Virus record (IMG/VR): IMGVR_UViG_3300010883_015241
Location: 1-52,220 of that record
Origin: a virus
Reading direction: 5' to 3' (one strand)
DNA length: 52,220 bases
Position numbers and translations under genes: made by a program
The notes under the pieces: model-generated
Seen by the model: only the letters and a program-made list of their open reading frames with translations
Databases searched by the model: none
Told to the model about the DNA's origin: nothing
Shown: positions 1 through 52,220 of the stretch, in pieces
How positions within the stretch are numbered: position 1 is the first letter of the stretch
Layout: the number at the start of each line of letters is the position of its first letter

Positions 1-2
1 TA

Positions 3-1211
3 TTAGACAAAAGAGGAGGTTCATATACTCCAGATGAAAAAGTTGAAGAAGGAAGAGGAGATGGAGCAACAATATTCCAAATTATTAGAGACAGAGCAGC
101 AGAAGATGGAGTATCTGAAAAAGAAGCTGCTATGGAAGTGCTAGAAGCAATAGGAGAAGAGTATGAAATAAACTTCGAATTCGGAAGGATAGGTGATACT
201 TTAGAAGAGTTAGACGGAGATACAAGTACCGATTCAAACGCATTTGCTTATAGTAAAAGCGGTGTATCAAAAATACAAAAAGAACATGATGTAGTTATTT
301 CCGTAATGAAAGATCTTGCTAAGAAGTATAAAGCAGGAGACAAATCAGTAGTATCGGACCTAAAACTACTTACTAAGAAGAAAAATTACTTAGAAGACCT
401 GTTAGATGCTAAAGTATCCGGTACAGGAAAAGATCAACAAGTGGTAGGTGAAGGAACAGATTTATACGAAGATAATTTTTTCCAATTCACTAGAACCAAC
501 AAAGGACAAGACGGAATGGCTCTGCAGATTAATAATGCAGCTCAGGGCTCTAATATAAAAAGAGGGCATATGACTGTTAAAGGTAATCTCTTAACTCTCT
601 TTCAAAAAGCACTAGCAAAATCAATTTCACTTTTTGATGATAATAAATACCAAGGAGTAAACGAAGAAGATACTGCAAAAGGAGATTATGAAACACGTTT
701 AAAAAACCACCCTGAAAGTGCTAAAATCAAAGCTATCCAAAATCTAGTCAAAAAGCAAAAGCAACAAATAAAGAAAGAAGGATATTACGGAACCTCAGAA
801 ATAGAGACCATAGTAGGAGCAATTGGATATGATGATATAGACCACTTCTTTGAAGATAATCCTGGAGCAGTAGATGCAATAATACAGATGATAGGCAGTG
901 TACCCGAATTCAATCGAAAGCTTGGAGTAGAGTTCTCTACATCTGAATTAGCAGATATGGGATTTTATGACATAGAAGGATATGATAAAGAAGAAGGTGT
1001 AGAAAAAACTAAAACCAGGAATAGAAACACCAGCAAAGAGAGACCTTATGGGCATACAGGTCAAAATGAAGATGCAACACAGGATAAAGCAACCGCTTCT
1101 TTAGAAAAGTATAAAAAAGGAAACCTAAAAGAAGAAAAGGTAGAATGTGATAAATGTAAAGGTAAAGGATGTTCACATTGTAAAGATTTAGGTTACCATT
1201 ACAAGAAGTAA
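3..1211 (+). CDS. 5'-truncated phage protein with C-terminal zinc knuckle
   Basis: The reading frame is open from the first bases of the window, so the gene starts upstream; the first internal ATG at 132 is not convincingly the real start. The visible part is about 400 residues, charged and lysine/glutamate rich, with no family I recognise. The last 25 residues contain a C-x2-C-x-G-x-G-C-x2-C pattern (CDKCKGKGCSHC), like one repeat of the DnaJ cysteine-rich domain, which normally binds zinc. In this position, before packaging genes of a T4-type phage, a structural or assembly role is possible but not shown. It ends 28 bases before the next gene. Confidence 0.75.
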   Translation, partial: LDKRGGSYTPDEKVEEGRGDGATIFQIIRDRAAEDGVSEKEAAMEVLEAIGEEYEINFEFGRIGDTLEELDGDTSTDSNAFAYSKSGVSKIQKEHDVVISVMKDLAKKYKAGDKSVVSDLKLLTKKKNYLEDLLDAKVSGTGKDQQVVGEGTDLYEDNFFQFTRTNKGQDGMALQINNAAQGSNIKRGHMTVKGNLLTLFQKALAKSISLFDDNKYQGVNEEDTAKGDYETRLKNHPESAKIKAIQNLVKKQKQQIKKEGYYGTSEIETIVGAIGYDDIDHFFEDNPGAVDAIIQMIGSVPEFNRKLGVEFSTSELADMGFYDIEGYDKEEGVEKTKTRNRNTSKERPYGHTGQNEDATQDKATASLEKYKKGNLKEEKVECDKCKGKGCSHCKDLGYHYKK

Positions 1212-1239
1212 TGCGATAATAATCGCAAATTTAAATAAT

Positions 1240-2313
1240 ATGAATAGAAAAGATTTAAAAAACATTATTCAAGAAGCATACGAAGAAGTATTACTCGAAG
1301 CTGATCAGAAGATGTCTCCCGATAATATAGCGAAACCCAGAGAATTGCCAGCTAGTTTCTTAAAAGGAGTTGAGCAAAGGTACGGTAAAGTATCAAAAGA
1401 TGATTTCTTTTCAAAAGATCTTAGCACATATTATAAGATGGATGGTAGAAACGATACAACAAAATCAGTTTCACATAAGGTAATACGTCTTCCTTCTTTT
1501 TCAGAACTTTACAATGACTTCTCAGATATTATACTAGATATCAAAAAGATGATGAACAATAAGGATGTTAGAAATGATAGAGCAGCTAGAGACTTATTTG
1601 AATTAATAAAAACTAACTTCAGAAAACTTCAGACCTATCTAAGAACTGAACGACCAGATCAGTACGCAATGCTCAAGATGAGACGTAATATGGAAGAAGC
1701 AATTGCTGGTATAAAGAAAAAATATCCTACCCCTGACATGGTTAGTGAAGATATAGATAAAGAACCTAAACCAGAAGAACCCGGAGACCCTAAAGCACCT
1801 AAAGAAACAGTATTAGAAGATGCTACAGATACCATACTAAGTAAATTTCCTACACTAAAAGCAGCTATAGTAAAATTACAGACAGAAGACTTTAAAGAAT
1901 TTGTCGATACTATAGACTGGATTTCACCACGTCCAAGTGCATTTAGAATTAATATAAAAAATGGACAAGACTACATATTAAAATGGACAGGTAAATCATT
2001 CGAAGCACAAATAGGAGGTAAAAGATACTTTATAGATAAGATATCAGAATATCAACAGGCATTAGATAAATTATCCATACTATATAAAGAAGGACCAATG
2101 GACGGTGCCGGAACAGGTGAACCTGCAGATACTGACTCCGGTAGTGGAGGAGGAGGAGGCGGAGACTTTCCTGGAGGAGATGAAGGAGGAGATGAATTTG
2201 GAGGCGGAGATGAAGGTGAAGATGAATTTGGAGGAGGAGATGACGTAGGAGGAGCTGACTTAGGAGGAGAAGAAATTGATTTTGAAACAGACGCAGAAGA
2301 ACCAGAAGCATAA
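1240..2313 (+). CDS. Putative prohead/internal protein with Gly-Asp-Glu-rich tail
   Basis: 357 residues, not recognised. The first 20 residues form an amphipathic helix with two (I/L)-x-E sites (IIQE and LLE), resembling T4 capsid-targeting sequences cut by the gp21 protease. The middle is mixed alpha/charged with a proline/glutamate-rich linker around residues 170-190. The last ~65 residues are almost only Gly, Asp, Glu and Phe, a flexible acidic tail encoded by repeated GGAGGA/GATGAA units. No Shine-Dalgarno precedes the ATG. The next gene starts five bases after its stop. Inference: a protein packaged in or near the prohead core; function unknown. Confidence 0.75.
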   Translation: MNRKDLKNIIQEAYEEVLLEADQKMSPDNIAKPRELPASFLKGVEQRYGKVSKDDFFSKDLSTYYKMDGRNDTTKSVSHKVIRLPSFSELYNDFSDIILDIKKMMNNKDVRNDRAARDLFELIKTNFRKLQTYLRTERPDQYAMLKMRRNMEEAIAGIKKKYPTPDMVSEDIDKEPKPEEPGDPKAPKETVLEDATDTILSKFPTLKAAIVKLQTEDFKEFVDTIDWISPRPSAFRINIKNGQDYILKWTGKSFEAQIGGKRYFIDKISEYQQALDKLSILYKEGPMDGAGTGEPADTDSGSGGGGGGDFPGGDEGGDEFGGGDEGEDEFGGGDDVGGADLGGEEIDFETDAEEPEA

Positions 2314-2317
2314 CATT

Positions 2318-2599
2318 ATGATAAGACTAGGACAACTAATTACACTTAAACCTCTACAAGAGGCAGAAGAAGAAACACAGGATGTACAATCTACAAAAGA
2401 TGCTGATAGAGCAGGCTCTGCAGAAATAAAGAAGTTAGAACAAGTACTATCAGGACCATTAAAAAACTATCTCACCAGAGTTAATAGACCAGAGGAATTA
2501 GCTAGAATGTTAGAATTTATACTTAACAACATAAGTACTACCTTAAAGAAAAATGCTAAAACAAGACCTATACTTAAGTCTCTATTTAATAAATTTTAA
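2318..2599 (+). CDS. Small conserved phage protein, unknown
   Basis: 93 residues if started at the ATG at 2318, which lies just after the stop of the previous gene; a longer in-frame start at 2276 would lie inside that gene and is less likely. The N-terminus (MIRLGQLITLKPLQEAEEE) is again a short hydrophobic helix followed by acidic residues, similar in style to capsid-targeting leaders. The C-terminal half is helical and basic at its end. It sits two genes before the large terminase, where small terminase genes often lie, but it is shorter than T4 gp16 and I cannot assign it to that family. Confidence 0.65.
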   Translation: MIRLGQLITLKPLQEAEEETQDVQSTKDADRAGSAEIKKLEQVLSGPLKNYLTRVNRPEELARMLEFILNNISTTLKKNAKTRPILKSLFNKF

Positions 2600-2601
2600 T
2601 A

Positions 2602-3696
2602 ATGAAAGTTACTGACAAGTTATATACTGAATGGGCTTGGAGAACTAAGTCAGGTGTACCGGATATTAATAATATTGAGGATAAAATAATTTTAGAAAGC
2701 TTAATTTCTGAATTAACTAATACCGATGGCCAAGTTTCTAAACAAGAAGTAATGGACGCTATTCAAAATGGTAAATTTACTCCTGGTGATTTAAAACAAA
2801 TACTAAACGGTATATCAGGAGTAGCTTACAAAGGTGATGTAATTGAATATTTAAATAACAAAGGGAAAACAGTATCCTCTGCTTCAAGAAGAATATATAA
2901 TACTTTAGTAGATAATGGAGATATTCAAAATTTTCATTCATACGTTAAAGGTGGAAAAATGATTAGTTACGATACATTAGGTACCGGTAAAGGCGGAGGA
3001 AACTTAACAACTCAATTTAAAAACCTAATATCAACAGAAACTTTAAAATACCTACTTGATCTAAAACCTTCTATAGGTAATATAGCTACAGGAAAAGGAG
3101 AAGTATTCTTAAGCGTAATGTGTCAAGATGTTTCAAGTGATGGGAAAGGCAAAGGAGATGTCTCTGTAGGCGATATGGGAATTGAAGTAAAAAATAGAGG
3201 AGCAGTTCCTATGGGACAAAAAGCAGGGTTTGGTAAAAATTCTGATAAAGTAATGATTGATAAGATTATATCTGGTGTTAACAGCTTTTTAATAAGAAAA
3301 ATTGATACTAGTGTAACTAAAGGTAACAGACCTTTTCATAGAATAAATAAAATATTAGCAGCAGTAGTAGATCAAAACAAAGATAGGTTTGATGATACTA
3401 TAGAAATTGCGAATAGAGCAATACTAAGCACCTACCCAGGAATTGATTTTGAAGGGTTTAATTTATCAAAATATCAAAGCGGTAGCGGAATAGATGCAGA
3501 CAAATTAGAAAGTCATTTTTCAAAAAAAATAATTAAGAAGTACATTGCTGATGAAGATTTTTCAGAAGTATTTTTCTTAGATGATAAGAGTGGTACTTTT
3601 CAAAGAGTGGAAGCTGATAAGTTAATTGAATTAGTTGGTTCTAAAATTAAAATTGAAATGAAAGACGGACTACCTAGATGGTCTTATAATTTCTAA
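2602..3696 (+). CDS. Putative PD-(D/E)XK nuclease-like protein next to the terminase
   Basis: 364 residues. Residues 164-200 contain a glycine-rich segment with GKGE (E167), GKGD (D186) and IEVKNRG (E195, K197). Spaced acidic residues ending in E-x-K are the usual metal-binding core of PD-(D/E)XK nucleases. The N-terminal ~60 residues (starting MKVTDKLYTEWAWRT) are a separate helical region. The gene ends eight bases before the large terminase, so a role in DNA packaging, end processing or host DNA degradation is plausible. It could instead be a catalytically dead structural relative. Nuclease call is moderate; existence of the gene is firm. Confidence 0.6.
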   Translation: MKVTDKLYTEWAWRTKSGVPDINNIEDKIILESLISELTNTDGQVSKQEVMDAIQNGKFTPGDLKQILNGISGVAYKGDVIEYLNNKGKTVSSASRRIYNTLVDNGDIQNFHSYVKGGKMISYDTLGTGKGGGNLTTQFKNLISTETLKYLLDLKPSIGNIATGKGEVFLSVMCQDVSSDGKGKGDVSVGDMGIEVKNRGAVPMGQKAGFGKNSDKVMIDKIISGVNSFLIRKIDTSVTKGNRPFHRINKILAAVVDQNKDRFDDTIEIANRAILSTYPGIDFEGFNLSKYQSGSGIDADKLESHFSKKIIKKYIADEDFSEVFFLDDKSGTFQRVEADKLIELVGSKIKIEMKDGLPRWSYNF

Positions 3697-3704
3697 AATG
3701 AGTT

Positions 3705-5279
3705 ATGGCACAAGATATAAAAAAAATAATAGCACAAGAATACCTTAAGTGTGCAAAAGATCCATCCTACTTTATGCGCAAGTACTGTTATATACAGCAC
3801 CCGCAAAGAGGTAGAATACTGTTTAATCTTTACCCATTTCAAGAAAAGGTACTACATTTATTCAGAAGTAATCAGTATATAATTACTCTTAAATCAAGAC
3901 AGTTAGGAATTTCTACTCTAGCATCAGGCTATAGTTTATGGTTAATGGTCTTCCACAAAGATAAAAATGTACTAGCATTAGCAACCACACAAGCCACAGC
4001 ACGTAACTTAGTAACTAAGACTATGTTTATGTACGATCAATTACCTAAGTGGTTAAGACTACCAACAGTAGAAAAAAACAAATTATCATTAAGATTAAGA
4101 AATGGATCTAAAATCTCTGCAAAATCCTCTAATGCAGACGCAGCAAGATCAGAAGCGGTATCTTTACTACTAATTGATGAAGCCGCCTTTATCGACAATA
4201 TTGACGAAACCTTTGCAGCAGCTCAACAGACCTTAGCAACAGGTGGACAATGCATGGCCTTATCCACCCCTAACGGTATAGGTAACTGGTTCCATCAGAC
4301 ATGGACTAAAGCAGAAACAAGAGAAAATAGTTTTATCCCGGTAACCTTACCTTGGACAGTACATCCTGAAAGAAATCAAGTATGGAGAGATCAACAAGAT
4401 AAAGATTTAGGTCCTAGAATGGCAGGCCAAGAATGTGACTGCGATTTCCTAACATCAGGTGATACAGTATTTAACCCAGAAGACTTAGCTTTTTATGAAC
4501 AGACTTACCAATCAGATCCTGTAGAAAGAAGAGGAGTTGACAGTAATTTATGGATCTGGGAAGGAGTAGATTATACAAAAACCTATATGGTAGTAGCTGA
4601 TGTATCAAGAGGAGACAGTGCAGATTACTCTGCATTTCATATATTTGATGTAGAAACTTGTACTCAAGTAGGAGAATATAAAGGTAAAGTATCCCCCAAG
4701 GATCTAGGAAACGTGCTAGTAGGGATAGCCTCAGAATATAATGATGCTCTACTAGTTATAGAAAACGCCAATATAGGATGGGCTACAATAGAACAAGTGA
4801 TGGAACGCCAATATAAGAACCTATACTACAGTTCTACTTCACAAATAGAAACAGTTGAATCTTATATGTCAAAGTATGAGAGAGACAAATTAGTACCCGG
4901 CTTTACAATGTCAATGAGAACTCGTCCATTAGTAATAGCTAAGATGATTGAATACATAAGAGAGAAATCTGTAACTATACAGTCAAAAAGACTTATGGCA
5001 GAAATGAGAGTTTTTGTATGGAAAAATGGAAAACCACAAGCACAAACGGGTTATAATGATGATTTAATAATCTCCTGTGCAACAGCACTATTTGTTAGGG
5101 ATACAGCACTTAAATTAAGACAACAGGGTATGGATCTAACAAGAGCTCAGCTATCATCTTTTACCAACCTCAACAGCAAGAACAAAGCTATCATGACAAA
5201 TGTTGGTAATCTGCAGAATAATCCGTATATTATTAATAGTAATCAAGGTACTGAAGATATTTCTTGGTTACTTAAATAG
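3705..5279 (+). CDS. gp17: Terminase large subunit (T4 gp17-like)
   Basis: 524 residues; T4 gp17 is 610. The ATPase domain shows a Walker A variant KSRQLGIST (residues 63-71), Walker B LLLIDEA (154-160, D158/E159) and the coupling motif STPN (187-190). The C-terminal RNase H-like nuclease shows VVADVSRGD (D299), LLVIEN (E353) and NDDL (D452/D453), the expected three acidic metal ligands. This enzyme cuts concatemeric phage DNA and pumps it into the prohead through the portal, whose gene is next. The ATG at 3705 gives MAQDIKK and is followed by the N-terminal adenine-binding region; no SD is seen. All key residues are present. Confidence 0.97.
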   Translation: MAQDIKKIIAQEYLKCAKDPSYFMRKYCYIQHPQRGRILFNLYPFQEKVLHLFRSNQYIITLKSRQLGISTLASGYSLWLMVFHKDKNVLALATTQATARNLVTKTMFMYDQLPKWLRLPTVEKNKLSLRLRNGSKISAKSSNADAARSEAVSLLLIDEAAFIDNIDETFAAAQQTLATGGQCMALSTPNGIGNWFHQTWTKAETRENSFIPVTLPWTVHPERNQVWRDQQDKDLGPRMAGQECDCDFLTSGDTVFNPEDLAFYEQTYQSDPVERRGVDSNLWIWEGVDYTKTYMVVADVSRGDSADYSAFHIFDVETCTQVGEYKGKVSPKDLGNVLVGIASEYNDALLVIENANIGWATIEQVMERQYKNLYYSSTSQIETVESYMSKYERDKLVPGFTMSMRTRPLVIAKMIEYIREKSVTIQSKRLMAEMRVFVWKNGKPQAQTGYNDDLIISCATALFVRDTALKLRQQGMDLTRAQLSSFTNLNSKNKAIMTNVGNLQNNPYIINSNQGTEDISWLLK

Positions 5280-5281
5280 AA

Positions 5282-5298
5282 CTATTTATATATAAATA
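5282..5298 (+). promoter_or_regulatory. Candidate phage late promoter upstream of portal
   Basis: The 28-base gap between terminase and portal contains CTATTTATA directly followed by TATAAATA. TATAAATA is the T4 late promoter consensus; TATTTATA is its reverse complement and recurs in other gaps of this window. The element lies 9-17 bases before the portal ATG, which would give a very short leader. Function is inferred from recurrence and position only. Confidence 0.4.
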
Positions 5299-5307
5299 AA
5301 AGACATA

Positions 5308-7197
5308 ATGGCAGATAAATCTCTTTTTGGTAGGCTAACTAAACTCTTTTCTACTGATGTTGTAATAAGAAATATTGGAGGTAACGAACTTAAAATAATC
5401 GATGCTAACCAGATACAACGGTCAGGTAAGTATGAGACCAACTCACTAATAGATAGATTTAGTAGATTATACGTTAATAATCAACAAAACATCTATAATC
5501 CTAATCTAAATTACCAGACACTAAGGGTACAACTATACTCTGATTATGAAGCTATGGATACAGATTCTATTCTAGCATCATCACTTGATATACTATCAGA
5601 CGAAGCAACAGTAAAGAACGATGTAGGGGAAGTACTATCAATTAAATCCTCAGATGAAAATATTCAAAGAGTACTTTATAACCTATTCTATGACGTTTTA
5701 AACATTGAGTTTAATTTATGGTCATGGACTAGAAATATGTGTAAATATGGAGATTTCTTTTTAAAACTGGAAATTTCAGAGAAGTTTGGGGTGTATAATG
5801 TACTACCTTACACCGTATATAATGTAGCACGACATGAAGGAGTCGACCCGGAAGAACCAACTAAGGTAGAGTTTACAATAGATCCTGATGGATTAGCTAC
5901 CTCTACAGATCCAAACTTTATACCTAGAAAGAACAGTAAGGTATTAAAACTAGATAATTATGAAGTAGCACACTTTAGGTTAATATCTGATACAAATTAC
6001 CTACCCTATGGCCGTTCTTATTTAGAACCAGCTAGAAAAGTTTATAAGCAATTAAACCTTATGGAAGATGCGATGTTAATACACCGTATAATGAGAGCTC
6101 CAGAGAAAAGAATGTTCTACGTTAATGTAGGTTCAATTCCCCCTAACGAAGTAGAGCAGTTTATGCAGAAGACTATTAACCAGATGAAAAAGACTCCTTA
6201 TGTGGATCCTGCAACTGGTCAATACAATCTTAAGTTTAATATGCAAAATATGATGGAAGACTTTTACCTACCTATTAGGGGTGGTGATGCTTCTACTCGT
6301 ATTGAAACTACCAAAGGATTAGAATACGATGGTACAAACGATATTGAATACTTAAGAGATAAGTTATTTGCAGCATTAAAAATTCCAAAAGCTTACTTTG
6401 GATACGAAGGAGACTTAAGTGGTAAAGCTACTCTAGCAGCAGAAGATATTAGATTTGCTAGAACAGTAGAGAGAATTCAAAGAATCTTAGAATCTGAATT
6501 AACTAAAATAGCTTTAGTACATTTATATAGTCAAGGATATGAAGGAGAGTCATTAACTAATTTTGAAATTAAGTTAACTACACCTTCTATTATATACGAA
6601 CAAGAGAAAGTAGCACTACTTAAAGAGAAGATAGATCTTGCTAACCAAATGAAAGATTCTAAACTATTCTCATCAGATTATATCTACGAACATATATTTG
6701 ATATGTCAGAAGATAAGTACAATGAAATGAGAGACCTAGTTAGAGAAGATGGTAAGAGAGCATTTAGAATAGCACAATTAGAAGCTGAAGGCAATGATCC
6801 TGCTAAGTCTGGAAGATCATACGGTACACCACATGATTTAGCTTCAATGTACGGTCGAAGATCAACCGCAACTGAAAAAGGAGGAGGCCTTGGTCAAGTA
6901 CCCCCAGGTTACGAAGATCACCCAGCACCACCTAAACACGGTGAACCAGGCCCAGAAGGAGGAAGACCAACAGAGAGATTTTCAATACACGGTACTACAG
7001 ATGCTATAGGAGGAAGAGATCCTTTAGGACAGCATGGTATGCATGGCGGTTTTCCAAGTGATAATGATCAAGTAAACGAAAACTTCACTACCCAGAAAGT
7101 TTATGCCCAAAACGAGGAAACACTTAAACAGTTGGATTTCGTAAAAAGAGAGTCAAATCTCTTAAAAGAAGACAATATTAAAGATTTAGGTGAATAG
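5308..7197 (+). CDS. gp20: Portal protein (T4 gp20-like)
   Basis: 629 residues, against 524 for T4 gp20. The core matches T4-type portals: an N-terminal wing, the segment with YEAMDTDSILASSLDIL near residues 81-97, the PYGRSYLEPARKVYKQLNLMEDAMLIHRI region near 228-260, and the later IPKAYFGYEGDLSGKATLAAEDIRFARTVERIQ region. The portal is the dodecameric ring at the head vertex through which DNA enters and leaves. The last ~130 residues (Gly, Pro and His rich, then acidic) form an extra C-terminal extension beyond the usual clip and crown. It follows gp17 directly, as packaging partners do. Confidence 0.95.
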   Translation: MADKSLFGRLTKLFSTDVVIRNIGGNELKIIDANQIQRSGKYETNSLIDRFSRLYVNNQQNIYNPNLNYQTLRVQLYSDYEAMDTDSILASSLDILSDEATVKNDVGEVLSIKSSDENIQRVLYNLFYDVLNIEFNLWSWTRNMCKYGDFFLKLEISEKFGVYNVLPYTVYNVARHEGVDPEEPTKVEFTIDPDGLATSTDPNFIPRKNSKVLKLDNYEVAHFRLISDTNYLPYGRSYLEPARKVYKQLNLMEDAMLIHRIMRAPEKRMFYVNVGSIPPNEVEQFMQKTINQMKKTPYVDPATGQYNLKFNMQNMMEDFYLPIRGGDASTRIETTKGLEYDGTNDIEYLRDKLFAALKIPKAYFGYEGDLSGKATLAAEDIRFARTVERIQRILESELTKIALVHLYSQGYEGESLTNFEIKLTTPSIIYEQEKVALLKEKIDLANQMKDSKLFSSDYIYEHIFDMSEDKYNEMRDLVREDGKRAFRIAQLEAEGNDPAKSGRSYGTPHDLASMYGRRSTATEKGGGLGQVPPGYEDHPAPPKHGEPGPEGGRPTERFSIHGTTDAIGGRDPLGQHGMHGGFPSDNDQVNENFTTQKVYAQNEETLKQLDFVKRESNLLKEDNIKDLGE

Positions 7198-7201
7198 GCC
7201 A

Positions 7202-7209
7202 TATTTATA
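7202..7209 (+). promoter_or_regulatory. Candidate late promoter element TATTTATA
   Basis: TATTTATA in the 28-base gap between the portal gene and the next gene, 16 bases before its ATG. It is the same octamer found before the portal, scaffold, neck and short fibre genes. Position and recurrence are the only evidence. Confidence 0.35.
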
Positions 7210-7225
7210 ATAGTAAACGTGCATA

Positions 7226-8080
7226 ATGAAAATAAAACATTTAAAGCTTAGGAATACAGGATTAATCTTTGAACTGCTAGTTAAACAGATCGCAGCTGAC
7301 ACCCTATCCTCAAAAGACTCATCTGCAGTAAATATTATAAAGAAGTTCTACGCAGGTAAAACAACATTAGCTAAAGAATTTAAGTTATATGAATTTATCT
7401 TAAAAAATAAAAACGTATCAACTAATAAAGCAGATAATATAGTATCTACTATTACAGAAATATCTAGAAAACTTAATCAAGATACATTAAAGAAGCAGAA
7501 GTACGAATTGATAGCAGAGATCAAAAAGAGTTATAATTTAGAAGAGTTTTTTAATATACAGGTGAATGAGTATAAGCCTTTAGCAGCACTGTATTGTTTA
7601 CTAGAAGCTCAAAATAATAATGAATTAGTAGACCCTGAGTATTTAGTTAATAATAGAGCTACAGTACTTGAACACCTCACAAACACAGATATTAATAAAT
7701 CAGACGTAGAAGATACAGTTATTCAAGAGTTTGCAAAATACGATAAGGACTTAAAGTTACTTACGTTTAAGATCTTATTAGAAAAATTTAATGACAGATA
7801 TAAAGATTTTTCCCCTGAGCATAAAAACATACTAAGAGAGTTTATCACATCAGTAAACTCAACAACACGTTTACGAAATGTTGTTAATGAAGAATTAGAT
7901 AAGATATCTAAAGCAGTTGGAAATTTAATACCCACTATTAAGGATGATGTGATTAAGATTAAATTACAAGAAGTAGCTAGAAATATTATACCCCTAACTA
8001 ATAAAGTTAAAGTTTCTGACACACATCTGGTTAATATAATGCAGTATTATGATCTTATTAAAGAGTTAAAAACCGTATGA
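7226..8080 (+). CDS. Conserved T4-type phage protein of the prohead region, unknown
   Basis: 284 residues, almost wholly helical by composition, starting MKIKHLKLRNTGLIFELLVKQI. It has no catalytic motif I can see. From its place between portal and protease, where T4 carries the core proteins gp67 and gp68, I infer a head-assembly role; I do not claim homology to those. Its stop codon overlaps the start of the next gene (ATGA), indicating translational coupling. Confidence 0.8.
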   Translation: MKIKHLKLRNTGLIFELLVKQIAADTLSSKDSSAVNIIKKFYAGKTTLAKEFKLYEFILKNKNVSTNKADNIVSTITEISRKLNQDTLKKQKYELIAEIKKSYNLEEFFNIQVNEYKPLAALYCLLEAQNNNELVDPEYLVNNRATVLEHLTNTDINKSDVEDTVIQEFAKYDKDLKLLTFKILLEKFNDRYKDFSPEHKNILREFITSVNSTTRLRNVVNEELDKISKAVGNLIPTIKDDVIKIKLQEVARNIIPLTNKVKVSDTHLVNIMQYYDLIKELKTV

Positions 8081-8304
8081 GGTTAAGTCAACTTAAAGAA
8101 ATAATAAGAGAGGTATTGCAAGAGTTAGAAGAAGCAAATACAACCAGCAGTGCTGGAGGGAGTTATTTAACGCCTCATGCATTTAGTAAGAACGGTAGCG
8201 ACAATAGAGCTACCAAACAAGCTAAACGTGTTGGGTATACTAAGGTGAAAAAAAAGAAAAGACCGTACAGTACGAAACTTATAGATTATTTAAACAATGA
8301 GTAG
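8077..8304 (+). CDS. Small basic internal head protein candidate
   Basis: 75 residues. The first ~20 residues (MRLSQLKEIIREVLQELEE) are an acidic amphipathic helix with IRE, LQE and LEE sites that fit the (I/L)-x-E rule of the T4 gp21 protease. The rest is basic, with a KKKKR patch, suited to contact with DNA. This two-part design resembles T4 prohead core and internal proteins, in which a leader targets the protein into the prohead and is then clipped off. It overlaps its neighbours on both sides (ATGA upstream, 8 bases downstream). Confidence 0.75.
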   Translation: MRLSQLKEIIREVLQELEEANTTSSAGGSYLTPHAFSKNGSDNRATKQAKRVGYTKVKKKKRPYSTKLIDYLNNE

Positions 8305-10078
8305 AACAATCACAGCAACAGAAAAGCATAGAGCCGTAAAAAACGGACTTATGGCCGAATCTGAATTTACTAGACAAATGCGTCAACTTTACCCAATGTA
8401 CATATCAGTACTAAGTGGATTTAAAGATACAGTTCAGATTTTAAAAAATAGAGGAATGCTTTATGAAGAAGTAGAAGAAGATACTTCACATAACTTCTCA
8501 CCAGAAGCATTACAGAGAGGAACTAATGCCGAACTTGATAAGAAAGGTATTGACTCTGTGACTGCATCAGAAAAAGATAGAACCGCTTGTGAAAAAGTGG
8601 CTATTAAAAAATTAAAAAAAGACGTATTATATTATTTAAACATACTATCAGGAGATTCTAGTAAAGTTAATAAGCAGGATAAAGCAGTAGAAACTAAAAG
8701 AGGAGCATTGGATGTAGATACTTTTAATGGTCTTAAGAATGCAGAACTTAATGAAGGAGCAGTAAAGAATAAGATATACGGCTATGCAGAAAGAATAGTG
8801 AGTGAATACATAAAACAGAAACAAAATGGTAGTTCCGTTACACTAGAGGATTTATTAGCTAAGATTAATGCAGAAGATGCTACTAATATGGGAATGGATT
8901 ATAAGTTCCTTAAAGATCAAGAAGGTAATATACTTAACGCATTGAAAGATATGATGAAACCTTCTAATCAAAGATTAAAAACTATACTTAATAGAGGTAT
9001 AGAAACTATAAAAGCAAAATATCCATCTGTAGCTCATGAAGACATAATTGCATTCATTAAAACTCATAGAAACGACGTACTAGGAGGAGTTGATATTGCT
9101 GACGAATTTGAAGAGTTTGCAGACGCTAATGATATATTAGTAAAAGAACCAAAAGGAGGTTTAGATAAAGAACCAGGACTAGGGGCTGCATCTATTGCAG
9201 ATATCGAAGCAATGAAGCACGAACTAGATCCACTTACAGGTAAGAAGATAGTAATGTTTAAAGAAGACGAAGAAGATAATGCAGTTAACCTTAAACCTTA
9301 TGAAGTAGGAGATATGTTTTCAAGTGATTTTGATTACACAGGAATGCTTAAAGCAGGATTAAGGGTTAGAATTAATACTAATATAGATCAATTAAGAAAA
9401 CTATATGATTCTTTTGAAGATGTGAATTATCATAGGGAAAATCGACACTTAGGAAGAGCAATAGACGCAATCGAAGATCAAAATAAATCGGAAGCATTAG
9501 ATGCTATAAAAGATTTTAAAATAGCTATCTCAAAAACTATTAAAGACATATCCGAAAATACAATCTCAGAAGTAAGAAATCCCCAATCTGAAGATGATTT
9601 TGACTCTGAGGATCCAGATGGAAATATGACTAACCAGGAGAAAAGAGCATTAGAAAAATTTCATTCGATGGCAGAAGTTAAAGCTGCAGTTAAAGTTGTT
9701 ATTGAAGGTATTTTAAATGAAGCACAAACAGAAACACTTCAAAAATACATTTCATACGAAAATAAAGATAATGAAGATTTAGCAGAAAGAATCAGAAACT
9801 CAGCTAAAGGATTAACAGATGTATTAGAAGATATGGAAAGATCTTTTCTTAAACACAAATCTAAAGTAGAAGGCTACTTAAAAGATGTAGGGTCATTTAT
9901 GTCACCATCATTAGAGAACGCTTTTAAAATAGACTTAAGAAAAATGAATAAAAATTATGAAAGAATAACTGGTCCTACGACTAGAAAACTTTCACCTGAG
10001 GAATTAGACGCTATCAACAAACAAACTGGAAAAGAGTTAGGCGGGGATGTTTATTCACTATCAGAGTCTAAAGAATAA
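8297..10078 (+). CDS. Large helical prohead-region protein, unknown
   Basis: 593 residues, unrecognised. Composition is strongly charged and helical, with likely coiled-coil stretches and an acidic centre; no signal peptide, membrane span or enzyme motif is visible. It starts inside the end of the small basic gene and ends 13 bases before the protease gene, so it is co-expressed with the prohead genes. A structural or scaffolding role inside the head is inferred from place and composition only. Confidence 0.8.
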   Translation: MSRTITATEKHRAVKNGLMAESEFTRQMRQLYPMYISVLSGFKDTVQILKNRGMLYEEVEEDTSHNFSPEALQRGTNAELDKKGIDSVTASEKDRTACEKVAIKKLKKDVLYYLNILSGDSSKVNKQDKAVETKRGALDVDTFNGLKNAELNEGAVKNKIYGYAERIVSEYIKQKQNGSSVTLEDLLAKINAEDATNMGMDYKFLKDQEGNILNALKDMMKPSNQRLKTILNRGIETIKAKYPSVAHEDIIAFIKTHRNDVLGGVDIADEFEEFADANDILVKEPKGGLDKEPGLGAASIADIEAMKHELDPLTGKKIVMFKEDEEDNAVNLKPYEVGDMFSSDFDYTGMLKAGLRVRINTNIDQLRKLYDSFEDVNYHRENRHLGRAIDAIEDQNKSEALDAIKDFKIAISKTIKDISENTISEVRNPQSEDDFDSEDPDGNMTNQEKRALEKFHSMAEVKAAVKVVIEGILNEAQTETLQKYISYENKDNEDLAERIRNSAKGLTDVLEDMERSFLKHKSKVEGYLKDVGSFMSPSLENAFKIDLRKMNKNYERITGPTTRKLSPEELDAINKQTGKELGGDVYSLSESKE

Positions 10079-10091
10079 TAAAAGAAACAAT

Positions 10092-10670
10092 ATGGCACAA
10101 TTATTAGTAGACGTTACCCCGTTTAAATCTACACTAACAGAATCCAAAACTAAACCTGGTATTTTTGAAGTAGAAGGTGTTATGCAAAGAGCTGGATCGA
10201 CCAATCAAAACGGTAGGGTTTATGACAAGGAAATACTAGTAAGAGAGTCTAAGAGATATGTAGATGAGTTCGTTAATAGAGGAAATGCCTACGGAGAACT
10301 CGATCACCCAGAATCACCAATCGTATCATTAAAGAATGCTTCACACATCGTAAAAAAATTATGGTGGAAAGGAGACGATTTAATGGGCAAGGTAGAACTT
10401 CTGAACACCCCTTCCGGAAACATTGTTAAAGAGATTATTAGAGCAGGACATACAATAGGTATTTCATCAAGAGGAACTGGTTCAGTTGAACAAACAAACG
10501 AAGGCGCTTTAGAAGTCCAACCAGATTTTGAATTAGTATGTTGGGACTTTGTATCTAATCCATCAACCCATGGAGCATTTATGAATCCTATAGCACTACA
10601 GGAAGGTAAGACTAAAGTAAACAAATTCGCATTAGTTGATGCTATTATTAACGATATATTACGCGCTTAA
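10092..10670 (+). CDS. gp21: Prohead core protease (T4 gp21-like)
   Basis: 192 residues from the ATG at 10092 ([11 protein letters not shown]); an upstream in-frame ATG at 10047 lies within the previous gene and would add an unlikely leader. T4 gp21 is 212 residues. Motifs of the herpesvirus-assemblin-like U9/S78 serine protease fold are visible: GELDHPE with H72, GISSRG with S125/S126, and the [10 protein letters not shown] segment (D152). The enzyme cleaves scaffold, capsid and internal proteins after (I/L)-x-E during head maturation. Several neighbours carry such sites near their N-termini. It overlaps the following gene by one base. Confidence 0.93.
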
Positions 10671-12523
10671 TGAAGTTACTAAAAATTTTATTAGAATCTT
10701 ATGAAGACGATTTAATCACTTTTGGATTTGATTTAGACTATATACAAGAAGTAGTTGATCACTTAGAAAATAACTATAAAGAAGGGCAAGATTATGAGTT
10801 ACATGTAGGAAGAGGAGACACTCACCCTAACGCTGTAACTATTAAAAACCCAGCTCTACATAGAGATGCTGATTTAAATGATATGCTTAATGCAGCACAA
10901 GGTGATGAAGATAGGTACGATAGTTATGATGATGAAAATCTGAGAGAAGGAGAAGGAGATGATCACCACTACATTAAAGTTAAGTCACACGACTATAAGA
11001 AAGCTATGGCTATCTTAGATCAAAATGTAGACCCAACCTATGTTAAAATGGAGGTTGTCGATAACGACGGAGCAGGTAATGTAGTTATATACTTTATATT
11101 TAAACATGAATCAGGGTTTGACGATATGTACGATGACCCAGAAGGAAGAGATTCAGAAGAATTGTATCAAGAACCAGAAGAAGATTCACAAGCATTTGTT
11201 TACGATGTTGTAATGGATTTACGAGCAAACGATATTGAACTTGTAGACCAATCTGCAGATATGGATGAAGCAATGGATATTAATGATCCAGTTCTTATGA
11301 AAATGAGGGCAGCTAAAATGAAAGCACTTCGACCAGAACCAACTAGAGGAATAGATAATGATGAAGCTTTAAATTTAAGAGCTATAAAATCAGAAATAGA
11401 AGACAGAATAACACAGCTATGGATTGATATGGAGCAGGAAGCTGAGCCTGAAGGTGGTCCAATTGCAGACAGATATGGAGCTGAGCTAAATAAACTTGAA
11501 GATCGTTTAGAAAAAGTTCAAAAGCAATTGAGAGATTATGATATGAATGAAGGAAAATCCGCTAAGGAATTAAAAGCACATATTGCAGCTCTCTCTAAAG
11601 CAAGAGCAGCAGCGGCATCTAGCGGTAAAACCACACTACTCAACAGCCTACATAAAGATATATCTAAAGCACAGAAGGAATTAAGAAAACTATCTAATGC
11701 TGGAGATATTAGTGAAATTCATGTAGAAGATAATAGAATCTACCCACTACTTAAAAAAGGAGGGCAACCTACAGACAATCAACCCTATATTCTATTAGAT
11801 AAAAACCAGAAGAATATTATTGCTTTCACCTCCTTTAAGCAACCATCAGTAGTAAAGTTTGCTAATGCATACGGTTTTGAGGAAAGTAATTGGCTAGGAC
11901 AACTTAATAATTGGACTGGTAAGTGCTCAATAGAACACAAAGAAGAACTTATCAAAACTATAGCAGCAGCTAATGCAGCAGAAACTGAAAGTAAAGCATC
12001 TTGGTATACAGCAGCTGGAGGAATCGGCTCAATCTCAGAGAATGAATTTACACAATTAGCAACCGCTATTGAAAAAGAATTAAAAGATAAAGCCCCTGTA
12101 GAAGAATCAATTGGAGTTGTAGGTGTAATTAGTTATATACTTCTTTCCAATACAGTAGCAAGTATGGTATCTGGAATGGCTAAAAGAATAGCTAAGAAGC
12201 AAGGATGGGAGAATGTAGAGAACAAAGCAGAAGCTATTTACAATTGGACTAGTAAGAATGAAGCAGCTTTTATGTCCCCAATAAAAAGAGTTTTATCTGT
12301 TATAATGATAGGTAAGTCTAAAAAGTATATAGAACCAGTGACCAAGGGTATTTATGCTGTACTAATCTTCGCCATGGCAGGACAGTATGGAGGAGAAGCT
12401 TTAGCACAGCTAAAGAACTCTAGATGGGGAGCAGGTATATTTAATACTCTCAAGTCCTTTGTAAAAGGAAAAGAAGTACACACAATCTTCCGTCATATAT
12501 TAGGAGATTTAGGTCTAAGTTAA
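10670..12523 (+). CDS. Large virion/prohead protein with membrane-like C-terminus
   Basis: 617 residues, unrecognised. The N-terminus ([10 protein letters not shown]) is a short hydrophobic leader ending in an (I/L)-x-E site. Residues ~25-240 are very acidic. A helical middle follows (rich in Ala, Lys and Leu around 290-340). From about residue 480 come hydrophobic stretches (482-501 and 560-576, with a weaker one near 537-549) separated by basic residues. This suggests a protein packed into the head that could interact with a membrane, for example on ejection, but no homologue is recognised. The gene sits between protease and scaffold. Confidence 0.75.
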
Positions 12524-12551
12524 ATTTAGCTCTGTTTTCCTAATTTCTATA

Positions 12552-12559
12552 TATTTATA
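12552..12559 (+). promoter_or_regulatory. Candidate late promoter for scaffold/capsid genes
   Basis: TATTTATA lies in a 131-base gap, about 95 bases before the gp22 ATG. It is the same octamer seen in other intergenic gaps. The gap separates the protease block from the highly expressed scaffold and capsid genes, a sensible place for a strong late promoter. The surrounding sequence is AT-rich, so chance occurrence is possible. Confidence 0.4.
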
Positions 12560-12612
12560 TACGAATATATCGTCACCTTATACGATATCGAATCAAAAGT
12601 ATAAACTTTTAT

Positions 12613-12632
12613 TACGTTTACAAATAAACGTA
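12613..12632 (+). promoter_or_regulatory. Perfect 8-bp hairpin in the gp22-gp23 leader
   Basis: TACGTTTA, a CAAA loop, then TAAACGTA form a perfect stem, ending 22 bases before the gp22 start codon. There is no following T-run, so it is not a standard terminator. It could stabilise the 5' end of the scaffold/capsid messenger or affect translation. Function is inferred. Confidence 0.4.
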
Positions 12633-12654
12633 CAATACCCAAAACTTTTAAAAA

Positions 12655-13656
12655 ATGGCAAACAAAGAACTATTTAAGCAAGCTATTGCTGAAGCTAAGT
12701 CTGTTCGTGAAGCTGCTATTGCAAACGCTAAAGAAGCATTAGAAGAATCGTTAACACCTCATCTTAAGGATATGTTGGCTGCTAAACTTCAGGAAATGGA
12801 TGACTCCAATACTGATGAAGAAGTAGTTAATGAAACTGAAGCTGATGTTGACGAAACTAAAGAAGCAACTAAAGAAGAAGCAATAACAGAAGAAGAACAT
12901 GATGAAGAAACAGGAATAGAAGCCGAGGATGAATCTGAAGAATCAGAGGACGGAGCAGAGCTTACCGCAGATCTAGAAGGAGAAGAAGTAGAAGATGACA
13001 TCAACGTAGGAGATATGAAATTATCAGACCTTAAAGATGTAATCCAAGACTTACTTTCCCAAGTAGTAGGTGGAGAACAAGAAGAATTAGGCGCAGAGTT
13101 AGACGGAGGAGAAATCGATGCAGCACCATTAGATGGAGCAATCGAAGAACCAGCTGACGAAGAAGAAATCGATCTTGAAGAACTACTTAGAGAATTAGAA
13201 GGTACTAACGCAGCTGTTGCAGAAGAAAAAGCAACAGAAGAAGTAGTATCTGAAAAAGTTACCAACGAAGAAGAAGAAGAAGTTAAAAAAGAAGCAGTAG
13301 ATGCTGAGTTAAACGAAGCTTTAGACACAGTAAAAAGCTTAAAGACTCAATTATCTGAAGTTAACACTTTAAATTCTAAACTACTTTACGTTAACAAAAT
13401 ATTCAAAGCTAACAACTTAACTGAATCACAAAAGGTGAACATTATCGCAGCCTTTGATAAAGCTGAAACAGTAAAAGAAGTTAAGCTTGTTTATGAAACT
13501 GTTGCTGGAAATATCGCTAAACCTGTTAACTCAATAAAAGAGGTAAAAGGAATGGCAAGTAAGGCTACTGGTACAACAGCTAAAAAACCAGGAGTTATTA
13601 CAGAAGCAAACGAAACAGTTCGTAGAATGCAAAAATTAGCTGGAATAATAAATTAA
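12655..13656 (+). CDS. gp22: Prohead scaffold protein (T4 gp22-like)
   Basis: 333 residues; T4 gp22 is 269. The N-terminus (MANKELFKQAIAEAK) is a helical leader with an IAE site. Residues ~58-225 are extremely Glu/Asp rich. The C-terminal third is a regular helix with further (I/L)-x-E-like sites (ITEA near the end). The assignment rests on this composition and on its position directly between the protease block and gp23, as in T4. The scaffold forms the prohead core and is degraded by gp21. The expansion of the acidic region compared with T4 is notable. A promoter candidate and hairpin lie upstream. Confidence 0.87.
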   Translation: MANKELFKQAIAEAKSVREAAIANAKEALEESLTPHLKDMLAAKLQEMDDSNTDEEVVNETEADVDETKEATKEEAITEEEHDEETGIEAEDESEESEDGAELTADLEGEEVEDDINVGDMKLSDLKDVIQDLLSQVVGGEQEELGAELDGGEIDAAPLDGAIEEPADEEEIDLEELLRELEGTNAAVAEEKATEEVVSEKVTNEEEEEVKKEAVDAELNEALDTVKSLKTQLSEVNTLNSKLLYVNKIFKANNLTESQKVNIIAAFDKAETVKEVKLVYETVAGNIAKPVNSIKEVKGMASKATGTTAKKPGVITEANETVRRMQKLAGIIN

Positions 13657-13686
13657 ATCAATTAATAACCCTTTTATTTTTAAACC

Positions 13687-15285
13687 ATGGAAATTAACAA
13701 CCTATTAGAAAGCGCAAACTCCTTCAAAAGCTTACAAGCTGATGCAGGTCGTTTAGCTGACAAATGGCAAAAATCAGGTCTTCTTGAAGGTCTTGAGAAA
13801 AAAGATACCCAAAACATGGCTATGATCCTAGAGAACCAAGCTAAGCAAATTGTTGCTGAAGCAAATTCAACAGGAGCTACTGGAAGAGGTGTTGGCTTTA
13901 CAGCCGGCGCTGGAGAACAGTGGGCAGGAGTAGCTTTACCGTTAGTAAGAAAAGTATTTTCTCAGATCGTAGCAAAAGACTTTGTATCGGTTCAACCAAT
14001 GAACCTACCTTCAGGTCTAGTATTTTATCTAGACTTTAAGTACGGAACTACAAAAGGTCAAAGAACAGACGGAGACAATCTTTACGGAAACGTAACAGAA
14101 GGTTCTACGAAGATGACTATTGACACTGAAGCTTCTGGAGGTCTTTACGGCGCCGGAAAATTTGGATACTCTATCAACGAGCACAGTTTAACTGTTGCTT
14201 CACAAGATACTGGATCCGCTGCCACATCTGCATCTATTGCATACAACGACGAACTTATACCATCTACATTCAACACTTATGTTGTTGCAATGTCAGCTGT
14301 AGATTTCGACGCTGAAGCAGTTAGATCATTTAAACTCTATTCTGCATCAACTGATGTTACTTCTAACCCAGAATTAACTACAGTAAGCGGAACAGATGTA
14401 ACTTTCGTAATTACTGGATCACATGCAATACCTGTTACAGGAGCATTTGCTGGATCTGTAAAATACTCTCAAGCACCTGGAGACAGTTCAAGAGGCGACT
14501 TTGAAGCTTCTGGATCTGCTGCAGTAGATAGCTCAATCACAATACCTGAAATAGACGTTCAGTTAAAAAGTGAAGCAGTTGTTGCTAAGACAAGAAAGTT
14601 AAAAGCACAATGGACACCTGAATTCGCACAGGATCTTAATGCTTATCACTCAATCGATGCTGAAGCAGAATTAACTTCATTATTGTCTGAGTACATCTCA
14701 ATGGAAATCGATTTAGAGATCCTTGATATGTTAATTGTTAATGCTAGAACTACTGAAAAGTGGTCAGCAGAAAACAATAAAGTATGGAACGGTACAGCAT
14801 TTACTACTTCTACTTCTGATTTTTATAATACTCAAGGACAATGGTTCCAAACATTAGGAACTAAAATCCAAAAAGTATCTAATAAGATTCATCAGAAGAC
14901 TCTTAGAGGCGGTGCTAACTTTATCGTTTGTTCTCCAACTGTTGCAACTATTCTAGAATCAATTCCAGGATATGCTGCTAACACAAGTGGTGATCAAGAC
15001 CAATTTGCAATCGGCGTACAAAAAGTTGGTGCATTAAATAACAGATTCCAAGTTTACAAGAATCCTTACATGACAGAACAAATCTTATTGTTAGGATACA
15101 GAGGAAGTCAATTCCTTGAAACTGGTGCTGTTTATGCTCCATATGTACCTTTATTAATGACTCCACTAGTATATGATCCTGAGACCTTCACTCCAAGAAA
15201 AGGCCTTATGACAAGATATGCTAAGAAGATCATTAGACCAGAATTCTACGGAAAAATCTTTATCTCTGATTTAAATCAAATCTAA
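13687..15285 (+). CDS. gp23: Major capsid protein (T4 gp23-like)
   Basis: 532 residues (T4 gp23: 521). The N-terminal helix (residues 1-58) ends in QIVAE before ANSTGATG, matching the position of the T4 maturation site after residue 65; cleavage after E58 is predicted. HK97-fold segments follow: AGVALPLVRKVFSQIVAKDFVS, the VQPMN-LPSGLVFYLDF P-domain entry, KTRKLKAQWTPEFAQDLNAYH, and the C-terminal YAPYVPLLMTPLVYDPETF-type segment. Residues ~170-285 are Ser/Thr/Ala/Val rich and probably form the surface insertion domain. This protein builds the capsid shell. A terminator follows the stop. Confidence 0.97.
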   Translation: MEINNLLESANSFKSLQADAGRLADKWQKSGLLEGLEKKDTQNMAMILENQAKQIVAEANSTGATGRGVGFTAGAGEQWAGVALPLVRKVFSQIVAKDFVSVQPMNLPSGLVFYLDFKYGTTKGQRTDGDNLYGNVTEGSTKMTIDTEASGGLYGAGKFGYSINEHSLTVASQDTGSAATSASIAYNDELIPSTFNTYVVAMSAVDFDAEAVRSFKLYSASTDVTSNPELTTVSGTDVTFVITGSHAIPVTGAFAGSVKYSQAPGDSSRGDFEASGSAAVDSSITIPEIDVQLKSEAVVAKTRKLKAQWTPEFAQDLNAYHSIDAEAELTSLLSEYISMEIDLEILDMLIVNARTTEKWSAENNKVWNGTAFTTSTSDFYNTQGQWFQTLGTKIQKVSNKIHQKTLRGGANFIVCSPTVATILESIPGYAANTSGDQDQFAIGVQKVGALNNRFQVYKNPYMTEQILLLGYRGSQFLETGAVYAPYVPLLMTPLVYDPETFTPRKGLMTRYAKKIIRPEFYGKIFISDLNQI

Positions 15286-15310
15286 GATAATTTCTACATA
15301 GAATTAAATT

Positions 15311-15340
15311 AAGAGAGGGCCTTGTGCCCTCTTTTTTTTT
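15311..15340 (+). terminator. Rho-independent terminator after major capsid gene
   Basis: GAGGGC (15315-15320), a CTTGT loop, then GCCCTC (15326-15331) form a GC-rich stem, extended by flanking A/G-T pairs and followed by a run of T to 15340. This is a textbook intrinsic terminator placed 25 bases after gp23. It would separate capsid transcription from the neck genes. Confidence 0.92.
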
Positions 15341-15342
15341 GA

Positions 15343-15351
15343 CTATTTATA
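15343..15351 (+). promoter_or_regulatory. Candidate late promoter for neck genes
   Basis: CTATTTATA directly follows the gp23 terminator and lies 15 bases before the gp13-like start. The same nonamer occurs before the portal and the short fibre gene. A terminator followed at once by this motif makes a promoter function more likely than for the others. Confidence 0.5.
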
Positions 15352-15366
15352 AACAAACGCATACAA

Positions 15367-16509
15367 ATGGCAGATATATCAATATGGGATGGTTCTTCAA
15401 CCTTCGCCACCGGATCTACACCTTTTGGCTTCTATGATACTGACAGTTCTTTTCAAACAGACGCTGATAAGGTTGCAAATTTTTGTACTACAAGGTTAGG
15501 GTATCCCTTAATGGATGTAGAACTAACCTCTGCATCTATATATGCTTGCTTTGAAGAAGCAGTTACCACTTATGGTACAGAAGTATTCAATTACAAAATT
15601 AGAGAGAATTACATTAATTTAGAAGGATCATCAACAGGTAGTTCAGTAAACAATCAGTTAATAGATCCATCACTTAACCGTATTATACAGATATCTAATC
15701 ACTACGGTACTGAAGCCGAAGTAGGAGGTAATGTTAGAAAGTACTCTGGATCAATAGAAATATCAGCAAGTAAGCAAGAATATGACATGGACCTTTGGGC
15801 CACAGATGCAGGTATAACAGGAGGTATTGAGATACGTAAAGTATTTTATGAAGCACCACCAGCTATTATGAGGTATTTTGATCCTTATGTAGGAACAGGA
15901 ACAGGTATACAGTCTATGATGGACGCATTTGGATTCGGAAGTATGTCACCAGGTATTAATTTTATGATGATGCCTGTATCTTACGATATGGCACTACTAC
16001 AAGGAATTGAATTTAATGACCAGATTAGAAAATCTCACTATTCATTCGAATTAGTAAAAAATAGATTAAAAGTATTCCCAGCACCTACCGCATCAGGAAG
16101 TCTTCAATTCGAATACTTCCAAAAATCTGATAAAACATCAATTAATAGTGATAGTAGTACGTCATTAATTACCAACGTAGGAGAAGTCCCTTACGAAAAT
16201 ATAACATACTCCCACCTTAACGCAGTAGGTAGACAGTGGATATTTAGGTATACACTGGCTTTAACAAAAGAAATATTAGCCTATATAAGAGGTAAATACT
16301 CAACAATCCCTATACCGGGAGCAGAAGCAACATTGAATCAAGCAGACCTATTATCAGATGCTAGATCAGAAAAGACCTCACTGTTAACAGAACTTACAGA
16401 AATGTTAGAACAGACTTCAAGAGGAGCACAATTAACAGCAAAGGCACAGGAAGCAGAAGATGTACAGAATACATTAAAAAGTGTGCCTATGAAAATATTT
16501 GTAGGATAA
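15367..16509 (+). CDS. gp13: Neck protein (T4 gp13-like)
   Basis: 380 residues (T4 gp13: 309). After a variable N-terminus, residues ~33-75 form the helical adaptor region (DADKVANFCTTRLGYPLMDV, then a helix with FEEAVTTYGTEVFNY), and the C-terminus has the helix GRQWIFRYTLALTKEIL followed by IPIPGAEATLNQADLL and a glutamate-rich helix. This arrangement is typical of gp13-type head completion proteins, and the gp13-(small gene)-gp14-gp15 order supports it. It would bind the portal after packaging and form the docking platform for the tail. A Gly/Met-rich insert around residues 190-215 is unusual. Confidence 0.8.
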   Translation: MADISIWDGSSTFATGSTPFGFYDTDSSFQTDADKVANFCTTRLGYPLMDVELTSASIYACFEEAVTTYGTEVFNYKIRENYINLEGSSTGSSVNNQLIDPSLNRIIQISNHYGTEAEVGGNVRKYSGSIEISASKQEYDMDLWATDAGITGGIEIRKVFYEAPPAIMRYFDPYVGTGTGIQSMMDAFGFGSMSPGINFMMMPVSYDMALLQGIEFNDQIRKSHYSFELVKNRLKVFPAPTASGSLQFEYFQKSDKTSINSDSSTSLITNVGEVPYENITYSHLNAVGRQWIFRYTLALTKEILAYIRGKYSTIPIPGAEATLNQADLLSDARSEKTSLLTELTEMLEQTSRGAQLTAKAQEAEDVQNTLKSVPMKIFVG

Positions 16510-16811
16510 TGATAAAACTAAGTCAAATTATAACTGAGGTAGAGTTTAAAACATACGAAGCCATGGTGAAAGTTATCTACGGAGAAGTAGAAGCTAATAA
16601 ATTAGGTGATGTACTTAGAGCTCTACCAGGAGTTTTAACAGTTACCAATGCTGGAGGCAATGCAGAAGCAAGTAGCTCTACATTTAAAGTAAAGATTATT
16701 TCACAAAAAGAACCTCAAACAGCATTTGACGCCTTTAAGACCAATGCAACTACTAAGTACAGTTTTATTAATACTGTAGAAATAGGAATAGAAACAATAG
16801 AAGAGAAGTAA
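16509..16811 (+). CDS. Small neck-region protein with leader-like N-terminus
   Basis: 100 residues, overlapping both neighbours by one base (TAATG). It begins MIKLSQIITEVEF, a short hydrophobic helix with an ITE site like other candidate capsid-targeting leaders in this window. The rest alternates strands and helices (around LPGVLTVTN and FKVKIIS), which could be a small ferredoxin-like fold. No family recognised. Its position between gp13 and gp14 suggests a minor head or neck component. Confidence 0.7.
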   Translation: MIKLSQIITEVEFKTYEAMVKVIYGEVEANKLGDVLRALPGVLTVTNAGGNAEASSSTFKVKIISQKEPQTAFDAFKTNATTKYSFINTVEIGIETIEEK

Positions 16812-17299
16812 TGTTATTTGGATCAACTAGAGATTTTAATTTATTAACAAAAGTTAATAGAGAACTACTTGCCGACATTGTCGAGCAAGAGATACTTTAC
16901 TATAAGATGTCATTGGCAGATGTCAGTACAAATATTTACGGTGAAGCATTAGAAAAATCATGGCTCACAGCAGTCAAAATGAATTGCTTGATAACAAGAG
17001 GAGACCAGGTAGTGACAGTAGATGATCTAGGACCAGATGTGAATAGAGAAAGTTCTTTTGCATTTCTCCGTAAGGATTTAGAGTCGCTCAACGTAGTACC
17101 CGAGGTAGGTGATATAGTCTTATGGCATGAAGATTACTATGAGGTAGACACGGTAAAAGAGAACCAACTGTTTTTAGGGAGAGATGAAACATACAACTTA
17201 GGGGAGTACGGAGGCCAACATGGAGAATCTGTTTCTATTATAGTTGATTGTCACTTAACTAGAGCAGATAAAGTAGGATTAACTGAAAACTTACAATAA
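16811..17299 (+). CDS. gp14: Neck protein (T4 gp14-like)
   Basis: 162 residues; T4 gp14 is 256. Shared pattern: an N-terminal helix with DIVEQEILYYKM, then IYGEALEKSWLTAVKMNCLI, then VVPEVGDIVLWHEDYYEVDTV, then a short LGRDETYNLGEYG strand region. T4 gp14 has a comparable GEDL-x-KAW helix followed by an EGDLIYF strand. It would complete the head by binding gp13, sealing the channel and joining to the tail. It is shorter than T4 gp14 mostly at the C-terminus. It overlaps the next gene by one base. Confidence 0.8.
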   Translation: MLFGSTRDFNLLTKVNRELLADIVEQEILYYKMSLADVSTNIYGEALEKSWLTAVKMNCLITRGDQVVTVDDLGPDVNRESSFAFLRKDLESLNVVPEVGDIVLWHEDYYEVDTVKENQLFLGRDETYNLGEYGGQHGESVSIIVDCHLTRADKVGLTENLQ

Positions 17300-18522
17300 T
17301 GGCTGAAAGAAGTAAACAACTTAGTAAGACACCTGCACAACAATTCGAAGCAACTGTTGAACCATTAGTACGTGATAGACTAGCTAATGAAGATCTAACT
17401 AAAAGAATTAACCAAAAAACAGTATCAGGTGATTCACACTCAGATTTTTCAATAGGTATTAAAGATATAGATGAATCAATTCACTTCTATTTTAATAATG
17501 TAATTAAGCCTAATGTAATACAGAACGGAAAAAGAAAGAACGTTCCTATTATATACGGTAACCAAGAAAGATGGGCAGCAGTCCAAAAAGACGGCTTTTA
17601 TAGAGATAAAAACGGTAAAGTACAAGCACCTTTAATAATGTATAAGAGAAAGAGTCTAGAGAAGAACAGAGCTCTTGGTACTAAAATAGATGCAGTAGCT
17701 CCTCAGAACTTAATAATTTTCGAAAAGAAATACTCAAGGAAAAACTTCTACGATAGACTAAGTACACTAACAAATAGAAAAGAAGAAAAGGAATTTCAAG
17801 GAGTAGTAATGCCCGACTATGTTACATTAACATATGAATGTATGATATTTACTGATTACATAGAACAAAACAATAAGATAATAGAAGCAGTTAATTATGC
17901 TTCGGATAGTTACTGGGGATACCCTAATAAATTTAAGTTTAGGTCAAGTATTGACTCATATGATACTCAAACAGATGTAGCACAAGGAACCGATCGAGTC
18001 ACCAAAACTACTTTTACTATTAAATTAAATGGATACATAATACCTGACTCAATTAATGCACAGTTAGCAGGAAATAGAAAATTTTACTCTAAATCCTCCA
18101 TTATTTTTGGAATGGAAACAACATCAAACACAGCAGCAACAACTGCAACCCAGACTAATACAAAAAAAGCATCAACTAAGTTTCATGATAAACCTGGGAT
18201 AAGAATTAAACTAGACTCAGAATCAGTAAGTATGACAACAGCACAAATAAACTACGTTTCCTTAAACACTACAGCAGTAGCTAGTAGTATAAGTGGAACC
18301 ACCACAGCAGTATTTAATGGAAAAACATTAGCAACTCCTCCATCAGGTTTTACACTTGGTCAAGAAGGATTTGCAGCATATATAAACAACACATATATAC
18401 CTAATTCACAGAGAACAGTGTCACAAGTAAGTTCAAATATCAATGTAGTATTCACTACAGACGATATAGGATACCTTTTAAACAGTACTGACGAAGTTAT
18501 ACTAACAGGTAAATTTAGTTAA
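17299..18522 (+). CDS. gp15: Tail completion/sheath stabiliser (T4 gp15-like) with C-terminal extension
   Basis: 407 residues; T4 gp15 is 272. Residues ~60-255 match the gp15 pattern: VPIIYGNQERW near 82-92, TLTYECMIFTDYIEQNNKIIEAV near 176-198, then an ADxA-type strand region and TTFTIKLNGYIIPDS near 237-251. This family caps the tail tube and sheath at the head-proximal end. Residues ~297-407 are an extra domain not found in T4 gp15. About three-quarters of its residues are identical by eye to the separate protein encoded directly downstream, so the extension arose by domain duplication or the neighbour by release of it. Confidence 0.82.
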   Translation: MAERSKQLSKTPAQQFEATVEPLVRDRLANEDLTKRINQKTVSGDSHSDFSIGIKDIDESIHFYFNNVIKPNVIQNGKRKNVPIIYGNQERWAAVQKDGFYRDKNGKVQAPLIMYKRKSLEKNRALGTKIDAVAPQNLIIFEKKYSRKNFYDRLSTLTNRKEEKEFQGVVMPDYVTLTYECMIFTDYIEQNNKIIEAVNYASDSYWGYPNKFKFRSSIDSYDTQTDVAQGTDRVTKTTFTIKLNGYIIPDSINAQLAGNRKFYSKSSIIFGMETTSNTAATTATQTNTKKASTKFHDKPGIRIKLDSESVSMTTAQINYVSLNTTAVASSISGTTTAVFNGKTLATPPSGFTLGQEGFAAYINNTYIPNSQRTVSQVSSNINVVFTTDDIGYLLNSTDEVILTGKFS

Positions 18523-18525
18523 ATT

Positions 18526-18993
18526 ATGGCATTAGTAAATAAGAGAAGTTTCCTCTCGAATAGTACTTTCGATGTGAAACCAACGACAGAAAGAGGATCA
18601 GCTGCCACAAAGGCACTAAGTCCAAATAAAATAAAAAGAACGACAGCATCATTTTTTGATGGACCTGTCACCAGAACTAAATTAGATTCAGAATCAGTAA
18701 GTATGACAACAGAACAAATAACATATCTAAGCTTAAACACTACTTCTACAGCAAATAGTATAAGCGATTCTAACACTGCTGTATTTAATGGAAAAACAAT
18801 AGCAACCCCCCCTACAGGATTTACACTCGGACAAGAGGCATTCTCACTATTTATAAATAACACATATATACCCAACTCTCAGAGAACAGTATCACAGGTT
18901 AGTAGTAATATAAGTGTATCTGTTGTGACGAATGATTTGGGATATTTATTAAATAATGACGACGAGGTAGTACTAGTAGGAAAATATAGTTAA
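18526..18993 (+). CDS. Stand-alone copy of the gp15 C-terminal extension domain
   Basis: 155 residues. Residues ~47-155 repeat the end of the gp15-like protein, sharing blocks such as LDSESVSMTT, AVFNGKT, GFTLGQE and NNTYIPNSQRTVSQVSSN. The first 45 residues are basic, Ser/Thr rich and not shared. The start lies three bases after the gp15-like stop. The domain is Ser/Thr/Asn rich and probably beta-structured; it may decorate the neck or tail top, or act as an adhesion domain. No known family was recognised, and no enzyme motif is visible. Confidence 0.8.
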   Translation: MALVNKRSFLSNSTFDVKPTTERGSAATKALSPNKIKRTTASFFDGPVTRTKLDSESVSMTTEQITYLSLNTTSTANSISDSNTAVFNGKTIATPPTGFTLGQEAFSLFINNTYIPNSQRTVSQVSSNISVSVVTNDLGYLLNNDDEVVLVGKYS

Positions 18994-18998
18994 AAATT

Positions 18999-19943
18999 AT
19001 GGCATTAATAGAATGGAACCAACTCTCCGCAGACCTTCTGACATATGGTCAATTAACAGGGTCTTTAAATATAAGTGGATCTTTAGTAGCTGATGGTGAT
19101 TTACTCCCGGCAGTTGCAGAACTACATGACATTGGTAGTGCTGCTAAGCCTTGGAAAGATTTATACTTAACTACCGGATCCTTAAAATTTGTTGATAACG
19201 GAGTAGTTCAAGCTACTATATCAGCTGTAGAAGAAGGTATACAAATTGGTAATATAAAAATTACAACTAGTTCTATTGATATTGTAAATAATGCTGGTGA
19301 TATTATCTCTACTGTTGCAGAAGCTTCATCATCTGCAGGTGATGTTACAGGTACTGAGGTATCTCCTAACATTTTTGCAGCAACAGGCTCTTTCGTATCT
19401 ACTACTAACAACACTCAGATTACCGGTTCGTTAGGTGTAAGCGGTGATATAACAAGTACTGGTATAACAGCAGGTAATATACAAACAGGAATCACCGGAG
19501 ACAATGAAATTGACACGGTATCAGGAAACCTTACCATTGACTCAGCTGGAGGAACTATTACGATGGATGACAATGTAGTCATTACAGGTAACTTAACAAC
19601 ACAAGGAGACCAAACAGTTATAAGTACCACTAATTTAACAGTAGAAGACAAGTTCTTAGTATTTGCCTCAGGATCAACATCAGCTACAGACGGTGGAATA
19701 GTGATTAGTAAGCAATCGGATGGAGCAGGATTTGGGTTAGGGTACGATACAGCAACCACAAGATGGGGTGTAGACAATGATTTAGCTATAAATGCAACAG
19801 ATATCGTTCCTGATGCTTATCTAGGTACATTAACCTATTCAACAGCAATCCCAACAGGCAATCCTACTTACGGAGGATCAGCAGCCGGTTACGGTCATAT
19901 GCATGTTAAATCAGATACAGGGGATATATACATATTCGCATAA
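18999..19943 (+). CDS. Beta-rich tail fibre-like protein
   Basis: 314 residues of short glycine/serine/threonine-rich repeats (GSLNISGSL, GSLGVSGDI, VVITGNLTTQGD) typical of trimeric phage fibre shafts. The segment GDQTVISTTNLTVEDKFLVF resembles a motif common in phage fibre and appendage proteins. The C-terminus ends in a small GYGHMHVKSDTGDIYIFA tip. It would form part of a fibre or whisker that contacts the host surface. It has no S74 chaperone domain of its own; one is encoded in the next gene. Confidence 0.8.
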   Translation: MALIEWNQLSADLLTYGQLTGSLNISGSLVADGDLLPAVAELHDIGSAAKPWKDLYLTTGSLKFVDNGVVQATISAVEEGIQIGNIKITTSSIDIVNNAGDIISTVAEASSSAGDVTGTEVSPNIFAATGSFVSTTNNTQITGSLGVSGDITSTGITAGNIQTGITGDNEIDTVSGNLTIDSAGGTITMDDNVVITGNLTTQGDQTVISTTNLTVEDKFLVFASGSTSATDGGIVISKQSDGAGFGLGYDTATTRWGVDNDLAINATDIVPDAYLGTLTYSTAIPTGNPTYGGSAAGYGHMHVKSDTGDIYIFA

Positions 19944-19973
19944 AAATTAAAGAACTTTCTTTCGTATTTATTG

Positions 19974-19982
19974 CTATTTATA
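19974..19982 (+). promoter_or_regulatory. Candidate late promoter CTATTTATA in fibre intergenic gap
   Basis: The 117-base gap 19944-20060 contains CTATTTATA, the nonamer seen before the portal and neck genes, 78 bases before the next start. The rest of the gap is AT-rich with a small palindrome (CTCAATTGAG) near 20029-20038 and no clear terminator. Confidence 0.4.
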
Positions 19983-20060
19983 AGAAAATATTATATATTA
20001 GATATATTATTGGCCTAACGGAAGTGGGCTCAATTGAGTAACCAACCATAATATTGTAGA

Positions 20061-20489
20061 ATGCCGAATTGGAAAAAAGTAATAACATCAGGTTCTGCCG
20101 CCCACCTAGCGAGTCTTAACGTAGCTGGTGAAATAACAGGTTCAAATGGACATTTATCCGGGTACCTAAGGGTAACAGGAGATGTTACAGCATATTACTC
20201 TTCAGACCGTAGATTAAAAGAAAACATAGTGCCTATTGAAAGCCCCTTAGAAAAGGTATCTCAACTTGGAGGTTACTACTTTGACTGGATTCCAACAGAA
20301 GGTATACATATTAACGAAGGACATGATATAGGGGTAATAGCCCAAGAAGTAGAAGAAGTTCTACCAGAAATAGTTATTACAAGGCCTAACGGATATAAAG
20401 CAGTTCAATATGAAAAAATTGTAGCACTACTAATTGAAGCAAATAAAGAGCTAAAAGAAAGAGTTGAAAAATTAGAACAAAAACAATAG
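20061..20489 (+). CDS. Short fibre protein with S74 intramolecular chaperone
   Basis: 142 residues. Residues ~1-45 are a short fibre-like piece (AGEITGSNG, SGYLRVTGDV). From ~46 a peptidase S74 domain starts with SSDRRLKENI; S48 and K53 are the expected Ser-Lys catalytic dyad, and GHDIGVIAQEVEEVLPE follows as usual. The C-terminus is a coiled coil (EKLEQKQ). Such domains help fibres trimerise and then cut themselves off. The passenger is unusually short, so it may be a fibre tip or a domain assembled with the larger fibre encoded upstream. Confidence 0.88.
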   Translation: MPNWKKVITSGSAAHLASLNVAGEITGSNGHLSGYLRVTGDVTAYYSSDRRLKENIVPIESPLEKVSQLGGYYFDWIPTEGIHINEGHDIGVIAQEVEEVLPEIVITRPNGYKAVQYEKIVALLIEANKELKERVEKLEQKQ

Positions 20490-20492
20490 GTT

Positions 20493-21008
20493 ATGGGGTT
20501 ACTACTAAATATAGACATCGATACACATAGAGGTCCAAGCACGGCACCGTATATGAGAATTGATCAAATTACTGTTCAAAGAGAAGCTAATAGAATGATA
20601 GTTTCCACAGCACTCTATTCCTGTAGAGAAGATGTTAAACTAAAACAGAATGTACCTGGAGATGCTATCTTTTACACAAACAGATCTGATTCAGGCGAAC
20701 AAGTTAATATTCCATTATCATATAAATTTAACCTATCAGAAAAAGTAAATAAGGTAGTCCCTGTATATGAAAAACAAATGATAATAGAAAAAGTACCCTT
20801 TGTAAGTTTTGATCCAGAAACAGGAGATGAAGTAACAGCATTCGAAGAAGTAAAGTCTGAAAAGATGGTTAAAGTAGATGAAAAAGAAGAATGGGTTGAT
20901 GTAGATAATTTTGCAATGATTCAAAAAGATATTTTTTCTTTAGCATATAATAAGATACAAGAAGAGTTAGAATCTCTTTTTCCTGATAATGATATAATAG
21001 TAGACTAA
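20493..21008 (+). CDS. Putative virion protein, unknown
   Basis: 171 residues, unrecognised. The N-terminal half is beta-rich (LNIDIDTHRGPSTAPYMRID, ITVQREANRMIVSTALYSCRE); the central part is highly charged with repeated Val/Lys/Glu strands; the C-terminus is helical. It begins three bases after the S74 fibre gene and just before another beta-rich protein, so it is probably part of the fibre or baseplate-appendage set. Confidence 0.7.
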   Translation: MGLLLNIDIDTHRGPSTAPYMRIDQITVQREANRMIVSTALYSCREDVKLKQNVPGDAIFYTNRSDSGEQVNIPLSYKFNLSEKVNKVVPVYEKQMIIEKVPFVSFDPETGDEVTAFEEVKSEKMVKVDEKEEWVDVDNFAMIQKDIFSLAYNKIQEELESLFPDNDIIVD

Positions 21009-21009
21009 G

Positions 21010-21480
21010 ATGGCAGTTAAGACATATAGCACAACAAATATATCTTGGAGTAGTACAGATGATTGGGCAAACGAAATAGCTAGCAATAGTAATATCTCAG
21101 TTTCAGGATCAGCTACATCTTTCGGTGATGACCTCTACCCAGCAACAGGAGCATCTAATATAAAGATTTCAGAACAACTTTATAATAACAAAGTATTTTA
21201 TGGTACAATGTATACTAAGACGGATATCGCCGCCCAAGTAACATTACCGTATACAGGAGATTCTTTAGCACAGAGTAGTAATCAAGTAATTAAAAACTGT
21301 AGTTATAATGATAATGCAACAGTTAGGTTAGTAGCAACTGCCACATACCCTAAGGTTTTTCAAAAATGGACATCTGATGCAGCCGGTGGTACAACTATAA
21401 GTACTAATGCTACTTTGAACTTAACTGATGATGATCATACCGGAGTTACAACTTTCTTCTGTTGGTCAACAACAGCATAG
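21010..21480 (+). CDS. Putative Ig-like or fibre-associated virion protein
   Basis: 156 residues rich in Ser, Thr, Asn and Ala. The region near residues 112-140 (FQKWTSDAAGGTTISTNATL) looks like a single bacterial Ig-like or surface-repeat strand pattern. No catalytic motif is visible. It is the last structural-type gene before the glycan cluster and starts right after the preceding gene. A surface decoration role is possible, but the assignment is by composition only. Confidence 0.65.
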   Translation: MAVKTYSTTNISWSSTDDWANEIASNSNISVSGSATSFGDDLYPATGASNIKISEQLYNNKVFYGTMYTKTDIAAQVTLPYTGDSLAQSSNQVIKNCSYNDNATVRLVATATYPKVFQKWTSDAAGGTTISTNATLNLTDDDHTGVTTFFCWSTTA

Positions 21481-21497
21481 TATAAAATAAATGGTTA

Positions 21498-22370
21498 ATG
21501 GTAAATGTTATATGGGTTTTAGAGAATATACGTAATAGTAAGAATTTCTATACCTCCTTCGATACAAAAATGTTAATAGCTTCTGTTACACAATGGAAGA
21601 AACATAACCCGAACACACATACAATTTTCTACTGTGATAAACTAACCTATGAGACATTTCAAAAAATGGAACTGTTACAAGCATGGGATGAAGCTAAAGT
21701 AATACCACCCTCAGAGGACATAGATAAACATATATTTTGGTCTAGTTGCAAAGTAGAGGTACTAAGAGGTACAACCAAACCTACTGTGATATTAGATAAC
21801 GATTTTATTGTATATAAAAGCTTTGAACCTTTATTAAAAGATACAGTAATTGTAGGTCATGATGAAGACGGTCAAGACTACTACCCTAATGCTTTAGACC
21901 CGTACGTAAGACAGACGAATCATCTACTAAGCAGACCAAACCACAAATCAGTTAATTGTTGCTTTTTATATTTCCCCAATCCTAAATTTGTAGCAGCATA
22001 CGCACATACAGGAGTTGAATTAATGAAAGAATTAACTAGATTAAAAGCACCAAATTCCAATTACTTAGTTTATGCAGAACAATTGCTTCTTAAACATTTA
22101 TTAGATTTACATAAACAAGACTATGATACCTTAGTAAATGAAGTATGGCAATGCAAAGAAAGATATTTTGTTCCAACTACTAAAGGACTAATAGACAGAA
22201 AAGAACAAAAACTCTGGTTTAGACACTACTGGATGGATAAAAAGAAAATACTTAAAAATGAAGACGGTTTTAATCTTAAAGAAGAAGTAGAACAGTTGGA
22301 TAACTGCATAAAGAATCGTATATTGGGTAAAGATAAGTTACTTAAGAGAATAGATGAGTATTTTAGATAA
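21498..22370 (+). CDS. Glycosyltransferase-like protein (GT-A type)
   Basis: 290 residues, opening MVNVIWVLENIRNSKNFYTSFD. The core carries a strand-turn ILDNDFIVYK near residues 96-105, a DxD-like metal site, and a downstream acidic region (GHDEDGQDYYPN) plus a CCFLYFPNPKF segment typical of nucleotide-sugar transferases of GT-A fold. It would move a sugar from a nucleotide donor, but donor and acceptor cannot be read. It opens the non-core cluster and overlaps the next gene by 17 bases. The nearby ATG at 21491 is out of frame; the ATG at 21498 is used. Confidence 0.6.
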   Translation: MVNVIWVLENIRNSKNFYTSFDTKMLIASVTQWKKHNPNTHTIFYCDKLTYETFQKMELLQAWDEAKVIPPSEDIDKHIFWSSCKVEVLRGTTKPTVILDNDFIVYKSFEPLLKDTVIVGHDEDGQDYYPNALDPYVRQTNHLLSRPNHKSVNCCFLYFPNPKFVAAYAHTGVELMKELTRLKAPNSNYLVYAEQLLLKHLLDLHKQDYDTLVNEVWQCKERYFVPTTKGLIDRKEQKLWFRHYWMDKKKILKNEDGFNLKEEVEQLDNCIKNRILGKDKLLKRIDEYFR

Positions 22371-23088
22371 AGAATACATAAAAGACTACATTACCAGCGA
22401 CCTTGGTAAGAAAGTACCCTACCGTTGGACACATGGTGCAACCGATAAGCACTTAGGAGACGGATTAGTGGTGTATTCCCTTATACAACTTAAAAGAGCT
22501 AAGATTTGTGTGTGTTTAGGTAGCGGAGGCGGTTTTATACCTAGAATAATGACCGCCGCAAGAGCAGAACTCCACGATCAAGGTATATTTGAAGGTGATA
22601 ACGATAAGAACTGGGGTGATATAGGAGCAACCTATATTGTTGATGCAGCTAATGGAGTTGGAGGTAAGGTAACCTGGTTAGAACAGGATTCTTTCCTTAG
22701 AAAGACCTTCCACCCAAGAATAATAGCTTCAACTACTGAAAAAGCCTATTATGACTTTTTTGTTAAAGAAGATATTCAGATAGACTACTTGCATATAGAT
22801 GCAGACCATTCTTTCAATGGAGTTAAATTAGATTTTGACTTATACTCTAAATTAGTACCTAAGCACGGTATTATTTCTATTCACGATACAGATATATCAT
22901 ACCAAGATAACTATATAGTGTCAAAAGATATCACAGATCAAGAACACCACGATAACTTTGCTGACGGACCATCTAAATTTGTCAAATCACTTAATAAAAA
23001 GAAATGGAAAACCTTTGATCTATTTAATGAAGGTATTCACCCATCAAAACCATCTACAACAGGACTAACTCTCATACAACATGCTTAA
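22354..23088 (+). CDS. Class I SAM-dependent methyltransferase-like (MTase_24 type)
   Basis: 244 residues. A glycine-rich loop (VCLGSGGGFIPRI near residues 53-65), an acidic residue at the following strand, and YLHIDADHSFNGVKLDFDLYSKLVPKHGIISIHDT match the methyltransferase family that includes sugar O-methyltransferases and cephalosporin hydroxylase relatives. In this setting it probably methylates a sugar. The last 60 residues are less typical. It overlaps both flanking genes, so it is part of the same messenger. Confidence 0.72.
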   Translation: MSILDKEYIKDYITSDLGKKVPYRWTHGATDKHLGDGLVVYSLIQLKRAKICVCLGSGGGFIPRIMTAARAELHDQGIFEGDNDKNWGDIGATYIVDAANGVGGKVTWLEQDSFLRKTFHPRIIASTTEKAYYDFFVKEDIQIDYLHIDADHSFNGVKLDFDLYSKLVPKHGIISIHDTDISYQDNYIVSKDITDQEHHDNFADGPSKFVKSLNKKKWKTFDLFNEGIHPSKPSTTGLTLIQHA

Positions 23089-23920
23089 CCTAGTAACAGT
23101 TGTAGGACATAACACAACTATGCTACCTCATATGTTAAAACACTATGAGGATAAGGTAGATAAAAAGTATGTAGTAGTGTATAGACAGCATAAAGATGAT
23201 GGAATACTAGAAGAAATAGAAGAGTTAGGCATTACTCCTTATAAAGTAGTAACTGAACCAAAGTTTAATTGGAATAAAGTTACAGACCTATATAATGAAG
23301 TAAAACTAACCAGACCAAATGACTGGTGGATAGTATCCGATGACGATGAATTACAAGTATACCCAGAGTCTATTACGGACATCATTAAGAAGTGTGAGAC
23401 CCACGGTTATACCTTTGTTACAGGAGGTTTCTTGGATAGGTTAGGTATAGATGGCACTTTCCCTATTATTAATAGAGAGACGGATATTTTAAAAGCATTT
23501 CCGAATGCAGGTTTTTTTAGATACCCTTTATCTGGAGCCTGTGCTAACAAAGTAACCTTAATGAAAGGTCATCAAAAAATAACCTCTGGTCAACATTACG
23601 CACTATTTGAAGACGGAACCAATTCATGGGGTAGATCACACCCTAAAAGAATGCCAATTAAAGAATGCTTTACACAAGTACACCATTTTAAATGGGACTC
23701 TACCTGCATAGAAAGAATTAAAGCAGTAGCAGACAATAAAAAAGATTATTCGTACTCTGATGAGTATTTGAAGATGTACAATGCGCTAAAAGCATTTAAC
23801 TTCAAGATTAATATAAAAAATTCTGTATTTAAAGTTGTAAAATTGAAAAAAAGTTCCTATATTAAGTATACAGATTACCAGTACTGGAACAAATTAACTA
23901 AATTAATAATTAAAACATGA
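23081..23920 (+). CDS. Glycosyltransferase (GT2/GT92-like)
   Basis: 279 residues. N-terminus LVTVVGHNTTMLPHMLKHYED resembles GT92/GT2-4 proteins, in which the enzyme scans for a distant partner before the catalytic core. The segment WWIVSDDDELQVYP (around residues 83-96) supplies the metal-binding acidic cluster, and QVHHFKWD near 206-213 is the C-terminal His motif common in this group. Predicted to add a sugar to a glycan. The last ~40 residues are basic. Confidence 0.75.
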   Translation: MLNLVTVVGHNTTMLPHMLKHYEDKVDKKYVVVYRQHKDDGILEEIEELGITPYKVVTEPKFNWNKVTDLYNEVKLTRPNDWWIVSDDDELQVYPESITDIIKKCETHGYTFVTGGFLDRLGIDGTFPIINRETDILKAFPNAGFFRYPLSGACANKVTLMKGHQKITSGQHYALFEDGTNSWGRSHPKRMPIKECFTQVHHFKWDSTCIERIKAVADNKKDYSYSDEYLKMYNALKAFNFKINIKNSVFKVVKLKKSSYIKYTDYQYWNKLTKLIIKT

Positions 23921-24123
23921 GTAAAGTAACAGCAACAGCAATTACTGACAGTCAAAAGTTAGAAATCGAAGAAAGAAAAATTAAAGCTTTAGAGAAGATC
24001 GCTACATCATTAGAAGATTTAACCTTATGGGTTGAAGAAGTTGATAAAGATGAATGGTCGGAAAGACTACAGTGGTATTTATCTGAGTTTTATAATAAAT
24101 TCATCGGTAAACCAGAAGAATAA
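23917..24123 (+). CDS. Small charged protein, unknown
   Basis: 68 residues, one long charged helix with two Trp-rich turns (TLWVEEVDKDEW, LQWYLSEF). It overlaps the previous gene by four bases (ATGA) and precedes the GT7-like gene by two bases. It could be a small partner of one of the flanking transferases. No family recognised. Confidence 0.6.
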   Translation: MSKVTATAITDSQKLEIEERKIKALEKIATSLEDLTLWVEEVDKDEWSERLQWYLSEFYNKFIGKPEE

Positions 24124-24125
24124 CA

Positions 24126-25544
24126 TTGGAAAAACTAGCGATAATTGTACCTTATCGAGATCGCTATGACCAACTACTAACCTTCAAGGAGAAAATTGTA
24201 AAGTACTTAGATAATAGGGACTTTAACTATTGTATAATCATAGTAGAACAAGATAACGCATCAGCCTTTAATAGAGGTATGTTATTGAACATCGGTTTTA
24301 AGGAAGCTCTTAAGCAACGATGTGATTATGTTGTGTTCCACGATGTAGACATGACACCTATAGATGTAGACTACTCTAATTCAGAGTTTCCTATACACTT
24401 AGCTAGTCATGATCTCCCATTTGATGAGTATTTCGGTGGAATAACACTATTCCCTGTTAAAGACTTTGAAAAGATTAACGGATTTTCTAATATATATTGG
24501 GGTTGGGGATTTGAAGATGACGATCTACGGTACAGGTGTATTAAAAACAACATAAGGTTAGATAGACAGCATAGAGAATTAGCTGATTCATCTAAATCTG
24601 TGTTAAAGTTTAATGGAACAAATGCTTTTGTAAAGCTACGTAACACTCTTGACATAAGTCAAGACTTTTCTTTATACTTATCGTTCACTCCTGAGAAAAT
24701 GAAGCTAGATCCTGACAAAGAATCAGATAGATTTACATTATTTAACATACCAGGGTATGATTTCTCTATTTTATACAACTCTTTTAAGAGAATAGTACTA
24801 CAAGCCTTTGATAGACGTGGAAATTTCCATCAAATAGCTTCAAAACCATTTTCTCCTAAGGCTAGTAACGTATTAGTTACATATAATGCTACAGAAAGAC
24901 AGTTTATTATGTATATGTTCGGAAAGAAGATAGGAATCATTAATTTAAAAGCGAAAAGCACTGTACAAAACGCATTACATGACTATAATCAAGAACCTTA
25001 CCAGTATTTAGGAGCATCCAACGGAAAGGATGAACATTTTAGAGGCACTATTGATACTTTCGTTTCTTGGGACAGTTGTCTTAACAAAAACGAAGCAAAA
25101 GAAGTGTGTAATAACAGATATTACGGATTAACCCAGGATTTTGGGGAATATCAAGGTTCTTCATCAATAAATACCTACTACGATACAAGATTTATTAAGA
25201 ATTACAGTTTAATGGACTTAACTGAAGGAGGAAACACTGGAATCATCAAGAATTGTGAAATAATGAAGTATGATGCTAAGGATTACGTAGTAGATTTCAT
25301 ACCTCATAGAAGAAACAGTAAGGTAAGGGTGGAAGAACACGATACCAACGGGTATAATAATGGTCAGTGGAAGGATAAACTTACTAGATATAATCAACTA
25401 AGGTTTGAAAACGAAGTTCAAGAGGGATCAGTAGATTTTACTACAGATGGCCTCTCTAATTGTAAGTTTACGTTACACGGTAGAGTAAAAGACAATTTCA
25501 AAGGTAGTAGACGTAGTATAATACACTTAAACGTAGGTATATAA
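24126..25544 (+). CDS. GT7-like galactosyltransferase fused to a LamG-like domain
   Basis: 472 residues from a TTG start (24126-24128), chosen because it directly follows the preceding stop and keeps the N-terminal strand LAIIVPYRDR, the entry of the beta-1,4-galactosyltransferase (GT7) fold. Further GT7 marks: FNRG (48-51), HDVDM with D73 and D75 as metal ligands, EYFGG (101-105), and NIYWGWGFEDDDL (122-134). Residues ~159-340 resemble a concanavalin-like/LamG jelly-roll (KFNGTNAFVKL, FSLYLSFTP, HFRGTIDTFVSWD). The tail (~350-472) is unassigned. It should add Gal or a related sugar, with the lectin-like part holding a glycan or protein acceptor. A paralogue lies two genes downstream. Confidence 0.82.
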   Translation: MEKLAIIVPYRDRYDQLLTFKEKIVKYLDNRDFNYCIIIVEQDNASAFNRGMLLNIGFKEALKQRCDYVVFHDVDMTPIDVDYSNSEFPIHLASHDLPFDEYFGGITLFPVKDFEKINGFSNIYWGWGFEDDDLRYRCIKNNIRLDRQHRELADSSKSVLKFNGTNAFVKLRNTLDISQDFSLYLSFTPEKMKLDPDKESDRFTLFNIPGYDFSILYNSFKRIVLQAFDRRGNFHQIASKPFSPKASNVLVTYNATERQFIMYMFGKKIGIINLKAKSTVQNALHDYNQEPYQYLGASNGKDEHFRGTIDTFVSWDSCLNKNEAKEVCNNRYYGLTQDFGEYQGSSSINTYYDTRFIKNYSLMDLTEGGNTGIIKNCEIMKYDAKDYVVDFIPHRRNSKVRVEEHDTNGYNNGQWKDKLTRYNQLRFENEVQEGSVDFTTDGLSNCKFTLHGRVKDNFKGSRRSIIHLNVGI

Positions 25545-25942
25545 TGAAAAAAGGAGTTATTTGTGGTAATTTTGACGTAATTCACCCAGGATACATAAAA
25601 ATGTTCAAAGAATGTGCAAAAAACTGTGATTGCTTAATAGTTCTACTACATTCAGACCCTTCTATTGAAAGACCCACTAAATTAAAACCTATTCTAACAG
25701 TAGAAGAGAGAAAAGAGATGTTATTAGAGTTAAGATCAATTTGTGACGTAATATCTTATACATTTGAAGCGACTTTATATGATTTACTTAAAATAGGTGA
25801 GTTTAACGTAAGATTCTTAGGAGATGATTATATAAATAAGCCTTTTACAGGAGATGACTTAAAAATACCCATACATTACCTAGATAGGTCACATGGTTGG
25901 AGTACAACAAAGTTTAAACAGTTAATATCAAAGACAATATGA
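25544..25942 (+). CDS. Cytidylyltransferase (TagD/RfaE-like) with altered HxGH motif
   Basis: 132 residues, the size of glycerol-3-phosphate cytidylyltransferase. GNFDVIHPGY (8-17) matches the nucleotidyltransferase signature, but the last His of HxGH is replaced by Tyr (H14-P-G-Y17). The C-terminal WSTTKFKQL (118-126) matches the family's RxxxxSTT motif, with the Arg at the start of the loop. It would form a CDP- or ADP-activated polyol or sugar. The Tyr may lower activity or alter the substrate. It overlaps both GT7-like neighbours. Confidence 0.75.
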   Translation: MKKGVICGNFDVIHPGYIKMFKECAKNCDCLIVLLHSDPSIERPTKLKPILTVEERKEMLLELRSICDVISYTFEATLYDLLKIGEFNVRFLGDDYINKPFTGDDLKIPIHYLDRSHGWSTTKFKQLISKTI

Positions 25943-27294
25943 AACTAGGAGTATGTGTTCCTTATAGAAACCGTGAAAAACACTTACATGAGTTCATACC
26001 CAAGGTGGGGAAGTTCTTAAAAGAGCAGAATATTGACTTTTGCATGTATTTTGGACACCAATGTGATGATAAGTTGTTTAATAGGGGTGCAATGAAGAAT
26101 ATAGCAGCAAAACATGCATTCGAAGACGGATGTGACTACATAGTGTGGCATGATATTGATATGATACCTGAAAATAACACCTGTGATTACTCATACCCTC
26201 AAGATAACCCACGACATATAGCAATAAGTATATCTCAAAGTGAGTATCAACTGAAATACCAAGAGTATTTTGGAGGAGCCGTTCTTTTTACTAAAGAACA
26301 AGCAGAAAAGACTAATGGGTACTCTAATAACTACTGGGACTGGGGTATGGAAGATGATGATCTCTTTTGGAGATGCCATCTAGAAGGGTATACCAATATA
26401 AGAGAGAGTAATTTACCGAAATATGACAAGTATTTTAGGTTTAATGGTGAAAATTCTATGATGGAAATACCATATAAGGTTCTAACACCTAATTTCTTTA
26501 AAAAAGACTTCAAAATATCAGTTTTAGTTAAAGCTGAACACCAACAACATAAGGCTCCCATACACCTAATAGGTAATCCTAATGCAGAATTCGTAGAATT
26601 TCCTATATTAAGGATACCCGGGTATGATTTCGGCATAGCCTATAACAATTCACGTGCATTAACACTTCAATTTTGGAATACTTTCAAACAACATAACTAT
26701 ATGTGGTTAAAAAGGTATGCTAATCAATGGTCTTGGGTAACAGCAGAGTTTAAAATTAAAGATAAAGCATGTCACTTCTTTCTTAATGGGGTAGAAGCAG
26801 ATGCAAGAGCAGGACATGGCACACAATCTCCGTTAATATGGAAAGGACAGTTGTATAATTATAAGAAAGAGAATATTTATATAGGGCATACCCCTTCTTT
26901 GAGTAAAGATAACCCAGGAAGTTACTTTAAGGGTGATATAGCTGAAGTAATAATAGAAAGTAGAGGTAAAGAGTTATATAGGCTGACAAAAAACAGTTCA
27001 TATAAGTCTAAAAACGTAAAGTTAATAGAAAAAAATGATATGATTATCAATCATTCTATACTTCCTCATAGAGTTGATGGTAGATTTAGATGTTTACCTC
27101 ATCAAACACAAGGAATGGTAGATGGAAAATGGAGTAGAGGCGAAACAACAGCAAAAAACGAAAGAAAATACGTCTTAAAGATGCAACAAGGTAAGCATCC
27201 ATATAAGAAAGATGGTTTAAATAGTATTAAATATACATTTATAGAAGAAAAGAAACTAGCTCCCTGGGCTAAATTAATTAATGTAAAGTTATAA
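25939..27294 (+). CDS. Second GT7-like galactosyltransferase with LamG-like domain
   Basis: 451 residues, paralogue of the protein at 24126. It has LGVCVPYRNR at the N-terminus, FNRG (47-50), HDIDM with D72 and D74, YFGGAVLF (110-117) and YWDWGMEDDDLFWRC (132-146). A LamG-like jelly-roll starts near residue 165 (YFRFNGENSMMEI) and runs to about 325 (YFKGDIAEVIIES). The first Trp/Gly pattern (WDWGMEDDD against WGWGFEDDD) shows divergence from its sister, possibly for another donor or acceptor. The final ~120 residues are basic and unassigned. Confidence 0.82.
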   Translation: MKLGVCVPYRNREKHLHEFIPKVGKFLKEQNIDFCMYFGHQCDDKLFNRGAMKNIAAKHAFEDGCDYIVWHDIDMIPENNTCDYSYPQDNPRHIAISISQSEYQLKYQEYFGGAVLFTKEQAEKTNGYSNNYWDWGMEDDDLFWRCHLEGYTNIRESNLPKYDKYFRFNGENSMMEIPYKVLTPNFFKKDFKISVLVKAEHQQHKAPIHLIGNPNAEFVEFPILRIPGYDFGIAYNNSRALTLQFWNTFKQHNYMWLKRYANQWSWVTAEFKIKDKACHFFLNGVEADARAGHGTQSPLIWKGQLYNYKKENIYIGHTPSLSKDNPGSYFKGDIAEVIIESRGKELYRLTKNSSYKSKNVKLIEKNDMIINHSILPHRVDGRFRCLPHQTQGMVDGKWSRGETTAKNERKYVLKMQQGKHPYKKDGLNSIKYTFIEEKKLAPWAKLINVKL

Positions 27295-27298
27295 TACA

Positions 27299-28705
27299 AT
27301 GGCAATATCATTTGACAACCCAGCTTATTCAGAAACTAAAACAAAACTAGACGGAATAGGATGTGGTATGTGTCTTGCAAAATGGACACAAGTTACAATG
27401 CATTTACAGATGGGACACACACATTCCTGTCATCACCCTTCGACCCACAAGATACCTTTAGCGGAATTAAAGAGAAATCCGTCTGCATTACATAATACTC
27501 GTTTTAAGAAAGCAAAACGTAAAGAGATGTTGGAAGGTAAACGACCTGCAGAGTGTGACTATTGCTGGAACGTGGAAGACAACTCAGATCGATTCTCAGA
27601 CAGAGTATTTAAATCTAATGAGAGCTGGTCTTTACCCCACTTTAACGAAATAGCCACTTCTGATTGGAGAGCTGATTATAATCCCAAATATGTAGAAGTA
27701 GCATTTTCAAATACCTGTAATTTTAAATGTTCCTACTGTGGACCATCGTTCTCATCTACTTGGGTGCAAGAATCAGAAAAATTTGGTGCATATCCAACAT
27801 TAGATAGGTTTAATGATATGGAAGTATTAAAAAAAGAAGGTAAACTTCCCTATAAGAAATCAGAACATAATCCTTATGTAGAAGCTTTTTGGAAATGGTG
27901 GCCGGATCTATATAAAGACTTACATACATTCCGTATAACTGGAGGAGAACCTTTATTATCTAAAGATACTTGGGGTGTACTAGACTATATTATTGATAAT
28001 CCTAATCCAAACCGCAAGTTAAACTTAGCTATCAACACCAATTTAGGAATTCCTGATACATTATTAGATAAGTTTATTGAAAAAATCAATATAATTGAAG
28101 ATAGAAACTTAGTAAACGAATTTATTGTATTTACATCAGTATATGGTTGGGGAAAACAGGCAGAATATATTAGAAACGGACTTGTATTCAATAAGTTTTG
28201 GGATAATATGAATAAGGTATTAACTAAATGCCCAAGAGTTAACTTAACCATTATGTCCACCTTTAATGCTCTTTCAGTTCCTTCATATAAGAAGTTAATA
28301 AAAGGAGTTTACGACTTAAAACAAGAGTATGCATCCACAGATAGATATTGGACATCAGCAGTATTTCTAGATTCATCATACCTAAGGTATCCAACTCACC
28401 AGACAGTACAGGTTTTACCTAAAGAGTGGTCGAAAGAGATATTTGAAACAGCCCAATACACAGACTTTTTAGGAATCCCTAAATTTGACCACAAGCATGT
28501 TGGGTACTCTGATATAGAAACACAGAAGATTAAAAGAATATACGATTGGATGCTATCTGCCAATGACGACGAAAAACTATTACACCAGAGGTATAACTTT
28601 GGTAAGTTTTTTAAAGCACATGATGAAAGAAGAGGTACTGATTTTGTAAAAACATACCCAGAACTAGAAGAGTTTTGGAAATATTGTCAACAAATAAAGA
28701 TATAA
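27299..28705 (+). CDS. Radical SAM enzyme with extra cysteine pairs
   Basis: 468 residues. CNFKCSYC (C140, C144, C147) is the 4Fe-4S binding CxxxCxxC motif of radical SAM enzymes, and ITGGEPLL later is the GGEP SAM-binding motif. Before it, C22/C25, C44 and C86/C89 (ECDYCW) form further Cys pairs that may bind an auxiliary cluster, as in twitch- or SPASM-type enzymes. The radical chemistry could modify a sugar, a peptide or a lipid; the substrate is unknown. Neighbours are glycosylation genes, which favours a carbohydrate or glycoprotein substrate. A LamG-like protein gene follows two bases later. Confidence 0.88.
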   Translation: MAISFDNPAYSETKTKLDGIGCGMCLAKWTQVTMHLQMGHTHSCHHPSTHKIPLAELKRNPSALHNTRFKKAKRKEMLEGKRPAECDYCWNVEDNSDRFSDRVFKSNESWSLPHFNEIATSDWRADYNPKYVEVAFSNTCNFKCSYCGPSFSSTWVQESEKFGAYPTLDRFNDMEVLKKEGKLPYKKSEHNPYVEAFWKWWPDLYKDLHTFRITGGEPLLSKDTWGVLDYIIDNPNPNRKLNLAINTNLGIPDTLLDKFIEKINIIEDRNLVNEFIVFTSVYGWGKQAEYIRNGLVFNKFWDNMNKVLTKCPRVNLTIMSTFNALSVPSYKKLIKGVYDLKQEYASTDRYWTSAVFLDSSYLRYPTHQTVQVLPKEWSKEIFETAQYTDFLGIPKFDHKHVGYSDIETQKIKRIYDWMLSANDDEKLLHQRYNFGKFFKAHDERRGTDFVKTYPELEEFWKYCQQIKI

Positions 28706-28706
28706 T

Positions 28707-29417
28707 ATGAAATTTGATACAAATAACGTCTTTTTATTTCAGACAGGAAATCATAATAGTTTGATACTAAATGAAGTCGCTAGGTTTTTCGATTATGAAC
28801 ATACAATACTACTTAAATTCACTCCAGACTTAGTAAGATGTAAGGCTAACGTTAATTTAGGAACAGATCATGTTGGTTGCCCTATAGCAATGAATGGTAA
28901 ACATATAGGATTGTTTTATAAAATAAACAATGATAGAGAAGCAATATTATTTGAATGGTGGGAAATTGGTAAAGAAGGAGAAGAGTTTAAATCAATTGAA
29001 TTAGACTTCCCAATACCGTATACAGCCCGTACTTTTGATGTAATCTTAAGAAGAAATAAAGATACTTTTGTATTATCTGCAAACGGTAAAACAACTACAG
29101 GTGAGACAGGTACACTTAGTGGAGATTATACACATAGTATACTTTGGTTAGGAGCAGCTACAATGTATTCTGAAGAACATAGTTTCCCATTCATAGGAGA
29201 TATGGAAAAGATTCATATTACTAAAGAAGCTTTAAATAATAAAGAAGTACAATTATTTTTCAATGACTATAGTAGTTTTGTAGCTGATGTAAGCACTAAA
29301 CCAGAAAATTCAACTCTATTTACTACTAGTTTTGAACAGACAACATACTTTAAAATAATGGATGAATCCAATAATGGTAACCACCCGATATTATTCAAGA
29401 AAGAATGGATAGATTAA
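28707..29417 (+). CDS. Stand-alone LamG-like/concanavalin-like protein
   Basis: 236 residues. The strand order (LILNEVARFF, HTILLKFTP, GLFYKIN, DVILRRNKDTFVLSANGKT, LWLGAATMYSEEHSFPFIGDMEKIHI) resembles the lectin-like domains fused to the two GT7-like enzymes. The gene lies between the radical SAM gene and an SGNH hydrolase. A glycan-binding role is inferred from fold resemblance. No catalytic residues are evident. It overlaps the next gene by 13 bases. Confidence 0.6.
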   Translation: MKFDTNNVFLFQTGNHNSLILNEVARFFDYEHTILLKFTPDLVRCKANVNLGTDHVGCPIAMNGKHIGLFYKINNDREAILFEWWEIGKEGEEFKSIELDFPIPYTARTFDVILRRNKDTFVLSANGKTTTGETGTLSGDYTHSILWLGAATMYSEEHSFPFIGDMEKIHITKEALNNKEVQLFFNDYSSFVADVSTKPENSTLFTTSFEQTTYFKIMDESNNGNHPILFKKEWID

Positions 29418-30277
29418 AACTATTAGTAGCCGATGGCTGCAGCTGGACAGCTGGAGATATGGTAGACCCTGTATTATTTCCTGACGAACCTTGGCACGTT
29501 AACCACCCGCTCAACGCCCCATATAGGTTCCCTAAAGTATGGCCTCATAAATTAGGAAAACTCTTAAATGTAGAAACAGAAAATATAGCTTCATCAGGAT
29601 CCTCTAATGACGGTATAGTAAGACGTATATTACATAAGATACCTATATTATTGAAGAAGTATAAAGCAGAAGAGATATGTGTTGTTATAGGTTGGACCTC
29701 ACCAGAAAGAAAAGATTTCTTTTTTAAAGAGCCAGAACAAGACCGATCAACATGGGATACATTTTACCCTGCTGAACTAGATAACCACAGTGTGGAACAT
29801 AAGGAAAAGATAAAATTTTATAACATCTATGGTAGGTATTATTGGAATAAAGAAGAGTATGTATCAAGGTACATGATATCCTTAATTACTATTCACAATT
29901 ACTTAAAAATAAATAATATTAAACATTTCTTTTTTGATGCATTTTATGAAGCACCTGAATCAGTGCTCAACCCCGATAAACACGCGGTATTTGAAAGCGT
30001 AAGCTTAAACGAATCCCTAATATCTTTATATGACCTATGGAAAAACCAGACTACTTACTTAGAATTTTTGCAGCTAGAAGGAGTGTTTGAACAATACTTT
30101 AGTATATATGAAAAAGTTTTTATAAAAGAAAGCATGATAGAAATAATGAAACTAGAAATATCAGAAACAAAACAACATAACCGAAGAATGAAAGTGTTCG
30201 ATGAGACTTATCACCCAACAGAATTTTCTCATAAAGTATATGCAAAACATTTATATAATAAAATAAATAATGTATAA
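29405..30277 (+). CDS. SGNH hydrolase-like protein 1
   Basis: 290 residues. Block I is LVADGCSWTAGD with the nucleophile Ser at S13. ASSGSSNDGIV (62-72) holds the expected Asn (N68). VVIGWTSPER is a conserved strand of this subgroup. DETYHPTEFSHK near the C-terminus supplies the catalytic His. SGNH enzymes are esterases, deacetylases or acyltransferases. Within a glycan locus it probably adds or removes acetyl or other acyl groups. It is one of five relatives in the window and overlaps the following relative by eight bases. Confidence 0.78.
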   Translation: MDRLKLLVADGCSWTAGDMVDPVLFPDEPWHVNHPLNAPYRFPKVWPHKLGKLLNVETENIASSGSSNDGIVRRILHKIPILLKKYKAEEICVVIGWTSPERKDFFFKEPEQDRSTWDTFYPAELDNHSVEHKEKIKFYNIYGRYYWNKEEYVSRYMISLITIHNYLKINNIKHFFFDAFYEAPESVLNPDKHAVFESVSLNESLISLYDLWKNQTTYLEFLQLEGVFEQYFSIYEKVFIKESMIEIMKLEISETKQHNRRMKVFDETYHPTEFSHKVYAKHLYNKINNV

Positions 30278-31061
30278 GAACCTCTACATAAACAGCTGCA
30301 GCTTCACAGCAGGACATAAGTTAGAAGTTAACCAATCATGGCCTTTTTTATTAGCCAAAAGCTTAGAACTAAATCTAATATGTTCCGCTAAAAATGGAAA
30401 TTCATCTGATACTATAAGCACCATCTCTAACATAGATCTATCAACAATGAACCCAGAAGATACTTATGTAGTAATTGGAACAACCTGGCCAGAGAGAAGA
30501 GGAATTATGTATAAAGACGCAATGGTGAATATAACTCCAGGGGATATAACTAAAAAACCTAATGCAGAATCTAAAATATACACAGATAGGAGATTATCAT
30601 CATTAGACAAATCTAAAAAGTTAGAAGAAATAGCCAACCAACTTCTAGACTTACCTACCAAACTACCTTCATACGACTACGTACAGTATTTTAAGGCATA
30701 CACTAGGTACTATAAGAAAATGATGCTGGACGATCCGAAAAGTGAAAGAAACTCTATTATTAATTACTTATTGAATCATATAAACTTACAGAATTTTTTA
30801 AAAGTAAATAGGTTTAATTTTACCTTTGTAAGATTCCAAGATGTAAACCTAGTATTTCAAAATAAGAAACACACAGAAGACGTTACAATACAGAATCTAA
30901 TTAAACAGGTAGACCAATCAAAAATTGTAGCATTTGTAGACGAAAAAACAGACCCACAACGTATAGAGTACCCCCCTCTACCTTTCGGAGGTAGCCATCC
31001 AACTTCTAAAGCATGTGAGTATATCGCTAACACGTTAAAAAATTATATAAGTGAAAGATAG
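30270..31061 (+). CDS. SGNH hydrolase-like protein 2
   Basis: 263 residues, tandem to and related to the preceding protein. Block I is YINSCSFTAGHKLE (Ser of SCS), the Asn block is SAKNGNSSDTIS, the strand VVIGTTWPERRG is shared with the first copy, and GGSHPTSKACEYIA supplies the C-terminal His. All catalytic positions are present, though the Asn block differs. Same possible roles: acyl transfer to, or removal from, a glycan. It ends 11 bases inside the next gene. Confidence 0.75.
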   Translation: MYKNLYINSCSFTAGHKLEVNQSWPFLLAKSLELNLICSAKNGNSSDTISTISNIDLSTMNPEDTYVVIGTTWPERRGIMYKDAMVNITPGDITKKPNAESKIYTDRRLSSLDKSKKLEEIANQLLDLPTKLPSYDYVQYFKAYTRYYKKMMLDDPKSERNSIINYLLNHINLQNFLKVNRFNFTFVRFQDVNLVFQNKKHTEDVTIQNLIKQVDQSKIVAFVDEKTDPQRIEYPPLPFGGSHPTSKACEYIANTLKNYISER

Positions 31062-32364
31062 TAGTTACTTAATAGACGATTTTAATCAAGCGTACTTGCA
31101 TGATGCTTCTCAAGAGATTATGGATCTATATGCAAACTTAAACCCATATCGAGATCATACTGTAGAAGAAGAAGATAATAGAGGAAGAATAATTAGACGT
31201 CCTTTATTCTCTCACTCATCACTAGGACAGCCAAATGCATTAAATTTACAGGAAATAAAGATGGAAGAATTTGACTGGCAGAGTAATACTTCGTATATTG
31301 TATTAATGCACCACCACCAAGAGTTAGCCGCCGCAAATTTACAACTGATACCTAAGAACATATTAGACTATATTAGAAAAGGAAAATGCAAACTAATACT
31401 TGACAACACACTTGAAGGAGATTCAGTTAATAAATTTTATCCAGTACTATATAATTCAATTACTAATCTAAACATACCACCATCTAAAGTGTACTATATT
31501 ACTAATAATTTAATAGCGGACCAAATACATACTCAATACAAGGACCACAATCCAAGAAATACGTATATTAATGTAATACCTTTTATGTGGAATGTTAATG
31601 ATGTGTCTAGGTTAATATCACAAAAAGCTTTACCAGCTACAGTAGTGGTAGAAGAAGAGATTCAATATAAAAGAGACAATAGAGGCAAAATAAGACACTT
31701 TCTTAAAGTTAATCGAACAGATAGAGAGCAACGAAACTTAATGATGTTGTTTCTTAATAAGTATAATATTCTAGAAAAATCCCTAATAAGCTTTCCAAAT
31801 TTACCTAATCACCACCATTATAATTTTGGTACATTATTTGAGGATATAACGGATCAAGAGAATCAAGACGATTTAAAATTAAAAACACCTTTTGATATAG
31901 ATAACACAGATAGAACTAACCATGGAGATCCTGGATATGAAGTCGGCAATTTCAACGCAGATTTACCATTTCAACCAATACATTATAAAAATACTTTTAT
32001 TAGTATTGTAATGGGAGCATTCCCTGAAACATTAGGTGCCTGTAATTTACATAGTTCTACTTTTAATCCCATGTATTGTGGGCACCCTATTATACAGTAT
32101 GGACCATTTAGAGCTTTAAAGGAACTTAAAAGAAGAGGTTTCAAAACCTTTGATAAATGGTGGGATGAAAGCTATGATGAGATCTATAACTCAGATGAAA
32201 GACTAAGAGCAGTAATGGATTTAGTATTAGAGATATCAAAAAAATCAACTACAGAGATGTTTATTATGTACGAATCAATGAAAGAAGTTTTAGAACATAA
32301 CATACAGGTAATTAGAAATTACGATATTAAAAAAGAGTTAAAGTATAAGGTATATGAACAATAA
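31051..32364 (+). CDS. Putative glycosyltransferase-like protein
   Basis: 437 residues from a GTG start at 31051, inside the end of the previous gene; the N-terminus KDSSYLIDDF fits the frame. The C-terminal part has STFNPMYCGHPIIQYGPFRAL followed by RRGFKTFDKWWDESYDE; phage and bacterial glycosyltransferases of GT-B or exostosin type often have such a loop before a F-x-x-W-W-DESYD motif. An N-terminal Rossmann-like half (YIVLMHHHQEL, KLILDNTLEGDS) agrees with this. Acceptor and donor unknown. Moderate call based on motif memory, not on a search. Confidence 0.55.
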   Translation: MKDSSYLIDDFNQAYLHDASQEIMDLYANLNPYRDHTVEEEDNRGRIIRRPLFSHSSLGQPNALNLQEIKMEEFDWQSNTSYIVLMHHHQELAAANLQLIPKNILDYIRKGKCKLILDNTLEGDSVNKFYPVLYNSITNLNIPPSKVYYITNNLIADQIHTQYKDHNPRNTYINVIPFMWNVNDVSRLISQKALPATVVVEEEIQYKRDNRGKIRHFLKVNRTDREQRNLMMLFLNKYNILEKSLISFPNLPNHHHYNFGTLFEDITDQENQDDLKLKTPFDIDNTDRTNHGDPGYEVGNFNADLPFQPIHYKNTFISIVMGAFPETLGACNLHSSTFNPMYCGHPIIQYGPFRALKELKRRGFKTFDKWWDESYDEIYNSDERLRAVMDLVLEISKKSTTEMFIMYESMKEVLEHNIQVIRNYDIKKELKYKVYEQ

Positions 32365-32779
32365 TTTTTTTAACAATAGGTATACTCTTATACTACAGGA
32401 TGATAGGTATAAATTAATAAAAGAACTAAATTTACCTACTAATGTAGATGTTTTTACAGGAAGCCTAGAAAGAGTATCTCTTGATATAAAGAAGCATGAA
32501 CTGGATTTAGATACATTCTATAACGGCCACTTAATAATAAACACACCAGAAACATTAACTGAAGTAAACTTTGAAGACCTATTTAATAAGAACATAAGAG
32601 AAAAGACACTGTACGTTAAAAACGTAGTTCATAGCGGTAATCCAACAGAATGCACAATTGACGATAATATACTACTTTGTAATGGATTTATACTTCCTTT
32701 TGTTGCGAATCATAAAAGAACACAAAATACACTGTACGCAACAATGTGGTCAAATAGAATAAAAATAAAAGTATTATGA
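32354..32779 (+). CDS. Small protein of unknown function in glycan cluster
   Basis: 141 residues, no family recognised. Mixed alpha/beta with a charged N-terminus and strands LIINTPETL and IDDNILLCNGFILPFV. It overlaps the putative glycosyltransferase gene upstream by 11 bases and the next gene by four (ATGA), so it is certainly co-translated. It could be a subunit of a flanking transferase. Confidence 0.6.
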   Translation: MNNNFFNNRYTLILQDDRYKLIKELNLPTNVDVFTGSLERVSLDIKKHELDLDTFYNGHLIINTPETLTEVNFEDLFNKNIREKTLYVKNVVHSGNPTECTIDDNILLCNGFILPFVANHKRTQNTLYATMWSNRIKIKVL

Positions 32780-33555
32780 CGAAAATAGCAGTTCTAATAA
32801 GCGGCCAATTAAGAAATTGGAAATTAGCATTGGATAGTCAAAAATGGTTTTGGAGCACTTCCGGATCTGAAGTTGATTATTTTGTACATACATGGGACTA
32901 TAGTATGGACCGCCCAGCTTGCTCAAAAGAGTATAACTTTCGCCCTGTAAGACATGATGAATTTAAAGAGTTTTGTGACGCTTACAAGCCCATAGACTCA
33001 ATACTTGATGATAAAAAGCAACAGTATTTTTATGATAACGATCACTGGAGTTCTCTGTTTTATAGTTTAACTCGAACAATATTAATGAAAAGAAAGCATG
33101 AGTTAGAAAGTAATTTTGAATACGATGTAGTTTTTAAAACAAGACCTGATGTATGTTACAACCCAGAAGAGCCCCTGAAATGGGAACCAATGTTTGATAA
33201 TGTATTTTATACAACCCATGGGGGAACTATGCCACATGAGTTTAATGCATTTAATTTAAATGATTGCGTCTTTGGAGCAAATTCATATACAATGGATATG
33301 TTATCAAACCTCTACTTTTATAGGCAGTACAAGATTAATAAAAACGTAAAAAGAGATTATAACCCAAACTTTAACGCAGTGGGACCAGGTGTGTTGATGC
33401 ACGAATATATGCAAGAGTTTGGTATTACACCCCTACTAGATCTACCTTTTATAGAAACACTTGTTAAAGAAGGATGTCCTAAAGATTTACATTTATTAAA
33501 TGTTGAGCATTGGAAAGTAATGGAAAAATATTTTAGAGATTGGTACTTAAAGTAA
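32776..33555 (+). CDS. Glycosyltransferase-like protein (GQLR/HTWD family) 1
   Basis: 259 residues. Opens IAVLISGQLRNW, then YFVHTWDYSMD and YDVVFKTRPDV. This set of motifs (Gly-Gln-x-Arg, TWD, RPD) is found in a phage and bacterial family annotated as putative glycosyltransferases; the R-PD segment could replace DxD. A second member lies at 40875. The C-terminal part has NAVGPGVLMHEYM, which might contact the acceptor. Function is inferred. Confidence 0.6.
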   Translation: MTKIAVLISGQLRNWKLALDSQKWFWSTSGSEVDYFVHTWDYSMDRPACSKEYNFRPVRHDEFKEFCDAYKPIDSILDDKKQQYFYDNDHWSSLFYSLTRTILMKRKHELESNFEYDVVFKTRPDVCYNPEEPLKWEPMFDNVFYTTHGGTMPHEFNAFNLNDCVFGANSYTMDMLSNLYFYRQYKINKNVKRDYNPNFNAVGPGVLMHEYMQEFGITPLLDLPFIETLVKEGCPKDLHLLNVEHWKVMEKYFRDWYLK

Positions 33556-33559
33556 AATT

Positions 33560-34327
33560 ATGTTAATAGGTAAAAATAAAAAAGGAACAATAATACTATC
33601 TCACTATAGGTCGGGGGGTACACAGATGAAACTGATAGTTCAAACGTTATTAGATAGTAGAGATATACCTAATATCGATTGTGGTGAAATAAATGTAGAT
33701 GTAAGCAAGTCAGATTTACTAAAACAGATAGGTAGTCAATTCTATAATGATGACTCTACTTATAAAGTTGTACTTTTAAATAATCCTTTCGTTATAGCAT
33801 ACTTAGATTCTATTAATTATTTTAAAAAATTAAATAAAGATTTTAAAATTATATCTGTTGAAAGAAAAGATAAGCTTCGTTGTTTGCTGTCTCTACCTTT
33901 ATGGGAAATGTTTATACAAGATGGCTTATATGATAATAACAAACACTGGACTGAAAAGAATATGCAAAAATTTCATAATAAGTACATAAAAGACCCAATC
34001 CCTGCCAGACATATTGGATTAGGATATGATATGCGTATACAAGGAAACATATCACCAGAGTACTACCTTAATACTATTTTAAGAACTTTTATTAGTGATA
34101 TTGCATTAAATCAAAATATAACTAAAAAATATAACTACCTACAGATTTATTATGAAGATTATGAAAATAATATGAATAGTTTTATAAAAAAGTATATAGA
34201 TAATCCTAGTGAAAAGCAAATTAGTTTATTAAAAGATACTAGACAGAAGATACCTTATATCTCACAAGATTATTCTGTGTATTTTGAAAATATTGTAAAA
34301 AAGACCTTAGAGAACTGGGATATATGA
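33560..34327 (+). CDS. Sulfotransferase-like protein 1
   Basis: 255 residues. LSHYRSGGTQMK (13-24) matches the 5'-phosphosulfate loop of PAPS-dependent sulfotransferases (H-x-R-S-G/S-x-T). KIISVERKDKLRCLLS (near 93-107) matches the second motif, in which Arg and Ser contact the 3'-phosphate. Such enzymes move sulfate from PAPS to sugar hydroxyls, amines or tyrosine. PAPS would have to come from the host, since no PAPS-making genes are in the window. The closest type by eye is the Stf0-like group. Confidence 0.7.
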   Translation: MLIGKNKKGTIILSHYRSGGTQMKLIVQTLLDSRDIPNIDCGEINVDVSKSDLLKQIGSQFYNDDSTYKVVLLNNPFVIAYLDSINYFKKLNKDFKIISVERKDKLRCLLSLPLWEMFIQDGLYDNNKHWTEKNMQKFHNKYIKDPIPARHIGLGYDMRIQGNISPEYYLNTILRTFISDIALNQNITKKYNYLQIYYEDYENNMNSFIKKYIDNPSEKQISLLKDTRQKIPYISQDYSVYFENIVKKTLENWDI

Positions 34328-35292
34328 AAAAAACAATAGCATTTTTCACTTGTTCTAATGGATATGGACATTTTAAAAGAGTATTAGAAGTAGCCTCATA
34401 TTTACATAATGATTTTACTATAGATATATTCTGTGAGAAATACCAGTATGATAAATTCCAACCAGATATCCCTGTAAACTTTATATTTTATAGAGAATCT
34501 AATATAAGATGGGATAAAACTATTAAGAGTAAGAAAGTAGATTTTCAAACTTACAAGAATTGGATCGACTATTACGGCAAAAACCTCCACCAATACGATT
34601 ACGTAGTTAGTGATAACATAGTCGGCTTATTAGAACATAGACCAGATACTATACTAATGGGTTCATTTTTATGGAAGGATGTTTACAATAATAAGTTTGG
34701 CTCTAATAGTATATCCTATTACGATGAAGAGTTAATACTAAAGCACAATCCTACTATTATAACAAATAAATATACTGAGACAGATAGTGTAAAGAGGTAC
34801 AAGAATAAATTACAATTCGGCTTCGGCTGTAAACATAAACAAAAAATAACCTACTGGGATCATATAAAAACGGTAGTAGCTGTACATCCAAGTTTAAATT
34901 ACTTAAATAGCTATAAAAAAACTTTAGATCAAATAAAAGAACTCTGTAAACCCCATTGGGAAGTAACTGATGATCTTACCACAACACAAGAATGTGTATA
35001 TGTGTGCAGACCAGGAGTAGGAATGCTTACTCATTGTGTAGAACATAACATTCCCATTATAGCACTATACGATCTAACCGATTCAAATGAAATCATCACT
35101 TTAGCTAAACAGGTAGAAACTTTAGGAATCGGAACATCTCATAATACCAATAACCAGAAAGAACTTTTAGACGGATACTTTGTTGGTTATAAAATGCAAA
35201 GATTTCATAACAACCGTATTTATAATAAAGTAGACTTAGAAAAAAACGGATATGAAAATACAGCAAAGTATTTAAGAAATTTAATGTTATGA
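34324..35292 (+). CDS. GT-B glycosyltransferase (MurG/UGT-like)
   Basis: 322 residues. FFTCSNGYGHFKR (7-19) is the N-terminal GxGH loop of GT-B enzymes. The C-terminal half has YVCRPGVGMLTHCVEHNIPIIAL followed by DSNEI, the donor-binding pattern of UDP-sugar transferases. The protein is shorter than MurG (about 355 residues). It should use a nucleotide sugar donor. It overlaps both flanking genes by four bases. Confidence 0.78.
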   Translation: MKKTIAFFTCSNGYGHFKRVLEVASYLHNDFTIDIFCEKYQYDKFQPDIPVNFIFYRESNIRWDKTIKSKKVDFQTYKNWIDYYGKNLHQYDYVVSDNIVGLLEHRPDTILMGSFLWKDVYNNKFGSNSISYYDEELILKHNPTIITNKYTETDSVKRYKNKLQFGFGCKHKQKITYWDHIKTVVAVHPSLNYLNSYKKTLDQIKELCKPHWEVTDDLTTTQECVYVCRPGVGMLTHCVEHNIPIIALYDLTDSNEIITLAKQVETLGIGTSHNTNNQKELLDGYFVGYKMQRFHNNRIYNKVDLEKNGYENTAKYLRNLML

Positions 35293-36056
35293 AAATAGGA
35301 GTTATAGGTTACGGAATGGTTGGCACCGCGATTACAAAAGCATTTAAAAAGCTAGGACATAAGGTATATGTACATGACATTAAACTACCGGATACATCTT
35401 TAGCAGCATCTTTAGATAGTAGCCTAGTGTATATTTGTGTCCCAACAAAACAGAATAAAGATGGTTCTTGTGATACAACAATAGTAAGAGAACTTGTGCA
35501 GAGTATCTCTGAATACGGTTACAAAGGAACAGTTGCAATAAAATCAACCACTGAACCCGGAACTACATCAAAACTGCAAGAAGAGTATAGGAATCTTAGA
35601 ATAGCGCACGTCCCAGAGTTCCTAAGAGAACGATGCGGGTATGAAGACTTTACTGAAAACCATAATGTACTTATAGTAGGAACTCTTAATTCAAAATCTT
35701 TTAGAGATATAGTTAGATCACATGGTCATTACCCAAAAACAGTAATTCAAGTAAAACCTACTGAATCAGAACTTTCTAAGTATTACTCTAACTCATATAA
35801 AGCTTTACGAACAATCTTTTCTACAACATATGGAGAGATTAGTAAACACTTAGGTGTTGACTACAATAATGTATTAAATGCATTCTTATTAGAAAATGTA
35901 GAAGCTGAAGAATATTTGGGGTATAATGAAAAGTTTAAAGGATTTGGAGGATCATGTTTACCAAAAGATGTGTCCGCACTAAACCATTTCGTTGAAAAAG
36001 AGAAACTAGGTTTAGATATATTCAAATTTATCATAAATGAAAATAAAAAATTCTAA
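35289..36056 (+). CDS. UDP-glucose/GDP-mannose dehydrogenase-like, truncated
   Basis: 255 residues against 390-450 for full family members. The Rossmann GYGMVG (7-12), KSTTEPGT (85-92), HVPEFLRE (107-114) and GFGGSCLPKD with C223 all match UDP-glucose 6-dehydrogenase types, so the NAD domain and central catalytic part are present. The C-terminal UDP-binding domain is missing: the stop comes about 30 residues after the catalytic Cys. It might work with a different partner, as a dimer with altered substrate binding, or be a reduced viral form. Would make a uronic acid nucleotide if active. Confidence 0.82.
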   Translation: MKIGVIGYGMVGTAITKAFKKLGHKVYVHDIKLPDTSLAASLDSSLVYICVPTKQNKDGSCDTTIVRELVQSISEYGYKGTVAIKSTTEPGTTSKLQEEYRNLRIAHVPEFLRERCGYEDFTENHNVLIVGTLNSKSFRDIVRSHGHYPKTVIQVKPTESELSKYYSNSYKALRTIFSTTYGEISKHLGVDYNNVLNAFLLENVEAEEYLGYNEKFKGFGGSCLPKDVSALNHFVEKEKLGLDIFKFIINENKKF

Positions 36057-36904
36057 TGGAAATACTAACAGGTGAAAAGTTTCAAGATATATGCGATGCA
36101 GGTATAAGTAAGCTGCAACATAAACCATTTGAAAGTGCTACTAAGCATAATTCAATTGATGTTGATGAATTTAATTTCTTTGAGTACGATAATCCTGAAT
36201 TAATATATGTTAATAGCTCTCTAATAAATAAAGACAAAACATCTTTAGTATCTTCTAACCTTTTCCGTAAATTAGAAGCTCTTACAAACCCATTCAGAGT
36301 AGTATTGCATAACTCAGATCAAAACTTTGACGATATACACCGCCACTACTTTGATATCCCTAATTTAAAAAAGATATACACTCAGAATATTAACACTGTA
36401 CATAAAGACCTTGTACCTATTCCAATTGGTTTAGCAAACAGTAACTGGCCTTGGGGTAATCTAGGCACAGTTAATAAGATTTTAGATGAGAAAGTTAAAA
36501 AAGATAAACTTTGCTACTTTTACTTTAAAATTAACGGAGGAGTAAGAGAAGAACACCGACCAGAATGTCATAAGGTGTTAATGGGAAAAGGATTTCAATT
36601 CCTTCCTCATCAAGAGTACGAAGATTACCTTAGAACTTTAAAATCACATAAGTTTTGTATTAGTCCTCAAGGTAATGGTATTGATTGCCACAGGATGTGG
36701 GAAGCTTTGTACATGAAAACTGTACCAATCTGCGAAAGAAATATATTAACAGAGTATTATTCAAAATTATTCCCCATAGTGTTAGTAGATGATTGGAATG
36801 AATTAGATATGGACTATCTTTTAAGTAGTTATTCTGACCTAAGTAACTGGGATAATTATGATCTATTAGATTTTGACAACTATATTAAACATATTAAACT
36901 ATAG
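36056..36904 (+). CDS. Exostosin-like glycosyltransferase (GT47-like)
   Basis: 282 residues. The C-terminal part has LKSHKFCISPQGNGIDCHRMWEAL followed by MKTVPICERN and FPIVLVDDWNEL. The F-x-ISPxGNG-D-xHR-WE block is characteristic of exostosin-type and related GT-B transferases, and the following P-I-x-x-x-x-x and DDW parts fit the donor pocket. Predicted to extend a glycan. The gene starts at the stop of the dehydrogenase (TAATG) and its stop touches the next GTG start. Confidence 0.78.
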   Translation: MEILTGEKFQDICDAGISKLQHKPFESATKHNSIDVDEFNFFEYDNPELIYVNSSLINKDKTSLVSSNLFRKLEALTNPFRVVLHNSDQNFDDIHRHYFDIPNLKKIYTQNINTVHKDLVPIPIGLANSNWPWGNLGTVNKILDEKVKKDKLCYFYFKINGGVREEHRPECHKVLMGKGFQFLPHQEYEDYLRTLKSHKFCISPQGNGIDCHRMWEALYMKTVPICERNILTEYYSKLFPIVLVDDWNELDMDYLLSSYSDLSNWDNYDLLDFDNYIKHIKL

Positions 36905-37530
36905 TGATAAACCACGAACATAAATTCATATTTCTACATATACCTAAGTGTGCTGGTGTATCGGTAGGTAGGACTCTTAATAAGGTAACAGGAGTTACTG
37001 ATATATATGAAGGATTCAAAATACACCACGATGAATTTGATAAAGATATGTTTAAAGAGTACTTTGTATTTACTTTTGTTAGAAATCCATTAGATAGATT
37101 ATACTCTCAGTACAAATACAGAGACTTTCTAAATACAAAACATAAATTCAGCTATGTAGTGGATAATATACAAGATTTATTCGAAAAACATTATAACTGT
37201 ACAAGAGAAGAAAGAAAAGAAGGAACTTTACAAGAAATAGCTGACTACTACGGTGAGTTTATACATTTAACGAGTCAATATGAATTTTTACAGGGAAAAT
37301 ACAGTAATAATGTTGATTATCTGCCATATATTAACTATATTGGTAAATACGAAACGTTATCTGAAGATTTCAACACTGTTTGTCAAAGAATAGGGCTAAG
37401 TGTTGTTGATCTACCGTATAGTAATATATCTTCGTTGAAAAAAAACTACAAAGAAGCCTATACTGATGAATTAGTAGATAAAGTACGAGATAAGTACGCT
37501 CAAGATATAGAATATTTTAATTATGAGTAA
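36904..37530 (+). CDS. Sulfotransferase-like protein 2 (Sulfotransfer_2 type)
   Basis: 208 residues from a GTG start at 36904, the only start that keeps the N-terminal motif. FIFLHIPKCAGVS (8-20) is the PAPS 5'-phosphosulfate loop of carbohydrate (heparan/chondroitin-type) sulfotransferases; TFVRNPLDRLYSQY (57-70) is the 3'-phosphate motif with R60 and S68. This is a stronger match than the first sulfotransferase-like gene. Predicted to sulfate sugar hydroxyls. It overlaps the next gene by eight bases. Confidence 0.87.
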   Translation: MINHEHKFIFLHIPKCAGVSVGRTLNKVTGVTDIYEGFKIHHDEFDKDMFKEYFVFTFVRNPLDRLYSQYKYRDFLNTKHKFSYVVDNIQDLFEKHYNCTREERKEGTLQEIADYYGEFIHLTSQYEFLQGKYSNNVDYLPYINYIGKYETLSEDFNTVCQRIGLSVVDLPYSNISSLKKNYKEAYTDELVDKVRDKYAQDIEYFNYE

Positions 37531-38383
37531 AATTTATAGAAAACAAGGAGTGAGATATTGGTTTGACACATTTAGTCATTTAAATTCTTTTGATATAATC
37601 CCATATCAAGAAGTAATTGATTTGTATTTAAAAAATCATGAACTATTAGGTAATACATTAGAAAAAGAAGGAGGAGAAAACGAAAGACCTCTTAATTCTG
37701 ATGAAGAATCAATAGACTTCAATGCTTTTTGGCTAGGACACAGTCCATCCTATTATGATGTAGATCCTTTTAAACAAAAAACACTAAAAGCTAAAGCAGA
37801 TATTATATCTATGGATATGACAGGAGTAAATAAAACATGGGATCATTGGATGTACCTTGTTTTACCTGGAGAATTATTCGTTCACCTAATGACATCAGTT
37901 CATTCTAACCCAGATGTAAGAAAATTTAAAGAGTTTATTAAAGAATTAGATAGTGGGACTAATAAAAAGATAACTAACCAAAGACTTGAGATACTCACTA
38001 CTAAGTATAACACTAAATACCCAGAACTACATAAATTTAAAGACTTTTTTGAAGAACATGAAATACTACAATGGAGCGCAGACTTAAACCCTACACAGTT
38101 TATAACATTAAAAGAAAAAGGATTAATTTATCCAATTTGTTACGTACAGACAGAAAGATTGTTAAATAGAGGAACACATCGAGCCCTTCTATTAGCAATG
38201 TCCGGTAGTGATGTTCCTATTTTTATTCAATACCCTAAACTAGGAAAAGAACCTGTAGGAGAAAAACTAGTACTTTATTTACAATCTCATTTTGAGAACC
38301 AGCACTTAAGGATGGAAGTGGATATAGAAAGTAAAGAATTAACTTTTTTTAGAGATATGGAACTAATAGGAAAATATAACTAA
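37523..38383 (+). CDS. RGTHR-motif protein 1, possible ParB/sulfiredoxin-like fold
   Basis: 286 residues, not assigned to a family. Residues 203-236 read as strand, turn with RGTHR (216-220), helix (ALLLAMSG), strand (VPIFIQY). That resembles the G-x-HR-x-x-A nucleotide-binding motif and following helix and strand of the ParB/sulfiredoxin fold, which can transfer phosphate. The C-terminal LRMEVDIESKEL is shared with a paralogue at 39041 that also has RGTHR. The first 190 residues are helical. Between them lies the CMP-sugar synthetase-like gene. Resemblance is by motif only. Confidence 0.6.
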   Translation: MSKIYRKQGVRYWFDTFSHLNSFDIIPYQEVIDLYLKNHELLGNTLEKEGGENERPLNSDEESIDFNAFWLGHSPSYYDVDPFKQKTLKAKADIISMDMTGVNKTWDHWMYLVLPGELFVHLMTSVHSNPDVRKFKEFIKELDSGTNKKITNQRLEILTTKYNTKYPELHKFKDFFEEHEILQWSADLNPTQFITLKEKGLIYPICYVQTERLLNRGTHRALLLAMSGSDVPIFIQYPKLGKEPVGEKLVLYLQSHFENQHLRMEVDIESKELTFFRDMELIGKYN

Positions 38384-38385
38384 AG

Positions 38386-39051
38386 ATGAAAAGCATAGCA
38401 GTTATAATACATGCAAGAATGGAAAGTACTAGATGTCCTCAAAAACATCTACGTGATTTAGGAGATGGGAACACTCTTTTAGATATTGCTTTAAAGAAAG
38501 TACAGAAGTTAAAGAATGTACAAGAAAAGTACTTAGCAGCTCATGAACAAGAAATAAAAGATAGGGTAGTCGATGGAATAGAAATACTACACAGAGAATA
38601 CAAATCAGTTGCACCAGGTAATTGTGCTCATAATATAATGTATGATCATTTAAATAAGGTAAAAGCTGATTATATTATAAACTATAATCCATGTCAACCT
38701 TTTCTTAATGTGGATAAACTACAAGAGGTAATTGATTGGTTTAATAAAACACCTTTGGAAAGTGCTATAACAGTAAAACATACTAAAAACTTTTTCTGGA
38801 ATAAAGCTGCAACACCTATTAATTTTAAACCTAATGACAGGTTATCAACCACTTCAGGACCCGGTTTATGGGAAGCTACTCATTCGTTGGTTATGTACGA
38901 AAAAGCTTATATGTTAGAACATTGGGAATTATTCCCTAATACGTATGGAAATCCACACCCATATTTAATTGAATGGCCTGAAGATGAGTTAGTAGATGTA
39001 GATACAGAATTAGATTTTAAAATAGTAAAAGCGATGTATAATGGATCATAA
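38386..39051 (+). CDS. CMP-sugar cytidylyltransferase-like (NeuA/SpsF type)
   Basis: 221 residues. IHARMESTRCPQKHL (8-22) matches the CTP-binding signature (xRxxSxRxPxK) of NeuA, KdsB and SpsF enzymes; YNPCQPF and the DVDTELDFKIV near the C-terminus match later parts of the family. It would activate a nonulosonate or similar sugar acid with CTP. A NeuB-like synthase is encoded further on (48694), which suggests a shared pathway. It overlaps the next gene by 11 bases. Confidence 0.75.
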   Translation: MKSIAVIIHARMESTRCPQKHLRDLGDGNTLLDIALKKVQKLKNVQEKYLAAHEQEIKDRVVDGIEILHREYKSVAPGNCAHNIMYDHLNKVKADYIINYNPCQPFLNVDKLQEVIDWFNKTPLESAITVKHTKNFFWNKAATPINFKPNDRLSTTSGPGLWEATHSLVMYEKAYMLEHWELFPNTYGNPHPYLIEWPEDELVDVDTELDFKIVKAMYNGS

Positions 39052-39847
39052 ACCAAAATACTACACAACAGCCTTTAGAGATCTAAAAGTATTAGATACG
39101 TTTAGCTTTCCGGAATGGGAAGCATTAAATCTCTTAAATCAAAACCTAACTCTTGAAGACGGAACTTGGGAAACTAATAATAATATAAATAAATTTAAAT
39201 TTGAAAAAATCGATTTAGGGCATAAATGGCAATATAGTAAAGCAAGTTTTTTTAAAAAAGGACCATGGGGGACCATAAACGCGAAAACAGATATTACTAG
39301 TAAAACCATTCTTAAAGAATCGTATAGTACTGATAGAATGATGTTCTGCACAATACCTAAAGAGATCATAAACACTTACCAAACAGCATGCCTACATAAT
39401 AAAGACCTATCAGTAATAAGAGAGTATGTTAAAACGGTAGAAAGCACAGTAGGTTGGAATGGTGATTGGCAATCTATAAAAGAACAGTACAATCAAACAA
39501 ACTCAGGTGTAGATTGGCATAATGATTTCAGTATTGAATGGTATACCAGTATTAAACAAGATGGTCTGATATCTTTACCGTCATACATCGAAAATAGTGA
39601 TGGAAATAAATTTTTAGCAAGAGGAACTCATAGAAGCTACTTAAGCGCCTTAGCAGGTTACGATTTTAACTTCTTTACAAGGTACACACCAGGAGATAGC
39701 ACAGTTAAGTATATAACCTGTAATTCAAAATCCGGCAATAAATATTTTTCTGGAGAAGATTTAAGAATGGAAGTTAATATGGGTACTAGAGAGATAGAAT
39801 ATTACCTCCATCAGAGTAATAAAAGTATAGGTAAATTAAAAATATAA
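39041..39847 (+). CDS. RGTHR-motif protein 2, paralogue
   Basis: 268 residues, related to the protein at 37523. RGTHR lies at 194-198, followed by SYLSALAGYDFNFF (helix then strand), and LRMEVNMGTREIEYYL near the end matches the first copy. The N-terminal part differs. The same possible ParB/sulfiredoxin-like reading applies. That the two copies flank the CMP-sugar cytidylyltransferase-like gene suggests a common step with it, which is inference. Confidence 0.6.
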   Translation: MDHKPKYYTTAFRDLKVLDTFSFPEWEALNLLNQNLTLEDGTWETNNNINKFKFEKIDLGHKWQYSKASFFKKGPWGTINAKTDITSKTILKESYSTDRMMFCTIPKEIINTYQTACLHNKDLSVIREYVKTVESTVGWNGDWQSIKEQYNQTNSGVDWHNDFSIEWYTSIKQDGLISLPSYIENSDGNKFLARGTHRSYLSALAGYDFNFFTRYTPGDSTVKYITCNSKSGNKYFSGEDLRMEVNMGTREIEYYLHQSNKSIGKLKI

Positions 39848-39849
39848 AT

Positions 39850-40173
39850 ATGAAATTTGTTATAGATATAGACAATACTATTTGCAGAGAAGAAGGACCG
39901 GTAATAACAAGAGAACCTTTTAAGGACAGAATAGAACAGATTAATAAACTTTATGATGAAGGACATGAAATAGTATTTAATACGGCTAGAGGTCTAAAGA
40001 GTGGAAGAGGGGAAGAGTATTATAGACCTATCACAGAATCACAATTAGAACTATGGGGGTGTAAATACCATGAACTCTGTTTTAAACAACATGATACTAC
40101 ATTTTACATAGACGATAAAAATAGATACCCAAATGAATTTTTTAAAGATAATTTAAATGAAACAATTTTTTAA
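39850..40173 (+). CDS. HAD-family phosphatase-like protein (capsule type)
   Basis: 107 residues. FVIDIDNTIC (3-12) is HAD motif I with D6 and D8; FNTARG is motif II (Thr); FYIDDKNRYPNEFF near the end is motif IV. Small proteins of this type occur with sugar nucleotidyltransferases in capsule loci and are thought to dephosphorylate sugar phosphates. It overlaps the nucleotidyltransferase gene by 17 bases, so the two are translationally coupled. A fused HAD-nucleotidyltransferase is encoded at the end of the window. Confidence 0.78.
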   Translation: MKFVIDIDNTICREEGPVITREPFKDRIEQINKLYDEGHEIVFNTARGLKSGRGEEYYRPITESQLELWGCKYHELCFKQHDTTFYIDDKNRYPNEFFKDNLNETIF

Positions 40174-40888
40174 TATAGTACTGCCAATGGCAGGTAAAGG
40201 ATCTCGATTCCAAGAACAGGGTTATGTTAACTCAAAACCATTTATAGATGTAAACGGTAAACCAATGGTTCGAAGAGTTATCGAAAACTTAAATATAGAT
40301 TTCGCAAAGAATTTTAAGTTTATAATCATAACTCAAAAAGAAGATTACGAGAATTACGATTATAGTTTCTTTAGAGAAGTTATAGGACATGATAATATTG
40401 AAACAATAGTTCTAGACGGTACAACAGAAGGTGCAGCTTGCACACTACTAACTGCAAAAGAGCATATAGATAATAATACCCCCCTACTTACCTTTAACTC
40501 AGATCAATTAATAGACTATGATGTTAATGCAACCTTCAGTCAACTCAGCCTTAATGACGGAGGAATGCCCTGTTTTTACGGAGAAGGAACGGATTGGAGT
40601 TATGCTAAAACCAACAAAGAGGGGTATGTAGTAGAAGTAGCCGAAAAGAAACAGATATCAAATGATGCCACAGCAGGTTATTATTATTGGAATCGAGGAT
40701 CAGATTTTGTAAAGTATGCTGAACAGATGATTGAAGCAAACGATAGAGTGAATAACGAATTCTACGTAGCACCAGTTTATAATTATGCAATCAAAGATAA
40801 GAAACGTATAGTTATAACAAAGGTAGATAAAGTTTATGAATTAGGAACACCGGAATATCTTGAGAGTTATTTAAATGGAGAACAGTAA
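40157..40888 (+). CDS. Sugar-phosphate nucleotidyltransferase-like
   Basis: 243 residues. LPMAGKGSRFQEQGYVNSKP (9-28) is the NTP-binding signature (GxGxRxxxxxxxxPK) of NTP_transferase enzymes; TFNSDQLID carries the metal-binding acid, and ELGTPEYLESYL is the C-terminal family signature. Activates a sugar phosphate, or phosphocholine or phosphonate in LicC/PntC relatives, with NTP. The core sequence is closely similar to the C-terminal half of the fused gene at 51186. It overlaps its neighbours on both sides. Confidence 0.87.
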   Translation: MKQFFNIVLPMAGKGSRFQEQGYVNSKPFIDVNGKPMVRRVIENLNIDFAKNFKFIIITQKEDYENYDYSFFREVIGHDNIETIVLDGTTEGAACTLLTAKEHIDNNTPLLTFNSDQLIDYDVNATFSQLSLNDGGMPCFYGEGTDWSYAKTNKEGYVVEVAEKKQISNDATAGYYYWNRGSDFVKYAEQMIEANDRVNNEFYVAPVYNYAIKDKKRIVITKVDKVYELGTPEYLESYLNGEQ

Positions 40889-41528
40889 AAATAAAATAGC
40901 AGTTTGTATTTTTGGTCAGACAAGAACTTATAAAGTTTTTACTAACTTGTATAAGAACTTAAATGACCAGTCTGACTTTAGTTTTGATTTCTTCTTAACC
41001 ACGTGGGATGATTTTAAACCAAACAACAAATTAGATTTTTTTACAGAAACTGAATATATAAAAACAGATATCTTTGAGTTTAAAAACCATACTGAAAGAG
41101 CAGCATACTGTATAGCAAGAGTAAATCAACTAAAATTAAAACATGAATTACAGGGAAACTTTGTTTATGATTATGTAGTACTAGCAAGAGGAGAGATAGA
41201 AATTAATAAAGAAGATTTGTTAAGTACGTTAAGAGATAAATGTAATAATTCATCGCAGTATGAGATAAATATTCTAAGTGATATAGGAGTAGATAAAACA
41301 GGAGCTTGGTACCAACCATCGGATTTCTTTTCATTAGGAACCTCTTTAGCTTATGATAGATACGCAAACTCTTGGAAAAGTTACTATAGACTAGAGGATG
41401 GTATAGATGATAAACATGGAGGTCATAATTTTCATGCATACGCAATTAAGCATAATAATTTAGAAAGTAAAAAGGTAAAAATTAAACATAGGTTTGAATT
41501 TAATCAACTAAAGAAAAGAGAAGTATGA
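40875..41528 (+). CDS. Glycosyltransferase-like protein (GQxR/TTWD family) 2
   Basis: 217 residues. IAVCIFGQTRTYK, FFLTTWDDF and YVVLARGEIEI match the motif order of the protein at 32776 (GQLR, HTWD, KTRPDV), so the two are paralogues. The acidic residue after the Arg differs (RGE instead of RPD). Likely a glycosyltransferase of unknown donor. It overlaps the nucleotidyltransferase gene by 14 bases and the next gene by four. Confidence 0.58.
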   Translation: MENSKNKIAVCIFGQTRTYKVFTNLYKNLNDQSDFSFDFFLTTWDDFKPNNKLDFFTETEYIKTDIFEFKNHTERAAYCIARVNQLKLKHELQGNFVYDYVVLARGEIEINKEDLLSTLRDKCNNSSQYEINILSDIGVDKTGAWYQPSDFFSLGTSLAYDRYANSWKSYYRLEDGIDDKHGGHNFHAYAIKHNNLESKKVKIKHRFEFNQLKKREV

Positions 41529-42445
41529 ACAAGCCAATAACATATGCGTATTTAGAAACAACAAACTATTGTAACCTACAGTGCTCTTTTTGTAACAGGG
41601 CTGATGTAATAGGAGCATTGCAACACATGCCTTTACATAAGTACAGAAAGATGTTAGAAAATCTAGCACACCATCCTATTAAAGAAGCAAAACTAATGGG
41701 AATGGGAGAGCCTATGCTACACCCCCAGTTTGATGAGGTATGTAGAATATTTAAAGAAATATTCCCAGATGCTTTTCTAATAGTAGCCACTAACATACAA
41801 TACCCAGTCAAGCCCGGTACTAAGATGGGCAATAAATTCGAGAACAGTATGAAGTATGTAGACTTAATGTACCTTAGTATTGACGGGTATAAAACATCTT
41901 ATGAAAGAGACAGAGCACCCGCAAAATGGAGTAAACTGGAAACATTCTTTTCTGATTTTAAAAATATGGAAAGACATAATTGCAGAGTAACAGTTAACTA
42001 TGTAGTAAACCCAGACAATATACAAGATATACAAATTATACAAGATGAGATAGTAGACAAATACAACTTAGAAGAACTTAGATTAAATATCGCCCAAGAC
42101 TGGACGGAAGATAAATCCCTTGTGGGTGGTTATTCTGAAGAAAATTTACTATATTTAAAGGACAACTGGGGCGCTAATATTAAAGGAAACAAAGATTGGG
42201 ACTTTTCAGACTGTTTTTGGGTTGAAGAAGGTATATACACTACTGTGGAAGGGCATGTTAAAATGTGCTGCTTAAACACAGGAGCTGAACCATTCGGGAA
42301 CTTATTTGAAAACACAATAGAGGAGATTAGAGAGACCCTAGATTATAAAAATGTAAAAAGAGGATGTTCTACTAATAACCCAACCAGTCACTGTAAGAAT
42401 TGTTCCTACAAAGAACTAACACCAATACTACAGAAAATAATATAA
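41525..42445 (+). CDS. Radical SAM enzyme with SPASM-like C-terminus
   Basis: 306 residues. CNLQCSFC (C16, C20, C23) binds the radical SAM 4Fe-4S cluster, and MGMGEP stands for the GGEP motif. The C-terminal part has VKMCCLNTGAEPFGNL and HCKNC, the usual Cys pattern of SPASM auxiliary-cluster enzymes. SPASM enzymes often modify ribosomal peptides, sugars or alcohols. No peptide substrate gene is seen nearby. Substrate in a sugar context is inferred. Starts inside the end of the previous gene. Confidence 0.88.
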   Translation: MNKPITYAYLETTNYCNLQCSFCNRADVIGALQHMPLHKYRKMLENLAHHPIKEAKLMGMGEPMLHPQFDEVCRIFKEIFPDAFLIVATNIQYPVKPGTKMGNKFENSMKYVDLMYLSIDGYKTSYERDRAPAKWSKLETFFSDFKNMERHNCRVTVNYVVNPDNIQDIQIIQDEIVDKYNLEELRLNIAQDWTEDKSLVGGYSEENLLYLKDNWGANIKGNKDWDFSDCFWVEEGIYTTVEGHVKMCCLNTGAEPFGNLFENTIEEIRETLDYKNVKRGCSTNNPTSHCKNCSYKELTPILQKII

Positions 42446-43138
42446 ATGAACAGTATTCTAAAAAATAAAAACATACTAATTACCGGAGCAACCGGAGGAG
42501 TTGGTCGTGAGCTATGCTCACAGTTTACCAAAGAAGGAGCAAACCTGTTTATAACAAGCAAACACAGTGGTAAACTAAACAAACTGGCATTAGAACTCAA
42601 CTGCGAACACAAAGAATCAGACTTCAACTCAGACTTAACAGAGTTAATCGAATATATAAGAAGTACAATTGGACATATTGATATATTAGTTAATTGTGCT
42701 GGAGTATTTGTTTCTAATGAAATAGAAAAATTAACTATTGAAAACTTTGATGAAATTTTTAACATTAATGTAAAAGCTCCTTTTGTATTAATCAAAGAGT
42801 TTTCTAAAGATATGAAAAATAACAACTGGGGAAGAATTATAAACATCGGCTCAAACTCAGCGTATACAGGAACAGCAAGAAATACACTATACTGCTCCAC
42901 TAAACATGCCCTACTTGGTTTATCTAGATCTCTCCATCAAGAGCTAAAAGTAGATAATATTAGAACATACTGCTTCTCACCAGGCGGCATGCAAACTCCA
43001 ATGGGAAAAAAAATAAATAAAGAAGAATTCGACAAGTTTATATTACCAGAAGAATTTGTGAGCTATATAATACATTCAATAAAATATAATTCAAATATGG
43101 TTTCTGATGAAATAAAGTTGAATAGAGTAGGAACTTAA
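42446..43138 (+). CDS. Short-chain dehydrogenase/reductase
   Basis: 230 residues. TGATGGVG (13-20) binds NAD(P); NCAG (83-86) replaces the usual NNAG; catalytic residues S136 (NIGSNSAY) and Y149/K153 (YCSTK) are present; PGG near the end fits. SDRs of this classical size often oxidise or reduce sugars or acyl chains. No clue for substrate beyond neighbours. No SD is visible upstream. Confidence in the family is high. Confidence 0.93.
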   Translation: MNSILKNKNILITGATGGVGRELCSQFTKEGANLFITSKHSGKLNKLALELNCEHKESDFNSDLTELIEYIRSTIGHIDILVNCAGVFVSNEIEKLTIENFDEIFNINVKAPFVLIKEFSKDMKNNNWGRIINIGSNSAYTGTARNTLYCSTKHALLGLSRSLHQELKVDNIRTYCFSPGGMQTPMGKKINKEEFDKFILPEEFVSYIIHSIKYNSNMVSDEIKLNRVGT

Positions 43139-43151
43139 AAGAATTAAAAAA

Positions 43152-44153
43152 ATGGACATTTTAAAAAAGTTATTCGGTACAAACACTGAACCACAAATTG
43201 ACAAACAATCTCAAATAAGAACTGTTAGACAGTCCGCTAAAAATGCAGTTGTGAATAAAGGTAAGGTATTAATAGGAGTAGGGTGTTCTCACACACAAGG
43301 TTGCGCTTTTACTAAAAATGAAATTAATGTTGAACAACACGAGCTAGCCTCAGAAGCATTAAAAGAAAAATATAAAACAGATAAAGTATCTTCGGAATTC
43401 CTTACTTCACTCTCTTGGGTGGGTAAGCTTGGAGTAATGATGAAAGCTGATAAGGTATATAATTTCGGCTTTGGAGGCTGGGGAATAGAATCCTGCATCA
43501 GGGTATTAAGGTCATATGCGTTTAAACAAACTAGCCTTAAAAACCATACAATTGTAATACAGATACCTAGCCCTACTAGAAAAGAAATAGCATATGCCGG
43601 GAACTCTGAACAACCTACAAAAGTAGATACTGTAGGGAATATAACAAAGTTCGAATCAGAGGCACCTTATAAAGAAGCATTCCTAGAACACTATATAGAT
43701 TTTGAAAACATAGAAGGACACATGATATACGACCTATACTACCTTCAGGAATATTTAGAAGCAAAAGGAGCTATTGTAAGATTTTTTGATGCTCCATTTT
43801 CAGATTGGGGAATTCAAACTACCAACCAATCAGAATCCTTTAAAAGAGCCTACGATGAATGGTGGGGAAAGAGTTACCATAAATTTGAAACAGAATTACC
43901 TGAGTTACCTGAAGTATTTAACAAACTGAATATAATAGACCTGACAGATTTTGTTAATTATAACAGTAAAGGAGACCAAGAAGGTACTCTACATCATGAA
44001 GGACTGGTAGTAGATGATTACCACTACTCCGAAAGGGGTAATAGTAGGTTAGCTAAAATACTATATTCACGATTTAATGAAAAAGCTTCAACACGTATAT
44101 ATGCCACCCTTCCTAAAAGTTGGGAAATAATTAAAAACAAGAAGTTTATATGA
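43152..44153 (+). CDS. SGNH hydrolase-like protein 3
   Basis: 333 residues. Block I IGVGCSHTQGCAF (Ser of GCS), FGFGGWGIES as the third block (Gly replaces the usual Asn/Ser pattern), IQIPSPTRKEIA in the position of the conserved strand, and DDYHYSERGNSRLAKIL with a C-terminal His. The H-Y in place of H-P and the missing Asn block differ from the other copies, so activity is less certain. The first 30 residues are basic. It overlaps the next gene by four bases. Confidence 0.7.
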   Translation: MDILKKLFGTNTEPQIDKQSQIRTVRQSAKNAVVNKGKVLIGVGCSHTQGCAFTKNEINVEQHELASEALKEKYKTDKVSSEFLTSLSWVGKLGVMMKADKVYNFGFGGWGIESCIRVLRSYAFKQTSLKNHTIVIQIPSPTRKEIAYAGNSEQPTKVDTVGNITKFESEAPYKEAFLEHYIDFENIEGHMIYDLYYLQEYLEAKGAIVRFFDAPFSDWGIQTTNQSESFKRAYDEWWGKSYHKFETELPELPEVFNKLNIIDLTDFVNYNSKGDQEGTLHHEGLVVDDYHYSERGNSRLAKILYSRFNEKASTRIYATLPKSWEIIKNKKFI

Positions 44154-45112
44154 TAAAAAGGAAGTTTAACGCTGAAGTATCTTTTGATAAGGTAAGATTA
44201 CATTCTTCGGAAAAGGTATCTTCTTGGGGCTCTCTATTTGAGAGATTTAAACAAAGTATTAGAGAAGAAGATATTCGATACTACCCAAATGTTAAATCTA
44301 GTCGAGCATATTCCCTACTACAGGATTATTATAAACATGAAGAACTACTTATAGGCTTTGGTAGCGATAGGTGTTTAAAATATTTCTTTGAAATAAACCA
44401 AGACTATTCTAAAGTAATCACTACTAATCCAAACTTTCCAATGTATAACATATACTCAGATATGTTCAATATGGAACAAGAAGTGGTTGAATATGATAAT
44501 TTAATTTTCCCAATAGAAGCATTACTAGATAAAATAACTCTTGACAGTATAGTAGTTATTTCAAATCCATCTTCTCCAATAGGAGACTTAATTAATACAG
44601 TTGACATATTAAGAATATTAGACAAAGGAGTGCCTGTATTGATTGATGAAGCTTATATTGAATTCTCTTCAGCAGTATCGTCTATACCTTTAATAAAGAC
44701 AAATACAAATTTATTTGTTACCCGGACATTTTCAAAAGCACTAGGAAGCGCAGGAATAAGATTCGGTACTATACTTAGTCAAAGAGAAAACATACAAAAA
44801 CTGTCTCAATATAGGGATATGTACGAAACATCAGGTATAACCCTAAAATGGGTGGAAGTACTATTGTCCAATGATTACTACATAGAAAGTTATATTAAGA
44901 AAATAAAAGAAACAAAGCTGCTCTTAGAAGATAACCTAAGAGAAAACAACATCGAGTTTATAACATCAGAAAGCAACTGGATTCACATCAGAGGACAGTT
45001 TAATATACCGAATACTTTAGAAATTAAATCGAATTGTACAGTACCCGGTAGAGGAAGTGATTGGATAAGACTGTGTATAGCAGAAGATATTAACAAATAC
45101 GACTGGATATAA
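44150..45112 (+). CDS. PLP-dependent aminotransferase (HisC/CobD-like)
   Basis: 320 residues, class I/II fold. ISNPSSPIG (N139 in the usual NPxxPxG), LIDEAYIEF (D166, Y169) and TRTFSKALGSAGIRFG (PLP lysine K196, R204) match HisC-type aminotransferases and threonine-phosphate decarboxylases. It could make an amino sugar precursor or another amine for the glycan. The C-terminal PGRGSDWIRLCIA segment, which binds the substrate carboxylate in relatives, is present. It ends at the next gene's start (TAATG). Confidence 0.88.
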   Translation: MIKRKFNAEVSFDKVRLHSSEKVSSWGSLFERFKQSIREEDIRYYPNVKSSRAYSLLQDYYKHEELLIGFGSDRCLKYFFEINQDYSKVITTNPNFPMYNIYSDMFNMEQEVVEYDNLIFPIEALLDKITLDSIVVISNPSSPIGDLINTVDILRILDKGVPVLIDEAYIEFSSAVSSIPLIKTNTNLFVTRTFSKALGSAGIRFGTILSQRENIQKLSQYRDMYETSGITLKWVEVLLSNDYYIESYIKKIKETKLLLEDNLRENNIEFITSESNWIHIRGQFNIPNTLEIKSNCTVPGRGSDWIRLCIAEDINKYDWI

Positions 45113-46464
45113 TGCAAAGAGAATTCAAACAAGGCTCAGAAAAATTAGTACAAGGTGTATTAGATGAAGTTGATGTATATCACTTTACTAACTACCCCTG
45201 GCAAGCATCCTTACAGGATATAAAGTACTACTCATTTGAAAAACTTAGAAGAAGTTTTTTAGTAGGGAAGTATGGTTTACTTGCCGACCTACCTACATAC
45301 CGAACACCTCTTGGGAGAGTATTTGAATATACCCTATACGGAGACTATCTTCAAAGCCTTAGGCAAAAACTTAATATAATAAACGAAATGGCTGCCTGCG
45401 ATTTTAAAAGCAACCTACCGGTACATATAAGTGTATCTCCTAAAGGAGAAAAAAAAGAGATAGATTTGTATAATCTAAATAGCCATGAAAACTTTTCGTT
45501 TATTGTACACCCCGGGCAAACCAGATGTCAAGCAAGTGTATTTACTAAAACACCTTTAAGAAACGTTCTTTTTTATGTTAACAAAAAGCATAGAGAACAG
45601 TGTCAATTTACATTAATTGAAGGCTGCAGTAAAATAGAAACCCCTAATGAACTCCTCAGTATCTTTAATCCTAGTGAAAAAACAGATAATAAATTATTTT
45701 ATGATTTTTACATACCAGGACAAGTAACTGGTGTAAAGAGAAAGGAACATCTAGGCATTCCTATACTAAAGTTAAATCAGATTAAGGATGAAAATAGTAA
45801 CAAATCGTATCACTGTTCTAAGTTTTATCTTGAAACTAGTTTTACGTCGATGAGAAACTTTTCAGAGATTTTTTGGAAAATGCCATTTAATATATACTCT
45901 ACTAATTTAAATGAAACAGAGTCCATCCAAAATGAAAATAGAAATAAGTTACTTCAAGACGGTAGTATATGTTTAGATGAATTTCAATATGACGAAAATA
46001 AACCTCATGAAAATGGCGAAAGCTTAATAGCAGGTTTAACTAAACCTAATAACCCAATATTTAACGTACCGGAAGATGAACTAAACGACTTTAAAGGCTT
46101 AGCAGAGTTTATGGAGACTTATAACAAAAAAAGAAGTACCGATTGGGGAGCATATGAAGAAAAACAACCTCTCCAGAACCTACATACCTTCATGAAACCG
46201 GTGTATATACCTATTGAAGAAAAAACTACTTCTAAGAAGATTGTAAAGTTAAATGAATACAAAGGTTTTTGTATCTATATTGATTCTAATAATATAAAAA
46301 CATTCAAAAGAGATTTATATGAATTATTATTTTATATAAACAGTGATGTAGCCATGTCTTATAATAAAAATAAGACTGTAGTTATATTTAATTGCGAACA
46401 CGAATTTTGGAAAACAGGCAAGAACTATAGTAGTTGGAATATAGAAGACACATTTTATAACTAG
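45112..46464 (+). CDS. Unknown protein with HPGQTR motif, possible ParB/sulfiredoxin-like element
   Basis: 450 residues, unrecognised. After LPVHISVSP (102-110) comes FSFIVHPGQTRCQASVF with HPGQTR at 133-138, then a helix and a strand NVLFYVNK. This resembles the strand, H-x-R-type turn, helix and strand seen in the RGTHR proteins and ParB-like folds. The remaining residues (150-450) have no visible motif. It lies between an aminotransferase and a hydroxyacid dehydrogenase gene, so a metabolic role is possible. Weak inference. Confidence 0.65.
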   Translation: MQREFKQGSEKLVQGVLDEVDVYHFTNYPWQASLQDIKYYSFEKLRRSFLVGKYGLLADLPTYRTPLGRVFEYTLYGDYLQSLRQKLNIINEMAACDFKSNLPVHISVSPKGEKKEIDLYNLNSHENFSFIVHPGQTRCQASVFTKTPLRNVLFYVNKKHREQCQFTLIEGCSKIETPNELLSIFNPSEKTDNKLFYDFYIPGQVTGVKRKEHLGIPILKLNQIKDENSNKSYHCSKFYLETSFTSMRNFSEIFWKMPFNIYSTNLNETESIQNENRNKLLQDGSICLDEFQYDENKPHENGESLIAGLTKPNNPIFNVPEDELNDFKGLAEFMETYNKKRSTDWGAYEEKQPLQNLHTFMKPVYIPIEEKTTSKKIVKLNEYKGFCIYIDSNNIKTFKRDLYELLFYINSDVAMSYNKNKTVVIFNCEHEFWKTGKNYSSWNIEDTFYN

Positions 46465-46465
46465 T

Positions 46466-47302
46466 ATGAAAACAATAGGATTTTTAACACCGTATAGACA
46501 TCTACCAGAATTTAATAAGATAGTTTCTGAAAGATTTAAGTGCTTAGATCTATCAGACCTCATAGAAAAAGAACAACAACATTTATTTAAGGAATGTGAT
46601 TACCTATTCGTAGCTCCTAACTACATAGGGTATACAATAACAGATAAACTCCTGGTGGGTACCAACATAAATAAAATCATCACCCCTTCTACAGGATTAA
46701 ATCATATACAGGTAACAAAAGCAGATATTGTACATATAAAAAACGATCCTGTGCTTACTACTATATGGTCAACAGCAGAACATAATCTATACTTAATGTT
46801 AAAACTACCTAGACAGACTGAAAATATTGTAGAAATGAACTCTAAAAATTTAGGTATACTAGGTTACGGAAGATTAGGTAGTATGGTTAAAAAGTTAGGA
46901 AGACCTCTTTTTAACAAAGTATACACCATGGATAAAGACCATAACAAACCAGAGTTCTTTAAGAATGTAGACTTTCTAAGCATCAACATCGACCTTAACG
47001 AAGATAATAGAAGATTAATTGGCAGAAAATTCATCAAGAAGTTTGCCAAAAAACTATTTATAGTAAACACTAGTAGAGGTGAAGTTGTAGATGAAAAAGA
47101 AATTTTAGAGTTATTAGACAAGAAGCAGATTTTAGGATATGCAACAGATGTTGTACAGGATGAACATACCGAAGGTGAATCAGTCCTTAAAAACTCACAA
47201 TTAGACAACTTAACAGTAACTCCTCATGTCGGTGGAACAGCAATCGAATCACAAGAAAAGGCGTATAAAAGAGTAATAGAAAAATTAGAAGATGGAAAAT
47301 AA
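46466..47302 (+). CDS. D-2-hydroxyacid dehydrogenase, short
   Basis: 278 residues, about 40 shorter than usual, mainly at the N-terminal catalytic domain. GYGRLG (133-138) is the NAD-binding loop; NTSRGEVVD holds catalytic R204; TPHVGG holds the catalytic His (H254); the acidic ligand is probably in DVVQDEHTEGE. Reversible reduction of 2-keto acids such as 3-phosphohydroxypyruvate. In combination with the aminotransferase it could make a serine-like or amino sugar precursor, or an acid used in the glycan. It overlaps the next gene by 11 bases. Confidence 0.88.
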   Translation: MKTIGFLTPYRHLPEFNKIVSERFKCLDLSDLIEKEQQHLFKECDYLFVAPNYIGYTITDKLLVGTNINKIITPSTGLNHIQVTKADIVHIKNDPVLTTIWSTAEHNLYLMLKLPRQTENIVEMNSKNLGILGYGRLGSMVKKLGRPLFNKVYTMDKDHNKPEFFKNVDFLSINIDLNEDNRRLIGRKFIKKFAKKLFIVNTSRGEVVDEKEILELLDKKQILGYATDVVQDEHTEGESVLKNSQLDNLTVTPHVGGTAIESQEKAYKRVIEKLEDGK

Positions 47303-48119
47303 ATATGACTGTGTAGTAGCAATCGGATGTAGTTATGTTGTAGGAGCAAATATAACCGATCCTCCAACGCCTACATTAGCAGCAGAAAAAAAGTATAGAG
47401 CATCATCATTAGTAGCTAAACACCTAAACGTACCTGAATATAATATAGCCAGACCTGGTGGTTCAAATGAAAGTATAATAAGAAAAACTTACGAATGGAT
47501 AGAAAATAATCCAAATAAAAAACCATTAATTCTATTAGGACTAAGCGGATTAACAAGAATGGAAATATGGAGTGAACATGATCAAATGTTTTACGACTTA
47601 CATCCATTTGATTTCAGAGGTAAAACCCCAGGAACAAGTGATATAGCTAAAAAAAGAGCTAAAAAACTATTAGGAGATGAAAACTTAGGTAATGAAATAT
47701 ATACCTATGCTAGAACTTATACAGAAAATTTTTTTAATGCTGATATTGAAGTTAAAAAACTACAGAGAACTGTTATGTTCTTAGATACCTATATTAAATC
47801 AAAAAATTTAAATTACTTAATATGGAATTCTATAGAAGATAATTTGGGTGATATTAAAAAGAACTTATCTTTTTTATCATTTAATGTTAAAGAAAAAGTA
47901 GATGAGGTAGAAAGCGAACGATATTTTAGAGAATATAGTAATAAACCTGAGGATTGCTGGTATCAATACCTAAGACAAGAGCATTCAAAAATATACCAAG
48001 ACTATAATGATTCTTCTAAAAGAAGTAATAAACCTCCTTATGGAGAATATTTTTGCGGAAGTCATCCATCACCTAATGCTAATAAACACCTATTTGAACT
48101 AATAAAACAGAGACTATGA
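47292..48119 (+). CDS. SGNH hydrolase-like protein 4
   Basis: 275 residues. Block I VAIGCSYVVGANI (Ser of GCS), ARPGGSNESIIRK (Asn of GSNES), LLGLSGLTRMEIW as the shared strand, and CGSHPSPNANKHLFEL with the C-terminal His. All four catalytic positions of the subgroup are present. Likely esterase or acyltransferase acting on the glycan. It overlaps the next gene by four bases. Confidence 0.78.
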   Translation: MENKYDCVVAIGCSYVVGANITDPPTPTLAAEKKYRASSLVAKHLNVPEYNIARPGGSNESIIRKTYEWIENNPNKKPLILLGLSGLTRMEIWSEHDQMFYDLHPFDFRGKTPGTSDIAKKRAKKLLGDENLGNEIYTYARTYTENFFNADIEVKKLQRTVMFLDTYIKSKNLNYLIWNSIEDNLGDIKKNLSFLSFNVKEKVDEVESERYFREYSNKPEDCWYQYLRQEHSKIYQDYNDSSKRSNKPPYGEYFCGSHPSPNANKHLFELIKQRL

Positions 48120-48688
48120 TCACACCAGGACAATTAAGAGAGTACCTAAAAGCAAGCCCAAACTTTAGATGGTACAAAGCACTGATATCATCAGACGGTA
48201 AATACTTTGCTGCATTTAAACACATATATGATAATAAACCCAAACTTACGTTAGAATACGGAGGAGGAAGGAGTACTCATACATTGCAGTTGTTTATTAA
48301 TGAATTAAATTACGGCGGTAGAATAGTGGGTTTTGAAGAAACACAGGAGTTTTATGATCATCACGTAAAAATAGGCGCAAATGAATTTAACAACATAGTT
48401 AAAGTAGAAGGTAAAGTAGAAGGAAAGTTTTTTACATATGTACATGATATGGAACCATATAGAGATGTAGATTTTATTATATTAGATGGACCTGATTTTA
48501 GAACTTACGGAGACGCAGTCGGCGTTACTTCTAACCTAAAGGGTTTTGTCGACCTATTAGGAAAAGAAATACCGTATTTTATAGACGGAAGACAGGGCGA
48601 TGTAAAATACTACGGAACAACCTTAGGGTATAAAGTAGAGGTAGTAGATGTAAAAGGAAAGGATAATGAAACATACACACTAAAATAA
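48116..48688 (+). CDS. Methyltransferase-like Rossmann protein
   Basis: 190 residues. LEYGGGRSTHTLQLF near residues 47-61 looks like the glycine-rich AdoMet loop with a following helix; DFIILDGPDFRTYG near 119-132 fits motif IV. The protein is short for a sugar methyltransferase and lacks obvious acceptor motifs, so it could bind a different nucleotide. Second methyltransferase-like gene of the cluster. Confidence 0.6.
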   Translation: MITPGQLREYLKASPNFRWYKALISSDGKYFAAFKHIYDNKPKLTLEYGGGRSTHTLQLFINELNYGGRIVGFEETQEFYDHHVKIGANEFNNIVKVEGKVEGKFFTYVHDMEPYRDVDFIILDGPDFRTYGDAVGVTSNLKGFVDLLGKEIPYFIDGRQGDVKYYGTTLGYKVEVVDVKGKDNETYTLK

Positions 48689-48693
48689 AGTCA

Positions 48694-49527
48694 ATGAAAA
48701 TCATATCGGAATTATGTCAAAATCACAATGGAGACAGGTCTATTCTTGAATCTATGATAGAACAAGCTGCACCTGATAGCGATATACTAAAAATACAGTC
48801 TATAAAGGCAGAGACGTTTACTAATAGGGAGGAGTACGAATCGTTTAGACCTTATAAAGAGGAGTACGAAAGACTGAAGAGTATAGAACTAAGTTTTGAA
48901 GATGAAAAGTTTTTTATAGAGAAATGCAAAGAGTATGGAGTTGAAACTATGACAACCGTATTCAGTACTTCTCATGCAGAATACTTTAATTCATTAGGGT
49001 ATGATCATTTAAAACTATCAGGATATTCAATACCGGAATTTGACTACGGTAATAAGTTAGTTGATTTTAATTTTAAGAAATTTTACTTTTCTACTTCTAG
49101 TTTAACTTATGAAGAAATAAGTAAAACAGTTAATAACCTTAAAAACCTAAATATTAATTTCTGCATGATGCACTGTATATGTGTATATCCAACAATCTTA
49201 GAAAGAGCTATTTTACAGAATATAAACTTCTATCAAAACCATTTTGCATTAGATTCTATAGGGTATAGCGATCATTCAAATCCACATGAAGATAACCTAC
49301 TGACAACTAAACTTGCAATATTTGAAGGTATAGATGTATTAGAAAGACACTTCACTATACTAGAAGTAGACAAAACCAGAGACGGAAAAGTATCACTAAC
49401 CCCAACTTTACTAAAAGAAGTAAGAAGATTTAGTAAATTAACAGAGTTACAGCAATATAAAGAGTTAAACCAATTTGACGAACAACAAGAATTTAACCAT
49501 AAGTATTACAGAGGACGATTTAAATGA
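48694..49527 (+). CDS. NeuB-family nonulosonate synthase-like, without SAF domain
   Basis: 277 residues; NeuB-type enzymes have about 345. Marks: ISELCQNHNGD (4-14), ILKIQSIKAETF (31-42), FSTSHAEYF, HCICVYPT (160-167), SIGYSDHSNPHED and LERHFT (216-221). These are the TIM-barrel residues that bind phosphoenolpyruvate, metal and the sugar. The C-terminal antifreeze-like (SAF) domain, which in NeuB closes over the partner's active site, is absent. If active it would condense PEP with an amino sugar to a sialic- or legionaminic-type acid, to be activated by the CMP-transferase at 38386. Confidence 0.85.
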   Translation: MKIISELCQNHNGDRSILESMIEQAAPDSDILKIQSIKAETFTNREEYESFRPYKEEYERLKSIELSFEDEKFFIEKCKEYGVETMTTVFSTSHAEYFNSLGYDHLKLSGYSIPEFDYGNKLVDFNFKKFYFSTSSLTYEEISKTVNNLKNLNINFCMMHCICVYPTILERAILQNINFYQNHFALDSIGYSDHSNPHEDNLLTTKLAIFEGIDVLERHFTILEVDKTRDGKVSLTPTLLKEVRRFSKLTELQQYKELNQFDEQQEFNHKYYRGRFK

Positions 49528-50381
49528 AAATAAGCTTTATATTAGTGTATTCAAGCACAAAGAACATGCGCATCTTCGACCCAGTATGCTGGAAAAAAGA
49601 AGACGCTACCTTTGATGCCGATATTATAGAAGGCACTAAACGTACTTTACGTCAAATAGAAAAAATTAATGTAGATAAGGAAATAATACTCCTAGACAAT
49701 ACAGGAGACTTTCCAAAAGACTTTAAATTAGATTCTCTACAAGTGGTTCCTTCTTTTGGAGCATGGTCAGATGAAAAAAGATTAGAAAATATAGGTCTAT
49801 TCTCTAATATTAAAGACAAGATACCTACTAAAATAAAAGACCAAGATCAAAATACAATAACAGCCGTAGCATATAACCATGGAATTAGTATAGCTAAGGG
49901 TGATTACTTTATCATCCAACATAACGATATATGCTACCTCGATAAGTATTACAAAACAGAAAAATTAATAGAAGATGTAGTTAATACCTTAGAGAAAGAG
50001 GATTACGAATACATAACGATAGACAAAAAACCTGTTAAGAACGGAATATACAAAGAAGTCGGGTACTTTGCAGATTGCTACTGGTTTTTGTGTAGAAAAG
50101 ATTTTTATACTAAACATAATATATGGATAGATTGGAAATTCGGGGATAATAACCACCTTGCCACTATAACCTGTTACCAAAAAAAGCTAAAATACCTTCA
50201 TCTACCAGGCTTTTATGAAAACTACGAACAATCGAGAAACCTATTTACACACACTATAGGGGAGAAAGGGAAATTTAATATACATTTATTTAACGACAAA
50301 CCTTTCTTAGTACATGCTAAAGGAGGAACAGGATTAAAATTAATAAACAAAGTTAAGAAATTTTATGATACTACTAACTAA
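49524..50381 (+). CDS. Glycosyltransferase-like protein (GT2-type)
   Basis: 285 residues. EIILLDNTGDF (52-62), YNHGISIAKGDYFIIQHNDICYLDKYY (112-137) fit the GT2 pattern in which an Asn-His or DxD-like turn sits at the end of the fourth strand; here HND replaces the usual acidic triplet. FLVHAKGGTGLK ends the protein like the C-terminal substrate segment. Predicted to add a sugar. It overlaps the SGNH gene by 17 bases. Confidence 0.7.
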   Translation: MKISFILVYSSTKNMRIFDPVCWKKEDATFDADIIEGTKRTLRQIEKINVDKEIILLDNTGDFPKDFKLDSLQVVPSFGAWSDEKRLENIGLFSNIKDKIPTKIKDQDQNTITAVAYNHGISIAKGDYFIIQHNDICYLDKYYKTEKLIEDVVNTLEKEDYEYITIDKKPVKNGIYKEVGYFADCYWFLCRKDFYTKHNIWIDWKFGDNNHLATITCYQKKLKYLHLPGFYENYEQSRNLFTHTIGEKGKFNIHLFNDKPFLVHAKGGTGLKLINKVKKFYDTTN

Positions 50382-51162
50382 CGGAGACAGTTGGACTCAA
50401 GGTGATTCTCCATCACAAACATTAAACTGGAAAGCTTCAAAAACCGAAGACTGGTATGATGTAGTACCCATGTTTGGAGATCCAAATAGTGGTAATAGCA
50501 ACGAAAGAAACAACCTAGACAGAGAGTCCACCAGAATAGATTACAAATTCTACGAAAGCGATATATGGCCTAAGGTATTAGGTAGAAACTTAGGAGTAGA
50601 AACATGGAACGCCGGCAAATCAGGTTCAAGTAACACTTCTATAGTAGTTAGAACAATATATGCAACAAATTGGTTAAGAGCACAAGGCAAATCGGAAATA
50701 TTTGCTATAATCGGATGGACTTCAATGTTTAGACAGCTTGTCATTAAAGAATCCTCCAAAAAAGATAAACTCGGAAACTACATAGTACAGAGAGACGGTG
50801 TTAGACCGCACCAACTCTGTACAATACCTAAAAATGATAGAGTCTTTGTAGAGACCTTCGTAATGGATATATTAGCATTACAAAATCATTTTGAAGTTAA
50901 TAATATAAAGTACTTAATGTTCAATGCTTTTGATTATGCAGATGTAGAAGATAACTTAGTACATAAGAGTATTAATTTAGATAGATGGTATAATAATTCA
51001 TTAAATGAAGGACATATGAAGGAGTATATACTTTCAAAGAATAATTTAAAACAATGGAATGATAAAACATACTTCACAGGATCCCACCCAAATGATGTAG
51101 CACATATACAATGGGCAGATCATTTAACTGAGTATATTAAAGAGAATAAGTTGCTTACCTAA
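50365..51162 (+). CDS. SGNH hydrolase-like protein 5
   Basis: 265 residues. NGDSWTQGD (6-14) is the classic GDS block (S9); NAGKSGSSNTSIV has the Asn, AIIGWTSMFRQLV is the shared strand, and TGSHPNDVAHIQW provides the C-terminal His. This is the copy closest to the typical SGNH pattern. It ends 23 bases before the last gene, the largest gap in the cluster. Confidence 0.8.
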   Translation: MILLTNGDSWTQGDSPSQTLNWKASKTEDWYDVVPMFGDPNSGNSNERNNLDRESTRIDYKFYESDIWPKVLGRNLGVETWNAGKSGSSNTSIVVRTIYATNWLRAQGKSEIFAIIGWTSMFRQLVIKESSKKDKLGNYIVQRDGVRPHQLCTIPKNDRVFVETFVMDILALQNHFEVNNIKYLMFNAFDYADVEDNLVHKSINLDRWYNNSLNEGHMKEYILSKNNLKQWNDKTYFTGSHPNDVAHIQWADHLTEYIKENKLLT

Positions 51163-51185
51163 TAAATAATACGTATATTATACAT

Positions 51186-52220
51186 ATGACTACTGTAAAA
51201 CTAATTATTTTTGACTTAGATGGAGTTTTAGTAGAAGCTAAAAATATTCATTTTGATGCTTTAAATGAAGCGTTAGGTGAAGAGTATGCAATTACCTGGA
51301 ATGAACATTTATCTATATATGATGGTTTAAAAACAGTTCAGAAACTTAATATGTTAACTGAAAAAAAGAATCTACCACCAGATCTTCATACTGGTATATG
51401 GGGTAAAAAACAAAGAATTACATTAGAGAAATTAAAACAACTAAGACCTAATAGTAAACTACAATCAGTGATGTCTACATTAGTAGAAAGCGGTTATAAG
51501 ATTGCAGTATGTTCTAATTCAATAAGAAAAACAGTACTTACAGTTTTATCTAAGTTAGGTATAATGGAGTATATGGATTTAGTAATATCCAATCAAGATG
51601 TTAAGAATTCTAAACCACACCCAGAAATGTATTGGAATGCTATTTCAATGATGAGTTGTTTACCTGAAGAGACTTTAATAATAGAAGATTCACCATACGG
51701 TCTATTAGCAGCCGCAAGAAGTAAATCTCATATACTAAGAGTAAAAAATACTAAAGAAGTTACTTACGGTAATATATTCAAAAAATTAAATAGTATTACC
51801 ATGGGAGAACAACAAACAGTACCAGCTTGGAGAGATGAAACATTAAATATCTTAATTCCAATGGCAGGAGCAGGAAGTAGGTTCCAACAAGCAGGGTATA
51901 CATTCCCAAAACCTTTAATAGATGTAAACGGTAAACCGATGATACAGGTTGTTACTGATAATTTAAATATTAAAGCAAATTACATCTACGTAGTACAAAA
52001 AGAACATAGAGAAAAATATAACTTAGATACTTTACTGAATCTAATCACACCAGGTTGTAAAATTGTAGAAGTTGAAGGAGTTACAGAAGGAGCAGCCTGT
52101 ACGGCACTTCTTGCTAAGGAATTTATCGATTCAGATAAACCATTATTCTTCGCCAACTCAGATCAATATTGTGAATGGGATTCAAATGAGTTTATGTACA
52201 AAATGAACGAAACCGATGCA
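51186..52220 (+). CDS. HAD phosphatase fused to sugar nucleotidyltransferase (3'-truncated)
   Basis: The frame is open to the window end; 345 codons are visible. Residues 1-205 form a beta-phosphoglucomutase-like HAD domain: IIFDLDGVLVEAKNIHF (D10, D12), VCSNS (motif II), SKPHPEMY (motif III Lys) and IIEDSPYG (motif IV). After a linker, from ~220, a nucleotidyltransferase domain begins: LIPMAGAGSRFQQAGYTFPK, LIDVNGKP and FANSDQYCEWD, very like the protein at 40157. A single polypeptide would prepare and activate a sugar phosphate. The ATG at 51186 is the first in frame after the gap; no SD is evident. Confidence 0.88.
   Translation, partial: MTTVKLIIFDLDGVLVEAKNIHFDALNEALGEEYAITWNEHLSIYDGLKTVQKLNMLTEKKNLPPDLHTGIWGKKQRITLEKLKQLRPNSKLQSVMSTLVESGYKIAVCSNSIRKTVLTVLSKLGIMEYMDLVISNQDVKNSKPHPEMYWNAISMMSCLPEETLIIEDSPYGLLAAARSKSHILRVKNTKEVTYGNIFKKLNSITMGEQQTVPAWRDETLNILIPMAGAGSRFQQAGYTFPKPLIDVNGKPMIQVVTDNLNIKANYIYVVQKEHREKYNLDTLLNLITPGCKIVEVEGVTEGAACTALLAKEFIDSDKPLFFANSDQYCEWDSNEFMYKMNETDA

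Follow-up and report, generated by a model that had tools for sequence, protein, structure and literature searches.

The window, a 52,220-base stretch of DNA from the IMG/VR virus record IMGVR_UViG_3300010883_015241, encodes a T4-like head module whose major capsid protein is 68.7% identical to its counterpart in the Flavobacterium phage vB_FspM_immuto, from which a marine Bacteroidetes host may reasonably be inferred. After the structural genes of this T4-like phage, sugar-related genes occupy about 30 kb of one strand (21498-52220) and comprise glycosyltransferase-like, NeuB, CMP-sugar synthetase, sulfotransferase, radical SAM, aminotransferase and several SGNH-like hydrolase genes. No sugar cluster of that kind was present in the stretch examined around the capsid genes of cultured immuto. 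The genes considered here are the following:

36904..37530, + strand: sulfotransferase gene (PF03567, Pfam E value of 9.6e-15), its last 8 bp shared with the beginning of the A paralogue
37523..38383, + strand: A paralogue, P0001, 286 amino acids, a candidate divergent ParB/Srx-like protein according to BLASTP, the AF2 model and conservation
38386..39051, + strand: CTP_transf_3 (CMP-sugar synthetase-like) gene between the paralogues (PF02348, E value of 4.8e-12)
39041..39847, + strand: B paralogue, P0002, 268 amino acids, with an 11-bp overlap with the synthetase gene
39850..40173, + strand: small HAD-like gene of the conserved neighbourhood (weak match, below the cut-off)
40157..40888, + strand: sugar nucleotidyltransferase gene of the conserved neighbourhood (PF00483)
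45112..46464, + strand: gene for a third protein, a conserved cluster member, with HPGQTR at 45508-45525
48694..49527, + strand: NeuB-family synthase gene (PF03102, Pfam E value of 2.1e-33), which supports a nonulosonate-type CMP-sugar pathway

The first-pass annotation had described two paralogues separated by a CMP-transferase gene, and our analysis confirmed both the coordinates and the kinship: P0001 and P0002 are 24% identical over 235 amino acids (BLASTP E value of 1e-19), and tblastn with one of them recovers the other (E value of 2.7e-14). A family of 32 distinct members, found in 17 viral records (the window included) and one metagenome-assembled genome (MAG) contig, was assembled by scanning viral and genome contigs and then searching the DNA so recovered with profiles. 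A tree of the 31 full-length members resolves four clades: A has 14 members and includes P0001, B has 8 and includes P0002, C has 7 and D has 2. Since clades A and B are separate in this tree, the A/B split is older than the divergence of these phages. The RGTHR proteins are a previously undescribed family. Searches of all members against Pfam, NCBIfam and PHROGs gave scattered weak matches only, none of them consistent, a profile search of PDB sequences with the family returned nothing credible and no ParB chain among its matches, seven different members had no sequence match among 50,697 records of cultured phages, and P0001 had none among 72,556 plasmids. A function in partition was considered and rejected, since none of the 32 members has a Pfam match to a helix-turn-helix (HTH) domain; C-terminal dimerisation domains were likewise absent from their Pfam matches, and the nameable neighbours of the family genes are sugar genes, with no ParA partner seen among them. 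The MAG contig (L006, NZCQ01000021.1), binned as Pacearchaeota, carries family members together with neighbours that match those of the phage clusters, and it is therefore probably a misbinned phage contig rather than of cellular origin.

The genomic surroundings of the family are recurrent. In 13 of 15 contigs the A paralogue lies immediately upstream of the synthetase gene, mostly with a 4-bp overlap of the kind typical of translational coupling, and in one of these 13 the two genes are separated by 550 bases. The recurrent order is A paralogue, synthetase, B paralogue, small HAD, nucleotidyltransferase, radical SAM, aminotransferase, HPGxTR protein, 2-hydroxyacid dehydrogenase and NeuB, with some genes absent or displaced in each contig. 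Furthermore, the PF03567 sulfotransferase and the A paralogue form a single in-frame fusion at L026:5056-6528, L031:340-1815 and L032:431-1906, two of these three contigs being close relatives. The coupling of the A paralogue to the synthetase, the recurrent cluster and the sulfotransferase fusion together tie the family to the making of a CMP-activated, NeuB-type sugar, and perhaps also to its sulfation. Nothing pertinent on phage nonulosonate clusters that include proteins of this kind came up in the literature searched.

Conservation was counted over the 31 full-length members, in P0001 numbering, and concerns the following features:

37844..37867, + strand: predicted beta-1 of the ParB/Srx-like core of P0001, residues 108-115, from the AF2 model (P115 conserved in 31/31)
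38090..38134, + strand: Box I or C-motif-like helix and loop of P0001, residues 190-204, PTQFITLKEKGLIYP, placed by hhalign to ParB (G200 in 31/31, P204 in 30/31)
38168..38182, + strand: RGTHR of P0001, Box II or P-motif-like, residues 216-220, at the N terminus of helix 218-226 (AF2 model and conservation)
39539..39580, + strand: Box I-like helix and loop of P0002, WYTSIKQDGLISLP; clade B taken alone gives the best match to ParB
39620..39634, + strand: RGTHR of P0002, residues 194-198 (sequence and conservation)

Asp24, Pro115, Gly200 and His219 are invariant (31/31), and Trp184 (30/31), Pro204 (30/31) and Asp187 (26/31) are close to it. Conservation of the RGTHR residues in homologues had been set beforehand as one of the points on which the proposal could fail, and they proved to be retained, with R216 in 24, G217 in 25, T or S at 218 in 26, H219 in all and R220 in 29 of the 31 members; this conservation makes RGTHR a real family signature. 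The G[TS]HR core is kept throughout clades A and B and is degraded in parts of clades C and D; the variants of RGTHR are AGTHR and GHSYHR in clade C and RSTH followed by M or I in clade D. Across the family, position 218 is T, S, Y, L or F and in no member Cys, while position 216 is R, H, A, N or T and in no member Asp. The two clade D paralogues (L016:7755-8426 and L018:9136-9852), with RSTHI or RSTHM, have lost the Arg of the P motif and are possible pseudo-sites. The C-terminal LRMEV strand, which had been pointed out as a further shared element, is indeed common to P0001 and P0002 but does not extend to the family as a signature, the homologues having, among others, LKMEI, IIMKV or LRMNV.

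An AF2 model of P0001 built from a 32-sequence alignment reached a pLDDT of 89.2 and a pTM of 0.88, as opposed to a pLDDT of 38 for a prediction from 4 sequences. Its elements follow one another as beta 108-114, helix 190-199, beta 205-207, beta 212-213, helix 218-226 and beta 231-237, with GTHR at the start of helix 218-226, so that the arrangement of strand, RGTHR and helix read from the sequence by the first-pass annotation is recovered in a confident model. Apart from an insert of about 75 amino acids between beta-1 and Box I, P0001 thus reads beta1-alpha1-beta2-beta3-[GxxR]-alpha2-beta4, which is the order seen in ParB/Srx, as judged by the succession of elements. Foldseek, which had been suggested as a check together with structure prediction, was less telling: the top match in the viral library BFVD, a protein from Erwinia phage Kwan with a ParB/Sulfiredoxin domain, has an E value of 0.11 and a probability of 0.44, and there is no significant match of the P0001 model in the PDB.

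The relationship to ParB was approached by collecting ParB_N (PF02195) sequences and comparing profile with profile (hhalign). The family matches ParB_N with a score of 29.3 (P of 8.5e-4), in a register that places its SIKxxGLixPI and GxHR on ParB boxes I and II. Among the controls, reversed profiles scored about 8.5, none of 60 column shuffles rose above 15.5 and none of 17 unrelated families taken from these phage clusters rose above 22.4. The comparison of ParB with GmrSD_N, run as a positive control, scored 26.9 (P of 0.0011); the match of the family to ParB equals that of this accepted pair. Masking RGTHR leaves a score of 25.3 (P of 0.0038), and Box I is therefore independent support, whereas masking Box I lowers the score to 13.5 with the register unchanged. 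This second motif, LKxxGLIYPI, which had escaped the first-pass annotation, corresponds to Box I of ParB, and most of the profile match is due to it. In the published definitions (PMC12704722), Box I consists of a helix and of a loop, similar to GLxxP, in contact with the base, and Box II is GxxR; residues 190-204 and GTHR 217-220 of P0001 fit these definitions. No conserved ENxxR-like motif that could stand for Box III was found downstream of beta-4 in the family. When the clades were compared with ParB separately, A scored 22.5, B 32.3 and C 22.9, all in one register, clades A and C alone being within reach of the best unrelated family (22.4). A null made by shuffling blocks of 9 columns, which is able to keep Box I whole, exceeded 29.3 in 1 of 200 permutations. 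The proposed resemblance to ParB/Srx is thus supported, as a remote link, by the conserved RGTHR, the element order and the profile match; Foldseek is suggestive but not significant, and the PF02195 model matches none of the 32 members.

Set against known proteins of this fold, the family is like the ParB N-terminal domain in the order of its elements, in the Box I helix and loop SIKxxGLIxPI and in the Box II GxxR at a helix start, but it differs in lacking a recognisable Box III and HTH, in its insert and in its location in a sugar-biosynthesis operon. With sulfiredoxin, an ATP-binding variant of the ParB fold (PMC12704722), it shares the GxHR motif, and with the kinases SerK and SbnI it would share the use of a ParB fold outside DNA partition, in metabolism (PMC5120207, PMC12704722). 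GmrSD_N (DUF262) is an accepted ParB/Srx-fold relative with DGQQR, and profile comparison places it just as far from ParB; however, it belongs to a restriction-enzyme context and has no detectable similarity to our family (score of 14.8), and it was rejected as a nearer relative on this score. A 2025 survey of the ParB-CTPase fold relied on PF02195, and its accessible text names no sugar-activating or sulfotransferase partner; the present family is beyond the reach of the model on which that survey was based (PMC12704722).

On this evidence we favour, as the probable though far from settled explanation, that P0001 and P0002 are ancient paralogues of a very divergent ParB/sulfiredoxin branch with an NTP pocket acting near CMP-sugar formation or sulfation. 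Its parts are not equally firm. What the analysis establishes is the family, its conserved residues, the order of the predicted elements, the coupling of the genes and the fusion. Remote membership in the ParB/Srx fold is likely; such a fold suggests NTP binding, which is predicted with only slight preference, while phosphoryl transfer is a putative activity that we regard as doubtful. The core would consist of beta-1 ending in the invariant Pro, the helix and loop of Box I (LKxxGLIYPI), a pair of short strands, the R-G-T-H-R loop and beta-4 (DVPIFI), with R-G-T-H-R as the Box II phosphate loop capping its helix, and these elements together would form a nucleoside-phosphate pocket. The rest of the protein is made up of the insert of about 75 amino acids, an N-terminal region with the invariant Asp24 and a C-terminal beta extension. 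The pocket is presumed to bind an NTP, and the protein would then act on or control a step adjoining CMP-sugar formation or sulfation in the NeuB-type pathway of the phage, most plausibly by NTP-dependent transfer of a phosphoryl group to a sugar intermediate or by partnering the synthetase or sulfotransferase under NTP gating. More specifically, A and B might draw on an NTP, be it CTP, ATP or a donor resembling PAPS, in order to modify a CMP-activated, sulfated sugar or to gate it, a speculative proposal that we hold to be rather improbable in this specific form.

Some of the alternatives are narrower forms of this explanation, and where they are, the confidence given to them overlaps with that given to it. 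One is that one or both paralogues are NTP-dependent small-molecule kinases, whose substrate, a sugar or hydroxy-acid intermediate, would be phosphorylated ahead of cytidylylation. The fold has a precedent in SerK, a protein formerly annotated as ParB that phosphorylates free serine (PMC5120207). The family genes are coupled to sugar-activating enzymes, and the invariant Asp24, the invariant His219 and the frequent Asp187 could serve catalysis. In SerK-type motifs, however, an Asp precedes the Gly of the P motif, and the family never has Asp at the equivalent position 216; no sequence match to SerK was found either, SerK chemistry is unlikely for the family, and a putative kinase of this general type remains a doubtful candidate. 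About as doubtful is a regulator or scaffold that itself catalyses no reaction but would sense CTP, ATP or PAPS and control the CMP-sugar synthetase or the fused sulfotransferase. ParB-fold proteins are commonly nucleotide switches and fuse to partner domains (PMC12704722), and the sulfotransferase fusion, the 4-bp overlaps with the synthetase gene and the loss of the Arg in some paralogues, as in pseudo-sites, agree with such a role, but the presence of several paralogues per phage and of a conserved additional N-terminal region suggests more than a sensor domain.

A departure from the favoured ParB/Srx assignment itself would be a new fold, with RGTHR and the GLIYP loop making up the site of another ligand, for example a sulfated or CMP-sugar acceptor. 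The failure of Foldseek to give a significant match and the single block permutation in 200 that reached the profile score are consistent with this possibility; it is nevertheless deemed unlikely, since the element order, the two boxes in the right order and register, the agreement among clades and the control scores favour ParB. Redox repair of the sulfiredoxin type, to which the similarity of GTHR to GCHR could point, is extremely improbable, because the position of the catalytic Cys is occupied by T, S, Y, L or F; with that Cys missing, known sulfiredoxin chemistry is excluded.

If the ParB/Srx reading is correct, a fold with known roles in DNA segregation, redox repair and serine phosphorylation would extend into phage glycan biosynthesis. 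Should the speculative use of an NTP by A and B hold as well, no earlier ParB/Srx branch would have been devoted to glycan activation, and in some phages this one would be physically linked to a sulfotransferase. The family would be a divergent branch that is new in itself and in its context, without introducing a new principle. The paralogue pair, the CMP-sugar synthetase and the sulfotransferase fusion would provide a test system for why phages carry large sugar-building clusters.

The protein encoded at 45112-46464 had been grouped with the paralogues on account of its HPGQTR motif. The motif is present, HPGxTR is invariant in all homologues found, and by eye its setting resembles a strand-motif-helix-strand pattern, but profile comparison detected no kinship, whether with ParB (P of 0.15 to 0.37, not significant) or with the RGTHR family (P of 0.38 to 0.57, not significant). 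The best, non-significant alignment with ParB (P of 0.15) lays HPGQTR on the ParB GERR. This 450-amino-acid protein of unknown family has no Pfam match, and its homologues, in contigs L022, L023, L024, L025, L028, L032, L037, L038 and L039, occupy the same neighbourhood in many related phages. The proteins encoded at 32776-33555 and 40875-41528 resemble each other in an N-terminal pattern (ISGQLR / IFGQTR); both are conserved in many related phage clusters, without a Pfam match and glycosyltransferase-like by appearance only. Finally, the proteins encoded at 24126-25544 and 25939-27294 combine, by their look, glycosyltransferase-like N termini with apparent lectin-type (LamG-like) beta domains.
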